A stretch of DNA of 53,126 nt, taken from contig JAJDOD010000077.1 of assembly GCA_022340315.1 (NCBI GenBank), forward strand, positions 1 to 53,126. Reading direction: 5' to 3'. The notes below the pieces were generated by a model, which was not told the DNA's origin, searched no databases, and saw nothing but the letters and a program-made list of their open reading frames with translations. Shown in pieces: positions 1-53,126 of the stretch (its first letter is position 1; each line of letters starts with the position of its first letter). A program made the position numbers and the translations under genes. Origin of the DNA: Silicimonas sp. (GTDB lineage: Bacteria; Pseudomonadota; Alphaproteobacteria; Rhodobacterales; Rhodobacteraceae).

Positions 1-362
1 GCGTAGACGATGCCAATCGCGCCCGAGAGGATGCCCAGCGAGAACGAGAGGCCGACAATTTCAGATGTGCCCAGGTGGCCCGACGCGGTGACAAAGGCGA
101 TGATGCCGAAGACGGTGACGATCTGGACCGGTGCCCAGACCAGCGTGATGAGCCGGTGCCAGAAGAGCGAGGTGTCAGGCTTCTCGGTGTCGGCGTTGTC
201 GGTATTGAGGCCTGTTCCGAGGTCGATCAGCGAGACCAGGATCCACGCGCCGAGGAAGACAAGGGAAACCGTCCAGCCGCCCTGTGCCGCGCCGATCCAG
301 GCAAGTGGGATCAGGCCGAGGGATCCCCAGAAGGGAAGGGCGTTCAGGAAGCCGGTGCGCAT
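1..362 (-). CDS. alkB: Alkane 1-monooxygenase-like membrane protein (partial, N-terminal part)
   Basis: This is the N-terminal ~120 residues of a minus-strand gene cut by the window edge. It opens with MRTGFLNALPFWGSLGLIPLAW and shows hydrophobic segments near residues 8-22, 28-44, 72-92 and 100-120. The arrangement resembles the start of AlkB-type non-heme di-iron alkane hydroxylases, which hydroxylate terminal C-H bonds of alkanes at the inner membrane. The diagnostic His boxes lie beyond the edge, so the substrate cannot be confirmed; a fatty acid desaturase-like relative is possible. The ATG at 362 is the first start after an in-frame stop. It lies 25 bp downstream of mutY on the same strand, so the two may be co-transcribed. 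Confidence 0.72.
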   Translation of the reverse strand, partial: MRTGFLNALPFWGSLGLIPLAWIGAAQGGWTVSLVFLGAWILVSLIDLGTGLNTDNADTEKPDTSLFWHRLITLVWAPVQIVTVFGIIAFVTASGHLGTSEIVGLSFSLGILSGAIGIVY

Positions 363-387
363 GGCCGCGATTCAATGGCGAAACGTG

Positions 388-1446
388 TCAGGAATCAACA
401 AGCGACCTCGCCACAAGGTCGAATGCCTTGCGCATCACCGTTGGCAGATCTCCGGGACGGAAGTCGGAAGCCGGAACGAAAATGCCGATGCGTGGTTCGG
501 AGTGCGCGTCAAGATGGGCGATGCGCAGGGCGAGCTTGAGATGAAAGTGGGTGAAGGTGTGCCGGACCTCGGCGCCGGGATCGCGCCAAACTGCCTGCAC
601 AGGCGGCGTTTCGACGGGGGCATCGCCCCAGGCGCTTCCCGGCCAGCCCAGCATGCCGCCGAGGAGCCCGCTTTCGGGTCTTCGCTCGAGCAGCCATGCG
701 CCGTCGGCGCGACGTCCGAGATAGGCGATGCCGTAGCGGGTGGGTTTGGGTTTCTTATTCTCTTTGGCGGGAAGTTCGGATTGAACGCCGAGGGCGCGGG
801 CCTTGCACGGTGCCGACCAGGGACAGATGCCGCATGCAGGCGATCGGGGCGTGCAGATTGTCGCTCCGAGATCCATGACCGCTTGCGCATAGTCGCCGGG
901 TCGGTTGCCGGGGGTCAGTTCCGTCGCCAGGCGTGTCAGTTCTGGTTTCGCGCGGGGCAGCGCGGTTTCGACGGCGTGCAGACGCGCCATGACCCGCTCG
1001 ACATTGCCATCGACGACCGTTTCGGGCTGATCGAAGGCGATCGCTGCGATTGCCGAAGCGGTGTAGGGACCGATGCCCGGCAGTTTCAGCAGGGCTTCGC
1101 GATTGCCGGGGAAGATGCCGCCGTATTCACCTGCAATGATGCGTGCGCATTTCAGGAGGTTGCGGGCACGGGCGTAGTATCCGAGACCTGCCCATTCGGC
1201 CATCACACGGTCGTCCGGCGCGGCGGCGAGGTCGGAGACCGTGGGCCAGAGGGATGTAAATTTCTGAAAATAGGACGTTACCGCGGCGACCGTCGTTTGT
1301 TGCAGCATGATTTCGGAGAGCCACACACGGTAGGGATCCGGCTTCACGCCCGCCCGGCGGTCGCCGGGGCCGACCCGCCACGGGAGTGCCCGCGCATGCA
1401 CGTCGTACCAGGCAAGCAACTCTGTGGCTCCGGTGGTTTCACGCAA
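388..1446 (-). CDS. mutY: A/G-specific adenine glycosylase MutY
   Basis: MutY removes adenine mispaired with 8-oxoguanine in base excision repair. The 352-residue protein has the full family pattern. The SEIMLQQT block carries the catalytic Glu (about E45). A helix-hairpin-helix LPGIGPYTA lies near residues 122-130, and the catalytic Asp is in VVDGN (D146). A C-x6-C-x2-C-x5-C [4Fe-4S] motif spans C198-C214. A C-terminal NUDIX-like 8-oxoG-recognition domain follows, with HTFTHFHL. The start is TTG, preceded by a purine-rich GAGGGGAA about nine bases upstream, and the next gene diverges. Length and motifs are normal for the family. Confidence 0.96.
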   Translation of the reverse strand: MRETTGATELLAWYDVHARALPWRVGPGDRRAGVKPDPYRVWLSEIMLQQTTVAAVTSYFQKFTSLWPTVSDLAAAPDDRVMAEWAGLGYYARARNLLKCARIIAGEYGGIFPGNREALLKLPGIGPYTASAIAAIAFDQPETVVDGNVERVMARLHAVETALPRAKPELTRLATELTPGNRPGDYAQAVMDLGATICTPRSPACGICPWSAPCKARALGVQSELPAKENKKPKPTRYGIAYLGRRADGAWLLERRPESGLLGGMLGWPGSAWGDAPVETPPVQAVWRDPGAEVRHTFTHFHLKLALRIAHLDAHSEPRIGIFVPASDFRPGDLPTVMRKAFDLVARSLVDS

Positions 1447-1527
1447 TGTTTATTTCCCCTCTTGGCTTTCGGGTGGCGATGGGCGCTCTGTCCTCTAGAA
1501 TGGGGTAGAGTGTCAGGAAGGCAACCG

Positions 1528-2043
1528 ATGACAGGAAGCGAGACAAGAGACGGCATCAGGCGTCGCAAGCGCGGCTTCGAACGCGCTGGCGCGCTGGCGG
1601 AAGGCCGTATCCGTGCAGGCAGCGAGTCGCGCGGGTTCGCTGTGTCGCGGCTTCTGACCCGCTGGGCCGAGATCGTCGGGCCGGACATTGCGCCGCTCGC
1701 GCGCCCGGTGGAGATTTCCTATGGGCGCGGGTTTGGCGCGACGCTGACGCTGCTGACGACGGGTGCGCAGGCGCCGATGCTGGAGATGCAGAAGGAAACG
1801 ATCCGCGAGCGCGTCAACGCCTGCTATGGCTATGCCGCGGTTCAGAAGGTGCGCATCACGCAGACGGCGGCCACTGGATTCGCCGAAGGTCAGGCGATTT
1901 TCGAACACAGGACCGAGACGCACCCGGAACCGGCCAGGATAACCCCCGAGGCCCGAGAAGCCGCGAAGGCGGTCGCGGATGCCGACCTGCGAAGTGCCCT
2001 TGAACGCCTGGGCGCCAACGTCCTATCTCAGGCCAAACGGTAG
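1528..2043 (+). CDS. DUF721 (DciA-like) protein
   Basis: A 171-residue protein of the DUF721 family. Members called DciA load or assist the replicative helicase DnaB in bacteria that lack DnaC, which makes that role likely here but inferred. Visible features are the conserved N-terminal region around FAVSRLLTRWAEIVGPDIA (residues ~39-57) and the RPVEISYGRGFGATLTLLT strand region. A variable Ala/Glu-rich C-terminus follows. The ATG at 1528 was chosen because the family core begins shortly after it; the same frame stays open far upstream only as the antisense shadow of mutY. It diverges from mutY and runs into the dsbA-like gene 15 bp later, a pairing common in Rhodobacterales. Confidence 0.82.
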   Translation: MTGSETRDGIRRRKRGFERAGALAEGRIRAGSESRGFAVSRLLTRWAEIVGPDIAPLARPVEISYGRGFGATLTLLTTGAQAPMLEMQKETIRERVNACYGYAAVQKVRITQTAATGFAEGQAIFEHRTETHPEPARITPEAREAAKAVADADLRSALERLGANVLSQAKR

Positions 2044-2058
2044 AAGAGAGTACCCTCA

Positions 2059-2727
2059 ATGACCCGCACGATTTCGATTTTCGTAGCACTCGCCTGCCTC
2101 GCCATCGGTGGCTGGGTGCTGACGTCGCAAAACCAGACCCCCGCCGATGCCTTCGGGGCGGCCTTTGCGCAGGACGCGTCCGAGGTTGATACGTCAATGA
2201 TCCAGGACATGACGCTGGGCAATCCGGACGCAACGGTGACCGTGGTCGAGTATGCCTCGTTCACGTGCCCGCATTGCGCGGCGTTCCATGCCGAGAACTT
2301 CAAGAAGCTCAAGGCGGATTACATCGACAGTGGAAAGATCAAGTTCGTCTACCGGGATGTCTATTTTGACCGTCCCGGTCTTTGGGCCGCGATCGTGGCA
2401 CGGTGCGGCGAGGGGGCGGAGAACCGATTCTTCGGCATCGCTGATATGCTGTACCAGAAGCAGCGCGACTGGGCGGGCCAGGACACACCGCAGGCAATCG
2501 TCGACCGCTTGCGGACCATCGGCAAGACCGCCGGTCTTTCCGATGATCAATTGGAAGCGTGCCTCTCGGACGGCGACAATGCGCAGGCACTCTATGCCTA
2601 TTATGTGAAGAACGTGGAAGAGGATGGCGTCAATTCGACACCGTCCTTCGTTATCAATGGCAAGAAGTACTCCAACATGCCGTACGAGGAAATGAAAGAG
2701 ATCCTCGACGCGGCGTTGGCCAGCTGA
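2059..2727 (+). CDS. DsbA-family periplasmic thiol oxidoreductase
   Basis: A 222-residue thioredoxin-fold protein with an N-terminal signal/anchor (residues ~5-22) and the redox motif C70-P-H-C73. The cis-proline loop reads NSTPSF, and a helical insertion follows as in DsbA and the Com1-like oxidoreductases. It would form or shuffle disulfides in exported proteins. LGNPDATVTVVEYASFTCPHC is typical of the alphaproteobacterial DsbA-like group. It follows the DUF721 gene by 15 bp and is likely co-transcribed. Its stop lies 2 bp from the convergent lpxK stop. Confidence 0.92.
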   Translation: MTRTISIFVALACLAIGGWVLTSQNQTPADAFGAAFAQDASEVDTSMIQDMTLGNPDATVTVVEYASFTCPHCAAFHAENFKKLKADYIDSGKIKFVYRDVYFDRPGLWAAIVARCGEGAENRFFGIADMLYQKQRDWAGQDTPQAIVDRLRTIGKTAGLSDDQLEACLSDGDNAQALYAYYVKNVEEDGVNSTPSFVINGKKYSNMPYEEMKEILDAALAS

Positions 2728-2729
2728 CC

Positions 2730-3710
2730 CTAAAGCGCCGCGAGCCGATCACCGATTGCTGCGGCATCGTGAAGGTGTAGGCGCACCGGCAGCGCCAGGA
2801 CCTTGCTACGGAAGCCGTCCGGGAGTCGGACGGCGTCCTTCTCGGTCGTGACGAGTTGGGCGTTCAATGCCTGTGCTTCCAGTTCCAGCCGTTTCATGAG
2901 CGCGTCCGATAGCGCCTGATGGTCGTCCAGCGCCTCGGCACGGACCAGTTCGGCACCGGTCGAGCGCACGGTACGGAAGAACTTTTCGGGGTGGCCGATA
3001 CCGGCAAAGGCCAGCACTTTCTGCCCCGTCCATTCCATGCCGGTTTCCAGCAGTTCGAGTTCCGCGGTCACGTGCGGGACCGAGACGTGGTGTCCCCAGG
3101 TTTCCCTGAAGCGCTTCTGCGCGGCCGTGTCGCCGATGGACACAAGAAAATCTGCGCGCGCCAGACCGGCAGCGACCGGTTCCCTAAGCGGGCCGGCGGG
3201 AAGGACGCGGCCGTTACCGAACCCGATTGCCGCATCGACAACGACGAGGCTCAGCGTTTTCGGAACGCCTGGATTCTGGTGGGCATCGTCCAGCAGGACG
3301 ATCTCGGCGCCCGCGTCCCCGGCCAGCGCGACACCGGCGGCGCGGTCTTTTGCGATCCAGGTCGGGGCGAACGCACTGAGGAGAAGCGGTTCGTCACCGA
3401 CCTCTGCGGCTGTGTGACGGGCAGGATCAACGCGCAGCGGGCCCGGTTCGCTGCCTTTGTAGCCGCGCGAGACGATATGCACCGCTCGCCCCTGAAGCAT
3501 CTCCGCCAGTGCGATGACCGTGGGTGTCTTGCCTGTGCCGCCGACGTTCAGGTTGCCGACCGATATCACCGGCACGCCCGGACGGATGACAGGATCACGC
3601 GCGGTGCGCCGCGCCGTGGCATTGGCGTAGATCGCCGCCAAAGGAGACAGGAGATGCGCCTGCCAGCCAGGCGCGTTGGCGGGGTTGTTCCAGAATGCCG
3701 GGGGCCGCAT
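2730..3710 (-). CDS. lpxK: Tetraacyldisaccharide 4'-kinase LpxK
   Basis: LpxK phosphorylates the 4' position of the lipid A disaccharide at the cytoplasmic face of the inner membrane. The 326-residue protein begins with the usual MRPPAFWNN and carries the P-loop GNLNVGGTGKT at residues 52-62. The SRGYKG motif and the DDAHQNP motif, which contributes metal and catalytic acid residues, are both present. VTTEKDAVRLP near the C-terminus is also diagnostic. Its ATG shares one base with the stop of the upstream Kdo-transferase homologue (TGATG), so translation is probably coupled. Confidence 0.95.
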   Translation of the reverse strand: MRPPAFWNNPANAPGWQAHLLSPLAAIYANATARRTARDPVIRPGVPVISVGNLNVGGTGKTPTVIALAEMLQGRAVHIVSRGYKGSEPGPLRVDPARHTAAEVGDEPLLLSAFAPTWIAKDRAAGVALAGDAGAEIVLLDDAHQNPGVPKTLSLVVVDAAIGFGNGRVLPAGPLREPVAAGLARADFLVSIGDTAAQKRFRETWGHHVSVPHVTAELELLETGMEWTGQKVLAFAGIGHPEKFFRTVRSTGAELVRAEALDDHQALSDALMKRLELEAQALNAQLVTTEKDAVRLPDGFRSKVLALPVRLHLHDAAAIGDRLAAL

Positions 3711-4975
3711 CAGCCGGAGGCCTCGCGGTCTTCGATAATCTCGAGCATGACATCCGCCATGCGTTCGACCACATGGGCGCTTTCAGTTGTGGTTGCCCAT
3801 GCTGCCTGCGCGAGCGATGCCGCCCGGTCCGGCGCCAGCAACGAGATGACGGCGTTGCCCAGTTCCTCGGCGTTGGCGACGGGAAGGCTTGCGCCGTTCG
3901 CGGCCAGCGCCCGGAACCTTGCGGGGTTCTCGCCGGTATTCGGCCCGTGAAGAACTGCCGAGCCAAGCACCGCCGGCGCGAAGGGATCCGTGGGCTGCAC
4001 ATCCGCAGACAAGGTGCCGCCGATAAAGCTGGCCGGTGCAAGCCGGTACCAGAGCCCGAGTTCGCCCTCGGTATCTGCCATGTATATCTGTGTTTCGGGA
4101 TCGGGTTCGTCCTGGTCGGATCGCTTTGCGACGCGCCAACCCAGTGCTTCGAGATCGGCAACGATGCCGTCGGCATCGGTGGCGTCACGCGGGACGAGGA
4201 TGAGCAGCAGGCGATGTGCCGAGCGAAATGCCTTGCGATGGGCGGCCTCCAGGATTGCGACCTCGTCGCGTTCGACTTCCGCGGCGAGCCAGACCGGGCG
4301 GCCACCGAGATTGCGGGCAAGATCGTCGCATTCCGCTTCGTTGCAGCGAAGAGCGAAAACGGTATCGGAAAGCGGTCCCGTGATCTCGACCTTGATGTCT
4401 TGGTTACGCAATTGCAGGCGCATGGCGTTGGCCTCGGAAGCCGAGGGCGAGAAGACCGTGTGCATAGATTGCATGAAGGGCGGGAGGCGGCGGTTTGCTG
4501 GCTCGGCCTTGCGGGAACTCTCTGCCTGAAAGAGCGGGACGCCTCTGGCTGCGGCCAATTCAATCAGCCTGCGCCGCTCCGGCTTTCCGATGACCACGCC
4601 GAAGTCGGGTCGCCACTTGTCCAGGAACTGCCTGATATTCTGTTCAGTATCAGGAGGCGCGTCCTGGCGCAGAACCTGAGCCAGAACTCCGGGAACGAGC
4701 GGGCCGGCGTCGAGGTGCGTGACCAGCGTGTTTACCGGTGCCGCCAGCCTCCTTGAAAGCGCCTGTGCGAGGGCCGGTGCAGGGCTTGCATCGGTCGCCG
4801 GGCCGCAGAGGACCCAGATCAGGCAGCCGTCCGGCCGCGCCTGTTCAACCGTGTGCGTGGCGTCTTGCGAAACGGGTTGCGCCCTCGCATCGGGTCTGCT
4901 GCCCGCGAGCCTTTTCAGGCTTTGTGCGACCTGCTTCAGTCGCAGACCGATGCCAGGACGCGAGGGGGCGGTCAG
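3710..4975 (-). CDS. Divergent Kdo transferase (WaaA/KdtA)-like protein, CTG start likely
   Basis: This is a 421-residue GT-B glycosyltransferase-fold protein of the WaaA family, which adds Kdo to lipid A precursors. Recognisable parts are QFLDKWRPD (residues ~116-124), SAHRLLLILVPR, ADTEGELGLWYRLA and FIGGTL with LGSAVLHGPN. In canonical WaaA the N-terminal HA-SVGE motif holds the general base and an ESELWP motif holds a second acidic residue. Here the aligned stretches read LIWVLCGPATD (~52-62) and FGVVIGKPERR (~125-135), so both expected glutamates seem absent. The GGHNPLEP-like motif is also altered. No ATG, GTG or TTG occurs in frame before residue 127. A CTG at 4975 overlaps the upstream stop as CTGA, which suggests a coupled CTG start. 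It sits between DUF4170 and lpxK. The protein could be an active divergent enzyme or a remodelled paralogue. Confidence 0.75.
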   Translation of the reverse strand: MTAPSRPGIGLRLKQVAQSLKRLAGSRPDARAQPVSQDATHTVEQARPDGCLIWVLCGPATDASPAPALAQALSRRLAAPVNTLVTHLDAGPLVPGVLAQVLRQDAPPDTEQNIRQFLDKWRPDFGVVIGKPERRRLIELAAARGVPLFQAESSRKAEPANRRLPPFMQSMHTVFSPSASEANAMRLQLRNQDIKVEITGPLSDTVFALRCNEAECDDLARNLGGRPVWLAAEVERDEVAILEAAHRKAFRSAHRLLLILVPRDATDADGIVADLEALGWRVAKRSDQDEPDPETQIYMADTEGELGLWYRLAPASFIGGTLSADVQPTDPFAPAVLGSAVLHGPNTGENPARFRALAANGASLPVANAEELGNAVISLLAPDRAASLAQAAWATTTESAHVVERMADVMLEIIEDREASG

Positions 4976-5217
4976 CTGCCCAACTCCTCGGTCGAGGATG
5001 CGGCCGCCTCTTCGTCGCGAAGCCTGTGAAGGTGCGCGATGTAATAGCGCATATGTGCATTGTCGACCGTCCGTTGCGCGGCCGATTTCCAGGCGTCGTA
5101 GGCGGTGGCATAGTCCGGGAAGATGCCGACGATGTCGATCTGATCCACGTCCCGAAAGACGTTTTTCGACGGGTCTACAAGTTCGCCGCCAAAGACGAGA
5201 TGAAGCCGTTGTGTCAT
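4972..5217 (-). CDS. DUF4170 family protein
   Basis: An 81-residue cytoplasmic protein of the DUF4170 family, which is confined mostly to alphaproteobacteria and has no established function. It starts MTQRLHLVFGGELVDP, with GIFPDYATAYDAWKSAAQ in the middle and ends in an acidic Ala-rich tail. The ATG at 5217 is favoured over an upstream in-frame ATG because GGAG lies at the correct spacing and the conserved family start begins there. Its stop overlaps the proposed CTG start of the Kdo-transferase homologue. Gene order suggests a lipopolysaccharide-related job, which is inference only. Confidence 0.85.
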   Translation of the reverse strand: MTQRLHLVFGGELVDPSKNVFRDVDQIDIVGIFPDYATAYDAWKSAAQRTVDNAHMRYYIAHLHRLRDEEAAASSTEELGS

Positions 5218-5295
5218 GTTTTTACTCCAAATCCGGTTTCTCGGGAAGCTACCGGCCCTTGCTCTACCGTCAAGCGTCCGCCCGAACACGGCGGT

Positions 5296-6060
5296 TCAGC
5301 GCCTTAGCACCGTCTTGGGGCGATGCTTCGGGACCGACAACTTCTGGCGGCTGCCATCGCGCAAGGCGAAACATACTCCGTCGTCGAAAACGACCGGGAT
5401 CAGCGGATTTCCCCAGCCGGCGCCGGTGTCGATGTTCACGCGGTTGCCGTAATGCGTCGGCTCGTCGACCGGGGTGTGCCCATGCACGATAAGCGCCTCG
5501 TGATCGTCGAGGTGCCAGAGGAACTCGTCGCGAATCCAAAGCAGGTCGTCCTCGTCCTGGGCTTCGAGGGGGAAGCCGGGGCGAATACCTGCGTGGACGA
5601 ATATCATTCCTTCCGCCCGCACCCAAAGCGGAAGACCCTTTAGAAACGTGGCATGGCTTTCGGGGATACCGGCGCGTGCCCGGCGCGCAAACTTCTCGGC
5701 TTTCTCGAGAACCGATTTTCTGAAGCCGTACGAAGAGAGAGTCGCCTGGCCGCCCATGACGCTGTGAAACCAGCTGACCCCGTTGCGAAGCCTCGGGTCC
5801 GTACCGTCGCCGCCCAGCAAAAAATCGCAGAAAATCCGGTCGTGGTTGCCCTTCAGCACCTGCCAGTCTTCACCCGCGGCGATACCGTCGATCAGGTACT
5901 GGATGACGTCATGTGTCGCTGGCCCGCGATCGCAGAGATCACCGAGATGGATAACGGGCGCCCTATCGACATTCTGTCGCGCCATGTCTTCGCGGATCGC
6001 ATCGTGCGCCGCGTGCAGCTTGTCGATATGGCCGTGTATGTCGCCGACAGCGTAGATCAT
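5296..6060 (-). CDS. PPP-type metallophosphoesterase (serine/threonine phosphatase-like)
   Basis: A 254-residue calcineurin-like phosphoesterase of the bacterial PP1/ApaH-like group. It shows all metal-binding motifs in order: GDIHGH (residues ~6-11), GDLCDRG (~39-45) and GNHDR (~72-76). Two later histidine blocks, FVHAGIRPG and VHGHTP, follow. It would hydrolyse phosphoesters in the cytoplasm; protein, diadenosine tetraphosphate or RNA 5' ends are all possible substrates. The ATG at 6060 places GDIHGH at the usual distance; a GTG three codons upstream is an alternative. It lies downstream of, but 163 bp from, the iron-sulfur gene. That 163-bp gap shows no recognisable feature. Confidence 0.92.
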   Translation of the reverse strand: MIYAVGDIHGHIDKLHAAHDAIREDMARQNVDRAPVIHLGDLCDRGPATHDVIQYLIDGIAAGEDWQVLKGNHDRIFCDFLLGGDGTDPRLRNGVSWFHSVMGGQATLSSYGFRKSVLEKAEKFARRARAGIPESHATFLKGLPLWVRAEGMIFVHAGIRPGFPLEAQDEDDLLWIRDEFLWHLDDHEALIVHGHTPVDEPTHYGNRVNIDTGAGWGNPLIPVVFDDGVCFALRDGSRQKLSVPKHRPKTVLRR

Positions 6061-6223
6061 TGCGCTCACATACTCGGCTTTCGATCCGGGATCCAACCGT
6101 CGGATTGTCATTCGAAGCGAAATGATCGGTCGATGGCGCAGAGAAACGACTTCAGGCCCGAAATTTGCGCTGATCGTTACGCAGCGAGCGCACTGGACCC
6201 CAACCGCTCCTCGCCAAGGCCCC

Positions 6224-8191
6224 TCACTCGCCGTCGCGTTCCCTGAGATCGTCGTCGGTGGTCCGAACGCGCGGACGATCACCCACACGGAACGGCGAGT
6301 TTTCCTGATGATACTGCGCATTTACGCGGCAGTTGTCGCACATCTGGATCAGGCGCACCTGGTCACCGCCCTGATACATCCAATGCTTGTCCGAGAGTTT
6401 CTCGACGATCGTTTCGATGGTCGAGCGGACACCGAACGGCGTGCCGCACTCGACGCATTCAAAGGGCTCTTCCTCGTGGAGCGTGCGATAGCTCAGCGCC
6501 TCTTTGCGAAGGTCAAGCCGAGGGTTCAGCGTGATCGCCGTCTCCGGGCAGGCATTCGCGCAAATCCCGCATTGCAGGCAGGCGGTTTCCTGGAAGCGGA
6601 CCGAGGGTTTGTCGGGATTGTCGCCTAACGCCCCGGCTGGGCAAAGCGAAACGCAGGCGAGGCAGAGCGTGCAGGCGTCGGTGTCGATATTGATTTGCCC
6701 GTAGGGCGCGCCCGCAGGGAGGGACAACACGGCGGCGTCTCCGTTCAGGGCCGTTGCCGCCAGCCGGGTCACATCTCGGCGACCGCCGAGTGGCAGTACC
6801 GGATTTGCCACCGGTTCTCCGGTCGTGGCACCGTATAGCGCGGCCTCCATCGCGTCCGGGTCTTCGACGTCGAGAAGGCGAGCCAACGATCCGGGCGCGA
6901 TCGCGTTGGCAAGCGCGAGTTCGCGGTAAATCACGGCACGATCACTTCGGGGGCCGGGCATCAGGGCAACACTGGCAAAGCCAACGCCGAGTGCGGCGAG
7001 AATTTCGGCGTGACCGACGCCTTCGACAGACGCAACCTCGACCGGAATGACGTCGGCGGGAAGCCCTTGTCCGTAGCGTGCGGACAGACGGATCATGTCC
7101 CCGCCCCAGTCCGCCTCGTGGAACAGAACGCGCGGCGCAATGCCTCCGGCGGCGCGGAAGGTAGCGGCGAGGGTACGCAGCCGGGCGAACAGTGTCGCCA
7201 CAGGCGGATCGTCATACGAGGCCGCGCCCGAGGGGCAGACCGCCGCGCAGGCCCCGCAGCCTGCGCAGATATCGGTGTCGATTGCGACCGTATCGCCGTC
7301 GGCGGTGATCGCCCCGGTCGGGCAGACGTTCAGGCAGCGGTCGCAGCCCGTCCGGCTGGCGCGGGAATGGGCGCAGATCGTGGGATCGAAACGGATGTAG
7401 AGCGGTTTTTCAAAGACCCCCTGCAGGTCTTTCGCCTGGGCAATCGAGCGCTCGACCGCCAGCGGGTCGCCCGGATCGGCGCGCACATAGCCTTCGCGTT
7501 TGTGGTCGGCGGGGAAAAGCGGCGCCTGGCCGCGCAGATCGAGAATGATGTCGCATGTCGACTTCGCGCCATCTTTCGGCGCTCCGAACCGGCCAGCGCC
7601 GCGCCCTCCTGGCTGGAGCGACCGAAACGCATCGACGGTGATCGAAAAACCACCCAACGCACCTGCCGCGAACTTCAGGTGGCCGGTTGCAATATCAAAT
7701 CGGCCGTCCGGCGCGATATCGTCTGGCGTGTCGGTCAGCAGGCAGGTTACGGCAAGCGCATCGGAAAGCCGGTCCGCGGCGGCTAGCGCGGTTTCGGCCC
7801 GGCCAAGGATGAGACAGGTCCCCTCGGAGACAACGTCTTTGGCCGGTGTGTCGGGGCGCGGCAGGGCGGCTTCGGCAAGCAGAGCTGCCTGCTTGGGGAA
7901 TGCGTCTGCCTCGGCGGTCCAACCTGCCCTGTCCCTGATATCGACGGTCGCCAGCCGGGCCTCGGCGCCAAGTTCCTCGGCCAGTTCCTCGAACAGCGCC
8001 GCCATCTGGCCGCAGGCGACAAGCGTCGTGCCCTCACGCCCGAGAGCCGCCCCGGCGATGTCAATGTCGGACGTGCAAAGTGCGGTGGCCGTCATCACCT
8101 CGACCTCGCCCAAACCGGCAGCCGCAGTCCTGGCGTCGATCCGCATCGAATCGTCGCACGAGCACAGAAGCAGCCGTTCGATCTTTGCCAT
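6224..8191 (-). CDS. Multi-cluster 4Fe-4S ferredoxin-type protein of the formate dehydrogenase locus
   Basis: A 655-residue cytoplasmic iron-sulfur protein. It has two separate ferredoxin regions: one with CDRCLNVCP and CAGCGACAAVCP around residues 280-325, and one with CTLCLACVSLCP and CLQCGICANACP around residues 510-560. A further CVECGTPF...CDNCR cysteine set lies near the C-terminus. The N-terminal 250 residues carry isolated cysteines (LLLCSCDDS) and no recognised catalytic motif. Proteins of this architecture neighbour formate dehydrogenase genes in Rhodobacterales and may carry electrons for enzyme maturation or sulfur transfer; the role is not proven. The second of two adjacent ATGs (8191) has the better spacing from GGGAGG. 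It diverges from the DUF3305 gene across 77 bp. Confidence 0.87.
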   Translation of the reverse strand: MAKIERLLLCSCDDSMRIDARTAAAGLGEVEVMTATALCTSDIDIAGAALGREGTTLVACGQMAALFEELAEELGAEARLATVDIRDRAGWTAEADAFPKQAALLAEAALPRPDTPAKDVVSEGTCLILGRAETALAAADRLSDALAVTCLLTDTPDDIAPDGRFDIATGHLKFAAGALGGFSITVDAFRSLQPGGRGAGRFGAPKDGAKSTCDIILDLRGQAPLFPADHKREGYVRADPGDPLAVERSIAQAKDLQGVFEKPLYIRFDPTICAHSRASRTGCDRCLNVCPTGAITADGDTVAIDTDICAGCGACAAVCPSGAASYDDPPVATLFARLRTLAATFRAAGGIAPRVLFHEADWGGDMIRLSARYGQGLPADVIPVEVASVEGVGHAEILAALGVGFASVALMPGPRSDRAVIYRELALANAIAPGSLARLLDVEDPDAMEAALYGATTGEPVANPVLPLGGRRDVTRLAATALNGDAAVLSLPAGAPYGQINIDTDACTLCLACVSLCPAGALGDNPDKPSVRFQETACLQCGICANACPETAITLNPRLDLRKEALSYRTLHEEEPFECVECGTPFGVRSTIETIVEKLSDKHWMYQGGDQVRLIQMCDNCRVNAQYHQENSPFRVGDRPRVRTTDDDLRERDGE

Positions 8192-8268
8192 CATCGTCCT
8201 CCCCGGAGGCGCATCTTGATGGGATGTTTTGACAAAGGCAATCCGGCTATGGTCTCGTCGGGTTCGCG

Positions 8269-8841
8269 ATGAACGAGACACCGAAAGACCTTTCAGTTCC
8301 GGTTGGCGTAGTACTGCGCCGCCGACCTGGCGTGACGCGCTGGGCCAAGTGGTCCTGGAGCGCCGTCGCCGTCCTGCCCAATGCCGGGCCGGGCGGGTTT
8401 CGGGTGTTGCGCCAGGATGGTGATATCACCGACTTTCATGCCGCGACTGTTCCGATGGAGCTTCACCACACCGAAACCGAGGGATACCGGACGTCGCTGA
8501 TGATGAAGCCTCCCAGCGTTTTCGTGGTGCTGGACAAGGGTCCGAACGCAGGCAACGAGCATGGCCTTGCGGTCCACGCCGTGACCGCAAGCGCGGCACT
8601 GGGCCTGGATTGGCAGGATAGCGACGAGATGATCGTCGAGCCGGTGGCGATGCCGGATGTGCTGGTGGAACTGGTGCGCGATTTCTGCGAGGCACATTTC
8701 AAGGATACGCCTTTCATAAAGCGAAAGCGTGATCGAAAGGATATCGACCTGGTCGAGGATGGCATAGGCGATTCGCGGATTCGCCAGGTGGCGGACGTCT
8801 ACCGCAGTCCGGCATCACTGAAGGGGAGGCGCGATGGGTGA
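8269..8841 (+). CDS. DUF3305 domain protein, formate dehydrogenase accessory
   Basis: A 190-residue cytoplasmic protein of the DUF3305 family. Family members are found almost only beside formate dehydrogenase genes and usually precede DUF3306. It begins MNETPKDLSVPVGVVLRRRPG and contains WAKWSWSAVAVLPNAGPG and HHTETEGYRTSLMM, which are family hallmarks. No catalytic residues or membrane segments are evident. A role in assembling or delivering the molybdoenzyme is inferred from context. No clear ribosome site precedes the ATG. Its end overlaps the DUF3306 start by 8 bp, so translation is likely coupled. Confidence 0.84.
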   Translation: MNETPKDLSVPVGVVLRRRPGVTRWAKWSWSAVAVLPNAGPGGFRVLRQDGDITDFHAATVPMELHHTETEGYRTSLMMKPPSVFVVLDKGPNAGNEHGLAVHAVTASAALGLDWQDSDEMIVEPVAMPDVLVELVRDFCEAHFKDTPFIKRKRDRKDIDLVEDGIGDSRIRQVADVYRSPASLKGRRDG

Positions 8842-9421
8842 CGAGGACTTTCTGTCCCGGTGGTCACGCCGCAAGCGCGACCCGGCGGCGGAGGACAGCG
8901 AGCATGCGGCGGCCGCGATCCCTGTCGATGTCGCCGAGGTACCCGAGCCCGCAAGCGAGGCGGAAGAAGCGGCCCTGTTGAAGGAACTGGGCTTGCCCTT
9001 GCCTGAAAGCCTCAGGGCCGGCGACGATTTTTCGATCTTCATGACGAAGGGTGTTCCGCAGTTTCTTCGGAGGCGCGCGCTTCGGGTGTTGTGGCGAACG
9101 AACCCTGTGCTGGCAAATCTCGACGGGTTGAACGACTACGATGACGATTTCACATCGCCGGAGCTGACGAAGAAGGTCCTTGCAACCGCCTATCAGGTGG
9201 GGCGCGGCTTTGTATCACAAATTGTTGAGCCCGAGGCTGCCGAGGTGTCCGAGGTGCGCGAGCCGAGCGAACAGCCGCCGGGCGAGGAGCGTATCGTTCC
9301 GGGCGAACGTGAGAAAATACATGAGGAAACAGACCATTCGGCGGATCCGGTGGAGGACGCGGCAGAAGACAACAAGCCCGAAAACCCTGCCAGGCCCCGG
9401 AGGATGCGATTCGAAACCTGA
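8834..9421 (+). CDS. DUF3306 domain protein, formate dehydrogenase accessory
   Basis: A 195-residue protein of the DUF3306 family. The N-terminus MGDEDFLSRWSRRKR is characteristic, and the core FMTKGVPQFLRRRALRVLWR (residues ~63-82) with PVLANLDGLNDYDDDF follows. The last ~70 residues are strongly acidic, low in complexity and probably disordered, ending in a basic RPRRMRFET patch. Function is unknown; it is a constant partner of DUF3305 in formate dehydrogenase loci. It overlaps the DUF3305 gene by 8 bp. A 98-bp gap with a palindrome separates it from the torD-like gene. Confidence 0.84.
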   Translation: MGDEDFLSRWSRRKRDPAAEDSEHAAAAIPVDVAEVPEPASEAEEAALLKELGLPLPESLRAGDDFSIFMTKGVPQFLRRRALRVLWRTNPVLANLDGLNDYDDDFTSPELTKKVLATAYQVGRGFVSQIVEPEAAEVSEVREPSEQPPGEERIVPGEREKIHEETDHSADPVEDAAEDNKPENPARPRRMRFET

Positions 9422-9463
9422 AATCCGACAGAAATCCCATGGTACTGAATTGGAAAAATAAAT

Positions 9464-9476
9464 TGCCCAATGGGCA
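9464..9476. promoter_or_regulatory. 13-bp palindrome upstream of the formate dehydrogenase structural genes
   Basis: TGCCCAATGGGCA is a perfect inverted repeat with a single central base. A third half-site, ATTGCCC, lies at 9480-9486. It sits in the 98-bp gap before the torD-like gene, after an A-rich tract. This is where an operator for a regulator of the fdh genes could sit. The binding factor is unknown, so the operator call is inference. Confidence 0.4.
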
Positions 9477-9519
9477 TTCATTGCCCTAACCTGACACCAG
9501 TAAGCATGTCGGGAAATGA

Positions 9520-10137
9520 ATGAGCCATTCTCGCCAGACGGCCAGTAACGGGGAGAGCATTGCGGAAGAGGATCTTCTGCGGGCTGGCCTGTATTCAACA
9601 TTGGCCACGCTACTTTCCGCGCCACCAGCGGAGGATACCTTGCGCACAGTTGCCGCGCTCTCCGGCGATGCGTCCGATCTGGGCGAAGGCATAAGTGCGC
9701 TGGCCACCGTTGCCAGGGGAACCGCCGAGGCGGCGGTCAAGCGGGAGTACGACGCACTGTTCATTGGTCTCGGGCGCGGTGAGTTGCTGCCCTATGCCAG
9801 TTTTTACCTGACGGGATTTCTGAACGAAAAGCCGCTCGCCCGGTTGCGCGGTCATATGGCCGAGCTTGGGATCGAGCGGAACCCGGACGTGAAAGAGCCG
9901 GAAGACCATATCGCGACGCTTTGCGACATGATGGCCGGCCTGATCCGGGGCACGTTCGGCACACCGCTTTCGGTCGAGGATCAGCACGCGTTCTTCAATA
10001 CGCATGTCGCGACCTGGGCCCCGCATTTCTTCAAGGATCTGGAGGCCGCCAAAGGCTCGGTCTTCTACGCGCCGGTCGGCAAGATTGGCCGCGCGTTCAT
10101 GGAGATCGAGATTGAAGCCTTTCGAATGGAGGCCTGA
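9520..10137 (+). CDS. TorD/DmsD-family molybdoenzyme chaperone
   Basis: A 205-residue all-helical cytoplasmic chaperone of the TorD/NarJ family. These proteins bind the Tat signal of a molybdoenzyme and hold it until cofactor insertion is complete. Visible family parts are LLRAGLYSTLATLLSAPP (residues ~18-35), EYDALFIGLGRGELLPYASFY (~73-93) and the EPEDHIATLCDMM signature (~126-138), followed by FFNTHVATWAPHFFKDLE. Its natural client is the Tat-exported FdhA encoded about 250 bp downstream. GGGAA precedes the ATG. It is the first gene after the palindrome region and probably opens the structural operon. Confidence 0.87.
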   Translation: MSHSRQTASNGESIAEEDLLRAGLYSTLATLLSAPPAEDTLRTVAALSGDASDLGEGISALATVARGTAEAAVKREYDALFIGLGRGELLPYASFYLTGFLNEKPLARLRGHMAELGIERNPDVKEPEDHIATLCDMMAGLIRGTFGTPLSVEDQHAFFNTHVATWAPHFFKDLEAAKGSVFYAPVGKIGRAFMEIEIEAFRMEA

Positions 10138-10186
10138 CGCAGAGGCCAGCCAGGGAGAATGTCCACAAGCTAAGGGAGGAACAGCT

Positions 10187-10372
10187 ATGGACGAAAAGAG
10201 GAAAGAAGGCGCCAGCCGCCGCGACTTCCTGAAACTTGCCGGAACTTCGGCGCCAGCCGCTGTAGCCGCTGTAGCGGTCGGCAGCGAAGCCGCCGCCGAC
10301 GAGGTACAGCAGGGTTCGGGCCTGAAGAAGACCGAGCATATCAAGAAGTACCTGGCTTCGGCACGGTTCTGA
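10187..10372 (+). CDS. 61-residue twin-arginine signal protein of the formate dehydrogenase operon
   Basis: A tiny protein with a full Tat motif, SRRDFLKLA (residues 10-18), then an Ala/Val-rich hydrophobic stretch (~20-35). A short tail, KKTEHIKKYLASARF, ends it. GGGAGGA precedes the ATG and the fdhA start follows 13 bp after its stop. Small Tat-signal proteins recur directly upstream of fdhA in proteobacterial formate dehydrogenase clusters. It may be a small subunit-like anchor or a maturation factor. Its function is not established. The tail is too short for a folded domain. Confidence 0.82.
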   Translation: MDEKRKEGASRRDFLKLAGTSAPAAVAAVAVGSEAAADEVQQGSGLKKTEHIKKYLASARF

Positions 10373-10385
10373 GGGAGGACAAAGC

Positions 10386-13283
10386 ATGTTGAGAAAGAAG
10401 ACAGCACATGTCGCGCGCTCGGACCGGTCATCCTCGATCCTCGCGCGGGCAGGGAAATCCAAGCTTGACCGGCGCACGTTCCTGCGCGGCTCGGGTCTTG
10501 CCGTCGGCGGTCTGGCGGCGATCGGCACCGTTGGCCGGGTGACCCCGGCGGCGGCGCAAAGCGCCAGCATGGGCAAGGTTGAGATCAAGAAGTCCGTCTG
10601 CACCCATTGCTCGGTCGGCTGCACCGTACTGGCGGAAGTCGAAAACGGCGTCTGGACCGGGCAGGAGCCTGCCTGGGACAGCCCGTTCAACCTCGGCGCC
10701 CATTGCGCCAAGGGTGCAGCGGTGCGCGAACACTCCCACGGCGAGCGCCGGGTGAAATACCCGATGAAACTCGTCGGTGGCGAATGGACCCGCGTCAGCT
10801 GGGAAGAGGCGATCAACGAGATCGGCGACAAGATGCTGGAGATTCGCGAGGAAAGCGGACCGGACAGCGTCTATTGGCTGGGCTCGGCCAAGCACAACAA
10901 CGAACAGGCCTATCTCTATCGCAAGTTCGCCGCATACTGGGGCACCAACAATATCGACCACCAGGCGAGGATCTGTCACTCGACCACGGTTGCGGGTGTG
11001 GCGAACACATGGGGCTACGGCGCCATGACGAACAGCTACAACGACATCCACAACAGCCGGGCGATCTTCATCATCGGCGGCAACCCCGCCGAGGCGCACC
11101 CCGTTTCGCTCCTGCATGTCCTCCGTGCGAAAGAGCAGAACAACGCGCCGCTGATTGTCTGCGATCCGCGCTTCACGCGGACGGCTGCTCATGCCGATGA
11201 ATATGTGCGGTTCCGTCCGGGCAGCGACGTCGCGCTGATCTGGGGCATCCTGTGGCACATCTTCGAGAACGGGTGGGAGGACAAGGAGTTCATCCGCACC
11301 CGCACCTGGGGCATGGACCAGATCAAGGAAGAGGTCGCTCGCTGGACGCCGGAAGAAACCGAGCGCGTCACCGGCGTGCCGGGATCGCAGCTCGAACGCG
11401 TCGCGCGCACGATGGCCAACAACCGCCCCGGCACCGTGATCTGGTGCATGGGCGGCACTCAGCACACCAATGGCAACAACAACACGCGCGCCTATTGCGT
11501 GCTGCAGCTTGCCCTTGGCAACATGGGTACCTCGGGGGGTGGCACGAACATCTTCCGCGGCCATGACAACGTGCAGGGCGCAACCGACCTGGGCGTTCTG
11601 GCCGATACGCTGCCTGGCTACTATGGCCTGGCCGACGGCTCATGGGCACACTGGGCGCGGGTTTGGGAAGAAGATCTCGACTGGCTTCGCGGCCGGTTCG
11701 CGACGCTTCCCGGAAAAGGAGCCGACGGTGCCGATCTGCCGATGATCAACGAGCGCGGCATTCCGGTTTCGCGCTGGATCGACGGTGTTCTTGAGGACAA
11801 GGAGAACCTCGTTCAGCCCGACAATACGCGGGCGATGGTTCTCTGGGGCCATGCGCCCAACTCGCAGACCCGTCTGGTCGAAATGAAGGCAGCGATGGAG
11901 AAGCTGGACCTTCTGGTTGTGGTCGATCCGTTCCCGACGGTCTCGGCTATCCTGCATGATCGTCAGGACGGTGCGTACCTTCTGCCTGCGACGACGCAGT
12001 TCGAGACCCGTGGTTCGGTCACGGCCTCGAACCGATCGCTGCAGTGGCGCGAGAAAGTCATGGAGCCGCTCTTCGACAGTCTTCCCGATCACGTCATCAT
12101 GGCGAAATTCGCGAAGAAATTCGGCTTCGCCGACCGCATCTTCCGCAATATCTCGATGGACGCGGAAGATGAGCCGAACATCGAAGACATCCTGCGCGAG
12201 ATCAACCGGGGCATGTGGACGATCGGCTATACCGGCCAGTCGCCGGAGCGCCTCAAGCTGCACATGGCCAACCAGCACACGTTCGACAAGACGACGCTGC
12301 AGGCCGTGGGCGGCCCGGCGGACGGCGACTTTTACGGGCTGCCTTGGCCAAGCTGGGGCAACCCGGAGATGAACCACCCCGGCACGCCGAACCTTTACGA
12401 CATGTCGAAGCCGGTCTCGAAAGGTGGTCTAACCTTCCGGGCGCGCTTCGGGGTCGAGCGGGACGGCGACAACCTGCTGGCCGAAGGGGTCTACTCCCAG
12501 GGGTCGGAAATCCAGGACGGCTATCCGGAGTTCACCATGCAGATGCTGATGGACCTTGGATGGGATGGGGATCTGACCGACGACGAACGCGCGGCAATCG
12601 ACGCCGTTGCCGGGCCTGGTACCAACTGGAAAACCGACCTATCCGGCGGCATCCAGCGGGTGGCGATCAAGCACGAATGCGCGCCCTTCGGGAACGCGAA
12701 AGCTCGTGCTGTCGTCTGGACCTTCCCCGATCCGGTGCCGGTTCACCGTGAGCCTCTCTACTCGAACCGGCGCGATCTCGTGGCGGATTACCCGACCTAC
12801 GACGACAAGACGTTCTGGCGGGTGCCGACGCTCTACAAGTCGATTCAGGATAAGGACTTCTCGTCCGATTACCCGATCATCCTCACCTCGGGCCGGTTGG
12901 TCGAGTACGAGGGTGGCGGGGACGAGACGCGGTCCAACCCCTGGCTGGCAGAGCTTCAGCAGGACATGTTCGTTGAAATCAACCCGCGCACCGCAAACAA
13001 CATCGGTGTGAGGGACGGCGAGCAGGTCTGGGTCGAAGGCCCGGAGGGAGGCAAGGTCAAGGTGATGGCCATGCTGACCAACCGGGTAGGCGAAGGCGTG
13101 GCCTTCATGCCCTTCCACTTCGGCGGGCATTTCCAGGGCGAAGACCGAAGGCACAAGTATCCGGAGGGAGCCGACCCCTATGTGCTGGGCGAAAGCTGCA
13201 ACACTGCGCAGACCTATGGCTACGATAGCGTGACGCAGATGCAGGAGACCAAGGCCACGCTCTGCAAGATCACGGCAGCGTAA
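10386..13283 (+). CDS. fdhA: Formate dehydrogenase alpha subunit, Tat-exported, cysteine-type
   Basis: This is the catalytic subunit, oxidising formate to CO2 at a bis-MGD molybdenum or tungsten centre, probably in the periplasm. The 965-residue protein has a Tat signal with R29-R30 and a cleavage-like AAAQ near 58. A [4Fe-4S] motif is formed by C72, C75, C79 and C107. The metal ligand region reads RICHS with C197-H198, so cysteine (codon TGT at 10974) replaces the selenocysteine of E. coli FdnG. Later blocks include FIIGGNPAEAHP, GGTQHTNGNNNTRAYC and GHDNVQGATD. The C-terminal domain has EINPRTANNIGVRDGEQV. GGGAGG precedes the ATG. It is followed 13 bp later by fdhB. Confidence 0.96.
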   Translation: MLRKKTAHVARSDRSSSILARAGKSKLDRRTFLRGSGLAVGGLAAIGTVGRVTPAAAQSASMGKVEIKKSVCTHCSVGCTVLAEVENGVWTGQEPAWDSPFNLGAHCAKGAAVREHSHGERRVKYPMKLVGGEWTRVSWEEAINEIGDKMLEIREESGPDSVYWLGSAKHNNEQAYLYRKFAAYWGTNNIDHQARICHSTTVAGVANTWGYGAMTNSYNDIHNSRAIFIIGGNPAEAHPVSLLHVLRAKEQNNAPLIVCDPRFTRTAAHADEYVRFRPGSDVALIWGILWHIFENGWEDKEFIRTRTWGMDQIKEEVARWTPEETERVTGVPGSQLERVARTMANNRPGTVIWCMGGTQHTNGNNNTRAYCVLQLALGNMGTSGGGTNIFRGHDNVQGATDLGVLADTLPGYYGLADGSWAHWARVWEEDLDWLRGRFATLPGKGADGADLPMINERGIPVSRWIDGVLEDKENLVQPDNTRAMVLWGHAPNSQTRLVEMKAAMEKLDLLVVVDPFPTVSAILHDRQDGAYLLPATTQFETRGSVTASNRSLQWREKVMEPLFDSLPDHVIMAKFAKKFGFADRIFRNISMDAEDEPNIEDILREINRGMWTIGYTGQSPERLKLHMANQHTFDKTTLQAVGGPADGDFYGLPWPSWGNPEMNHPGTPNLYDMSKPVSKGGLTFRARFGVERDGDNLLAEGVYSQGSEIQDGYPEFTMQMLMDLGWDGDLTDDERAAIDAVAGPGTNWKTDLSGGIQRVAIKHECAPFGNAKARAVVWTFPDPVPVHREPLYSNRRDLVADYPTYDDKTFWRVPTLYKSIQDKDFSSDYPIILTSGRLVEYEGGGDETRSNPWLAELQQDMFVEINPRTANNIGVRDGEQVWVEGPEGGKVKVMAMLTNRVGEGVAFMPFHFGGHFQGEDRRHKYPEGADPYVLGESCNTAQTYGYDSVTQMQETKATLCKITAA

Positions 13284-13296
13284 GGAGGAAAGAGAG

Positions 13297-13890
13297 ATGG
13301 CAAGAGTTAAGTTTCTCGTCGACGCCGAACGCTGCATCGAGTGCAACGCCTGCGTCACCGCTTGTAAGAACGAGCATGAAATCCCGTGGGGCATCAACCG
13401 CCGCCGGGTCGTGACGATCAATGACGGCGACCCGGGCGAACGCTCGATCTCGGTGGCCTGCATGCATTGCTCGGATGCGCCCTGCATGGCGGTCTGCCCG
13501 GTCGACTGCTTCTACCAGACCAATGACGGTGTGGTGCTGCACTCGAAGGACCTCTGCATCGGTTGCGGCTACTGCTTCTACGCGTGTCCCTTCGGCGCGC
13601 CCCAGTTCCCGCAGGCCGGCAACTTCGGCTCGCGCGGCAAGATGGACAAGTGCACGTTCTGCAATGGCGGGCCGGAAGAGGACAATTCGACGGTCGAGTT
13701 CCAGAAATACGGCCGCAATCGCATGGCCGAGGGCAAACTGCCCATCTGTGCCGAGATGTGCTCGACTAAGGCGCTTCTGGGCGGCGATGGGGATGACGTA
13801 TCCGATATCTATCGCGAACGCGTCGTGGCGCGCGGCTTCGGCTCTGGTGCCTGGGGTTGGGGCACGGCCTACGACCAGAAGGGCGGCTAG
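13297..13890 (+). CDS. fdhB: Formate dehydrogenase beta subunit, four-cluster ferredoxin
   Basis: A 197-residue iron-sulfur subunit that relays electrons from FdhA to the cytochrome b subunit. Four cysteine groups are visible: CIECNACVTAC (C13-C23), CMHCSDAPCMAVCP, CIGCGYCFYACP, and CTFC paired with CAEMC. This fits four [4Fe-4S] clusters. It has no signal peptide, as expected for a subunit co-exported with the Tat-signalled alpha chain. It has no C-terminal membrane helix, unlike FdnH. A strong GGAGG lies before the ATG. A hairpin follows the stop. Confidence 0.95.
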   Translation: MARVKFLVDAERCIECNACVTACKNEHEIPWGINRRRVVTINDGDPGERSISVACMHCSDAPCMAVCPVDCFYQTNDGVVLHSKDLCIGCGYCFYACPFGAPQFPQAGNFGSRGKMDKCTFCNGGPEEDNSTVEFQKYGRNRMAEGKLPICAEMCSTKALLGGDGDDVSDIYRERVVARGFGSGAWGWGTAYDQKGG

Positions 13891-13917
13891 GCCGAACCGC
13901 AAAATGAGACTGTTTCC

Positions 13918-13943
13918 GCGCCCCGGAGCTTTGCCCGGGGCGC
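13918..13943 (+). terminator. GC-rich hairpin after fdhB
   Basis: A perfect 9-bp stem, GCGCCCCGG with CCGGGGCGC, closes an 8-base loop. It begins 28 bp after the fdhB stop and ends 32 bp before the TPR gene. No T-run follows, so it is a weak intrinsic terminator at best. It could instead be a partial terminator or a 3'-end stabiliser separating fdhAB mRNA from downstream genes. Confidence 0.45.
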
Positions 13944-13974
13944 AAACGTGCTATTATTCATACTTAAGGTGATC

Positions 13975-14979
13975 ATGGAGCCGACGTCTCAAAGAATACG
14001 ATCCGAGCTTCCAAGCGGTGATCCGACCCTGTTGAACAAGGTCGCCTGGTCGAGACGTTGGTCCGACCGGAATGCAAGTATTGATTTTGCCGCCAAGGCG
14101 CGGGATGCCGCAAGCAAAGGCACGGGTCGGCGCAGCAGGGTACAGAACGGGCTGGCACTTGGCACTCTGGCCTGGCATGCCGCGTGGCGAGGCAACCTCG
14201 ATGAGGCGATGGGCCATTGTCTTAGTGCCGAGACCTTCCTGTCCGAACGCGAAAACGCCGAAGCGCGGGCGAAGGTTTATGCGATTCTCGGCAAGGTGCA
14301 TTTGGCCCACAACCGTTTCGATCTTTCGGATTGTTCACTGGAGCGCGGATTCTGGCTGCTGCGGGACATGCCCGAGGCAGACGTAAACGAGGCGCTTGTC
14401 GAATTGCTTCTCACGCGCGCATACGTTCAGCGCAATACCGGTGAACGGGCGCGTTCAGGTATAACGCTCGGCCGCGCACAAGAGATCTGCAACGAGTCGA
14501 TGGCACCGGTGGTCGGTTTCTGGACGGCTAAATGGCTTCTTTTCGATGGCGATGCTGAAGCCGCGCGCCAGCATTCGGTGACCACCTTCGAGGCCGCAAA
14601 CGAGCAATCAAACCGGATAATCCTGCCCCATCTGTATGGCGTGATCGGCGCGTGCGACGCCCGGCTGGGCCGTCGCGAGGAGGCCGTCGCAAGTCTCGAG
14701 AAAGGCATGGCATTGGCGGAAGAAGGAGGCGATCACCTGATCATTTGCCTTATTCACAGCTTCTACGCCCAGATCGAAAAGCAACGGGGCGACCTGCAAG
14801 CGGCAAAATCTCATCTTGAAGCCGCCATGCGCATTGCCAAGGAACTTGGCCACGCTTTTGAGCGCAAGCGCATTGCGCTGCAATTGGCGGATCTTCTCGA
14901 GGAATTGAAAGAATACAAGAAAGCGGTTCAGCAGCACAAGTTGGCCTGGCGTCTGCAGAATGAAACCCGCGTGAATTGA
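13975..14979 (+). CDS. TPR-repeat protein inserted between fdhB and fdhC
   Basis: A 334-residue cytoplasmic protein built of tandem tetratricopeptide-like helical pairs. Clear repeats include LGTLAWHAAWRGNLDEAMGH (~62-81), VYAILGKVHLAHNRFDLSD (~98-116) and GVIGACDARLGRREEAVASL (~222-241). SFYAQIEKQRGDLQAAKSHL (~262-281) is another. It has no signal peptide, membrane helix or catalytic domain. TPR arrays bind partner proteins, so a scaffold, assembly or regulatory role for the enzyme is inferred. The ATG at 13975 is preferred over one 27 bp upstream because AAGGTG precedes it. Position inside an fdh operon is unusual, and the family has no name that I recognise. Confidence 0.8.
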   Translation: MEPTSQRIRSELPSGDPTLLNKVAWSRRWSDRNASIDFAAKARDAASKGTGRRSRVQNGLALGTLAWHAAWRGNLDEAMGHCLSAETFLSERENAEARAKVYAILGKVHLAHNRFDLSDCSLERGFWLLRDMPEADVNEALVELLLTRAYVQRNTGERARSGITLGRAQEICNESMAPVVGFWTAKWLLFDGDAEAARQHSVTTFEAANEQSNRIILPHLYGVIGACDARLGRREEAVASLEKGMALAEEGGDHLIICLIHSFYAQIEKQRGDLQAAKSHLEAAMRIAKELGHAFERKRIALQLADLLEELKEYKKAVQQHKLAWRLQNETRVN

Positions 14980-15025
14980 AGCGGAGCCATCGGCAGGAAC
15001 ATTTGGCACGAAAAGGGAGGGTGAC

Positions 15026-16267
15026 ATGCTTCGGTGGATAGTTCTCGTGGTGCTGATAACGGCTTTCCTTCCGTTATTGCCGGGCGCAGCTCTCGCGCAG
15101 GTGAGCGATGCAACGACCGAGTCCCGCGCGGAGACGGGGGGCGCCACGACACTTGAAGATATTCTCAGGCGGCAGCGAGGCGAGGATGTGGACCTTGAGT
15201 TCCGCCGCGATGAACTGGGCAGTCCGGACGGCGGTGCGTCCACGACCGATCCGCTGGGGACACGGGGTGGCGCATCCGATCCCGAGCTTTGGCGCGCATT
15301 GCGATATGGCGAGGCCGATATCACGAGCCAGGTCCGCTCGCCGGGAGCGACGCTTTTGGTTCAGGATGGTGGCATGGCGTGGCTGCAGTTCCGTGCCGGG
15401 CCGCTTCGCACCTGGGGCGGCTATTTTCTTCTCGGCGTGGTTGGATTTCTGGCGTTGTTCTATCTTGTCCGGGGCCGCATCAGGATCGGTGAGGGCCGGT
15501 CCGGAATGACCATACTGAGGTTCAATTTCGTCGAACGGTTTTCCCACTGGCTTCTCGCCGGGTCGTTTATCCTGCTTGGGTTGACCGGGCTGGCCACTCT
15601 TTTCGGCCGGGTCGCGCTGATCCCGCTGTTCGACATGATGGGCAGCGATCGCGGCCACGAGATCAACTCGACCATCGCGATCGCATCGAAATGGGTCCAC
15701 AACAATGTCAGTTGGGCCTTCATGGTGGCCCTGGTGATGGTGTTCGTGCTCTGGGTCGTTCACAATATTCCGAACCGGCTGGACCTTGTGTGGTTCGCGA
15801 AGGGAGGCGGTATCGTGGGCAAGGGCCATCCGCCCGCGAAGAAATTCAACGCTGGACAGAAGATCGTCTTCTGGTCGGTCATTCTTCTGGGCGCCTCGAT
15901 TTCTGCTTCCGGCTTGGAGTTGCTTTTCCCCTTCGAGTTGCACCTCTTCGAGAAAACCTTCGGGATGATGCGCGATCTGGGCGTGACCGAGTTGCCGCTT
16001 TACGGAGCGATCCCCGAAACGCTGACGCCCCATGCCGAGATGCAGCACGCGCAGGCCTGGCACGCAATGGTCAGCTTCCTGCTGATGGGTATTGTTATCG
16101 CCCATATCTACATTGGCACTCTGGGCATGGAAGGCGCCTACGATGCGATGGGATCGGGTGAGGTCGATCTGAACTGGGCAAAGGAGCACCACAGCCTTTG
16201 GGTCGAGGAAGAAGAGGCTTCGGGCCACGCGATAGAGCGGCCAGCCAGGGCGACGCCCGCGGAATAG
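15026..16267 (+). CDS. fdhC: Formate dehydrogenase gamma subunit, cytochrome b556
   Basis: A 413-residue membrane diheme cytochrome b that anchors the enzyme and passes electrons to the quinone pool. A signal peptide (residues 1-25, ending ALAQ) precedes a ~100-residue Gly/Asp-rich periplasmic region. Four or five membrane helices follow from residue ~130. Heme-ligand candidates are the histidines in ERFSHWLLAG, KWVHNN and HAMVSFLLMGIVIAHIYIG. FNVVERFSHW-like and AKEHHSLWVEEE sequences are typical of FdoI/FdhC proteins. AAAGGGAGG precedes the ATG. The stop lies 3 bp before the WD40-cytochrome c gene. Confidence 0.93.
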   Translation: MLRWIVLVVLITAFLPLLPGAALAQVSDATTESRAETGGATTLEDILRRQRGEDVDLEFRRDELGSPDGGASTTDPLGTRGGASDPELWRALRYGEADITSQVRSPGATLLVQDGGMAWLQFRAGPLRTWGGYFLLGVVGFLALFYLVRGRIRIGEGRSGMTILRFNFVERFSHWLLAGSFILLGLTGLATLFGRVALIPLFDMMGSDRGHEINSTIAIASKWVHNNVSWAFMVALVMVFVLWVVHNIPNRLDLVWFAKGGGIVGKGHPPAKKFNAGQKIVFWSVILLGASISASGLELLFPFELHLFEKTFGMMRDLGVTELPLYGAIPETLTPHAEMQHAQAWHAMVSFLLMGIVIAHIYIGTLGMEGAYDAMGSGEVDLNWAKEHHSLWVEEEEASGHAIERPARATPAE

Positions 16268-16270
16268 CGG

Positions 16271-17557
16271 ATGCGAGCCTTGCCCTTGTCCCTCGTGCTT
16301 TTGGCAGCTCCGGCCGCTGCGGCGGATTTCAGAGTGCTGGCGGGGCACGGAGGTCCGGTCATGGATGCCGCCATATCGGACGATGGAACGCATGCGTTGA
16401 CCGCGAGCTTTGACAACTCGGTGGGTTACTGGGCGCTTGGCGGCGAGGTCGTAAGCTGGCTCGAGGGCCACCGGGCGGCAGTCAAGACGGTAGCCTTCAT
16501 CGACGACCGACGGGCCGCCTCCGGCGGCGATGATTTCGCGATCACGCTTTGGGATCTCGCCAGCGGCACGCAAACCGCCCGGCTCGAGGGCCACAAGGGA
16601 CAGGTCGCGGGGCTTGCCGTCTCGCCGGATGGGAGCGTGCTGGCATCGGCGTCGTGGGATGGTTCCGTGGGATTGTGGAGCCTGCCGGGCGGCAAGCCGA
16701 TTGCGCTGATGACCGGGCATGGTGGCGTGGTCAACGATGTGGCATTCTCGGCGGATGGAACGCAGCTCTACTCGGCCTCGGCGGATGGCACGATTCGCGT
16801 CTGGCGCGTGGCCGAAGCGGTCGAGACGCGGCAACTGGTCCATCACGGTTTCGGAGTGAACAAGCTGTTGGTCGGCGACGGATGGCTCGCCTATGGCGCG
16901 GTCGATGGCGGCACCCGTATCGTCGAGACCGAGAGCGCCGAGGAGATTGCCGACCTGACGCTCGACCGGCGCCCGATCCTTGCCCTTGCCGCCGCTCCCG
17001 ACAGCAGCGAGATTGCAGTTGGTGATGGCGAAGGCTTTGTCATGACCGTGGACACCCGGAGCTGGAAGATCAGCGGCGACTACAAGGCCGCAGGCAAGGG
17101 GCCGGTCTGGGCGCTCGCCTATACCGCCGACGGAAAGAGCCTCCTGGCGGGCGGGATCGACGACGCCGGTTATATCTGGCCCGCCCATAACCGGCTGGAT
17201 GCACCGATAATGGCGACGAAGGAGCGGGGCTTTCTGCGCGATCCCGGAGAGATGTCGAATGGTGAAAGGCAGTTCCGCAGGAAATGCTCGATCTGCCACA
17301 GCCTGACCGATGATGGCGCCCGACGAGCAGGCCCGCATTTGGGCGGCCTGTTCGGCCGGGATGCCGGCAGCGTCGAAGGCTACTCCTATTCCCAGACGGT
17401 TTCCGCGCTCGACTTCGAGTGGTCTGCAACGACCATTGACCGGCTCTTCGATCTTGGTCCGGACCACTTCATTCCCGGCTCGAAAATGCCTATGCAACGT
17501 ATCGTGAAACCCGAGGATCGCGCCGACCTGATCGCGTTCCTGAAAGACAACACGTGA
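16271..17557 (+). CDS. Periplasmic WD40 beta-propeller fused to a class I cytochrome c
   Basis: A 428-residue exported protein. A signal peptide (~1-18, ending AAAA) leads into WD40-type repeats from about residue 20 to 310. Repeats read HGGPVMDAAISDDGTHALTA, GHRAAVKTVAF, GHKGQVAGLAVSPDGSVLAS and GHGGVVNDVAFSADGTQLYS. A cytochrome c domain follows, with heme-binding C339-S-I-C342-H343 and a likely distal Met in GSKMPM (M406 or M408). AGPHLGGLFGRDAGSVEGYSYS is typical of class I cytochromes c. Its start is 3 bp after fdhC, so it is almost certainly in the operon. It may dock to the dehydrogenase and take or hand on electrons to periplasmic acceptors; this is inference. No loss of heme residues is seen. 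Confidence 0.91.
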   Translation: MRALPLSLVLLAAPAAAADFRVLAGHGGPVMDAAISDDGTHALTASFDNSVGYWALGGEVVSWLEGHRAAVKTVAFIDDRRAASGGDDFAITLWDLASGTQTARLEGHKGQVAGLAVSPDGSVLASASWDGSVGLWSLPGGKPIALMTGHGGVVNDVAFSADGTQLYSASADGTIRVWRVAEAVETRQLVHHGFGVNKLLVGDGWLAYGAVDGGTRIVETESAEEIADLTLDRRPILALAAAPDSSEIAVGDGEGFVMTVDTRSWKISGDYKAAGKGPVWALAYTADGKSLLAGGIDDAGYIWPAHNRLDAPIMATKERGFLRDPGEMSNGERQFRRKCSICHSLTDDGARRAGPHLGGLFGRDAGSVEGYSYSQTVSALDFEWSATTIDRLFDLGPDHFIPGSKMPMQRIVKPEDRADLIAFLKDNT

Positions 17558-17567
17558 GGAGACGACC

Positions 17568-17693
17568 ATGAAAGCCATGCTGAGTGCCTTTGTCGTTATG
17601 GGTTTGATCTCGGTCGGAGCGTATTACGGTCTGCACGAGGCGGGGTTCGGTTCGGATGAGCGTCAGACTTCCGACTCGGTACGGCTCGACTGA
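17568..17693 (+). CDS. 41-residue single-span membrane protein
   Basis: A very short gene starting 10 bp after the WD40-cytochrome c stop, with GAGGAGA before the ATG. The product has one hydrophobic segment (~residues 3-22, containing FVVMGLISVGAYYGL) and a short polar tail. It resembles no family that I recognise. Its spacing, ribosome site and position between two coding regions argue that it is translated. It may be a small assembly or stabilising subunit of the membrane complex. Confidence 0.6.
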   Translation: MKAMLSAFVVMGLISVGAYYGLHEAGFGSDERQTSDSVRLD

Positions 17694-17694
17694 G

Positions 17695-17880
17695 ATGTTG
17701 GAGTATCTCGGCCTTTGGGTTCTGCTGGCGATGACACTGAACATGTGGGCGCTGCTCTCGGTCGTCGCATCGCCAGCCCGATGGCGAACGAAAGGTATCT
17801 GGGCCGTTGGCCTGCTGCTCTTGCCGGGGCTGGGCTTTCTTGTTTGGTTTCTCGTCGGGCCGCGCGGGGCGCGTGGTTGA
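17695..17880 (+). CDS. PLDc_N-type two-helix membrane protein
   Basis: A 61-residue protein with two membrane segments (residues ~3-24 and ~35-55). It ends in the LLPGLGFLVWFLVGPRGARG pattern typical of the phospholipase D N-terminal (PLDc_N) mini-domain. The ATG at 17695 begins one base after the preceding stop, which implies co-translation. Stand-alone PLDc_N proteins have no established biochemical activity. It closes the formate dehydrogenase run on this strand. Confidence 0.75.
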   Translation: MLEYLGLWVLLAMTLNMWALLSVVASPARWRTKGIWAVGLLLLPGLGFLVWFLVGPRGARG

Positions 17881-17915
17881 AAAATCCGCTTCTCTCCGTG
17901 GTCCAGTTGATCTAG

Positions 17916-17932
17916 GGGTGGAAAAACCACCC
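17916..17932 (+). promoter_or_regulatory. Short hairpin before the amidotransferase gene
   Basis: A perfect 6-bp stem, GGGTGG with CCACCC, closes an AAAAA loop. It lies in the 61-bp gap between the fdh run and the amidotransferase, ending 9 bp before that ATG. No T-tract follows. It could weakly terminate the upstream message or shield the downstream start, whose ribosome site (GGGTGAC) is poor. Confidence 0.3.
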
Positions 17933-17941
17933 GGGTGACAC

Positions 17942-18622
17942 ATGAAAATCGGCATTCTGCAATGCGGCCATTTCCCGACCGCTGAGGGCTATCCGGAGCA
18001 CACTTACGGCGATCTCTATGCGGGATTGCTGGCGGGCCGCGGCCTGGATTTCCAGACGTGGTCCGTGGTCGACATGGAATTTCCCGACAGCGTGGAGGAC
18101 GCGGACGGCTGGCTGATCTCGGGATCAAAGCACGGAGCCTACGAGGACGAGCCGTTCATCCGTCGGCTGGAGGAGTTCATCCGCGAGGCCTATGCCAAGA
18201 ACATCCCTCTGGTCGGGATTTGTTTCGGCCACCAGATCATTGCCCAGGCCCTGGGCGGAAAGGTCGAGAAGTTCTCAGGCGGCTGGTCGCTCGGCCGCCA
18301 GGTCTATGACATCGAAGGGGGCGAGGTGGCGCTGAATGCCTGGCACCAGGACCAGATCACCCGGTTGCCCGAGGACGCGACCGTGATCGGCCGCAGCGCG
18401 AATTGCGAATATGCAGCCCTTGCCTACAAGGGGCGCGCCTTCTCGGTTCAGCCCCATCCCGAGTTCTCGGATGACGAGGTGTCGCTGCTTCTGAAAGTAC
18501 GCCGGGCAGCTCTCAACGAGACCCAAGCCGAGACGGTGCGCGAGAACCTTGGCAAGCCGCTTGCCAACGCGGCCCTGGGTGACCGGATCGCGGCATTTTT
18601 CAAGGAGTCGGCGCATGGCTGA
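17942..18622 (+). CDS. Class I glutamine amidotransferase (GMP synthase-like), polyamine cluster
   Basis: A 226-residue class I amidotransferase domain protein with the catalytic triad visible: C94 in GICFGHQ, and H172 and E174 in QPHPEF. The oxyanion-type LISGSKHGAYED loop is also present. The family hydrolyses gamma-glutamyl amides. Linked to a PuuA-like synthetase and a PuuB-like oxidase, it may cleave gamma-glutamyl intermediates of putrescine or another polyamine, playing the role of PuuD. That substrate is inferred from neighbours. Its end overlaps the synthetase start by 8 bp. Confidence 0.91.
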   Translation: MKIGILQCGHFPTAEGYPEHTYGDLYAGLLAGRGLDFQTWSVVDMEFPDSVEDADGWLISGSKHGAYEDEPFIRRLEEFIREAYAKNIPLVGICFGHQIIAQALGGKVEKFSGGWSLGRQVYDIEGGEVALNAWHQDQITRLPEDATVIGRSANCEYAALAYKGRAFSVQPHPEFSDDEVSLLLKVRRAALNETQAETVRENLGKPLANAALGDRIAAFFKESAHG

Positions 18623-19973
18623 CTGGATGAGCAAGGCCCCGAAGGCCACGAAGGAATTCGTCGATGGCAGGCGGGTTGACGAGATCGAGTGCCTTATCTC
18701 GGATCTCTCCGGCATTGCACGCGGCAAGGCTATGCCTGCCTCGAAGTTCGCGCGACAGACCCATTTTTATCTGCCGAATTCGATCTACTACCAGACGATA
18801 ACCGGCGGCTGGTCCGACGAGGCTGCGACCGATGGCTTCACTGAACCCGACATGGTGATGAAGCCAGACTACTCGACGGCCCGCGCCGCGCCCTGGACTG
18901 CGGACTGCACGCTTCAGGTGATCCACGATGCGTATACGAAAGAGGGCGATCTGGTGCCTTATGCGCCACGCAACGTGCTTCAGCGCGTGGTCGATCTGTA
19001 TCGTGCGCGCGGCTGGAAGCCTGTTGTTGCGCCCGAGATGGAGTTCTACCTGGTCGCCCGAAACGTCGATCCGGCGCAGGAGATCAAGGCGATGACCGGC
19101 CGCTCGGGCCGACCCGCGGCGGCGCGCCAGGCCTATTCGGTCTCGGCTGTCGATGAATTCGGCCCGGTGATCGACGACATCTACGACTTCGCCGAGGCGC
19201 AGGGCTTCGAGATTGACGGGATCACCCAGGAAGGCGGTGCCGGGCAGCTCGAGATCAACATGCGGCACGGCGATGCCATCAAGCTGGCCGACGAAATCTT
19301 CTATTTTAAACGCCTGATCCGCGAGGCCGCGCTGCGCCACAATTGTTTCGCGACCTTCATGGCGAAACCGATCGAGGGCGAGCCGGGCTCGGCCATGCAC
19401 ATTCACCATTCGGTGCTGTCCACCGAAACCGGCAAGAACGTCTTTACCGGCGTGGGTGACGAGGAGACGCCGGAATTCATGCATTTCATCGGTGGCCTGC
19501 AGCATTACATGTCTGCCGCGACCATCGTTTTCGCGCCCTACGTGAACTCGTTCCGGCGCTACGTGAAGGACCACGCCGCGCCGATCAATATCGAGTGGGG
19601 CCGCGACAACAGGACCACCGCGATCCGCGTACCCGTGGCCGATCCGCAAGCCCGGCGGGTGGAAAACCGGATCGCGGGCATGGACTGCAACCCCTACCTC
19701 GGGATCGCGGCTTCGCTGGCATGCGGGTATCTCGGCATGGTCGAGAAGATCGCGCCGAAGGAGGAATTCAAGGGCGACGCCTATGATGCCGAGGAGGAAC
19801 TGCCGCGCGGCATCTACGCGGCCCTTGACGAATTCTCCGCCGCCAAGTCCTTGCGCGAGGTGTTGGGAGAAGGTTTCTGCCACGTCTACGGGGCGGTCAA
19901 GGAGGCCGAGTACGACGACTTCCTTCAGGTGATCTCTCCCTGGGAACGCGAGCACCTTCTTCTCAACGTCTGA
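18615..19973 (+). CDS. Glutamine synthetase-family gamma-glutamylpolyamine synthetase
   Basis: A 452-residue glutamine synthetase homologue of the PuuA type, which ligates glutamate to the amino group of a polyamine using ATP. Motifs include the metal-binding PEMEFYLV (~140), GITQEGGAGQLEINMRHGDA, FMAKPIEGEPGSAMHIHHS and NRTTAIRVP (the ATP/Arg region). ENRIAGMDCNPYLGIAAS is also present. It lacks the adenylylation Tyr region of GlnA. The ATG at 18615 follows AAGGAG. It overlaps the amidotransferase gene and precedes the FAD oxidase by 15 bp, giving a three-gene gamma-glutamyl pathway. Confidence 0.92.
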   Translation: MADWMSKAPKATKEFVDGRRVDEIECLISDLSGIARGKAMPASKFARQTHFYLPNSIYYQTITGGWSDEAATDGFTEPDMVMKPDYSTARAAPWTADCTLQVIHDAYTKEGDLVPYAPRNVLQRVVDLYRARGWKPVVAPEMEFYLVARNVDPAQEIKAMTGRSGRPAAARQAYSVSAVDEFGPVIDDIYDFAEAQGFEIDGITQEGGAGQLEINMRHGDAIKLADEIFYFKRLIREAALRHNCFATFMAKPIEGEPGSAMHIHHSVLSTETGKNVFTGVGDEETPEFMHFIGGLQHYMSAATIVFAPYVNSFRRYVKDHAAPINIEWGRDNRTTAIRVPVADPQARRVENRIAGMDCNPYLGIAASLACGYLGMVEKIAPKEEFKGDAYDAEEELPRGIYAALDEFSAAKSLREVLGEGFCHVYGAVKEAEYDDFLQVISPWEREHLLLNV

Positions 19974-19988
19974 GCCGGTGACGTCGCC

Positions 19989-21281
19989 ATGAACCCGCTC
20001 TATCGCAACGACGCGCCCGGCGCTTTCCCGCCCAGCTACTATGCGGCCACGGCTGACATTCCGCCGGAACGTCCGGCGCTCGACGGTGACATCTCGGCAG
20101 ATCTGGCGATCATCGGGGCGGGTTACACCGGCCTTTCCACGGCTCTTCATGCCGCCGGGAAGGGACTCGACGTTGTCGTGGTGGATGCCCACCGCGTTGG
20201 CTTCGGCGCATCGGGCCGCAACGGCGGCCAGGTCGGAACGGGCTGGAATATGGACCAGCACAAGCTCGTCCGGAAAGTCGGTGCTGGGGATGCGCGCAAA
20301 CTGTGGGACCTGACCGTTGAAGCGAAGGCGCTGACCCGTGACCTCGTTGCCCGTTTCGCACCGGACGCGGCCTACAAGCCGGGTGTCCTGCACGGAGAAT
20401 GGACGGCCACGGGAGCCGCGCAGCTTCGCGAGCATGGCGAGTGGCTTTCCCAGAACTACGGCTATGAAACCCAGTTTCTCGATCGCGAAGCGGTGCGGGA
20501 TGTGTGCAAAAGCCCGGTCTATCGGGGCGGACTGCTCGACATGGACGCCGGGCACCTGCACCCGCTGCGCTATGTTCTCGGAGTGGCGCGGGGCGCCGAG
20601 GAAGCAGGTGCGAGGATATTTGAGCGAACCGAGGCGCTGGCGCTGTCCGAAGGAGCGGTGCGCACCGCCAATGGTGTCATCCGCGCGAGCCATGTGGTCG
20701 TGGCCGGAAATGGCTATCTCTCTGACATCAGCGACGAGATTGCGGCCAACGTCATGCCGATCAACAGCTTTATCGCGGCGACGGAACCCCTGGGCGATCG
20801 CGCGGCCGAAGTGCTTGGCCGTGACGTCGCTGTTGCCGACGACAAGTTCGTGGTCAATTACTTCCGGCTGAGCGAAGACGGGCGCTTGCTCTTCGGCGGG
20901 CGCGAGAACTATGGGATTGGTTTCCCCACGGATATCGACACGGCGCTGCGCCGCCGGATGGAGCGGCTCTTTCCGCAATTGGCAGGTGTCGGTATCGACT
21001 ACAGCTGGGGCGGCACGCTTGGCATAACCATGACCCGTTTGCCGTTTGTCCGCCGCATCGGCCCCACGACGATCGCCGCGGGCGGCTTCTCCGGGCATGG
21101 CGTCGCGCTCACCGGCCTTGTCGGCAAGGTTCTGGCCGAAGCAATTGCCGGGCAGCATGGCCGTTTCGACCTGCTGACGAAGCTCCCGGTTCCGCCGTTT
21201 CCTGGCGGCAAGCACGCGCGCGCCCCGCTTCTTACGCTTGCGATGACCTGGTTTGCCCTGAGGGACAGGCTCGGGATCTGA
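19989..21281 (+). CDS. FAD-dependent oxidoreductase, gamma-glutamylputrescine oxidase-like
   Basis: A 430-residue DAO-fold flavoprotein similar to PuuB, which oxidises gamma-glutamylputrescine to the aldehyde with release of ammonia. The N-terminal SYYAAT is typical. The dinucleotide motif is IIGAGYTGLSTA (residues ~41-52), followed by GASGRNGGQVGTGW (~73-86). C-terminal SWGGTLGITMTRLP and GGFSGHGVALTGLVGK complete the flavin site. It is the last gene of the polyamine cluster and is followed by a palindromic repeat element. The exact amine substrate cannot be read from sequence. Confidence 0.92.
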   Translation: MNPLYRNDAPGAFPPSYYAATADIPPERPALDGDISADLAIIGAGYTGLSTALHAAGKGLDVVVVDAHRVGFGASGRNGGQVGTGWNMDQHKLVRKVGAGDARKLWDLTVEAKALTRDLVARFAPDAAYKPGVLHGEWTATGAAQLREHGEWLSQNYGYETQFLDREAVRDVCKSPVYRGGLLDMDAGHLHPLRYVLGVARGAEEAGARIFERTEALALSEGAVRTANGVIRASHVVVAGNGYLSDISDEIAANVMPINSFIAATEPLGDRAAEVLGRDVAVADDKFVVNYFRLSEDGRLLFGGRENYGIGFPTDIDTALRRRMERLFPQLAGVGIDYSWGGTLGITMTRLPFVRRIGPTTIAAGGFSGHGVALTGLVGKVLAEAIAGQHGRFDLLTKLPVPPFPGGKHARAPLLTLAMTWFALRDRLGI

Positions 21282-21292
21282 GAAATGCCCGC

Positions 21293-21380
21293 TGGTTTCA
21301 TCGGTCCGTAAATATCCCGGGGCGCGAGCGAAGCTAGCGGGGCGGAGGCCCGCCGGGCGACGCCGGAAGGCGGCGCAACC
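21293..21380. repeat. Palindromic intergenic element, copy A
   Basis: An element lying between two convergent genes. Its left end, TGGTTTCATCGGTCCGTAAA then TATCCCGGGG, closely matches the left end of copy B at 43012. It continues with several small inverted repeats: GC-AGC-GAA-GCT-GC near 21325, GGCGG-AGGC-CCGCC near 21341, and CGCC-GGAA-GGCG at 21361-21372. It is likely a member of a dispersed repeat family. It may double as a bidirectional terminator. Confidence 0.6.
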
Positions 21381-21382
21381 GT

Positions 21383-22114
21383 TTAACCGAACAACCGGTA
21401 ATACGCCCAGTCCGGAAGGAACTGGCTCAATCGGAACAGCGCACCGAAATGGCGGGGAAAGTTCCGTGCGAAGTCGTCGCCCTGCATATGTTCGACGAAT
21501 AGGCGCGCGGCTTCTTCCGGCTCCATGATAAATGGCATCTTGAAGTCGTTCTTCTCGGTGAGCCGCGTCTTGATGAAGCCCGGATTGACCAATTGCACAT
21601 CGACCCCAGTCTTCCGAAGGTCGGCATAAAGCGTCTCGGCCAGCGACATGATCCCCGCCTTCGACGCCCCATACCCATTGGCGCCCGGCAGCCCCCGGAA
21701 CCCCGAAAGCGAGCCGGTAAGCACGATGTGACCCTGATCGCGTTCGATCATTCCCGGCAAGACATGTCCCAGCACGCGCGCTGCACCCGTCAGGTTGATA
21801 TCCAGCATCGTGGCGACCTTCTCGCCGTCGAACTCGGATGCCGTGAGAGGCCAGTAGACGCCAGCCAGATAGACCAGACCATCGACCTTGCCTGCCGCCG
21901 CCGCTGCTTCTGCCACGCTCGCGGCGTCGGAAACGTCGATCGGTACAACATCAGACTTGCCCGGCAGGCCGTCTGCCAATTCCCTCAACGCGCCTTCGTT
22001 CCGTGCGCTCAGGATCAATTCGGCGCCGGTTTTCGACAGCTCCTGTGCCACGGCTCGCCCGAGACCTTGGCTCGCGCCCACCAGCCAATAACGCTTTCCC
22101 GGCCAATCCCTCAT
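21383..22114 (-). CDS. SDR-family oxidoreductase of the RpoE-divergent operon
   Basis: A 243-residue classical short-chain dehydrogenase. It shows the cofactor motif GASQGLGRA (residues ~13-21), an active-site Ser in LTGSLSG (S135), and Y148-x3-K152 in GYGASK. It reduces or oxidises carbonyl/alcohol groups with NAD(P)(H); the substrate is unknown. It is the last gene of the five-gene minus-strand operon headed by the FAD protein. It starts one base after the DUF3833 stop. An equivalent SDR gene closes the rpoE-linked operon in Rhodobacter sphaeroides, as far as I recall. Confidence 0.92.
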   Translation of the reverse strand: MRDWPGKRYWLVGASQGLGRAVAQELSKTGAELILSARNEGALRELADGLPGKSDVVPIDVSDAASVAEAAAAAGKVDGLVYLAGVYWPLTASEFDGEKVATMLDINLTGAARVLGHVLPGMIERDQGHIVLTGSLSGFRGLPGANGYGASKAGIMSLAETLYADLRKTGVDVQLVNPGFIKTRLTEKNDFKMPFIMEPEEAARLFVEHMQGDDFARNFPRHFGALFRLSQFLPDWAYYRLFG

Positions 22115-22115
22115 C

Positions 22116-22697
22116 TCACGCGGCCTTCCGCTGCGCGGCCACGGATGGATCGGGACGGATCGTCGCTACCAGTTCGCCGACCTTGATGCCGAACTTCCGA
22201 AACTGGCTGCGGTTCATGACCGTGCCGTTGTCCAGCAGGTACATCCAGTCCACGACGTCGAGCACATGGCCGCCACCGCCTTCGGGAAGCCTGATGCAGT
22301 ATTTCAGCCTCACCCCGGAGCCAGCCTGCCGGCCCGTGCCGCTGCCGACAAGATCATCGGCTTCGGCCCTGATCCGGCCTGTATTGTCGACTGACAGCCG
22401 CCATTCGCGGTGCTGCTCACTGCCGCTGTCATAGATGAATTGCTCACGCATGACGCCGTCATTGCCTTCCCAGGTCGCGTCGAATCGCGCGGTGAATCGC
22501 GAGGCAACGCGGCCCGTGGGGCCATATATGATGCCGTCGCAAAGCAGCGCCCCGTTGAGGACTTCACGAACGTTGAACTCCGGGCCGCCTGAATAGTCAT
22601 CCACTGTCTGCGCCAGGAAACCGAACCGACGGCTTGCAAGCCAGCCAAGACCCGCGACGCATGCCGCGCCGATGAGGAAAGAGAAAATATCCATCAT
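22116..22697 (-). CDS. DUF3833 family protein
   Basis: A 193-residue protein of the DUF3833 family with an N-terminal hydrophobic segment (residues ~3-20). A beta-rich body follows, with EFNVREVLNGALLCDGIIYGPTG and ends with the DWMYLLDNGTVMNRSQFRKFG block. It is probably membrane-anchored and faces the periplasm. Function is unknown; it is a frequent partner of DUF1365 and SDR genes in stress-induced lipid-modification operons. The ATG at 22697 overlaps the MFS stop as ATGA, which fixes the start. Confidence 0.88.
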   Translation of the reverse strand: MMDIFSFLIGAACVAGLGWLASRRFGFLAQTVDDYSGGPEFNVREVLNGALLCDGIIYGPTGRVASRFTARFDATWEGNDGVMREQFIYDSGSEQHREWRLSVDNTGRIRAEADDLVGSGTGRQAGSGVRLKYCIRLPEGGGGHVLDVVDWMYLLDNGTVMNRSQFRKFGIKVGELVATIRPDPSVAAQRKAA

Positions 22698-23947
22698 TGT
22701 GCTTTTCCATTCAGGGCGGTTCCTCCGCTCGCTTCGATTGGCGTCGCCGCCAGGAGCAGGAGTGCAGCCAGTTTCAGTCCGCAGGGCAAAACCGCGTATG
22801 AGAGGCTGAGCGCCACAAGTGCCTCTTCAGGTTGATTTGTTGAGCCCGCCCGGAAGCCTGCTGCATCGAGAAGAGGCAGAAGAACGATGGCGGCGAAGGC
22901 GAGCGAGAATTTCGAGACGAAGGACCAGAGGCCGAATCCTTCGGCTGCACTGGGCGCGACTTTCGACATGCGCGCGGCGAATAGCGCCGGGAGGAGTGTC
23001 ATGTCCGCGCCAAGCGCCGCGCCCGAGAAAAGGCAGATCACCGTGAACGCGGCGACATCCCCCGAACTCAGAAGCGCGGCCCAGCCGAACGAGGCCACGG
23101 CAAGAACCATCGCGAGCATCAGCACCGGCCTTGCGCCAAACTGTTGTGCCAGCCGGCTCCAGACCGGTGCGGCCCCGGCAGCGGCGAGGAAGAAGAGGAG
23201 GAGAAGCGGTCCCTCCCATCCGGGCGCGCCCAGGCGGGTTTCGACGAAAAACAGGAACAGGGTGGATGTCACCGCAACCGGTGTTGCGTTGAGGAGCGCG
23301 ATCAGCAGAAGCCTCCGGGCCAGCGGGTCCGAGAGGATGGGCTTCAGGCCGTCCGATGCACCCTTGGGCGCGCCGCTCCATTCCCGCCGCATCGCAAGGA
23401 CGGCGAGGGCAGTGAGAGCTACAAACAGGCAGGTGAAGACCAGGAACGGCGCATCGCTGATGCCGAGCAGAAGCACCGGCGCGACCGCTGCGAAGGACAC
23501 GCCGAGAAGCGCGCCGGTTTCGCGCCAGCCCGCCAGTTGCACATGGCCGTCGGCTCCCAGCTGCTCTGCTTTCGAGACACCCTCGGCATAGAAGCTGATG
23601 GTCAGGAAGCTAAAGGCCGAGAAGAGCAGGGCCAGAGTGATCGCGAACCAGAGAAGCGGCGCGAAAGGCGGGGTCACCGCGAAGAGGCTGAACATCGCAA
23701 GCGCCATGATCGCAGCTGCAACCGCAACGGCGCGTCGCCGGTACATCGACAGCCGCTCCGACAACCAGCCGAGAACTGGATCCTGAAGGACGTCCACGAG
23801 CCTGAGGATGAAAAGCACCGCGCCGAGTGCGGCGAGGCTTACTCCGAACTCATCCACGTAAAACTTGGGCGCGTGGATATAGATCGGCAGTCCGGCCATT
23901 GCCAACATGCCAGCAAAAAGCGCGTAGGGGGCGAGGGGCGCGCTCAT
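22694..23947 (-). CDS. MFS transporter (GPH/sugar:cation-like) of the RpoE-divergent operon
   Basis: A 417-residue polytopic protein with about 12 hydrophobic segments. The DVLQDPVLGWLSERLSMYRRR loop between helices 2 and 3 resembles the glycoside-pentoside-hexuronide-type MFS carriers. Substrate is unknown. The operon context suggests transport or flipping of a lipid or oxidised metabolite, which is inference. The start at 23947 overlaps the DUF1365 stop as ATGA and is preceded by GGAGG. A longer in-frame version with 20 extra residues would run back into the DUF1365 gene and is less likely. Confidence 0.9.
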   Translation of the reverse strand: MSAPLAPYALFAGMLAMAGLPIYIHAPKFYVDEFGVSLAALGAVLFILRLVDVLQDPVLGWLSERLSMYRRRAVAVAAAIMALAMFSLFAVTPPFAPLLWFAITLALLFSAFSFLTISFYAEGVSKAEQLGADGHVQLAGWRETGALLGVSFAAVAPVLLLGISDAPFLVFTCLFVALTALAVLAMRREWSGAPKGASDGLKPILSDPLARRLLLIALLNATPVAVTSTLFLFFVETRLGAPGWEGPLLLLFFLAAAGAAPVWSRLAQQFGARPVLMLAMVLAVASFGWAALLSSGDVAAFTVICLFSGAALGADMTLLPALFAARMSKVAPSAAEGFGLWSFVSKFSLAFAAIVLLPLLDAAGFRAGSTNQPEEALVALSLSYAVLPCGLKLAALLLLAATPIEASGGTALNGKAQ

Positions 23948-24699
23948 CGCGATACCTCCTCGGCGGGAGGCTCGGGGCGGGGTCGGAAGGCCACGCCTTT
24001 CCACCAAAGTTTCAGTGCCTGCCAGTGGATGAGGCCCAGAACTCGGCGGCTGCCCAGGGGGCGGCGCAGCATCGCGCCGACGATGCCTGCGTTCGTCAGT
24101 GGCGCGCGCTTGCCTGTGAGGGTGGCCAGCAGCCCGCCATCGCCCACGGCGAGGTCGATCCAGATGCCGATCCGGTCCGCGCCGATGTCAAAGCGGAACG
24201 TGTACCCGCCTTCGATTGGCTGAAAGGGCGAAACGTGGAAGATCTTTCGCGATTCAAGCGTGTCCGAGCGGGCAATGGGCGCGAAGTCGTCGCGATGGCA
24301 GAGGTACGAATGCCTGTCGCCATAGGTATTCGTGACCTCGGCGATCACCGTGCGCAGCGCGTCGTCCTCGTCGCGAACCAGCCAGAAGGCCACCGGGTTG
24401 AAGACGTGCCCGAAGACACGCGGTTGCGCGAGCAGTTCAATCCGATGGATCGCAAAAGGCGCATCCGCGAGGACCCGTCGCACCCAGGACGGGCCATCAC
24501 CGGATCGAGGCGCTCCGCCATGATCGCTGTCATGCAGCGATACGAGGCCGCGTTTGTTGCGGCTGAAGAGCCAGGGGCGCGAAAGTGCTGCCTCGGCATC
24601 GACAAGAACGTAGTCGACCGAATAACGAAACGCGTTCTGCGTCTGGCCCTTCCGGCCGTGGAACGTGGTGCCCCGGATATGTTCGGGCACTGATGTCAT
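23944..24699 (-). CDS. DUF1365 family protein
   Basis: A 251-residue DUF1365 protein. Hallmarks are FRYSVDYVLVDAEA near the start, the FGHVFNPVAFWLVRDE block (residues ~95-110), and EVTNTYGDRHSYLC. The HVSPFQPIEGGYTFRF stretch and LIHWQALKLWWKGV near the end are also present. Members sit beside FAD amine-oxidase-like genes in many bacteria. Relatives in Rhodobacter sphaeroides have been tied to lipid changes under singlet oxygen, in particular furan fatty acids, as I recall. The enzymatic step is not assignable from sequence. Start and stop both overlap neighbours through ATGA. Confidence 0.92.
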   Translation of the reverse strand: MTSVPEHIRGTTFHGRKGQTQNAFRYSVDYVLVDAEAALSRPWLFSRNKRGLVSLHDSDHGGAPRSGDGPSWVRRVLADAPFAIHRIELLAQPRVFGHVFNPVAFWLVRDEDDALRTVIAEVTNTYGDRHSYLCHRDDFAPIARSDTLESRKIFHVSPFQPIEGGYTFRFDIGADRIGIWIDLAVGDGGLLATLTGKRAPLTNAGIVGAMLRRPLGSRRVLGLIHWQALKLWWKGVAFRPRPEPPAEEVSR

Positions 24700-25991
24700 T
24701 CGGCGGCGATGTCCATCGAGGCTTCGGCGTTGATCAAGCCTGCGACCTCGAAGCCACTGGCCAGCCCGTCTTCGTGGAAACCGTGACGCATCCATGCGCC
24801 GCAGAACCAAGTACGGTTCTGACCGTTGATCGCCCTCACCGTTTCCTGCGCCGACACCGCTGCACTGTCGAAAATCGGGTGCCGGAACACCGTCTCGTCG
24901 TAGATCAACTCGTCCCGGATCGCGCCTTGAGCGTTCAAGGTCACGAAAAGGGGGTCGTCCGCCGGGATGCCCTGCAGCGAGTTCATCCAGTAGGTCAGCT
25001 CGATCGGCGCATCTTCCCGTTCGCTCGCCGCGACATGACACCACGACGACCAGACCTTGCGGCGCCTGGGCATTGCAACCGGATCAGCATGCAGCAAGGC
25101 GCGGTTCGGCTGGTAGCTGATTGCCGAGAGCGCCGTTTGTTCGACCCCGTTTGCGTCTGACAAAAGCGCCAGCGTATCGTCGGCATGTGTGGCGAAAACC
25201 ACGTCGTCGAAGCGTTCCCACTCGCCGCCCCGACACTTGACTTCGACGCCGAACGGAGCGCGCCGTACGCCTTCTGCCACGGCGCCGAGCCGGATGTCCA
25301 CGCCCCGCTGCTCGATTGCGTATGCCAGCCGCGAGACATATTGAACCGAGCCGCCCTTCACCGTGTACCACTGGTGGTTTTCATTCCAATCCAGGATGCC
25401 GTGGTTGCGGAAAAAGCTGACCATCGTATCCGCCGGAAAATCGAGAATTCGCAGTTTTGGCGTCGACCATATCGCGCCAGAGAAGGGGGCCAGGTAGTGC
25501 TTGACGAACCACGAGCCGAGGCGCAGATCACTGATAAGGTCCCCGATGGTCATGCCGGGCCGCAGCGCGCGCTCAGCTGTTTTGTTGAAGCGCACGATGT
25601 CGCGGACCATACGCAGAAACCTTGGGTCCGCAATGTTCCGGCGCTGGGCGAAAATCGTGTCGATGCTGTTCAGTGCGTACTCGAACCTGCCGCCACGGCT
25701 CGATACCCCGAAGCTCATGCAGCTTGGCGCAACCGGCACCTCCAATTCGTCAAAGAGCGAAGTGAGGTGCGGGTAGGTCTGGTAGTTGAAAACGATGAAG
25801 CCGGTATCAACCGGCTGGTCGCCATTCCGTCCAGCAACGATTGTCCTTGCATGGCCGCCGAGACGTGGTTCCGTCTCGAACAAAACCACATGGTTTTGTT
25901 GAGCCAGCCCATAGGTTGCCCCCATGCCGGATATTCCTGCGCCGATGACCGCAATGCGTCTTGCGGTCGTCCCGCGCTCTTCAAACGGCAT
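24696..25991 (-). CDS. FAD-dependent amine oxidase/desaturase-like protein, head of RpoE-divergent operon
   Basis: A 431-residue flavoprotein with the Rossmann motif VIGAGISGMGATYGL (residues ~15-29) and ETEPRLGGHARTI. DTGFIVFNYQTYP follows, and CGAWMRHGFHEDGLASG closes the FAD site. This is the NAD(P)-binding amine oxidase-like type found paired with DUF1365. It probably acts on a fatty acyl or lipid substrate. The ATG at 25991 has AGGAG seven bases upstream and lies ~37 bp downstream of a TGATCC-N16-CGTA promoter. An in-frame extension upstream would run through that promoter and is rejected. It is first in a five-gene operon. Confidence 0.92.
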   Translation of the reverse strand: MPFEERGTTARRIAVIGAGISGMGATYGLAQQNHVVLFETEPRLGGHARTIVAGRNGDQPVDTGFIVFNYQTYPHLTSLFDELEVPVAPSCMSFGVSSRGGRFEYALNSIDTIFAQRRNIADPRFLRMVRDIVRFNKTAERALRPGMTIGDLISDLRLGSWFVKHYLAPFSGAIWSTPKLRILDFPADTMVSFFRNHGILDWNENHQWYTVKGGSVQYVSRLAYAIEQRGVDIRLGAVAEGVRRAPFGVEVKCRGGEWERFDDVVFATHADDTLALLSDANGVEQTALSAISYQPNRALLHADPVAMPRRRKVWSSWCHVAASEREDAPIELTYWMNSLQGIPADDPLFVTLNAQGAIRDELIYDETVFRHPIFDSAAVSAQETVRAINGQNRTWFCGAWMRHGFHEDGLASGFEVAGLINAEASMDIAAE

Positions 25992-26027
25992 GTATGTACT
26001 CCTGTTCGCGAATTGCCCTGGTCTCTT

Positions 26028-26053
26028 TACGGCAGTTTGGCCGTTCTGGATCA
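26028..26053 (-). promoter_or_regulatory. ECF11/RpoE-type promoter for the FAD-DUF1365-MFS-DUF3833-SDR operon
   Basis: On the minus strand TGATCC (26053-26048) and CGTA (26031-26028) are separated by exactly 16 bases. This matches the -35 and -10 elements I know for ECF11/RpoE of Rhodobacter. Transcription would start about 30 bases before the FAD-protein ATG. The same pattern, facing the other way, lies 50 bp away before rpoE. Confidence 0.8.
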
Positions 26054-26102
26054 ACTGTTTACGGTGCGCGATGATTTTTTGTGCGTTTCGTGAAGGAAAA
26101 GT

Positions 26103-26128
26103 TGATCCGCAATGGTGCTCGCTCCGTA
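26103..26128 (+). promoter_or_regulatory. ECF11/RpoE-type promoter for rpoE-chrR
   Basis: TGATCC at 26103-26108 and CGTA at 26125-26128 with a 16-base spacer form an autoregulatory ECF11-type promoter. The predicted transcription start (~26134-26138) falls directly before the first rpoE ATG at 26139. The message may therefore be nearly leaderless if that ATG is used. Confidence 0.8.
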
Positions 26129-26138
26129 GAAGAGCCAA

Positions 26139-26771
26139 ATGACGATGAATGTGGCGATCGAGGAAGGCGCTGTACCGGCGCGGGCAGCAAGTTATGCTGG
26201 GTCCGTAATGCAAACCGATGGTCCGGATAATTCATCGCCAGAGAATGATCGGTTCGTCGAGCTCGTCACGCGGGTTCGGCAGAACGGCGACCGCGAGGCT
26301 TTCGCGGCAGTGTTTCGCCATTTCGCCCCACGGGTGAAGGCGTTTTTGATGAAGTCCGGCGCGAACGAGGGTTTGGCCGAGGAATGTACACAGGAGGTCA
26401 TGGCGACACTTTGGACCAAGGCGCACATGTTCGACCCCACGCGGGCCAGCGTCTCGACCTGGGTGTTCACGATCGCAAGAAACCGCAAGATCGACGCGTT
26501 GCGTCGGATCAAGCGACCCGAGCCCGAGGAATTGCCCTGGGGTCCGGAGCCAGAACCGGATCAGGTCGATGTCATGACGCTTCGACAGGAGAGTGAGAAA
26601 CTGGCAGAGGCCATTGCGTCCCTGCCCGACAAGCAGAGGGATTTGATACAGCGAGCCTATTTCGGAGATCTCAGCCATGCCGAGATTGCGGAACAGACGG
26701 GTTTGCCGCTGGGCACGATCAAGTCGAGGATAAGATTGGCGCTCGAGCGACTGCGCCATGCGATGGGATAA
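26139..26771 (+). CDS. rpoE: ECF sigma factor RpoE (ECF11 type)
   Basis: An extracytoplasmic-function sigma factor. Region 2 runs FAPRVKAFLMKSGANEGLAEE, then STWVFTIARNRKIDALRR. Region 4 has LPDKQRDLIQRAYFGDLSHAEIAEQ and GLPLGTIKSRIRLALERLR. In Rhodobacter this sigma factor directs the singlet-oxygen response after release from ChrR. The first ATG (26139) gives 210 residues but lies at the predicted transcription start. An ATG at 26208 gives 187 residues with no obvious ribosome site. The extra N-terminal residues look non-conserved, so the start is uncertain. chrR follows after 5 bp. Confidence 0.93.
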   Translation: MTMNVAIEEGAVPARAASYAGSVMQTDGPDNSSPENDRFVELVTRVRQNGDREAFAAVFRHFAPRVKAFLMKSGANEGLAEECTQEVMATLWTKAHMFDPTRASVSTWVFTIARNRKIDALRRIKRPEPEELPWGPEPEPDQVDVMTLRQESEKLAEAIASLPDKQRDLIQRAYFGDLSHAEIAEQTGLPLGTIKSRIRLALERLRHAMG

Positions 26772-26776
26772 CGCAA

Positions 26777-27427
26777 ATGAGTGAAATCAAGCATCACCTT
26801 ACGGACGCGCTGCTTCTGAGCTATGCCGCCGGCACGCTCGATGAAGGGTTCAGCCTTGTTGCCGCAACGCACATCTCGCTTTGCGACGATTGCCGGGCGC
26901 GGCTGGAAAGCTTTGAGGCCGTCGGCGGCGCGCTGGTCGATGAATGTGAGGGTGTCGCGCTTGCCGACAACGCGCTTGAGGCGACCTTGGCCATGATCGA
27001 CGTGGTGCCGGTCGTCGCGTCCGCCGCGACCAGCCCGTCCGCCAAATGTGTTTTCCCTTCGCCATTGCGCGAATACGTTGGCGGCGACCTGGATGCGGTT
27101 CGTTGGCGCCCGCTTGGCGGCGGTGTGAAACAGGCGGTGCTCAAGACCGGCGGCGAGGATAAGGTTCGGCTTTTGTCGATCCCGGGTGGCACGGCAATGC
27201 CCGATCACGGGCACCGGGGACTTGAGCTTACGATGGTACTGCAAGGCGCGTTCGAGGATGCCGACGGCCATTTTGGTCGTGGTGATGTCGAGGTTGCGGA
27301 CGAGGACTTGCATCATACGCCGGTCGCGGTCGCAGGAGAAGTTTGTATCTGCCTGGCCGCAACCGACGCGCCGCTTCGCTTCAAGGGGCTGGTGCCGCGT
27401 ATGGCCCAGCCGTTCCTCGGCATATAG
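26777..27427 (+). CDS. chrR: Anti-sigma factor ChrR (zinc-binding, cupin)
   Basis: A 216-residue ChrR homologue that binds RpoE and releases it on singlet oxygen or peroxide stress. The N-terminal anti-sigma domain has the zinc ligands H6, H32, C36 and C39 in HHLTDALL and THISLCDDC. The C-terminal cupin keeps its metal residues H144, H146, E150 (DHGHRGLE) and H180 (DEDLHH). Spacing agrees with the Rhodobacter protein within one residue. It is translated directly after rpoE and followed by a strong terminator. Confidence 0.95.
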   Translation: MSEIKHHLTDALLLSYAAGTLDEGFSLVAATHISLCDDCRARLESFEAVGGALVDECEGVALADNALEATLAMIDVVPVVASAATSPSAKCVFPSPLREYVGGDLDAVRWRPLGGGVKQAVLKTGGEDKVRLLSIPGGTAMPDHGHRGLELTMVLQGAFEDADGHFGRGDVEVADEDLHHTPVAVAGEVCICLAATDAPLRFKGLVPRMAQPFLGI

Positions 27428-27447
27428 GTTTTCTGGAGATGAAATGG

Positions 27448-27473
27448 AAAACCGGCCGTCGGGCCGGTTTTTT
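27448..27473. terminator. Intrinsic terminator, probably bidirectional, between chrR and a LysR gene
   Basis: A perfect stem, AAACCGGCC with GGCCGGTTT, closes a 4-base loop and is followed by a T6 run on the plus strand and A-rich DNA on the other side. It starts 20 bp after the chrR stop. It ends 4 bp before the convergent LysR stop, so it can serve both transcripts. Confidence 0.88.
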
Positions 27474-27476
27474 GTT

Positions 27477-28361
27477 TCATACAGCGCCGGCGAAACTGGC
27501 CCGCAGGTGGTCTGCCGCTGCCAGAACCGCAGGGTTCGGATCGTCAGCCATCAAGAGTCCAAGTGCATACTTCGGCAGTTTCGGAAGTCCGAACTTGGCG
27601 GGCGCTTCGATAATCTCCCCGCCTAGTGACGACACTGGAATCGGCGCCACAGCAAGGTCCGCCAGGATCGCCGCGCGCTGTCCCGAGATGTGCGCACTCT
27701 GGAACGCGATCCGCCATTTGCGGCCGGTTGCATTCAGACCATCAAGCCCCGCCTTCCGCCAGACGCAGCCCTCCTCCCAAACACTGACGGGAAGCGGTTC
27801 CTGGCTGGCAGCCATGCCGCCGCGCCGCATCGCCCAGACCAGTTGCTCGCGATAGAGCACCTCGGTCCCGCGGTCCTCGAACCCCACTTCGGCGGTGACA
27901 AGCGTCATATCCAGCTTGCCCGCCCTCAGCATTTCGATCATTCGGTGCGTGCCATCGACAGTGACGTTCACCGTGACGCAGGGATGGCTGCCCGCGAACC
28001 GCCGCAACATGGTCGGCAGGAACCTCTCGGCGCAATCGTCCGGCGCACCCATTCGCACAACGCCTTCCACATCCGGCTGCACGAAGCGGGCCACTGCCTC
28101 GCGGTTCAGCGCCAGCATGCGCCGGGCATGCTCCAGCAGGAACGCACCGTCCGGCGTCAGTTCGACCGATCGGCTATCGCGGATGAAAACGGGGCGACCG
28201 AGCAACTCTTCCATCTTCTTGACCTGCATCGACACAGCCGAGGGCGTCCGGAAAACCGCGGCCGCCGCCGCTGAGAAGTTCCCCGTGTCAGCAATTGCGA
28301 CAAGGGTCTTGAGCAGATCGAGATCCAGCAACGGGATCGTGGGCAGGCTCGGAGCATTCAT
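27477..28361 (-). CDS. LysR-family regulator divergent from a DUF1127 gene
   Basis: A 294-residue LysR-type transcription factor. The N-terminal winged helix reads DLDLLKTLVAIADTGNFSAAA (residues ~12-32) with FRTPSAVSMQVKKMEELLG as recognition helix. A substrate-binding domain with DDCAERFLP follows. ATG at 28361 was chosen because the HTH begins at the usual distance; a longer frame would extend through the divergent promoter. It faces the DUF1127 gene across 127 bp containing a TCAAA-N8-TTTGA palindrome. The effector is unknown. Confidence 0.92.
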   Translation of the reverse strand: MNAPSLPTIPLLDLDLLKTLVAIADTGNFSAAAAAVFRTPSAVSMQVKKMEELLGRPVFIRDSRSVELTPDGAFLLEHARRMLALNREAVARFVQPDVEGVVRMGAPDDCAERFLPTMLRRFAGSHPCVTVNVTVDGTHRMIEMLRAGKLDMTLVTAEVGFEDRGTEVLYREQLVWAMRRGGMAASQEPLPVSVWEEGCVWRKAGLDGLNATGRKWRIAFQSAHISGQRAAILADLAVAPIPVSSLGGEIIEAPAKFGLPKLPKYALGLLMADDPNPAVLAAADHLRASFAGAV

Positions 28362-28393
28362 GGCTTTGCTTTCAAAATTTCTGCAAGATGAAG

Positions 28394-28411
28394 TCAAATC
28401 TATTCGTTTGA
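28394..28411. promoter_or_regulatory. Candidate LysR operator between LysR and DUF1127 genes
   Basis: TCAAA-N8-TTTGA is an 18-bp dyad in the 127-bp divergent gap, 33 bp upstream of the LysR start. The size and position suit a LysR-type recognition site. The assignment to this LysR protein is inferred. Confidence 0.45.
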
Positions 28412-28488
28412 TTGAAGTTTGTCCAGTGTGCATATTCGCACTTGAGGCCGTCGCGACGTCTCCGGAACCAAAGACAGGAGAAACTGAC

Positions 28489-28743
28489 ATGACATACTTC
28501 GATCAAGACGCAGCCCGGGCAGGACACCCGATCAACGACTGGTCCGAGCGGGTTTTTTCGTACCTTCGCCAAGTCAGGCGCCGACGTGGTCTGAAGCGCC
28601 TTCTTGACCTCGACGAGGCCATTCTGGAAGATATCGGAGTGACGCGCAGCGAGGTGGAAATTGCAATGTCGCTGCCGCTCTCGGTAGACGCTGCGACCGA
28701 GTTGCGCCGCATGTCGTTGGAACGTCGCCGCCGTTTCATGTGA
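28489..28743 (+). CDS. DUF1127 family small protein
   Basis: An 84-residue basic protein with the DUF1127 core LKRLLDLDEAILEDIGVTRSEVEIAMSLPL (residues ~38-67). It has an Arg-rich VRRRRG stretch before it and a RRMSLERRRRFM tail. Several alphaproteobacterial DUF1127 proteins bind RNA, for example CcaF1 in Rhodobacter, so an RNA-related role is possible. AGGAG precedes the ATG. The divergent LysR gene probably controls it. It ends 92 bp before the ligase GTG start. Confidence 0.85.
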   Translation: MTYFDQDAARAGHPINDWSERVFSYLRQVRRRRGLKRLLDLDEAILEDIGVTRSEVEIAMSLPLSVDAATELRRMSLERRRRFM

Positions 28744-28835
28744 CCCGACACCACGATGTGCTATCTCTGCGCCATGACGTGCCGCCGCCACTCCCCAACA
28801 CCCGCTGGTCTCAGGCCTGGCGGGTGCTTGCGTTG

Positions 28836-30434
28836 GTGAAGCGCTTTGCCGCGCTTTTCCAGGCGCTAGACCAGACCACGAAGACCAACGCGAAGATCGC
28901 CGCGCTTGCCGATTATTTCGGGGCCGCCCCCGATGACGACAAGCTCTGGACCATCGCTCTTTTCTCCGGGCGCCGTCCGAAGCGGGCGATCACCGTCACG
29001 CGCCTCCGCGAGTGGGCGGCCAAGCGCGCGGGAATTCCGCTCTGGCTCTTCGAGGAAAGTTACCCAATCGTGGGCGACCTGGCCGAGACCATCGCGCTGA
29101 TCCTCCCGGTCCCGTCCGCCGAAACCGACATGCCGCTCACCGCACAGATCGACGAGATCCGTGCGCTTGGCAAGGAGGACGAGGCTACGCGCAAGTCCAC
29201 CATCCTTGCAGCATGGGACCGCTACGGCACCGCCGAGCGCTTTGTCTTCAACAAGCTCATCACCGGCGGCTTTCGCATGGGTGTCAGCCAGAAGCTGATG
29301 ACCCGCGCTCTCTCCCGTGCAACCGGTATCGAGGAAGCGGAGCTTGCCCATCGGCTCATGGGAGACTGGACTCCAGACACGGTAAGTTTCCGGACCCTCA
29401 TTCTTGCCCCGGATCCGGAAGCGGATCTTTCCAAACCCTATCCGTTCTACCTTGCCTACCAACTCGATGAGCCGCCCGAGACCCTTGGCGATCCCGCCGA
29501 GTGGGCCGCCGAGTACAAGTGGGACGGAATAAGGGGGCAGGTCATTCTGCGCGGCGGCACGCATTTCACCTGGTCTCGGGGTGAGGAACTGATGACTGAC
29601 CGTTTCCCTGAACTGGCGGTGCTCACCGACTTTCTTCCGGCAGGTACCGTTCTCGACGGCGAGCTTCTTGCCTGGGACCACGCCACCGACACGCCGCAAA
29701 GTTTCAACGCGCTTCAGAAGCGCATCGGGCGCAAGACCGTGCCGAAGAAACTTCTCATCGAGGCGCCCGTGGTGATCCGCGCCTACGACCTGTTGGAACA
29801 CGGCGGCAACGACATCCGCCTCGAACCCTTCTCCGACCGTCGCGCGCGGCTCGAAGCATTGGCCGCAGACGTCCCGCCCGACGTGCCCCTCCGCCTTTCG
29901 CCCCGTCTCACCTTTGACGGTTGGGAATCGCTCGCTGACCAGCGTGCGTCCGCCCGGGAAATCGGCGCGGAGGGCGTGATGCTCAAGCGGCTCGACAGTC
30001 CATATCGCGACGGGCGCCGAAAGGGTGACTGGTGGAAATGGAAACTCGATCCACTGGTGATTGATGCGGTGATGATCTACGCCCAATCCGGCCACGGTCG
30101 CCGCGCGAACCTGTTTACCGACTTCACTTTCGCGGTCTGGTCCGGCAACGAACTGGTGCCATTCACCAAGGCCTATTCCGGCCTGACGGACGCCGAGTTC
30201 CGCGAGATCACCGCCTGGGTCCGCAAGAACACGCGTGAACGCTTCGGTCCGGTTCGCTCGGTCAAGCCCGAGCACGTCTTCGAGATCGCCTTCGAGGGCA
30301 TCCAGGAAAGCACGCGCCACAAGTCGGGGATCGCGTTGCGATTTCCCCGCATGAGCCGCTGGCGCAAGGACAAGACTGTATCCGAGGCGAACACGCTGGA
30401 AGAATTGAAGGCTATCCTTGCCGCATATGGCTAG
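28836..30434 (+). CDS. ATP-dependent DNA ligase (LigC-like, cisplatin-damage-response type)
   Basis: A 532-residue ATP-dependent DNA ligase. Nucleotidyl-transfer Lys is K228 in EYKWDGIRGQ, and downstream motifs include LDGELLAW, EGVMLKRLDSPY and KWKLDP. An N-terminal DNA-binding domain and a C-terminal OB domain flank them. It seals nicks, probably in repair. The start is GTG at 28836, because the family N-terminus (M/VKRFAALFQALD) begins exactly there. Relatives are usually paired with an MBL-fold exonuclease gene; none is present here. Its TAG stop overlaps the convergent small gene's stop through CTAG. Confidence 0.94.
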   Translation: MKRFAALFQALDQTTKTNAKIAALADYFGAAPDDDKLWTIALFSGRRPKRAITVTRLREWAAKRAGIPLWLFEESYPIVGDLAETIALILPVPSAETDMPLTAQIDEIRALGKEDEATRKSTILAAWDRYGTAERFVFNKLITGGFRMGVSQKLMTRALSRATGIEEAELAHRLMGDWTPDTVSFRTLILAPDPEADLSKPYPFYLAYQLDEPPETLGDPAEWAAEYKWDGIRGQVILRGGTHFTWSRGEELMTDRFPELAVLTDFLPAGTVLDGELLAWDHATDTPQSFNALQKRIGRKTVPKKLLIEAPVVIRAYDLLEHGGNDIRLEPFSDRRARLEALAADVPPDVPLRLSPRLTFDGWESLADQRASAREIGAEGVMLKRLDSPYRDGRRKGDWWKWKLDPLVIDAVMIYAQSGHGRRANLFTDFTFAVWSGNELVPFTKAYSGLTDAEFREITAWVRKNTRERFGPVRSVKPEHVFEIAFEGIQESTRHKSGIALRFPRMSRWRKDKTVSEANTLEELKAILAAYG

Positions 30435-30700
30435 AAGCCGAGGCCATGCACACGCAAGAGCCGGTCGGCGGGCGTCGTTCCCGCAGCGGCAACCCGATGG
30501 CGACCGTTGCTCCAACTGCCGTCGGTCTCCTGCCTCAAACCGACATCCTCCAAAAGATGCGGCGAGGTCTCAGCCAGGCGAAGCAGTGCCTCCGCCGAAG
30601 TTTCTCGTTGAGGTTTTGGTAGCCTAACGTATGCACGCAGCAGGCGGCCAACGCTGAATGTTGGCAGCGAAATAGGAGGCAGTGATACATTTTGGGCCAT
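30431..30700 (-). CDS. 89-residue DUF1127-like small protein divergent from a LysR gene
   Basis: A short basic protein with a central ALLRLAETSPHLLEDVGL segment (residues ~38-55) that recalls the DUF1127 pattern LL-L-hLL-DhGL. The first 30 residues are LPTF-rich and the C-terminal 30 polar. GGAG lies nine bases before the ATG. It diverges from a LysR gene, like the clear DUF1127 gene at 28489. I cannot assign a family firmly; the resemblance is by eye. Confidence 0.6.
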   Translation of the reverse strand: MAQNVSLPPISLPTFSVGRLLRAYVRLPKPQRETSAEALLRLAETSPHLLEDVGLRQETDGSWSNGRHRVAAAGTTPADRLLRVHGLGF

Positions 30701-30776
30701 TCTTCATTGCTCCAGATAGAAGATTTGCCCTTTTCTACCCGCGAAAATCACTAGACGACAAACCACAAGTTTTCAT

Positions 30777-30801
30777 AGGATGGATCAGAAAAAATCATCC
30801 T
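30777..30801. promoter_or_regulatory. Candidate operator upstream of the GcvA-like LysR gene
   Basis: AGGATG-N13-CATCCT is a 25-bp dyad with an A-rich centre, ending 11 bp before the LysR ATG, in the 111-bp divergent gap. It may be an autoregulatory LysR site. Only symmetry and position support this. Confidence 0.38.
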
Positions 30802-30811
30802 TGGTTCATCC

Positions 30812-31735
30812 ATGCGCTTGCCCCCTCTGAATGCTCTTCGCGCCTTTGAGGCCGCCGCCCGCCACGGCGGATACATCGACGCGGCTGACGAGTTGCATGT
30901 CACGCGCGGTGCTATCAGCCGCCATGTGAAGACGCTGGAAGAACACCTGGGAGTTACGCTCTTTCGTCGAGCGTCACGCGGCGTCGAGCTCACCAGGGCC
31001 GGACGGGATCTGCTGCCCGCCCTCACCAAGGCCTTCAAGGTGATCGAGGAAGGGGCCGCACGTGTGACCGACCGTTCCGAGTTGCGTGTGATCTGCCCGC
31101 CCGCCCTTTCGGTCCGATGGCTGTTGCCGAGTTTACCGGAGTTCCGTGCCGCCCACCCTGACGTTCGCATCAAGCTCACCACGGATTTCCACGGCGATCA
31201 CGCTTTCGACGGAACGGATTACGACATTTCGATCGGCTGCGCGAACCCTTCAAACCAGCGACCCAGCGACATTCGTGTTGAGCCTGTCGCGCCGTATACA
31301 CTGGTTCCCGCCTGCTCGCCCGGCCTGCTGGAAAGTGCGCGGATCCGAACGCCCGAGGACCTGGTCGGAGTCAATCTGATCCGCGAGGACTATCCGGGCA
31401 GCGACTGGCCAGACTGGCTCAAACATTTCCGCATGGATCACCTAGATCTCGAACAGGGCGACGTCTTTCCCAATTTCGATCTGGCCATCCGGGCGGCGAT
31501 AATGGGGACAGGCGTTATCATGGGCGATTTGTTCCTCTGTCGTGAAGAGTTCGAGAAAGGGATCCTTGTTCAGCCATTCCCCGGCATGTCCTGCGAGTCG
31601 AGTTGGGGGTGGTACTGCGTTCTCTACCCGGCCGCGCTGCTGGACAATCCCAGTGCGGTGCTGTTCCTAGACTGGGTCAACGAGATCGCTGCAAGAGACC
31701 GGCAGGCAGTTTTGACGAATCCTCCTTACGCTTGA
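30812..31735 (+). CDS. LysR-family regulator, GcvA-like
   Basis: A 307-residue LysR regulator of the GcvA subgroup. MRLPPLNALRAFEAAARHG starts it, and the recognition helix is VTRGAISRHVKTLEEHLGV (residues ~29-47), followed by LFRRASRGVELT. Effector-binding domain motifs include the DYDISIGCA and LIREDYPG segments. It lies divergent from the small DUF1127-like gene. GcvA-like paralogues often control one adjacent target; the effector is unknown. Confidence 0.92.
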   Translation: MRLPPLNALRAFEAAARHGGYIDAADELHVTRGAISRHVKTLEEHLGVTLFRRASRGVELTRAGRDLLPALTKAFKVIEEGAARVTDRSELRVICPPALSVRWLLPSLPEFRAAHPDVRIKLTTDFHGDHAFDGTDYDISIGCANPSNQRPSDIRVEPVAPYTLVPACSPGLLESARIRTPEDLVGVNLIREDYPGSDWPDWLKHFRMDHLDLEQGDVFPNFDLAIRAAIMGTGVIMGDLFLCREEFEKGILVQPFPGMSCESSWGWYCVLYPAALLDNPSAVLFLDWVNEIAARDRQAVLTNPPYA

Positions 31736-31789
31736 ACCTCCCCCACGCTGGGCCTTATCTCTCCCCGGAAACCGAAAAGGACACGCCAC

Positions 31790-33607
31790 ATGCGTTTTGC
31801 CCCCCAGCCGACCTACGATACCAGCGCCTCCGCAGGAGAGTTTGGCGACCTGCCCGAATGGGATCTCTCCGACCTTTACACCAGTCCCGACGCGCCCGAG
31901 TTCAAGCGCGACATGGACTGGCTGGAGAAGGCCTGCGCCGATTTCGCGGCCGACTTCGAGGGCAAGCTGGCGGGTCTGAGCGCCGAACAGATGCTGGATT
32001 GCGTGCTCCGCTACGAAAAGATCGACATGATCGCGGGGCGCATCATGTCGTTTATCGGACTGCGCTACTATCAGAACACGACGGACGCCGAACGTGCCAA
32101 GGCCATGTCCGACGCGCAGGACCGCATTACCACCTTCACGACTCCGCTCGTCTTCTTCTCGCTCGAATTGAACCGCGTCGAGGACGACGTGCTGGGCGGG
32201 TGGTTCGCCGCCAATGCGGATCTTGCACGATACAAGCCTATCTTCGATCGCATGCGCCTGATGCGGCCCTACCAGTTGTCGGATGAGTTGGAGAAGTTTC
32301 TCCACGACCAGTCAACCGTTGGCGCCGCTGCCTGGAACCGGCTCTTCGACGAAACCGTGGCGGGTCTGACCTTCACCGTCGATGGCGAGGAGAAGAGCCT
32401 TGAAGCCACGCTCGACGGTCTCTCGGACCAGAACCGCGACAAGCGCGAAGCCTCGGCCCGCGAGGTTGCTCGCGTCTTCGGCGAGAACGTCAAGCTGTTC
32501 GCCCGCGTTCACAACACGCTCGCCAAGGAGAAGGAAATCGAGGATCGCTGGCGCGGAATGCCGTCGCCCCAGACCGGCCGTCACCTGTCCAATCAGGTCG
32601 AGCCGGAAGTTGTCGAGGCACTCAGGAACGCTGTTGTTGCTGCCTATCCCAAACTCTCCCACCGCTACTACGAACTTAAACGCGGTTGGCTCGGGCTCGA
32701 CATCATGCAAGTCTGGGATCGGAACGCGCCCCTGCCGATGGAAAGTGACCGAAAGATTGGCTGGGACGAAGCGAAAGACACCGTGCTCTCGGCCTACTCC
32801 GCCTTCGACGGCAAGATGGCCGAACTGGCCGAGCCGTTCTTTCAGAAGGGCTGGATCGACGCCGGCGTGAAACCCGGGAAGGCGCCCGGCGCATTTGCGC
32901 ATCCCACGGTCGCGGATGTTCATCCCTATGTGATGCTTAATTACCTTGGAAAGCCGCGCGACGTGATGACCCTGGCGCACGAGTTGGGCCACGGTGTCCA
33001 TCAGCGACTTGCGGCGGCGCAGGGAGAACTGCTGTCATCGACACCACTGACTTTGGCCGAAACGGCGAGCGTCTTCGGCGAGATGCTGACATTCCGTCGC
33101 CTCCTCGCCAACGCGCCCTCTCAGAAAGAACGCAAGGTGCTCCTCGCCTCAAAGGTCGAGGACATGATCAACACCGTCGTTCGTCAGATCGCCTTCTACG
33201 ATTTCGAGTGCAAACTGCACGACGCCCGTCGCCAGGGCGAACTGACGCCCGACGATATCGGCGCGCTCTGGATGAGCGTGCAGGGCGAAAGTCTCGGCCC
33301 GGCCTTTACCTTCATGCAAGGCTACGAGAGCTTCTGGGCCTACATCCCCCACTTCGTTCACTCGCCCTTCTACGTCTACGCCTATGCTTTCGGGGACGGT
33401 CTCGTGAACGCGCTCTACGCCGTCTACGAAGAAGGCGACCCTGACTTCCAGGCGAAGTACTTCGAGATGCTGAAGGCTGGCGGGTCGAAGCACCACAAGG
33501 AACTGCTCGCGCCGTTCGGCCTCGATGCCTCCGATCCGAAATTCTGGGACAAGGGTTTGAGCATGATCTCGGGCCTGATCGACGAGCTTGAAGCGATGGA
33601 GAACTGA
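31790..33607 (+). CDS. pepF: M3-family oligoendopeptidase F (PepF)
   Basis: A 605-residue cytoplasmic zinc metallopeptidase that cuts short peptides. The zinc motif is HELGH (H397, E398, H401), followed by the SSTPLTLAETASVFGEML region carrying the third ligand Glu. The N-terminal half is helical, with DLPEWDLSDLYTSPDAPEF typical of PepF. The C-terminus KGLSMISGLIDELE is also standard. Its stop lies one base before the downstream peroxiredoxin-like gene, so the two are probably co-transcribed. Confidence 0.95.
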   Translation: MRFAPQPTYDTSASAGEFGDLPEWDLSDLYTSPDAPEFKRDMDWLEKACADFAADFEGKLAGLSAEQMLDCVLRYEKIDMIAGRIMSFIGLRYYQNTTDAERAKAMSDAQDRITTFTTPLVFFSLELNRVEDDVLGGWFAANADLARYKPIFDRMRLMRPYQLSDELEKFLHDQSTVGAAAWNRLFDETVAGLTFTVDGEEKSLEATLDGLSDQNRDKREASAREVARVFGENVKLFARVHNTLAKEKEIEDRWRGMPSPQTGRHLSNQVEPEVVEALRNAVVAAYPKLSHRYYELKRGWLGLDIMQVWDRNAPLPMESDRKIGWDEAKDTVLSAYSAFDGKMAELAEPFFQKGWIDAGVKPGKAPGAFAHPTVADVHPYVMLNYLGKPRDVMTLAHELGHGVHQRLAAAQGELLSSTPLTLAETASVFGEMLTFRRLLANAPSQKERKVLLASKVEDMINTVVRQIAFYDFECKLHDARRQGELTPDDIGALWMSVQGESLGPAFTFMQGYESFWAYIPHFVHSPFYVYAYAFGDGLVNALYAVYEEGDPDFQAKYFEMLKAGGSKHHKELLAPFGLDASDPKFWDKGLSMISGLIDELEAMEN

Positions 33608-33608
33608 C

Positions 33609-34163
33609 ATGGCCGCCACACCTCCCGTTTGCGATTTCGGCTGGCAAGCGCCCGCCTTCACTCTTCCCGCGACCGATGGCAAGACCTACAGCCTTGCCGA
33701 CATCTCGGGCGATAGCGGCACGCTGATCATGTTCATCTGCAATCACTGCCCCTATGTCCTCGCCGTCCTTGACAAGATGATCCGCGATGCCCGCGATCTG
33801 CAGGCGCTCGGCATCGGTGTCGCAGCGATTTGCTCGAATGACGCGACCACGCACCCGTCCGACAGTTTCGACAACATGAAGCGGATGGCGGAAGACAAAG
33901 GCTTCTCCTTCCCGTATCTCCACGACGAAGATCAGTCCGTCGCCCGCGCCTATGATGCGGTATGCACGCCGGACTTCTTCGGCTTCGATGCCAAGGGAGG
34001 GCTGCAGTATCGCGGCAGGCTCGACGCCTCTCGCGCCTCCCGAGCGCCCGCCGATCTGCGGCGCGATCTTTACGAGGCCATGAAGCAGATTGCGGAGACG
34101 GGGCAGGGCCCGCAGGATCAGATCCCGTCGATGGGCTGCTCGATCAAGTGGAAGGCCGCCTGA
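33609..34163 (+). CDS. Peroxiredoxin/thioredoxin-like protein
   Basis: A 184-residue AhpC/TSA-type thioredoxin-fold protein: APAFTLPATDGKTYSLADI, then FICNHCPYV with C-x-x-C at about residues 41-44. A second Cys lies in YDAVCTPDFFGFD. The CNHCPY motif marks the redoxin group of thiol-disulfide exchangers or peroxidases. It has no signal peptide. The ATG at 33609 follows GGAG and is one base after the pepF stop. It ends one base from a convergent gene. Confidence 0.88.
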   Translation: MAATPPVCDFGWQAPAFTLPATDGKTYSLADISGDSGTLIMFICNHCPYVLAVLDKMIRDARDLQALGIGVAAICSNDATTHPSDSFDNMKRMAEDKGFSFPYLHDEDQSVARAYDAVCTPDFFGFDAKGGLQYRGRLDASRASRAPADLRRDLYEAMKQIAETGQGPQDQIPSMGCSIKWKAA

Positions 34164-34164
34164 G

Positions 34165-34689
34165 TTACCGAAGATCCAGCCGTGTCGAGATCTTGCCGCT
34201 CAAGCTCTTGCAGTCGGTCGTGTCCGTGCGCGAGAACAGGCGGGGCCGCCGGCAAACTTCGCCCGTGATGACCGCCACCAGACGCCCGATCCTGCCCCAT
34301 GCCTCCAGTTCGACGACCTGCAACCTGGGCGATGTCGGTGCATCCCGGCTGGTCCAGAGCGGACCGGCAAGGCCGCTTGGCGTGTAAAGGATTTCGATGG
34401 CAATCGGGGCATCGCCGTCCGCGTACTGGCCCCTGAACTGCGCGTCGATGCTCAGCACGTCCTTGCTGGTGAACGCTGCGACCGGGTGTCCTTGCAGGAC
34501 CAATTCGGCAAGGTAGGGCTTCTGTTCCCACGTCGCAGTCGAGACGCTCTTGCCGCCCTGCTCGAATGTGATCGTGTGCCAGACCCGTTCCTCGCCATCA
34601 AGAAATGCCGTGATGCGACCCAACTCTTCCGCTCCGGCCAACGCCGGCAGCAACGCCAAAAGGGTGCCGATGGGCAGCAGGCGTCTCAT
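34165..34689 (-). CDS. Exported protein of unknown function coupled to znuB
   Basis: A 174-residue protein with a signal peptide (residues 1-22, ending LAGAEE). A beta-rich domain follows, with a WHTITFEQGGKSVSTATWEQKP block, and two cysteines near the C-terminus (TGEVC and DTTDC). It matches no family that I recognise. Its ATG overlaps the znuB stop as ATGA. Regulation by Zur and a periplasmic role linked to zinc uptake are inferred from that coupling alone. Confidence 0.78.
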   Translation of the reverse strand: MRRLLPIGTLLALLPALAGAEELGRITAFLDGEERVWHTITFEQGGKSVSTATWEQKPYLAELVLQGHPVAAFTSKDVLSIDAQFRGQYADGDAPIAIEILYTPSGLAGPLWTSRDAPTSPRLQVVELEAWGRIGRLVAVITGEVCRRPRLFSRTDTTDCKSLSGKISTRLDLR

Positions 34690-35477
34690 GACGATTTCCG
34701 CGACAGGACCGAACATCCCACGAAGAAGAACGCCGCCGCGCAGACGATCGAGGGGCCGGCAGGCGTGTCGAATATCCAGGCCGCCCAGAGACCGAGGAGA
34801 GCCGAGAGCGCTCCTACGCCCGCCGCCGCCTGCGCCATGCGCTCGGGTGTCGAGGCAAGGGGCCGCGCGGCCGATGCCGGAATGATCAGCAATGCCGAGA
34901 TCAGAAGCGCACCAACCACCTTGATCGCGACCGCGACCACGACCGCAAGCGCCAGCGTCAGCAACAGTTGCTCGCGGCGCGCATCAATCCCCGCCGCCAG
35001 CGCGAGGTCTTCGTTCAATGTCGATGACAAGAATGCGTCCCAGCGCCAAACGATGAGCGATATCACCAGGGCCGTGCCCCCCCATATCACCGCCAGGTCC
35101 CCGCGGCTGACGGCAAGTATGTCTCCGAACAGGAAGGCCTCGATGTCGATGCGCACCCCTTCAAGGAACGATACGGCGACAAGGCCGGCGGCAAGCGCCG
35201 AATAGGCGGCGACCGCAAGCGCGGCATCCGCCGATTGCGCTGCATCCCTCCACCCGACAAAGAGCGCCATCGCCATTGCCATCAGCAGCACACCGACGAA
35301 AACCGGCAGGCCGCTGGCCAAGGCCAGGGCGACACCAAGGATCGCTGCATGAGCCGTCGCATCCCCGAAGAATGCCATCCGTCTCCAGACAATGAAGCAG
35401 CCTAGCGGTGCGGCGGAAATTGCAACGCCCACACCGGCCAGCGCCGCCCGAACCAGGAAACCGTCCAACAGGCTCAT
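34686..35477 (-). CDS. znuB: Zinc ABC transporter permease ZnuB
   Basis: A 263-residue membrane permease of the ABC-3 family with about eight hydrophobic segments. FIVWRRMAFFGDATAHAAILG (residues ~28-48) and GALLISALLIIPASAARPLA (~201-220) are standard. It forms the zinc channel of ZnuABC. Its ATG lies 4 bp inside the end of znuC and its end overlaps the next gene's start. Confidence 0.95.
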   Translation of the reverse strand: MSLLDGFLVRAALAGVGVAISAAPLGCFIVWRRMAFFGDATAHAAILGVALALASGLPVFVGVLLMAMAMALFVGWRDAAQSADAALAVAAYSALAAGLVAVSFLEGVRIDIEAFLFGDILAVSRGDLAVIWGGTALVISLIVWRWDAFLSSTLNEDLALAAGIDARREQLLLTLALAVVVAVAIKVVGALLISALLIIPASAARPLASTPERMAQAAAGVGALSALLGLWAAWIFDTPAGPSIVCAAAFFFVGCSVLSRKSS

Positions 35478-36208
35478 CCGTGATCGTGCCCGGCGTGGTC
35501 ATGCGCGTGATCGTGCTCGTGCCGGTACAGAGCCAGCGCACCTTTCGTGCCGGTCCCGAAGAGCGCGCGATATTCGGGTGCGCCGGCGACATGTTCGGGC
35601 GTTCCGTGGCAGCAGACATGGCCGTTGAGGCAGATCACCCGATCGCTTGCCGCCATGACCACATGAAGTTCGTGGCTCACCATCATCACAGCGCATCCCA
35701 GTACCTGCCGTACCTCGGCGATCATCGTGTAGAACTCCGCCGATCCGGGCTGATCCAGACCTTGCGTCGGTTCGTCGAGCAGGAGCAGGTCGGGTTTGCC
35801 GACCAGGGCGCGCGCCAGCAGCACACGCTGCAACTGGCCTCCCGACAGATCGGTGATCTGCCTGTCCGTCAGGGCTTCAGCCCCCGTTCGTGTCAATGCG
35901 GCTTCGGCCTCTTGCCGTCCAATCTTCTTAGGCAAATCAAGAAACCGCCCTACAGTCATGGGAAGCGTCCGGTCGATGGCAAGTTTCTGCGGGACGTAAC
36001 CGATTCTCAGACCTGGTCTCTTGGTGATCCGTCCGGCCACGGGCTTCACCGCGCCCAGGATCGCGCGCAGAAGCGTCGTCTTTCCCGATCCGTTTGGGCC
36101 GACCACCGTCACGATCTCGCCTGGTGCGATCTTCAGGTCGACCCCGTGCAGAACGGTGTCGCCGCCGTGGCGCAGGTCTATCCCCGCCATTTTCACCAGG
36201 GCGGTCAT
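35474..36208 (-). CDS. znuC: Zinc ABC transporter ATP-binding protein ZnuC
   Basis: A 244-residue ABC ATPase with Walker A GPNGSGKTT (residues ~34-42), signature LSGGQLQRVLLARAL and Walker B LLLLDEPTQGLD. A His-rich C-terminal tail (EHDHAHDHAGHDHG) suits a zinc role. The ATG at 36208 overlaps the zur stop as ATGA and is favoured over one five codons upstream. It powers zinc uptake with ZnuB and ZnuA. Confidence 0.95.
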   Translation of the reverse strand: MTALVKMAGIDLRHGGDTVLHGVDLKIAPGEIVTVVGPNGSGKTTLLRAILGAVKPVAGRITKRPGLRIGYVPQKLAIDRTLPMTVGRFLDLPKKIGRQEAEAALTRTGAEALTDRQITDLSGGQLQRVLLARALVGKPDLLLLDEPTQGLDQPGSAEFYTMIAEVRQVLGCAVMMVSHELHVVMAASDRVICLNGHVCCHGTPEHVAGAPEYRALFGTGTKGALALYRHEHDHAHDHAGHDHG

Positions 36209-36675
36209 GTCTCGCCCCTGCAATTCGGACAGACGCCGACAGCCTCGACCACCGCGCGCTCGATCTTGAAGCCCGTCGTTTCGGCGACCTTGCCCAGGCG
36301 TCCGCTTGCGGCGTCCGATTGCGCCTCGGCCACCGCGTCGCAGATACGGCAGAGCAGAAATGACGGGTCATGCTCGATGCCCGGATGCGCACAGGCGACG
36401 AACGCGTTCAACCGTTCGATCCGGTGGGCAAATCCATGCTTCACCAGGAAATCCAGCGCGCGATAAGCAACGGGAGGCTGGGCCGCAAAGCCGTTCTTCG
36501 CCAGGATCTCCAGGATGTCGTAGGCCCCCAGCGCCCGGTGCTCGCCAAGCAGTATCTCCAGAACGCGCCGCCGTGCAGGGGTAAGCTGCAGTCCCGCTGT
36601 ACGGCAATAGTTGTCTGCCGCCTCGACGGAGGTCGAGATGCAGTCCGCGTGATTGTGATGCTCGAAACCGATCAT
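36205..36675 (-). CDS. zur: Zinc uptake regulator Zur (Fur family)
   Basis: A 156-residue Fur-family repressor that senses zinc. The winged helix includes LTPARRRVLEILLGEHRALGAYDI and PVAYRALDFLVKHGFAHRIE. Metal sites include HNHADC near the start, AHPGIEH, CRIC (C-x-x-C) and C-terminal CPNC (C-x-x-C). The paired C-x-x-C motifs form the structural zinc site. It starts 13 bp from the Zur-box palindrome and leads the zur-znuC-znuB operon, so it is probably autoregulated. Confidence 0.93.
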   Translation of the reverse strand: MIGFEHHNHADCISTSVEAADNYCRTAGLQLTPARRRVLEILLGEHRALGAYDILEILAKNGFAAQPPVAYRALDFLVKHGFAHRIERLNAFVACAHPGIEHDPSFLLCRICDAVAEAQSDAASGRLGKVAETTGFKIERAVVEAVGVCPNCRGET

Positions 36676-36688
36676 TCGCTGTTGATAT

Positions 36689-36701
36689 GTTATACTATAA
36701 C
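36689..36701. promoter_or_regulatory. Zur box between zur and znuA
   Basis: GTTATA-C-TATAAC is a perfect dyad inside a wider TGATATGTTATACTATAAC stretch. It lies in the 65-bp gap between divergent zur and znuA. It resembles the alphaproteobacterial Zur consensus, centred on TGTTATANNATAACA. One site could control both directions. Confidence 0.8.
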
Positions 36702-36740
36702 GATTAGCAAGGCCCGAGCATTGTTCAGGAGCTTGCCGTC

Positions 36741-37655
36741 ATGCGCCATATCCTCGCTTTCATTGCCGCCTCCCTTGCTGCGCCCTCGACTGCGGATGCG
36801 CCGAAAGTTGCCGCCGATATCCTGCCTGTTCACAGCCTCGTGGCGCGTGTGATGGAGGGCGTGGGAGCGCCCGAGCTCATCTTGCCCCCTGGCGCAGACC
36901 CGCACGGCTATTCGATGCGCCCGTCCGAAGCTGCGGCACTTGAAGAGTCCGACGCCGTGTTCTGGATCGGTCCCGCCTTGACCCCGTGGCTGGAGAAGCC
37001 GCTGAGTGTTCTGTCCGGGAAAGCCGAAAGGGTCGCGCTTCTCGACGCGCCAGGAACTGTGTTGCGCGAGGTGTCCGAAGATGGCGACGCGCTCCAGGAC
37101 GAGCATGGCGACGCGGATCACGACGAACATGACCACGGCCCCATTGATTCCCATGCCTGGCTCGACCCTGTAAATGCCCGAACCTGGATTGCGATCATCG
37201 CAGATACACTGTCGTCCATCGACCCCGAGAACGGAGATGCCTACCGGGCGAATAGCGCCGATGCCCAGGCCGAACTTGATGAGTTGGTCGGGGCGATGAC
37301 CCATTCGCTTGCCCCCTCGAAAGGCCAACGCTTCGCTGTCTACCACGACGCCTATGGGTATCTTCAGGCGCGTTTCGGATTGGAGGATGCCCTGTCCCTG
37401 CTGTCTCACGAGGCCGAAAGGCCATCGCCTGCGCGAATCGGTCAACTACGTGAAATCGTGAACAAAGAGGGCATCGAGAGGGTTTTCGTTGAACCAAACG
37501 TCAACGTCGGACTTCTCGAGGCCGTCATCGAGGGCGCTCCGGTAACGATATGCCAGATAGACCCGATTGGCGTGAGTATCGCCGCAGGGCCCAGTCTTTA
37601 TTGGCAGATGATGACTGATCTCGCGGAAACAATCGGTTCTTGCGGCAACCCCTGA
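36741..37655 (+). CDS. znuA: Zinc-binding periplasmic protein ZnuA
   Basis: A 304-residue cluster-9 binding protein with a short signal sequence (residues ~1-20). Zinc ligands fit the DILPVHSLVARVM, GADPHGYSMRPS and IDSHAWLDP histidines. A His/Asp-rich loop (EHGDADHDEHDHG, residues ~120-132) is typical of ZnuA. YHDAYGYLQARFGLE carries a later His. AGGAG precedes the ATG. It diverges from zur and delivers zinc to ZnuB. Confidence 0.94.
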   Translation: MRHILAFIAASLAAPSTADAPKVAADILPVHSLVARVMEGVGAPELILPPGADPHGYSMRPSEAAALEESDAVFWIGPALTPWLEKPLSVLSGKAERVALLDAPGTVLREVSEDGDALQDEHGDADHDEHDHGPIDSHAWLDPVNARTWIAIIADTLSSIDPENGDAYRANSADAQAELDELVGAMTHSLAPSKGQRFAVYHDAYGYLQARFGLEDALSLLSHEAERPSPARIGQLREIVNKEGIERVFVEPNVNVGLLEAVIEGAPVTICQIDPIGVSIAAGPSLYWQMMTDLAETIGSCGNP

Positions 37656-37727
37656 ACCCGCGCGGGCACCATTTTCTCCTCATATCGGTCGAGACAACTC
37701 GACCCCCAATTGACTCATGGCAAGCGA

Positions 37728-37748
37728 TTTTGCCACAGTTTTGCCACA
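37728..37748 (+). repeat. Tandem direct repeat TTTTGCCACA upstream of the AraC gene
   Basis: Two identical 10-bp copies, 37728-37737 and 37739-37748, are spaced 11 bp apart, one helical turn. They end 27 bp before the AraC ATG. AraC-family proteins often bind direct repeats at this phasing, so an autoregulatory operator is likely. A TTTTTGCC variant occurs near 38707 in the gap before the binding-protein gene. Confidence 0.55.
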
Positions 37749-37775
37749 AACTGCCTGGGGGTAGGGGTACTAGTG

Positions 37776-38657
37776 ATGTCATTGCCGCGTTTGACGGTGC
37801 TGCCGCAGCCAGTGCGCGCAGAGCCGTTGGCTTCGCGTATTTCGATGCCTCAACCGGTCGTTGCGCCGGTTGAGATTTCTTCCGTTGCGCGCATGGTGCA
37901 GGGTGGCCGGTGGCGTACCGAAGCCATGCGCAGCTACGATCGTCCGGTTCTGATCTGGTTCACACGCGGTCAGGGGCGGCTGACCGTTGCCGGTCGCAGC
38001 AGCGGGTACGGCCCGCACAATCTCGTCTTTCTGCCGAAACAGACCATGCACGGGTTCACGACGATGGGCCCGGTGCTCGGGTCGGTGGTGTTTCTTCAGG
38101 ACGATCCCAACTACGACTGGCCAGTTGAGCCGATCCATCACCGTATCCACGAGTCGCAGCAACAGCGCGAGCTGACCGGAATGATCGAGGCGATGCAGCG
38201 CGAGATGGCAACGGGCGATGAGAACACCAACCGCGCGCTCGCCTATCACGCGGGTCTTTTGTCGGTCTGGCTTGCCCGGACCACCGAGGCCTACGCCCGG
38301 CTTCCCAATCAATCCCCCGCTACCCGTCTCGATACTGCGGCGCACAGGCTGGCCGAGGCCTTCACGGCCCTTGTCGAACGGGATTTCAGGAATCCCGCAG
38401 GCGTCCAGCATTATGCCAGCCTTCTGGGTGTTACGCCCACACATCTCAGCCGCGTGTGCCGGAAAGTGGCTGGCCGCCCAGCTCTCGACATCCTGACTGA
38501 TCGCCGGCACTTCGAGGCGCGCAGACTGTTGCGAGACACGAACATTCAGATTGCCGAGATTTCGCGCCAGTGCGGTTACGCCTCGGCAGCCTATTTCACG
38601 CGCGCGTTCCGCTCGCGCAGTGGTCAGAGTCCCTCGGAGTTCAGAAACGGCGGCTAA
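37776..38657 (+). CDS. AraC-family regulator linked to the peptide ABC transporter
   Basis: A 293-residue AraC-type regulator. The N-terminal part is cupin-like (VLIWFTRGQGRLTVAGRS). The C-terminal double HTH has GVQHYASLLGVTPTHLSRVC (residues ~209-228) and IAEISRQCGYASAAYFTRAF (~258-277). An ATG at 37776 is chosen, with a GTG one codon earlier also possible. It precedes the importer by 175 bp on the same strand. The 175-bp gap holds a likely promoter region but no confident -10/-35 could be read. Its ligand may be the imported solute. Confidence 0.9.
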   Translation: MSLPRLTVLPQPVRAEPLASRISMPQPVVAPVEISSVARMVQGGRWRTEAMRSYDRPVLIWFTRGQGRLTVAGRSSGYGPHNLVFLPKQTMHGFTTMGPVLGSVVFLQDDPNYDWPVEPIHHRIHESQQQRELTGMIEAMQREMATGDENTNRALAYHAGLLSVWLARTTEAYARLPNQSPATRLDTAAHRLAEAFTALVERDFRNPAGVQHYASLLGVTPTHLSRVCRKVAGRPALDILTDRRHFEARRLLRDTNIQIAEISRQCGYASAAYFTRAFRSRSGQSPSEFRNGG

Positions 38658-38832
38658 TGCCCGGCCAACGTCGTTTTTGGGCCGGCGAACTGTCGCTTTT
38701 ATCCACTTTTTGCCGGAAGCCACCGTTGACCCTCGGACGGTGACATGAAGATATGGGACCGGATGACGGTGCGCCAAAACGACAACGGCCAATACAAGCG
38801 CCGCAGGACATGTGTCACAGGGAGTTGAGAAC

Positions 38833-40482
38833 ATGAGCACGAATGTTGAGACGCGGATTCACCCCGCGGCGCAAATGCACGCCGATGAGTATCGCGAAGG
38901 CAAGATCAGCCGTCGCGAGTTCCTGACCCGCGCGACCGCACTCGGCGTCGCCGCGACCACCGCCTACGGCATGATCGGAGCGAAACCTGCGCGCGCCGAA
39001 GCACATGCCCAAACAGGTGGCACGCTTCGCATCCAGACACTTGTGAAAGCGATGAAGGAACCACGCGCCTATGACTGGTCCGAGGTCGGAAACCAATCGC
39101 GCGGCATCATCGAATATCTCGTCGAATACAACGCGGACGGCACTTTCCGGGGCATGCTGCTCGAAGACTGGACCGTGAACGACGACGCGACCGAGTATGT
39201 TCTGAACCTCCGCAAGGGTGTAAAGTGGCACGACGGGACCGACTTCACCGCCGCCGATGTGGTGCGCAACATAGAAGGCTGGTGCGACTCGACCGTTGAA
39301 ACCAACTCGATGTCCGCGCGAATGACCGCGCTCCAGGAAGACGGCAAGGCACGCGCAGGCGCGATTACGGCCACGGACGACCACACAGTTGTCCTGCAAC
39401 TCAGCCAGCCTGATATCGCGATCATCGCGAACCTGTCCGACTATCCGGCGGCAATCGCGCACGCCGATCACGACCACGAAGCGCCCTACGACACATGGAT
39501 CGGCACCGGGCCCTACAAGGGTGTCACGCTGGAGGTCGGTGTCCAGTGCATCATGGAGCGCGCCGATCAGCCCTGGTGGGGAACCGAGATTTTCGGCGGC
39601 CCGTACCTCGACCGGATCGAGATGATCGACTTCGGCAACGACCCGGCCGCCTGGGTCGCCGCCGCCGAAGCCGAGGAAGTGGACCTCTTCTACGAAACCG
39701 TCGGCGACTTCATCGACATCATGGACTCGATCGGCTGGAGCAAGACCGAGGCGGTTACCGCCGCGACGCTGGTTTTCCGCCCCAACCAGGTGGCCGAGAT
39801 GGATGGCAAGGTTGTCTACGGCGATGCCCGCACACGGCGCGCGCTAGCGATGGCGGTCGACAACAGCATCTGCCTCGAACTTGGCTACTCCAACCGCGGA
39901 ACGCTTGCCGAGAACCATCACGTCTGCCCGATCCATCCCGCCTATGCCGACATTGGCGCGCCGGTCTATGACCCGGCGGGCGCGAAGGCGCTGATGGAAG
40001 AGGCTGGCATGGGCGATTTCGAGCACGAACTGATCACCGTCGACGACGACTTCGAGCGCAACACCGGCGACGCCGTCGCTGCCCAGCTTCGAGACGCCGG
40101 AATTCCCGTCAAGCGGACCGTATTGCCTGGGGCCACGTTCTGGAACGACTGGACGAAGTACCCGTTCTCGGCCACCACATGGAACCACCGCCCGTTGGAG
40201 GTGCAGGTGCTGTCGCTCGCCTATCGCACCGGTGAAGCCTGGAACGAGAGCGCCTTCTCGAACGCCGAGTTCGATGGCCTGATCAACGAAGCTCTCGCCA
40301 TCGCCGACGCCGACAAGCGCAGCGAGGTCATGGCGAAGGTCGAACAGATCATGCGGGACGAGGGCGTTATCATCCAGCCCTACTGGCGGTCGCTCTACAA
40401 CCACAACCGCGGTGACGTGGTCGGAGCTGCCAAGCACCCGGCGCACGAGTTCCACTTCTACAAGTTCGGGTTCGCTGCCTGA
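38833..40482 (+). CDS. ABC transporter substrate-binding protein (family 5), Tat-exported
   Basis: A 549-residue peptide/nickel-type binding protein. A Tat signal with SRREFL (R27-R28), Ala-rich hydrophobic core and AKPARA cleavage region replaces the usual Sec signal. Family-5 motifs follow: [41 protein letters not shown]-like and [10 protein letters not shown], plus GTGPYKG. The solute is unknown; Tat export suggests folding or cofactor loading before export. GGGAG precedes the ATG. It is followed by a strong hairpin and two permeases. Confidence 0.93.
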
Positions 40483-40493
40483 GCTTGCTCATC

Positions 40494-40518
40494 GCGGGCC
40501 GCGTCCATCGCGGCCCGC
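40494..40518 (+). promoter_or_regulatory. Strong intergenic stem-loop between binding protein and permease
   Basis: A perfect 10-bp GC stem, GCGGGCCGCG with CGCGGCCCGC, closes TCCAT. It starts 12 bp after the binding-protein stop and ends 25 bp before the permease ATG. No T-run follows. Such stem-loops in importer operons protect the upstream mRNA or attenuate readthrough, so the binding protein is made in excess. Confidence 0.7.
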
Positions 40519-40543
40519 ATGACTTGACGCGAATGGAGGGTTC

Positions 40544-41587
40544 ATGGGCCTGTTCATCGCAAGGCGCCTCGGCGTCATGATCCTGACGGCACTGTGCCTG
40601 ACCTTCGTGATCTTCTCCCTCACGAACCTTTACCCGAACCTCGAGAAGCTTGCGAAGACCCAGGGCAACGTCCGCATGACCGACGAACAGGTTGCCACCT
40701 GGATCGAGCGGAACGGCTTCGGAGAACCCGTTCTCCTCCGCTATGGCCAATGGCTGGGGATCGCTCCGGGTTGGACCTATACCGACGAGGACGGCACCGT
40801 TCGCGGGCGCTGTATCAATCGCGACAACACATCAGAGACCGCGCCCCGCTTCTGCGGCGTTCTTCAGGGTGACTGGGGCCATAGCACCGTCTTCCGGGAT
40901 GACGTTTCCTCGATCACGGCCACGCGGCTTGCCCTGACAGGCAAGCTGATGTTCTGGGTCATGGTGCTCATGGTCCCCTCGGCCCTCTTGATCGGCGTGC
41001 TTGCGGGGATGAAAGAGGGGTCCAGGCTCGACCGCTCGCTCTCGACCTTCTCGATCGCTTCGACAGCGACGCCCGAGTACGTCTCGGGCGTCATTTTCAT
41101 AACCTTGCTGGCGTCTTCGGCGGGATGGAAAATCTTCAAGGGCACGGCGACAAGTGCTGCCGACAACGCGACATTCGAGAACTTCTTTCTCCCGGTCCTG
41201 ACCATCGCGCTCTATGGCATGGGCTATATCGCCCGGATGACGCGGGCGAGCATGACCGAGGTGATGACGGCCCAGTACATACGTACGGCGCGTCTCAAGG
41301 GTGTCAGCTTTCGCAACATCGTTCTGAAGCATGCGCTTCGGAACGCGCTGATCGCACCCTTCACGGTCATAATGCTCCAGTTCCCCTGGCTCCTGAACGG
41401 CGTGGTGATCGTCGAGACGCTCTTCAACTACAAGGGCTTCGGCTGGACGCTGGTACAAGCGGCGGGCAACAACGATATCGAACTGCTACTCGCCTGCTCG
41501 GTCGTCGCCGTCTTTGTCGTCCTGGTGACGCAACTGATTTCCGATATCGGGTATGTGTTCCTGAACCCCCGCATCCGGATCGCGTGA
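40544..41587 (+). CDS. Peptide-type ABC permease 1 (DppB-like)
   Basis: A 347-residue inner-membrane permease of the DppB/OppB class. The N-terminal helix GVMILTALCLTFVIFSLTN (residues ~6-25) is followed by a ~90-residue external loop including an RGRCINRDN...APRFCG cysteine pair. Later helices follow, with the EAA-like TARLKGVSFRNIVLKHALRNALIAP loop. GGAGG precedes the ATG. It forms the channel with the downstream permease. Confidence 0.92.
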   Translation: MGLFIARRLGVMILTALCLTFVIFSLTNLYPNLEKLAKTQGNVRMTDEQVATWIERNGFGEPVLLRYGQWLGIAPGWTYTDEDGTVRGRCINRDNTSETAPRFCGVLQGDWGHSTVFRDDVSSITATRLALTGKLMFWVMVLMVPSALLIGVLAGMKEGSRLDRSLSTFSIASTATPEYVSGVIFITLLASSAGWKIFKGTATSAADNATFENFFLPVLTIALYGMGYIARMTRASMTEVMTAQYIRTARLKGVSFRNIVLKHALRNALIAPFTVIMLQFPWLLNGVVIVETLFNYKGFGWTLVQAAGNNDIELLLACSVVAVFVVLVTQLISDIGYVFLNPRIRIA

Positions 41588-41598
41588 GGAGATAGGAC

Positions 41599-43011
41599 GT
41601 GGAGCAACTCACCTGGACCGGCAATCTTTCCTTCCTGAACCCGATCTTCCTGGGTCTCTGGACGCTTCTCGGCGTTGCGGTGATGGCCCAGATTGTCACC
41701 AGTTTCTTCGGCACCGAGGTCGATGTAGCCGGTGACGAACTCGTGGTTAGGAAAACACCCAACGCGATGGCAGACAAGGTCGTGGTGTGGACGTTTTTCG
41801 CGTCGTTGGCAGTATCCTTCGCCTATCTCGTCGGTGGCATTCTGATGCCGGGGATCGAGGCGAAAGGTATCATTGGCACCATCTGTACCCGGCTCCTGCC
41901 TGTGTGGATCGCGCTCGCCGCCGTCTTCGCACTATCGGTCGCGTTCAAGCGCAGGCTTGGTCTCTACGGCAAGCTGTTCGACAGCAAGATCGGGATGATC
42001 GGTTTCGCAATCGTAATGTTCTGGGTCTTTACGGCCGTCTTCGGCGCAATGGACCTCGTTGTGACCCACGATCCCCTGTCGCAACTCTCGGGTATGAAGA
42101 ACAAGGTTCCCGGCACGCCACTACCAGATGGCGGTGACACCTATCCCTACTACCTTCTCGGCGGCGACAACCTCGCTCGCGACGTCTTCAGCCGCGTGGT
42201 CAAAGGCTCGTGGGAGGTCATCAAGGTTGCGCCGTTCGCGACGCTCTTCGCCTTCATGGTGGGGATAACGCTTGGACTTCCGGCCGCCTACTTCGGCGGC
42301 AAACTGGATACTTTCCTCACGTTCCTCGCGAACCTCATTCTCGCCTTTCCCGTGATCCTGCTCTTCTATCTTCTGGTCACGCCCGAGATCGTCCTGACCG
42401 GAATACCGGTCTACATGGCGGCGGTCCTGTTTATTTTCCCGATCGTCTTCACTGTCATCCTGATCAACAGCCGGTTCTACGTGCAACCAGGCAAGCGGAA
42501 CCTTTATCTCGCCATCACGCTCGTTTTCGGCCTTTGGCTGTATTCCGGAATCGCCTGGAACGCCGACCCGCTTGGCATCATCGAGTTTCCTCCGAATCTG
42601 CTGGTCGTCTTCGTCAGCGTCGTATTCGTCAACTCGCCCACCGTATTCCGCATCGTCCGGGGCCTCGCACTCGACATCAAGACGCGCGACTACGTGGCCG
42701 CCGGACAGACCCGCGGCGAAGGTGCATGGTACATCATGCTCTGGGAAATCCTGCCAAATGCGCGCGGACCGCTCATCGTCGATTTCTGCCTTAGGATCGG
42801 CTACACCACCATCCTGCTCGGAACTCTCGGCTTCTTCGGTCTCGGCCTCAGCCCCGAGTCCCCCGACTGGGGTTCGACGATCAACGACGGCCGCAAGCTC
42901 CTCTCGATCTATCCGCACGCCGCGCTGGTTCCGGCGCTTAGCCTGATGAGCCTCGTCCTCGGTCTCAATTTGCTTGCCGATGGCCTTCGCGAAGAAAGCC
43001 TGCGGGACTGA
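41599..43011 (+). CDS. Peptide-type ABC permease 2 (DppC-like), enlarged
   Basis: A 470-residue DppC-type permease, longer than the usual ~300. The N-terminal 130 residues add about three membrane segments before the standard DSKIGMIGFAIVMFWVF start. A further insertion (about residues 272-335) sits in the middle of the permease domain, containing FIFPIVFTVILINSRFYVQPG and GLWLYSGIAWNADPLG. The EAA loop reads TRDYVAAGQTRGEGAWYIMLWEILPNARGPL. GFFGLGLSPESPDWGSTINDG closes it as in DppC. The extra segments are not annotated by any domain that I recognise. Confidence 0.92.
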   Translation: MEQLTWTGNLSFLNPIFLGLWTLLGVAVMAQIVTSFFGTEVDVAGDELVVRKTPNAMADKVVVWTFFASLAVSFAYLVGGILMPGIEAKGIIGTICTRLLPVWIALAAVFALSVAFKRRLGLYGKLFDSKIGMIGFAIVMFWVFTAVFGAMDLVVTHDPLSQLSGMKNKVPGTPLPDGGDTYPYYLLGGDNLARDVFSRVVKGSWEVIKVAPFATLFAFMVGITLGLPAAYFGGKLDTFLTFLANLILAFPVILLFYLLVTPEIVLTGIPVYMAAVLFIFPIVFTVILINSRFYVQPGKRNLYLAITLVFGLWLYSGIAWNADPLGIIEFPPNLLVVFVSVVFVNSPTVFRIVRGLALDIKTRDYVAAGQTRGEGAWYIMLWEILPNARGPLIVDFCLRIGYTTILLGTLGFFGLGLSPESPDWGSTINDGRKLLSIYPHAALVPALSLMSLVLGLNLLADGLREESLRD

Positions 43012-43099
43012 TGGTTCATCATTGGCCCATAAATACTCCCGGGGGGTCCGGGGGAGCAACGCTCCCCCGGCGGATCGGCGCGACGCAGTCGCGGCGACA
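43012..43099. repeat. Palindromic intergenic element, copy B
   Basis: An element between permease 2 and the ATPase. The left end TGGTTCATCATTGGCCCATA and AATACTCCCGGGG match copy A at 21293. It contains a perfect 10-bp stem, CCGGGGGAGC-AAC-GCTCCCCCGG (43048-43070). A second perfect stem, CGCGAC-GCA-GTCGCG, lies at 43079-43093. It is inside an operon, so it may act as an mRNA processing or stabilising structure. Confidence 0.65.
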
Positions 43100-43114
43100 C
43101 AAGGATAAAGCGCT

Positions 43115-45199
43115 ATGACCAAATGGGACTACGACGGCCCGATCCTCGAAATCGACAAGCTTTCGATCAGCTTTTTCACCCGGCTCAGGGAAATCCCCGC
43201 CGTGATGGATTTCTCCTGCACGGTCCAGCCCGGTGAAGCGCTTGGCCTGGTGGGCGAGAGCGGGTGCGGCAAGTCCACCGTCGCACTTGGCGTGATGCAG
43301 GACCTCGGTGTTAACGGCCGGATCGTCGGCGGCACCATCAAGTTCAAGGGCCGCAACCTGAACCAGATGAGCCAGGAAGAGTTGCGCGGCATCCGCGGCA
43401 GTGAAATCGCGATGATCTACCAGGAGCCGATGGCATCACTGAATCCGGCCATGCGGATCGGCAGACAACTCATGGAAGTGCCGATGATCCACGAGGGCGT
43501 CGATGAGAAAGAGGCCTGGAAGCGCGCGCTCGAAGTGGTGTCCGACGTCCGATTGCCCGACCCCGAGCGGATGCTGAACAGCTTCCCGCACCAGTTGTCC
43601 GGCGGCCAGCAACAGCGCATCGTCATCGCGATGGCGCTGATGTCCAAGCCTTCGCTCCTGATCCTCGACGAACCCACAACCGCGCTCGACGTGACGGTTG
43701 AGGCCGCCGTGGTGGAACTGGTCAAGGACCTCGGCAAGAAATACGGCACGTCGATGCTCTTCATCAGCCACAACCTCGGGCTGGTGCTGGAAACCTGCGA
43801 CCGCATCTGCGTGATGTACTCCGGCGAGGCTGTTGAGCGCGGCTCGATCGGGGATGTCTTCGACAAGATGCAACACCCTTACACGCAAGCGCTCTTCCGC
43901 TCGATCCCACTGCCCGGAGCCGACAAGAACGCGCGTCCGTTGGTGGCGATCCCCGGCAACTTCCCGCTTCCGCACGAGCGCCCGCCGGGCTGCAATTTCG
44001 GGCCGCGCTGCGACTATTTCCAGGCCGGTCGCTGCGACCAGGGCGACATAAGGATGGCGGACGTGCCCGGCGACGACCGCCACGCCACGCGGTGCCTGCG
44101 GTTCGAGGAGATCGACTGGAACGCCCCCATCCAGCTCGGGGTGCAGCACGACAAGACCGCGCCCGGCGACGTGGTGCTCAGGATGGAGAACCTCAAGAAG
44201 TACTACGAGGTTGCCGCCAACGCGCTCTTCGGCGGCGGCGAAAGAAAGGTAGTCAAGGCGAACGAAAGCCTGACCTTCGAGGCCCGCGAAAGCGAAACGC
44301 TCGCCATCGTGGGCGAGTCGGGCTGCGGAAAGTCGACCTTCGCCAAGGTTCTGATGGGGCTGGAGACTGCGACCGAGGGTCAAATACTGCTCGACAACCG
44401 GCCCATCGAACAGGTTCCGATCGAGGCGAGGGACACCAAAACCGTCTCGAATGTGCAGATGGTGTTTCAAAACCCGTTCGACACGCTGAACCCGTCGATG
44501 ACAGTGGGGCGTCAGATCATCCGGGCGCTCGAAATCTTCGGGATCGGGGACAGCGAGACAGACCGCGAGCGGCGCATGCTCGAACTGCTCGATCTCGTGA
44601 AGCTGCCGCGCGAATTCGCGACCCGGATGCCGCGCCAGTTGTCAGGCGGCCAGAAGCAGCGCGTCGGGATCGCCCGCGCCTTTTCGGGAGGCGCCCGAAT
44701 TGTGGTTGCGGACGAACCGGTGTCCGCGCTCGATGTCAGCGTGCAGGCCGCGGTCACCGAGCTCCTGATGGAGATCCAGCGCACCGAGAAGACGACGCTT
44801 CTCTTCATCAGTCACGACCTCTCGATCGTACGCTATCTCGCAGACCGCGTGATGGTCATGTATCTCGGTCATGTCGTCGAAATCGGCGATACCGAGGAGG
44901 TCTTTGCGCCGCCCTACCACCCCTATACCGAGGCGCTGCTTTCGGCGGTCCCGATTGCCGATACCAGCGTCGAGAAACAGCACATCGTACTGGAAGGCGA
45001 TGTCCCCTCGGCGATGAACCCTCCTCCGGGCTGTCCGTTCCAGACCCGCTGCCGCTGGAAGGACCGTGTGCCGGACGGGCTTTGCGACAAGGAGGTGCCG
45101 CCAATGGTGACGCTCTCCGGCGGGCACCAGATCAAGTGCCACCTGTCCGAGGAGGTTCTGGCCGCGATGGAACCCGTCATTCGGATTGCAGCGGAATAG
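43115..45199 (+). CDS. Fused double ABC ATPase (DppD-DppF type)
   Basis: A 694-residue protein with two complete ABC ATPase domains. Domain 1 has Walker A GESGCGKST (~47-55), signature LSGGQQQR and Walker B LLILDEPTTALD. Domain 2 has GESGCGKST again (~400-408), LSGGQKQRVG and IVVADEPVSALD. Each is followed by the oligopeptide-ABC C-terminal Cys motif (PPGCNFGPRCDYF and PPGCPFQTRCRW). It drives the importer encoded upstream. It starts 103 bp after the permease across the palindromic element. Confidence 0.95.
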   Translation: MTKWDYDGPILEIDKLSISFFTRLREIPAVMDFSCTVQPGEALGLVGESGCGKSTVALGVMQDLGVNGRIVGGTIKFKGRNLNQMSQEELRGIRGSEIAMIYQEPMASLNPAMRIGRQLMEVPMIHEGVDEKEAWKRALEVVSDVRLPDPERMLNSFPHQLSGGQQQRIVIAMALMSKPSLLILDEPTTALDVTVEAAVVELVKDLGKKYGTSMLFISHNLGLVLETCDRICVMYSGEAVERGSIGDVFDKMQHPYTQALFRSIPLPGADKNARPLVAIPGNFPLPHERPPGCNFGPRCDYFQAGRCDQGDIRMADVPGDDRHATRCLRFEEIDWNAPIQLGVQHDKTAPGDVVLRMENLKKYYEVAANALFGGGERKVVKANESLTFEARESETLAIVGESGCGKSTFAKVLMGLETATEGQILLDNRPIEQVPIEARDTKTVSNVQMVFQNPFDTLNPSMTVGRQIIRALEIFGIGDSETDRERRMLELLDLVKLPREFATRMPRQLSGGQKQRVGIARAFSGGARIVVADEPVSALDVSVQAAVTELLMEIQRTEKTTLLFISHDLSIVRYLADRVMVMYLGHVVEIGDTEEVFAPPYHPYTEALLSAVPIADTSVEKQHIVLEGDVPSAMNPPPGCPFQTRCRWKDRVPDGLCDKEVPPMVTLSGGHQIKCHLSEEVLAAMEPVIRIAAE

Positions 45200-45212
45200 G
45201 TGCCTCGCGCAG

Positions 45213-45389
45213 TCAGAAGTCGACCGCGATCCCCTTGTTCTCCCAGTCGCCGTAGCGGACCGGCTCGGGCCCATCACGTCCGCCCAGTTCCACGGGACGC
45301 TCTGCCTGTTTCGCCGCCTTGCGCCGCGCTTCGGCCTCCGCCAGCGCGCGCTTGGCTTCCGGCGTGATGGGAGGTTTCTTGTCGCTCAT
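45213..45389 (-). CDS. DUF1674 small protein (SDHAF4-like)
   Basis: A 58-residue protein beginning MSDKKPPITPEAKRALAEAE. It ends with the diagnostic DUF1674 tail, GPEPVRYGDWENKGIAVDF. The family includes SDHAF4, a chaperone that helps assemble succinate dehydrogenase flavoprotein in mitochondria; bacterial members probably act likewise. It is divergent from rsmB across 45 bp and convergent with the ATPase gene 13 bp away. Confidence 0.88.
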   Translation of the reverse strand: MSDKKPPITPEAKRALAEAEARRKAAKQAERPVELGGRDGPEPVRYGDWENKGIAVDF

Positions 45390-45434
45390 GCGCCATTGGT
45401 ATAACGCGGGTCAGGTTTCTTTCAAGGCAGGCGG

Positions 45435-46685
45435 ATGAGTGAAGAGGGACGAAAGACACGGGCGCTCGCGATCGAGGCCATGACGGCGGTGACCGAAGGC
45501 GGCGCGACCCTGGGCGAGGTTCTGCCGCGACTGACCTCCGGTCTCTCTCCAGCCGAGGCCGCGCGCACGGGCCGCCTCGCGACCGAGGCGCTGCGTTTTG
45601 CCAACCGCGCCGATCGCGTGTTGGGGCCGCACCTCAGGCTGCGTCCTGAAGAGCCGGTGATGAACGCCCTCCGCCTCGCGATCTACGAGCTATTCGAGAC
45701 CGGAGCCGCGCCGCATGGTGTTGTGGACGCCGCTGTGTCTCTGGTCGCTCGATCCAAGTCCGGACTGGTAAACGCCGTGCTCAGGAACATCCTCAGGCGG
45801 AACCTGGACTGGTCCGCGCTTCCGGCGCCGCAGACGCCCAAATGGCTTCGCAAGAGGCTGGTCTCGACCTGGGGCAAACCAGCAGTCGAGGCGATGGAGC
45901 GGGTCCAGGCGACGCGCCCGCCGACCGACCTGACGTGCCGCGCGCCCGCCGAGGCGGAAGCCTGGGCCGAGCGTATGGGCGCGACGCTCCTTCCGGGCGG
46001 CAGCCTCAGGCTCGCGCCGGGCGTACAGGTGACCGCTCTGCCTGGCTATGACGAAGGCGCATGGTGGGTGCAGGACGCCGGTGCCGCCGTTGCCGCGCGT
46101 GTCCTCGCGCCGAAACCGGGCGAGCGGGTGCTCGACCTCTGCGCCGCACCCGGCGGCAAGGCGATGCAACTTGCCTCCGCCGGAGCATCGGTGACGGCGC
46201 TCGACATCTCGGCGGACAGATTGGAAAGGCTCCGCGACAATCTCGCCCGAACATCGCTTTCGGCCGAGATCGTCGTTGCAGATGCCCTGGAATGGACGCC
46301 GCCTGCGCCATTCGATGCCATCCTGCTCGACGCGCCGTGTTCGGCCACCGGCACGCTCAGGCGGCATCCCGATCTCGGCCACGCGCGTGACGGGACCGGC
46401 ATTGCCGCCATCACCGCGCTGCAAACCGCTCTGCTCGACCGCACCGCGGGTTGGCTCGCATCCGGTGGACGGCTCGTGTACTGCACCTGTTCGCTATTGC
46501 CGGAGGAGGGAGAGGAGCAGATCGACGCTTTTTTGGCACGGCATCCCGGCTTTGCCACAGAGGCACCCGTGTCCGACGATCCGGTGTGGAGCGCGCCCCA
46601 GGGGCTTCGCCTCCGCCCCGATCATTGGGAGGACCGCGGCGGCATTGATGGGTTTTTTGTCGCCTGCCTGAAAAATCACTCATGA
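45435..46685 (+). CDS. rsmB: 16S rRNA m5C967 methyltransferase RsmB
   Basis: A 416-residue RNA methyltransferase with an N-terminal NusB-like domain (~residues 1-130, ARTGRLATEALRFANRADRVL). A C-terminal Rossmann fold follows: SAM motif DLCAAPGGKAMQL, active-site Cys in LLDAPCSATGTLRRHPD and in YCTCSLLPEE. It modifies C967 of 16S rRNA in the small subunit. The ATG at 45435 follows AGGCAGG. It is 73 bp upstream of the heparinase-family gene. Confidence 0.94.
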   Translation: MSEEGRKTRALAIEAMTAVTEGGATLGEVLPRLTSGLSPAEAARTGRLATEALRFANRADRVLGPHLRLRPEEPVMNALRLAIYELFETGAAPHGVVDAAVSLVARSKSGLVNAVLRNILRRNLDWSALPAPQTPKWLRKRLVSTWGKPAVEAMERVQATRPPTDLTCRAPAEAEAWAERMGATLLPGGSLRLAPGVQVTALPGYDEGAWWVQDAGAAVAARVLAPKPGERVLDLCAAPGGKAMQLASAGASVTALDISADRLERLRDNLARTSLSAEIVVADALEWTPPAPFDAILLDAPCSATGTLRRHPDLGHARDGTGIAAITALQTALLDRTAGWLASGGRLVYCTCSLLPEEGEEQIDAFLARHPGFATEAPVSDDPVWSAPQGLRLRPDHWEDRGGIDGFFVACLKNHS

Positions 46686-46758
46686 CAGTCACCGACTTAG
46701 CCGGTAACTTGGTCGCCAAGACCTGGGGAAACGGGCTTGATAAAGGGCAGGGCGGCTG

Positions 46759-48513
46759 TTGGCGGACAACGAAAGCTGGTCCACGAGGAAGAGGCGGTTT
46801 CTGAACCGCGCCCATGCGCGCGCGGCCAGGTTTTCGCGTGGCGCAACCGCGTTCACCTCGACACCGGAACCCAGGACCATCGGCAGTTTCGCGCGCGGCC
46901 GTCAGATCACCGGTGGCAACTTCCTCTTTTCCGGCTATCTCGTGCAGGCTCCTGGAACACCGATCTGGGACCTTCCGATGCCGGACGCCGGGTTCGAATC
47001 GGACCTGCACGGTTTCACATGGCTCGACGATCTGGTGGCCGTGAGCGATATCCATGCCGTCAAGCGCGCGCAGAACTGGACCCATGACTGGGTGCGCCGC
47101 TTCTCGGATGGACACGGGTTGGGCTGGACGCCGGACCTGACCGGGCGGCGGCTGATCCGCTGGATCAACCACGCCATTCTTCTTCTGAACGGACAGGACA
47201 GCGAGACCAGCAGCGCCTATTTTCGTTCCCTGTCGCAACAAACCGTGTACCTGTCGCGGCGCTGGAAAGCCTCGTCTTCCGGCTTGCCACGCTTCGAGAC
47301 GCTGACCGGTCTGATCTATGCAGGTCTCGCACTCGAAGGCATGGATCGCCATGTCGGCACCGCCGTGCGGGCTTTGGCGCATGAGTGTACAAAGGAAATC
47401 GACTCGAACGGCGGCTTGTCGACACGCAATCCCGAGGAACTGCTCGAGGTCTTTACCCTCCTGAACTGGTCGGCCGACGCGCTCCGCGACGCGGGACGCA
47501 TGCCGATCGAGCCGATAACGGATGCGATACGCGCCATCGCACCTGTGCTGCGTGCCCTCAGGCATGCCGATGGCGGTCTCGCGCGGTTCCACGGCGGCGG
47601 GCGCGGGATGGAGGGGCGGCTCGACCGCGCCCTGGCCACGGCCGGAGTGCGGACCGCTCCGAACCACGACCGGTACATGGGCTACGCGCGCATATCGCAT
47701 GGCAGGACGACGATCATCGTCGATGCCGATGTCCCTCCCCGCAAGACCGCTTCAGCCAATGCCCATGCCTCGACACTTGCGATGGAAGTCACGTCTGGGC
47801 GGCGTCCGCTGATCGTCAATTGCGGCTCGGGCGCCACCTTCGGCAAGAGCTGGCGGCGTGCCGGGCGCGCGACGCCAAGCCATTCGACGCTTGGGATCGA
47901 GGGGTTTTCCTCGTCGCGCCTCGGCACGGTTGGCGAAGTCGATGAAAGCGAGGCCGAGTTTCTCGTCGACACGCCGAAGGAAGTGGGCTTCGAACGCGCC
48001 GAGGTCGAAGGCGGCACGCGCATGGTCGTCGGCCATGACGGTTATGTGGCGACGCACGGGCTGACCCATGTCCGGACGTTGCATATCGGCTTTGACGGAC
48101 GTGAGCTGAAGGGCGAGGATGTCCTCATGACGCGGACGACGGCGGACGAGCGCAAGTTCGACCTTGTCTTCGACAAGTCCCGCCTCAAGGGCATTCCGTT
48201 TTCCATCAGGTTCCACCTGCACCCTGATGTCGATGCAACGCTCGACATGAACGGCACCGCGGTGTCGATGGTGCTGAAAAGCAGCGAGATCTGGGTGTTT
48301 CGCTGCCAGGGTCCGGTGGAAATCGACTTGGAATCCAGCGTCTACCTGGAAAAAACCCGCCTCAGCCCACGTGCGACCAAACAGGTGGTTCTATCCGGCG
48401 TGGCAGTAGAGTATGCCACGCGCGTCAGCTGGTCCCTTGCCAAGACACAGGACACGCCAACCGCGATCCGCGACTACAAGGACAAGGAAAAGGCCGAACT
48501 GGCGGTGGACTAA
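46759..48513 (+). CDS. Heparinase II/III family protein
   Basis: A 584-residue protein of the heparinase II/III-like group. The N-terminal half is an alpha-helical toroid-like region with WTHDWVRRFSDGHG and RLIRWINHAILLLNG. The C-terminal half is a beta-sandwich with GGARF-type HADGGLARFHGGG and MGYARISHGRTTIIVDAD. It has no signal peptide, unlike secreted polysaccharide lyases. This alphaproteobacterial orthologue sits constantly beside rsmB and purH and its substrate is unknown. The start is TTG at 46759, as no ATG gives a better fit upstream. Confidence 0.9.
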   Translation: MADNESWSTRKRRFLNRAHARAARFSRGATAFTSTPEPRTIGSFARGRQITGGNFLFSGYLVQAPGTPIWDLPMPDAGFESDLHGFTWLDDLVAVSDIHAVKRAQNWTHDWVRRFSDGHGLGWTPDLTGRRLIRWINHAILLLNGQDSETSSAYFRSLSQQTVYLSRRWKASSSGLPRFETLTGLIYAGLALEGMDRHVGTAVRALAHECTKEIDSNGGLSTRNPEELLEVFTLLNWSADALRDAGRMPIEPITDAIRAIAPVLRALRHADGGLARFHGGGRGMEGRLDRALATAGVRTAPNHDRYMGYARISHGRTTIIVDADVPPRKTASANAHASTLAMEVTSGRRPLIVNCGSGATFGKSWRRAGRATPSHSTLGIEGFSSSRLGTVGEVDESEAEFLVDTPKEVGFERAEVEGGTRMVVGHDGYVATHGLTHVRTLHIGFDGRELKGEDVLMTRTTADERKFDLVFDKSRLKGIPFSIRFHLHPDVDATLDMNGTAVSMVLKSSEIWVFRCQGPVEIDLESSVYLEKTRLSPRATKQVVLSGVAVEYATRVSWSLAKTQDTPTAIRDYKDKEKAELAVD

Positions 48514-48528
48514 AGGGACCCGTTTACC

Positions 48529-50118
48529 ATGACCGATCTGCAGCCGGTACGCCGTGCGCTTCTTTCCGTTTCCGACAAGACCGGGCTGGTGGATTTCGCC
48601 ACATCCCTTGCCGCGCGCGGCATTGACCTCGTCTCGACCGGGGGCACGGCGAAGACGCTGCGTGATGCCGGGCTCAAGGTCCGGGACGTGGCCGATCTGA
48701 CAGGTTTTCCAGAGATGATGGACGGACGTGTGAAGACGCTGCACCCGGCGGTGCATGGAGGGCTTCTCGCATTGCGGGACGACCAGGCGCATTTGGCGTC
48801 GATGGAGGCACACGGGATAGCACCGATCGACCTTCTGGTGGTCAACCTCTACCCGTTCGAGGCGACCGTCGCCCGTGGCGCCGACTATGCCACCGCGATC
48901 GAGAACATCGACATCGGTGGCCCGGCCATGATCCGCGCCGCCGCGAAAAACCACAGGTTCGTCAGCGTCGTGGTCGATGTCGAGGACTACGCTCCTCTCC
49001 TTGCCGAGCTTGACGCGAACGACGGGCAAACGACCTATGCCACCCGCCAGCGGCTTGCCTTGACGGCCTATGCCCGCACCGGCGCCTATGACGCGGCGGT
49101 ATCTGCCTGGATGTCCGGCGCGCTGGGCGAGGCCGCGCCACGACGGCGTGCCTTCGCGGGGACGCTTGCCCAGACGCTCCGCTACGGCGAGAACCCGCAC
49201 CAGGCGGCAGCGTTCTACAAGGACGGGCGTGACATTCCCGGCGTCGCGACTGCGGTACAGCACCAGGGCAAAGAGCTGTCCTACAACAATATCAACGACA
49301 CCGACGCGGCGTTTCGGCTCGTGTCCGAGTTCGCTCCCGGAGATGGCCCCGCGGTGGCGATCATCAAGCACGCCAACCCGTGCGGCGTGGCGCGGGGCAA
49401 CACCCTTGCCGAAGCTTTCTCGAAGGCCTTCGACTGTGACCGCACCAGCGCCTTCGGCGGTATCGTTGCGCTCAACGGTACCCTGGATGGCGACACCGCC
49501 CGCGCGATCTCGGAGATTTTCACCGAAGTCGTGATCGCGCCCGACGCCACCGACGAGGCAAGGGAGGTCTTTGCAGCCAAGAAGAACCTGCGCCTTCTCA
49601 CAACTGGCGGCCTCCCCGATCCGGGGGCGACGCAACTGGCAGTTCGCCAGGTTTCGGGTGGTTGGCTGGTTCAGGACGATGATATCGGCCACATCACTGC
49701 GGGGGATCTCAAGGTCGTCACTCAGAAGGCCCCGACGGAGGATCAGGTTGCGGATCTGCTCTTTGCCTGGCGCGTGGCCAAGCACGTGAAGTCCAACGCG
49801 ATCATCTATGCCAGGGGCGGCGCGACCGTCGGCATCGGCGCCGGCCAGATGAGCCGGGTCGACAGCTCCACCATCGCTGCGCTGAAGGCGCGTAGAATGG
49901 CCGAGGAGCTCGGCCTTTCCGAAAGCCCGGCGGTTGGATCGGTCGTTGCCTCCGACGCGTTCTTCCCCTTCCCCGACGGGCTACTGGCCGCCGCCGATGC
50001 GGGCGCGACAGCCGTTATCCAGCCGGGCGGTTCGATGCGGGATGACGCCGTGATCGACGCGGCGGACAAGGCCGGGCTTGCAATGGTGTTCACCGGCATG
50101 AGACATTTCCGCCATTGA
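48529..50118 (+). CDS. purH: Bifunctional AICAR transformylase/IMP cyclohydrolase PurH
   Basis: PurH catalyses the last two steps of IMP synthesis. The 529-residue protein has the MGS-like cyclohydrolase domain ([33 protein letters not shown]). The transformylase domain follows, with [23 protein letters not shown], and [18 protein letters not shown] and [10 protein letters not shown] end it. Length is normal. AAAGGGA precedes the ATG. Its stop overlaps the lspA ATG by one base (TGATG). Confidence 0.97.
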
Positions 50119-50609
50119 TGCGACCACTCGTCCCCCTCTGGTTCTCGGCATTTCTTGTCCTGATCCTCGACCAGTTCACCAAGCTGATCGTGCTCTATGT
50201 GCTCGACCTCAAGACGCGTGGCGGCATGCTGGTCCTCGACCCCTATCTGAACCTGCGCATGGCGTGGAACACCGGCATCAACTTCGGCATCCAGCTTGGC
50301 GACAAGTGGCTTCTCATCGTTCTGGCATTGGCCATCTGTACCTGGGTCATCTGGTGGATGAACCGCGACCGCCCGCGCCGGATCGTTCAGATTTCGGCTG
50401 GCATGGTCATCGGCGGGGCGATCGGCAATGTTTTCGACCGGCTGTTATACGGTGCGGTTGCCGATTTCCTTAACATGTCCTGTTGCGGTTTCGAGAATCC
50501 CTACTCGTTCAATGTGGCGGACATCTCGATCTTTATCGGGGCGGTCGGACTTATTCTCCTGACCAACGACGCCCCTCGGACAGGCGACTCGCCAGAACGG
50601 TCGGACTGA
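50118..50609 (+). CDS. lspA: Lipoprotein signal peptidase LspA
   Basis: A 163-residue signal peptidase II with four membrane segments. It cuts the signal of diacylated prolipoproteins. Family blocks [11 protein letters not shown] (~14-24) and NTGINFGI are present, and the catalytic Asp pair lies in [16 protein letters not shown] and [11 protein letters not shown] at 50118 overlaps the purH stop; a TTG just before is less likely. A lipoprotein gene follows 28 bp later. Confidence 0.95.
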
Positions 50610-50637
50610 CGTACAACGGGCGAAACGAGGAAACCGA

Positions 50638-51165
50638 ATGCGACGCGCTATTTTTGTTCTGGGAGCCATTCTGTCGCTCTCCGCTTGTGGAGGAGGGGAC
50701 AAGGAGCCGAATCTCCTGAACATCTCGCAACCCCGCTCCGAGGGGCCGGACGAGTTCTCTGTGCTTCCGACCAAGCCGCTCGAAATGCCCGAAAACTTCG
50801 CGGCATTGCCAAACCCGACCCCGGGCGGCAGCAACCGGACCGACCCGACACCCGAGGCGGACGTCGCCCAGGCGCTTGGCGGCAACACGGCTGTCCTGTC
50901 GCGGCGTTCGGGGGACGGCGCGCTTGTGGCCTATGCCGGACGCTATGGCGTCGATCCACGAATTCGGCCTTCGCTCGCGGCGGCGGATCTCGAGTTCCGG
51001 CGACAAAACGACGGACGGCTTCTTGAACGGCTCTTTAACGTCAATGTCTACTTCCGAGCCTACGAAACCATGTCGCTGGACCAGCACCGCGAGTTGAGAC
51101 GCCTCCGCCGGGCGGGCATCCGCACTTCCGCCGCTCCGCCAGACCCCGCTCTCGAAGAGCAATAA
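50638..51165 (+). CDS. DUF3035 lipoprotein
   Basis: A 175-residue protein with a lipoprotein signal ending LSLSACGG (lipobox LSAC, Cys17). A Pro-rich NPTPGGSNRTDPTPEAD stretch and the DUF3035 core ALGGNTAVLSRRSGDGALVAY follow. DVDPRIRPSLAAADLEFRR-like sequence continues it. Members are envelope lipoproteins of Rhodobacterales with no known function. It is the natural client of the adjacent LspA. Confidence 0.87.
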   Translation: MRRAIFVLGAILSLSACGGGDKEPNLLNISQPRSEGPDEFSVLPTKPLEMPENFAALPNPTPGGSNRTDPTPEADVAQALGGNTAVLSRRSGDGALVAYAGRYGVDPRIRPSLAAADLEFRRQNDGRLLERLFNVNVYFRAYETMSLDQHRELRRLRRAGIRTSAAPPDPALEEQ

Positions 51166-51244
51166 GTCACATCCCCGCGAGGAGCGTCTTGAACCTGTTC
51201 TTCTCTGCGCCAATTTGTGAACGAACCGGATGAAAGGAGCCTCC

Positions 51245-52582
51245 ATGCTTCGTCTTGCAGCGGCCTGCATGGCCGTTTTCGCAGCCGTTCCTCATGCCGT
51301 TCACGCCTCAGGCGTCACCAGTTTCGAGCTGGATAACGGAATGCAGGTTGTCGTCGTCGAGAACCATCGCGCGCCCGTGGTCATGCACATGGTCTGGTAC
51401 AAGGTCGGCGCCGCCGATGAACCGCCCGGCCAATCGGGCATCGCGCATTTTCTCGAGCACCTCATGTTCAAGGCGACCGACGAACTTGCGGCAGGCGAGT
51501 TGTCCACAACCGTGAACCGCAATGGCGGCAGCGACAATGCTTTCACAGCCGCCGACTACACGGGGTATTTCCAACGGATTGCGTCGGATCGGCTCGAACT
51601 GGTCATGTCGATGGAGGCAAGCCGCATGGACGGACTGCGGCTGGTGCCCGAGGATATCGGCACCGAGCGCGACGTCGTGATCGAGGAACGCAACCAGCGG
51701 ATCGAGAACGAACCCGGCGCGCTCTTCAACGAGCAGATGCGCGCGGCGCAGTACCTGAACCACCCTTATGCCATCCCGATCATCGGCTGGCGGCACGAGG
51801 CGCATTCCCTGACGCTCGAAGATGCCAACGCGTTCTACAAGGCCCATTATGGCCCGAACAACGCCATTCTTGTCGTCGCTGGCGACACGGACCCCGACGA
51901 GGTCCGGGCGCTGGCCGAGAAACACTACGGAGTCATCCCGCCGAACCCCGCCATCGCACCACGCGACCGTGTCGAGGAACCACCGCAGCTTGCCGAACGC
52001 CGGCTCGACTACTCCGATCCGCGTATCGGAAACGACTACGTGATCCGCACCTACCTGGCGCCCGAGCGCGATCCCGGTGCGCAGCAGGAAGCCGCGGCGC
52101 TGACGCTTCTGGCCGAAGTGCTTGGCGGGTCGTCGACCACATCCGTTCTGGCCCGGAAGCTGCAATTCGAGAAACAGGCCTCGGTCTACTCCTCTGCCTG
52201 GTACTCGGGGCAGTCATTGGACGACACGACTTTCGGTCTCATCAACGTACCCGTACCCGGCACGTCGCTGGATGATGCGGAAGCAGCACTTGACCAGGCG
52301 ATAGGCGAATTTATCGAGGAAGGCGTCGATTCAGAGGAACTCGCACGGATCAAGACACAGATCAGGGCCTCGGAAATCTATGCACTGGATGACATTCAGG
52401 GCCTCGCCAACCGCTACGGCGCTGGTCTGACCTCCGGTTTGACGATCGAGGATATCGAATCTTGGTCCGATATCCTTCAGGCGGTCACGGAAGACGACAT
52501 CATCGCGGCCGCGCAAAAGATATTCGACCGCAGGAAGGCCGTCACCGGCTTTGTCCGCAAATCCGAGGAGGTGACGCAATGA
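51245..52582 (+). CDS. M16-family zinc peptidase, catalytic partner
   Basis: A 445-residue insulinase-like peptidase with a signal peptide (~1-21). The inverted zinc motif is H68-FLE71-H72 and the third ligand Glu lies in the RDVVIEERNQR segment. A second M16_C domain follows with LLAEVLGGSSTTSVLARKL. It acts in the periplasm on unknown peptides. The ATG at 51245 has AAAGGAG upstream; an earlier in-frame ATG at 51230 is less likely. It ends in ATGA overlapping the next M16 gene. Confidence 0.94.
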   Translation: MLRLAAACMAVFAAVPHAVHASGVTSFELDNGMQVVVVENHRAPVVMHMVWYKVGAADEPPGQSGIAHFLEHLMFKATDELAAGELSTTVNRNGGSDNAFTAADYTGYFQRIASDRLELVMSMEASRMDGLRLVPEDIGTERDVVIEERNQRIENEPGALFNEQMRAAQYLNHPYAIPIIGWRHEAHSLTLEDANAFYKAHYGPNNAILVVAGDTDPDEVRALAEKHYGVIPPNPAIAPRDRVEEPPQLAERRLDYSDPRIGNDYVIRTYLAPERDPGAQQEAAALTLLAEVLGGSSTTSVLARKLQFEKQASVYSSAWYSGQSLDDTTFGLINVPVPGTSLDDAEAALDQAIGEFIEEGVDSEELARIKTQIRASEIYALDDIQGLANRYGAGLTSGLTIEDIESWSDILQAVTEDDIIAAAQKIFDRRKAVTGFVRKSEEVTQ

Positions 52583-53126
52583 TCCACCTCGTTCTTTCGC
52601 TCGTGTTCGTCCTTGGCCTATCCGCTCCGCTTCGGGCTGCGGTCGAGATCCAGGAAGTGACTTCGCCCGGAGGTATCACCGCCTGGCTGGTCGAGGAACA
52701 CGCGGTGCCTTTCACCGCGCTCGAGATCCGCTTTCGCGGCGGCGGTTCGCTCGACAGGCCTGGCAAACGCGGGGCGATCAGCCTGATGAGCGCGACCATC
52801 GAGGAAGGTGCGGGCGAGTTGGACGCACAGGGTTTCGCGGCGGCACGCGACGCGCTTGCGGCCTCGTTCCGGTTCGATGCCTCGCGCGATGCGTTTTCGG
52901 TCTCGGCGCGTTTCCTGACCGAAAACCGTGACGAGGCGATGGCGCTTCTCCGTTCGGCACTGGTCGAACCGCGTTTCGATCAGTCGGCTGTCGACCGCGT
53001 GCGCGAACAGATCCTGTCGAACCTGCGCAGCGACCAGAACGATCCCAACACCATCGCGGGAAACAGGCTGAACGCACTTGCCTATGGCAATCACCCCTAT
53101 GCAACCAGCATGGATGGCACCATCGA
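52579..53126 (+). CDS. M16-family peptidase, non-catalytic partner (partial)
   Basis: The first 182 residues of a second M16 protein, running off the window end. It has a signal peptide (residues ~1-20, LVFVLGLSAPLRA). The HxxEH zinc motif is replaced around GAISLMSATIEEGAGE, so it is the inactive half of a heterodimer like the paired M16 proteins of other proteobacteria. RFLTENRDEAMALLRSALVEPRFD is typical. Its ATG overlaps the upstream stop, implying equimolar translation. Confidence 0.92.
   Translation, partial: MIHLVLSLVFVLGLSAPLRAAVEIQEVTSPGGITAWLVEEHAVPFTALEIRFRGGGSLDRPGKRGAISLMSATIEEGAGELDAQGFAAARDALAASFRFDASRDAFSVSARFLTENRDEAMALLRSALVEPRFDQSAVDRVREQILSNLRSDQNDPNTIAGNRLNALAYGNHPYATSMDGTI

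Follow-up and report, generated by a model that had tools for sequence, protein, structure and literature searches.

In the alphaproteobacterium Silicimonas sp., a gene lying directly behind the cytochrome b subunit gene of a formate dehydrogenase encodes a WD40 propeller fused to a one-heme cytochrome c, and the linkage of this gene to FDH3-type formate dehydrogenase persists through changes of cluster end, strand, and fusion state, so that a functional tie between the two is very likely. To the more specific proposal that the protein is an accessory partner through which electrons leave FDH3 in the periplasm for cytochrome c acceptors, we give an even chance. The window, namely the whole stretch of DNA that was analyzed, comprises the 53,126 nucleotides at positions 1 to 53,126 (forward strand) of contig JAJDOD010000077.1 in assembly GCA_022340315.1, and its relevant features are collected in the table.

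Table. Features of the propeller-cytochrome gene and the adjoining formate dehydrogenase locus (positions in the window)
Feature	Position	Strand	Basis or remark
4Fe-4S protein, divergent cluster end	6224..8281	-	Pfam
FDH3-cluster genes for DUF3305 and DUF3306 proteins	8269..9421	+	Pfam
TorD-type chaperone	9520..10137	+	Pfam, NCBIfam
Small TAT-leader protein of formate dehydrogenase loci	10187..10372	+	TIGR02811, 40.1 bits, below the cut-off of 48.45
fdhA, catalytic subunit	10386..13283	+	9vap_A, 1429.7 bits; twin-arginine leader and Cys in RICHS, by eye
fdhB, FDH3-type iron-sulfur subunit	13297..13890	+	NF038355, 342.5 bits (cut-off 240)
fdhC, cytochrome b gamma subunit	15026..16267	+	Keeps H174, H225, H346, H360
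WD40 propeller-cytochrome c gene	16271..17557	+	ORF, 428 aa, directly behind fdhC
Signal-like N-terminus, residues 1-19	16271..16327	+	Cleavage near AAA-ADF, read by eye
Seven-bladed WD40 propeller, residues 21-304	16331..17182	+	AlphaFold model, structural matches
Class I cytochrome c domain, residues 326-428	17246..17554	+	Pfam, sequence kinship
Heme-binding CSICH, residues 339-343	17285..17299	+	Motif, alignment
Met406, presumed distal heme ligand	17486..17488	+	Invariant; aligns with the Met of rice cytochrome c
41-aa single-helix microprotein	17568..17693	+	Conserved at FDH3 loci among relatives of the window

The initial annotation had read from the letters a start 3 bp behind the cytochrome b subunit gene, a WD40 and a cytochrome c domain, and heme residues with a distal Met, all of which hold. 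The fdhC stop codon (TAG, 16265-16267) is separated by 3 bp from the ATG at 16271, and a longer start is ruled out because this stop codon shares the frame of the propeller-cytochrome gene. A periplasmic location is predicted from the signal-like N-terminus, together with the heme motif, and Ala17 of that N-terminus is kept in 90% or more of the aligned homologs. Pfam models for both domains score above their cut-offs, namely WD40 (PF00400) with 121.5 bits (cut-off 27) and Cytochrom_C (PF00034) with 39.2 bits (cut-off 21.3). An AlphaFold model built from 56 sequences (pLDDT 91.4, pTM 0.87) shows seven four-stranded blades, with the N-terminal strand 21-24 closing the ring, followed by a helical cytochrome domain; the Pfam score and the modeled blades together point to a seven-bladed WD40 propeller. 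Consistent with this, the structural matches listed for residues 18-308 are WD40 proteins, and the best among them is the bacterial WD40 protein 5yzv_B (Z 44.0, rmsd 1.4 over 284 residues). The cytochrome domain is closest in sequence to mitochondrial cytochrome c (rice 1ccr, E 1.8e-22). No NCBIfam model scored above its own cut-off on the full protein, the only match being NF043008 with 45.8 bits against a cut-off of 240, and plasmid records annotate homologs as 'c-type cytochrome' or 'hypothetical protein'.

The heme residues C339-x2-C342-H343 and M406 are invariant in the 56 aligned sequences. The 113 propeller-cytochrome sequences taken from the loci reduce to 99 distinct ones (the window's included), each of which holds a single CxxCH and a downstream Met, within KMP[MV]Q in 98 and RMPMQ in one. 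The distant homologs listed likewise hold one CxxCH and the Met motif in 29/29, including one (L178) that is interrupted within the propeller. Taken with the sequence kinship, these residues assign the domain to the class I cytochromes c, as far as sequence can tell. Conservation in the propeller is uneven, with a mean of 0.80 in the top-face loops versus 0.47 in the bottom-face loops, and of 0.74 versus 0.44 when Gly, His, and Asp are left out. Such a conserved top face would fit a docking face, yet the top loops bear structural residues too.

The host locus is assigned by sequence models to the FDH3 type, given that the beta subunit matches NF038355 (342.5 bits, cut-off 240), with alpha and gamma subunit genes adjoining; TIGR01583 also scores above its cut-off in the locus (121.2 bits, cut-off 115.85). 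FdhC aligns with the cytochrome b subunit of Escherichia coli formate dehydrogenase N (Fdh-N), including four histidines that are presumably the counterparts of the Fdh-N heme ligands. FdhC retains the four in 109-110 of 110 loci with the fused gene, in 12/12 with a relocated gene, in 6/6 with a split gene, and in 65/65 without the gene. As they are kept in every group, the quinone route appears intact, with the cytochrome an addition to it, and we reject a loss of this route. We also rejected an apparent FdhC-propeller-cytochrome fusion in two loci (L190 and L191), where the extra part of the long frames is, by eye, FdhC read in the wrong frame, and where FdhC is present in its own frame beside the propeller-cytochrome gene. 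A TPR-repeat ORF (13948-14979, plus strand) lies between fdhB and fdhC; among 149 loci with both of these genes, it was seen only in the window's own genome (the window, L001, and L159) and in L033 and L093. Acceptors for a cytochrome c exist in the same genome (85.9% complete), to judge from two COX1 genes, one of which lies beside FixO, and a Rieske bc1 signature.

The gene was then traced through order, class, and phylum samples, which overlap in genomes, at fixed thresholds (E 1e-60 in the order and class) with only 4-10 candidates scored per genome. In the order, it was found in 87/292 genomes, a recurrence beyond chance, and an FDH3 FdhB in 147/292, with all 87 carriers within the 147. 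This co-occurrence gave a Fisher p of 1e-34, a value that ignores shared ancestry and depends on the threshold. The class sample gave 30/385 carriers, all within the 56/385 genomes with FDH3, and the phylum sample gave 11/170, all within 20/170. The claim that the gene belongs with formate dehydrogenase is thus borne out by an FDH3 FdhB in every one of the 87, 30, and 11 carrier genomes. In 75 of the 87 order genomes, the propeller-cytochrome match shares the strand of the fdhC match and starts -11 to 160 bp downstream of it, and among the named loci FdhC is directly upstream in 70/72. The remaining 12 of the 87 carry the gene elsewhere in the genome, through three events on the tree. Gene neighbors of these relocated copies, the gene itself and overlapping frames aside, share families only among three close relatives (L106, L109, and L112), and a common partner of the relocated copies is therefore rejected. 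Five loci titled as the Defluviicoccus group (L041 and L044-L047) fall inside the Rhodobacterales on the cytochrome tree, reflecting either transfer or mislabelled bins.

Outside the window's family, the class sample holds 27 matches in 26 genomes of 17 families, and 24 of the 27 lie in an FDH3 cluster, mostly behind fdhC. Arrangements vary among the 27 matches: (i) the gene stands behind fdhC on the opposite strand in L183, L189, and L192; (ii) it adjoins the 4Fe-4S gene at the other cluster end in L182, L184, L185, L187, and L188; and (iii) it lies elsewhere in genomes with FDH3 in L172 and L179, while L180 is a 3.9 kb contig. Full-length homologs also occur in 17 of 72,556 plasmid records, the same 17 at E 1e-40 and at E 1e-25, and 16 further records match the propeller part only at E 1e-25. 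Five plasmid regions that were read, from Salipiger, Sulfitobacter, Sinorhizobium, Bradyrhizobium, and Methylobacterium, are all in FDH3 clusters; in the Methylobacterium bullatum record the gene lies near the FDH3 genes.

Because so few candidates per genome had been scored, FDH3 loci that seemingly lacked the gene were re-read with a broader model, covering 59 of 60 in the order (G165 had no listed place) and 26/26 in the class. The count of absences at E 1e-60 (60 in the order and 26 in the class) proved too high, as re-reading recovered 10 fused copies in the order and, in the class, 6 fused, 6 split, and 3 partial ones (L240, L242, and L262). The ten in the order are divergent fused copies, and 49/59 loci hold none in the stretch near FDH3; at least 97 of the 147 order genomes with FDH3 therefore carry the gene, with 49 having none near FDH3 and one unread. 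In the class, 11/26 re-read loci have none, which brings the 56 FDH3 genomes to 36 fused, 6 split, 3 partial, and 11 none. The re-read phylum loci, seven of them outside the class, lack the gene near FDH3 in 9/9. A copy in genome G318 that had seemed broken was found intact (L261) with the broader model. The initial annotation had proposed a survey of fdh loci for this neighbor, with confinement to a single genome as a refuting outcome, and the result is twofold: the gene is widespread far beyond this genome, but it is not universal.

The split form occurs in six loci of three families (L234, L245, and L268 in the first; L235 and L239 in the second; L269 in the third), where a propeller gene stands behind fdhC and is followed by a convergent cytochrome gene on the other strand. 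Each split cytochrome holds CxxCH and the Lys-Met pair. The model gives 167 bits for the first family and 101-119 bits for the other two, and ordinary cytochromes of other genomes score 75-114 bits with a similar model. The split cytochromes of two families thus score like ordinary ones and are linked by position more than by sequence. Among genomes lacking FDH3, the fusion was found at the thresholds used in 0/145 of the order, 0/329 of the class, and 0/150 of the phylum, with few candidates scored. When every candidate was scored in ten such genomes, nine gave matches to the cytochrome part only and no fusion. The tenth (G298; a fragmented assembly of 810 contigs, 7% contamination), in which an FDH3 FdhB was not found, holds a convergent propeller and cytochrome pair (L274:271-1587) on a 10.4 kb contig with no recognizable fdh genes, and reflects either a gap in the assembly or a true exception. 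Presence of the gene changes 25 times on a tree of 188 FdhA rows, at least 19 of them on well supported branches; judged from this tree, the propeller-cytochrome gene comes and goes with the FDH3 locus.

Directly behind the propeller-cytochrome gene lies the microprotein gene, for which Pfam and NCBIfam gave no match up to E 1. Under a motif-based rule that we devised, and with one locus holding a divergent cytochrome copy (L136) grouped among those lacking the gene in the operonic and relocated counts, the microprotein stands behind the cytochrome gene in 68/69 operonic loci, behind fdhC in 11/12 loci whose cytochrome gene had moved, and behind 1/12 relocated copies; in controls, it followed FdhA in 0/104 and TorD in 1/101. 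In loci without the cytochrome gene, it follows fdhC in 40/49 of the order, in 1/9 of other alphaproteobacteria, and in 2/7 outside the class, and it was found behind fdhC in 0/6 split and 0/16 newly found fused loci. Within the wider kin of the window, the microprotein is thus a candidate for a small FDH3 component that has been overlooked. A gene for a sigma-54 dependent regulator comes after it in the Salipiger and Sulfitobacter plasmid loci (L208 and L209).

Because a fully liganded class I cytochrome is here paired with a protein-binding propeller, we favor an electron carrier as the simplest reading. The conserved top face of the propeller would dock on periplasmic FdhAB or on the periplasmic part of FdhC, and the tethered cytochrome would accept single electrons from the distal FdhB iron-sulfur cluster or from the outer FdhC heme b, passing them through soluble cytochromes to cytochrome c oxidases. 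Formate would then have two outlets, with FdhC leading to ubiquinone and the propeller-cytochrome to the pool of cytochrome c; where the protein docks, which way electrons flow, and between which partners are all inferred. The initial annotation had likewise suggested docking to FdhA or FdhB and a second electron route, with both of which the conserved propeller face and the mitochondrial-type cytochrome would be compatible. Several observations weigh against this reading, namely that FDH3 occurs without the gene (in the 49, 11, and 9 re-read loci of the order, class, and phylum given above), that the FdhC histidines are kept with or without it, so that quinone reduction needs no help, that the gene is relocated in 12 order genomes and that the G298 pair stands without fdh genes, that in two of the three families with split genes the cytochromes do not outscore ordinary ones, and that a hint from an FdhC motif (RQRGE, below) failed. 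The optional presence and the relocated copies, along with the scaffold fold of the propeller and its conserved top face, would suit a redox sensor or an assembly or stability factor, in which the propeller holds FDH3 or shields it from oxygen and the heme does no more than report or buffer the redox state. We consider such a role unlikely, given that the full class I ligand set (99/99) and the mitochondrial-type domain are as expected of a carrier, and that FDH3 exists without the protein.

A further reading, with docking on FdhC, would have the protein link the cytochrome b subunit to the cytochrome c pool as a bc1 bypass, with electrons not drawn from FdhAB. Its appeal lies in fdhC being the immediate neighbor in 75/87 order genomes, in the split propeller genes also standing behind fdhC, and in an FdhC motif, RQRGE, that is present in 56/71 near loci versus 2/28 (L136 being among these 28). 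Over all loci, however, the motif is found in 61/110 with a fused gene, 2/12 with a relocated gene, 0/6 with a split gene, and 8/65 without the gene, so that RQRGE is not supported as a docking site; an independent-pairs test gave a median p of 0.25, and some homologs stand at the far end of the cluster. We consider this reading rather improbable. Marginally less probable again is that the protein supplies a periplasmic peroxidase or other reductase, instead of an oxidase, with electrons derived from formate, removing oxidants near the enzyme. More than one acceptor can be served by a soluble carrier with a single heme, and the clusters read name none; against this, the relocated loci share no gene family beyond the three close relatives, which is a weak argument as the FDH3 neighbors are only partly annotated. 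It is very improbable that the gene is a mere passenger with no functional tie to the dehydrogenase. Its absence near many FDH3 genes and the one split-like pair with no fdh genes in sight would agree with that, but FDH3 is present in all carrier genomes of the three samples, and the gene keeps to the cluster whether it stands at one end or the other, on either strand, fused or split.

We know of no cytochrome c partner of E. coli Fdh-N, nor of a WD40 domain in the arsenite oxidase and cytochrome c system of Rhizobium NT-26. FdhC matches the cytochrome b subunit of Fdh-N (PDB 1KQF) but has a long N-terminal extension. The NT-26 enzyme, studied for its electron transfer to cytochrome c, resembles the present case as an alphaproteobacterial respiratory oxidoreductase with a cytochrome c, as far as the consulted part of that paper goes (PMC5574378). 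In the examined part of a 2026 review (PMC13397495), FdhABC3 of sulfate-reducing bacteria is a periplasmic formate dehydrogenase with a tetraheme cytochrome subunit and no membrane subunit. It thus shares a dedicated c-type cytochrome with the present system, in which, by contrast, that cytochrome has one heme, is joined to a propeller, and accompanies a cytochrome b subunit; a single CxxCH in 99/99 sequences sets the protein apart from a four-heme subunit of that type. Section 2.4.3 of the review describes Shewanella oneidensis FdhAB (PDB 9VAP) as an oxygen-tolerant Cys-W enzyme, and the words WD40 and propeller are absent from the part examined. FdhA and FdhB of the window match 9VAP with 1429.7 and 324.9 bits, being of the same FDH3 type, but among the 60 matches listed when the propeller-cytochrome or its cytochrome domain was searched, none is a 9VAP chain. 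Planctomycete-type cytochromes with WD40 domains, described in Verrucomicrobia, also combine both domains in one bacterial protein, but they belong to other cytochrome families, and formate dehydrogenase is not mentioned in the consulted part of that source (PMC5615132). Dedicated Fdh cytochromes and WD40-cytochrome proteins are therefore already known separately; a one-heme cytochrome c fused to a propeller beside FDH3 was not found described. In agreement with the initial claim that no standard fdh operon had been described with such a subunit, open-licence papers yielded no description of a propeller-cytochrome partner of formate dehydrogenase.

Among the C1 intermediates of alphaproteobacteria in the sea and in soil, formate is a central one. 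Little is known of the natural partner of FDH3, and Fdh3 and Fdh4 of Methylobacterium extorquens were not yet assayable as of a 2010 study, according to the part of it consulted (PMC2991311). We tentatively propose, at somewhat less than even confidence, that alphaproteobacterial FDH3 is a two-outlet enzyme which, besides ubiquinone, reduces the cytochrome c pool directly through the propeller-cytochrome, fused in most lineages and split in some. FDH3 would then be a formate:cytochrome c oxidoreductase bypassing bc1, and this protein a candidate for the missing natural acceptor, for example in Methylobacterium. With a conserved cytochrome partner, FDH3 would gain a named acceptor that can be assayed, which would matter for the use of oxygen-tolerant FDH3 enzymes in bioelectrocatalysis, and, if true, the proposal would show how formate may feed oxidases directly.
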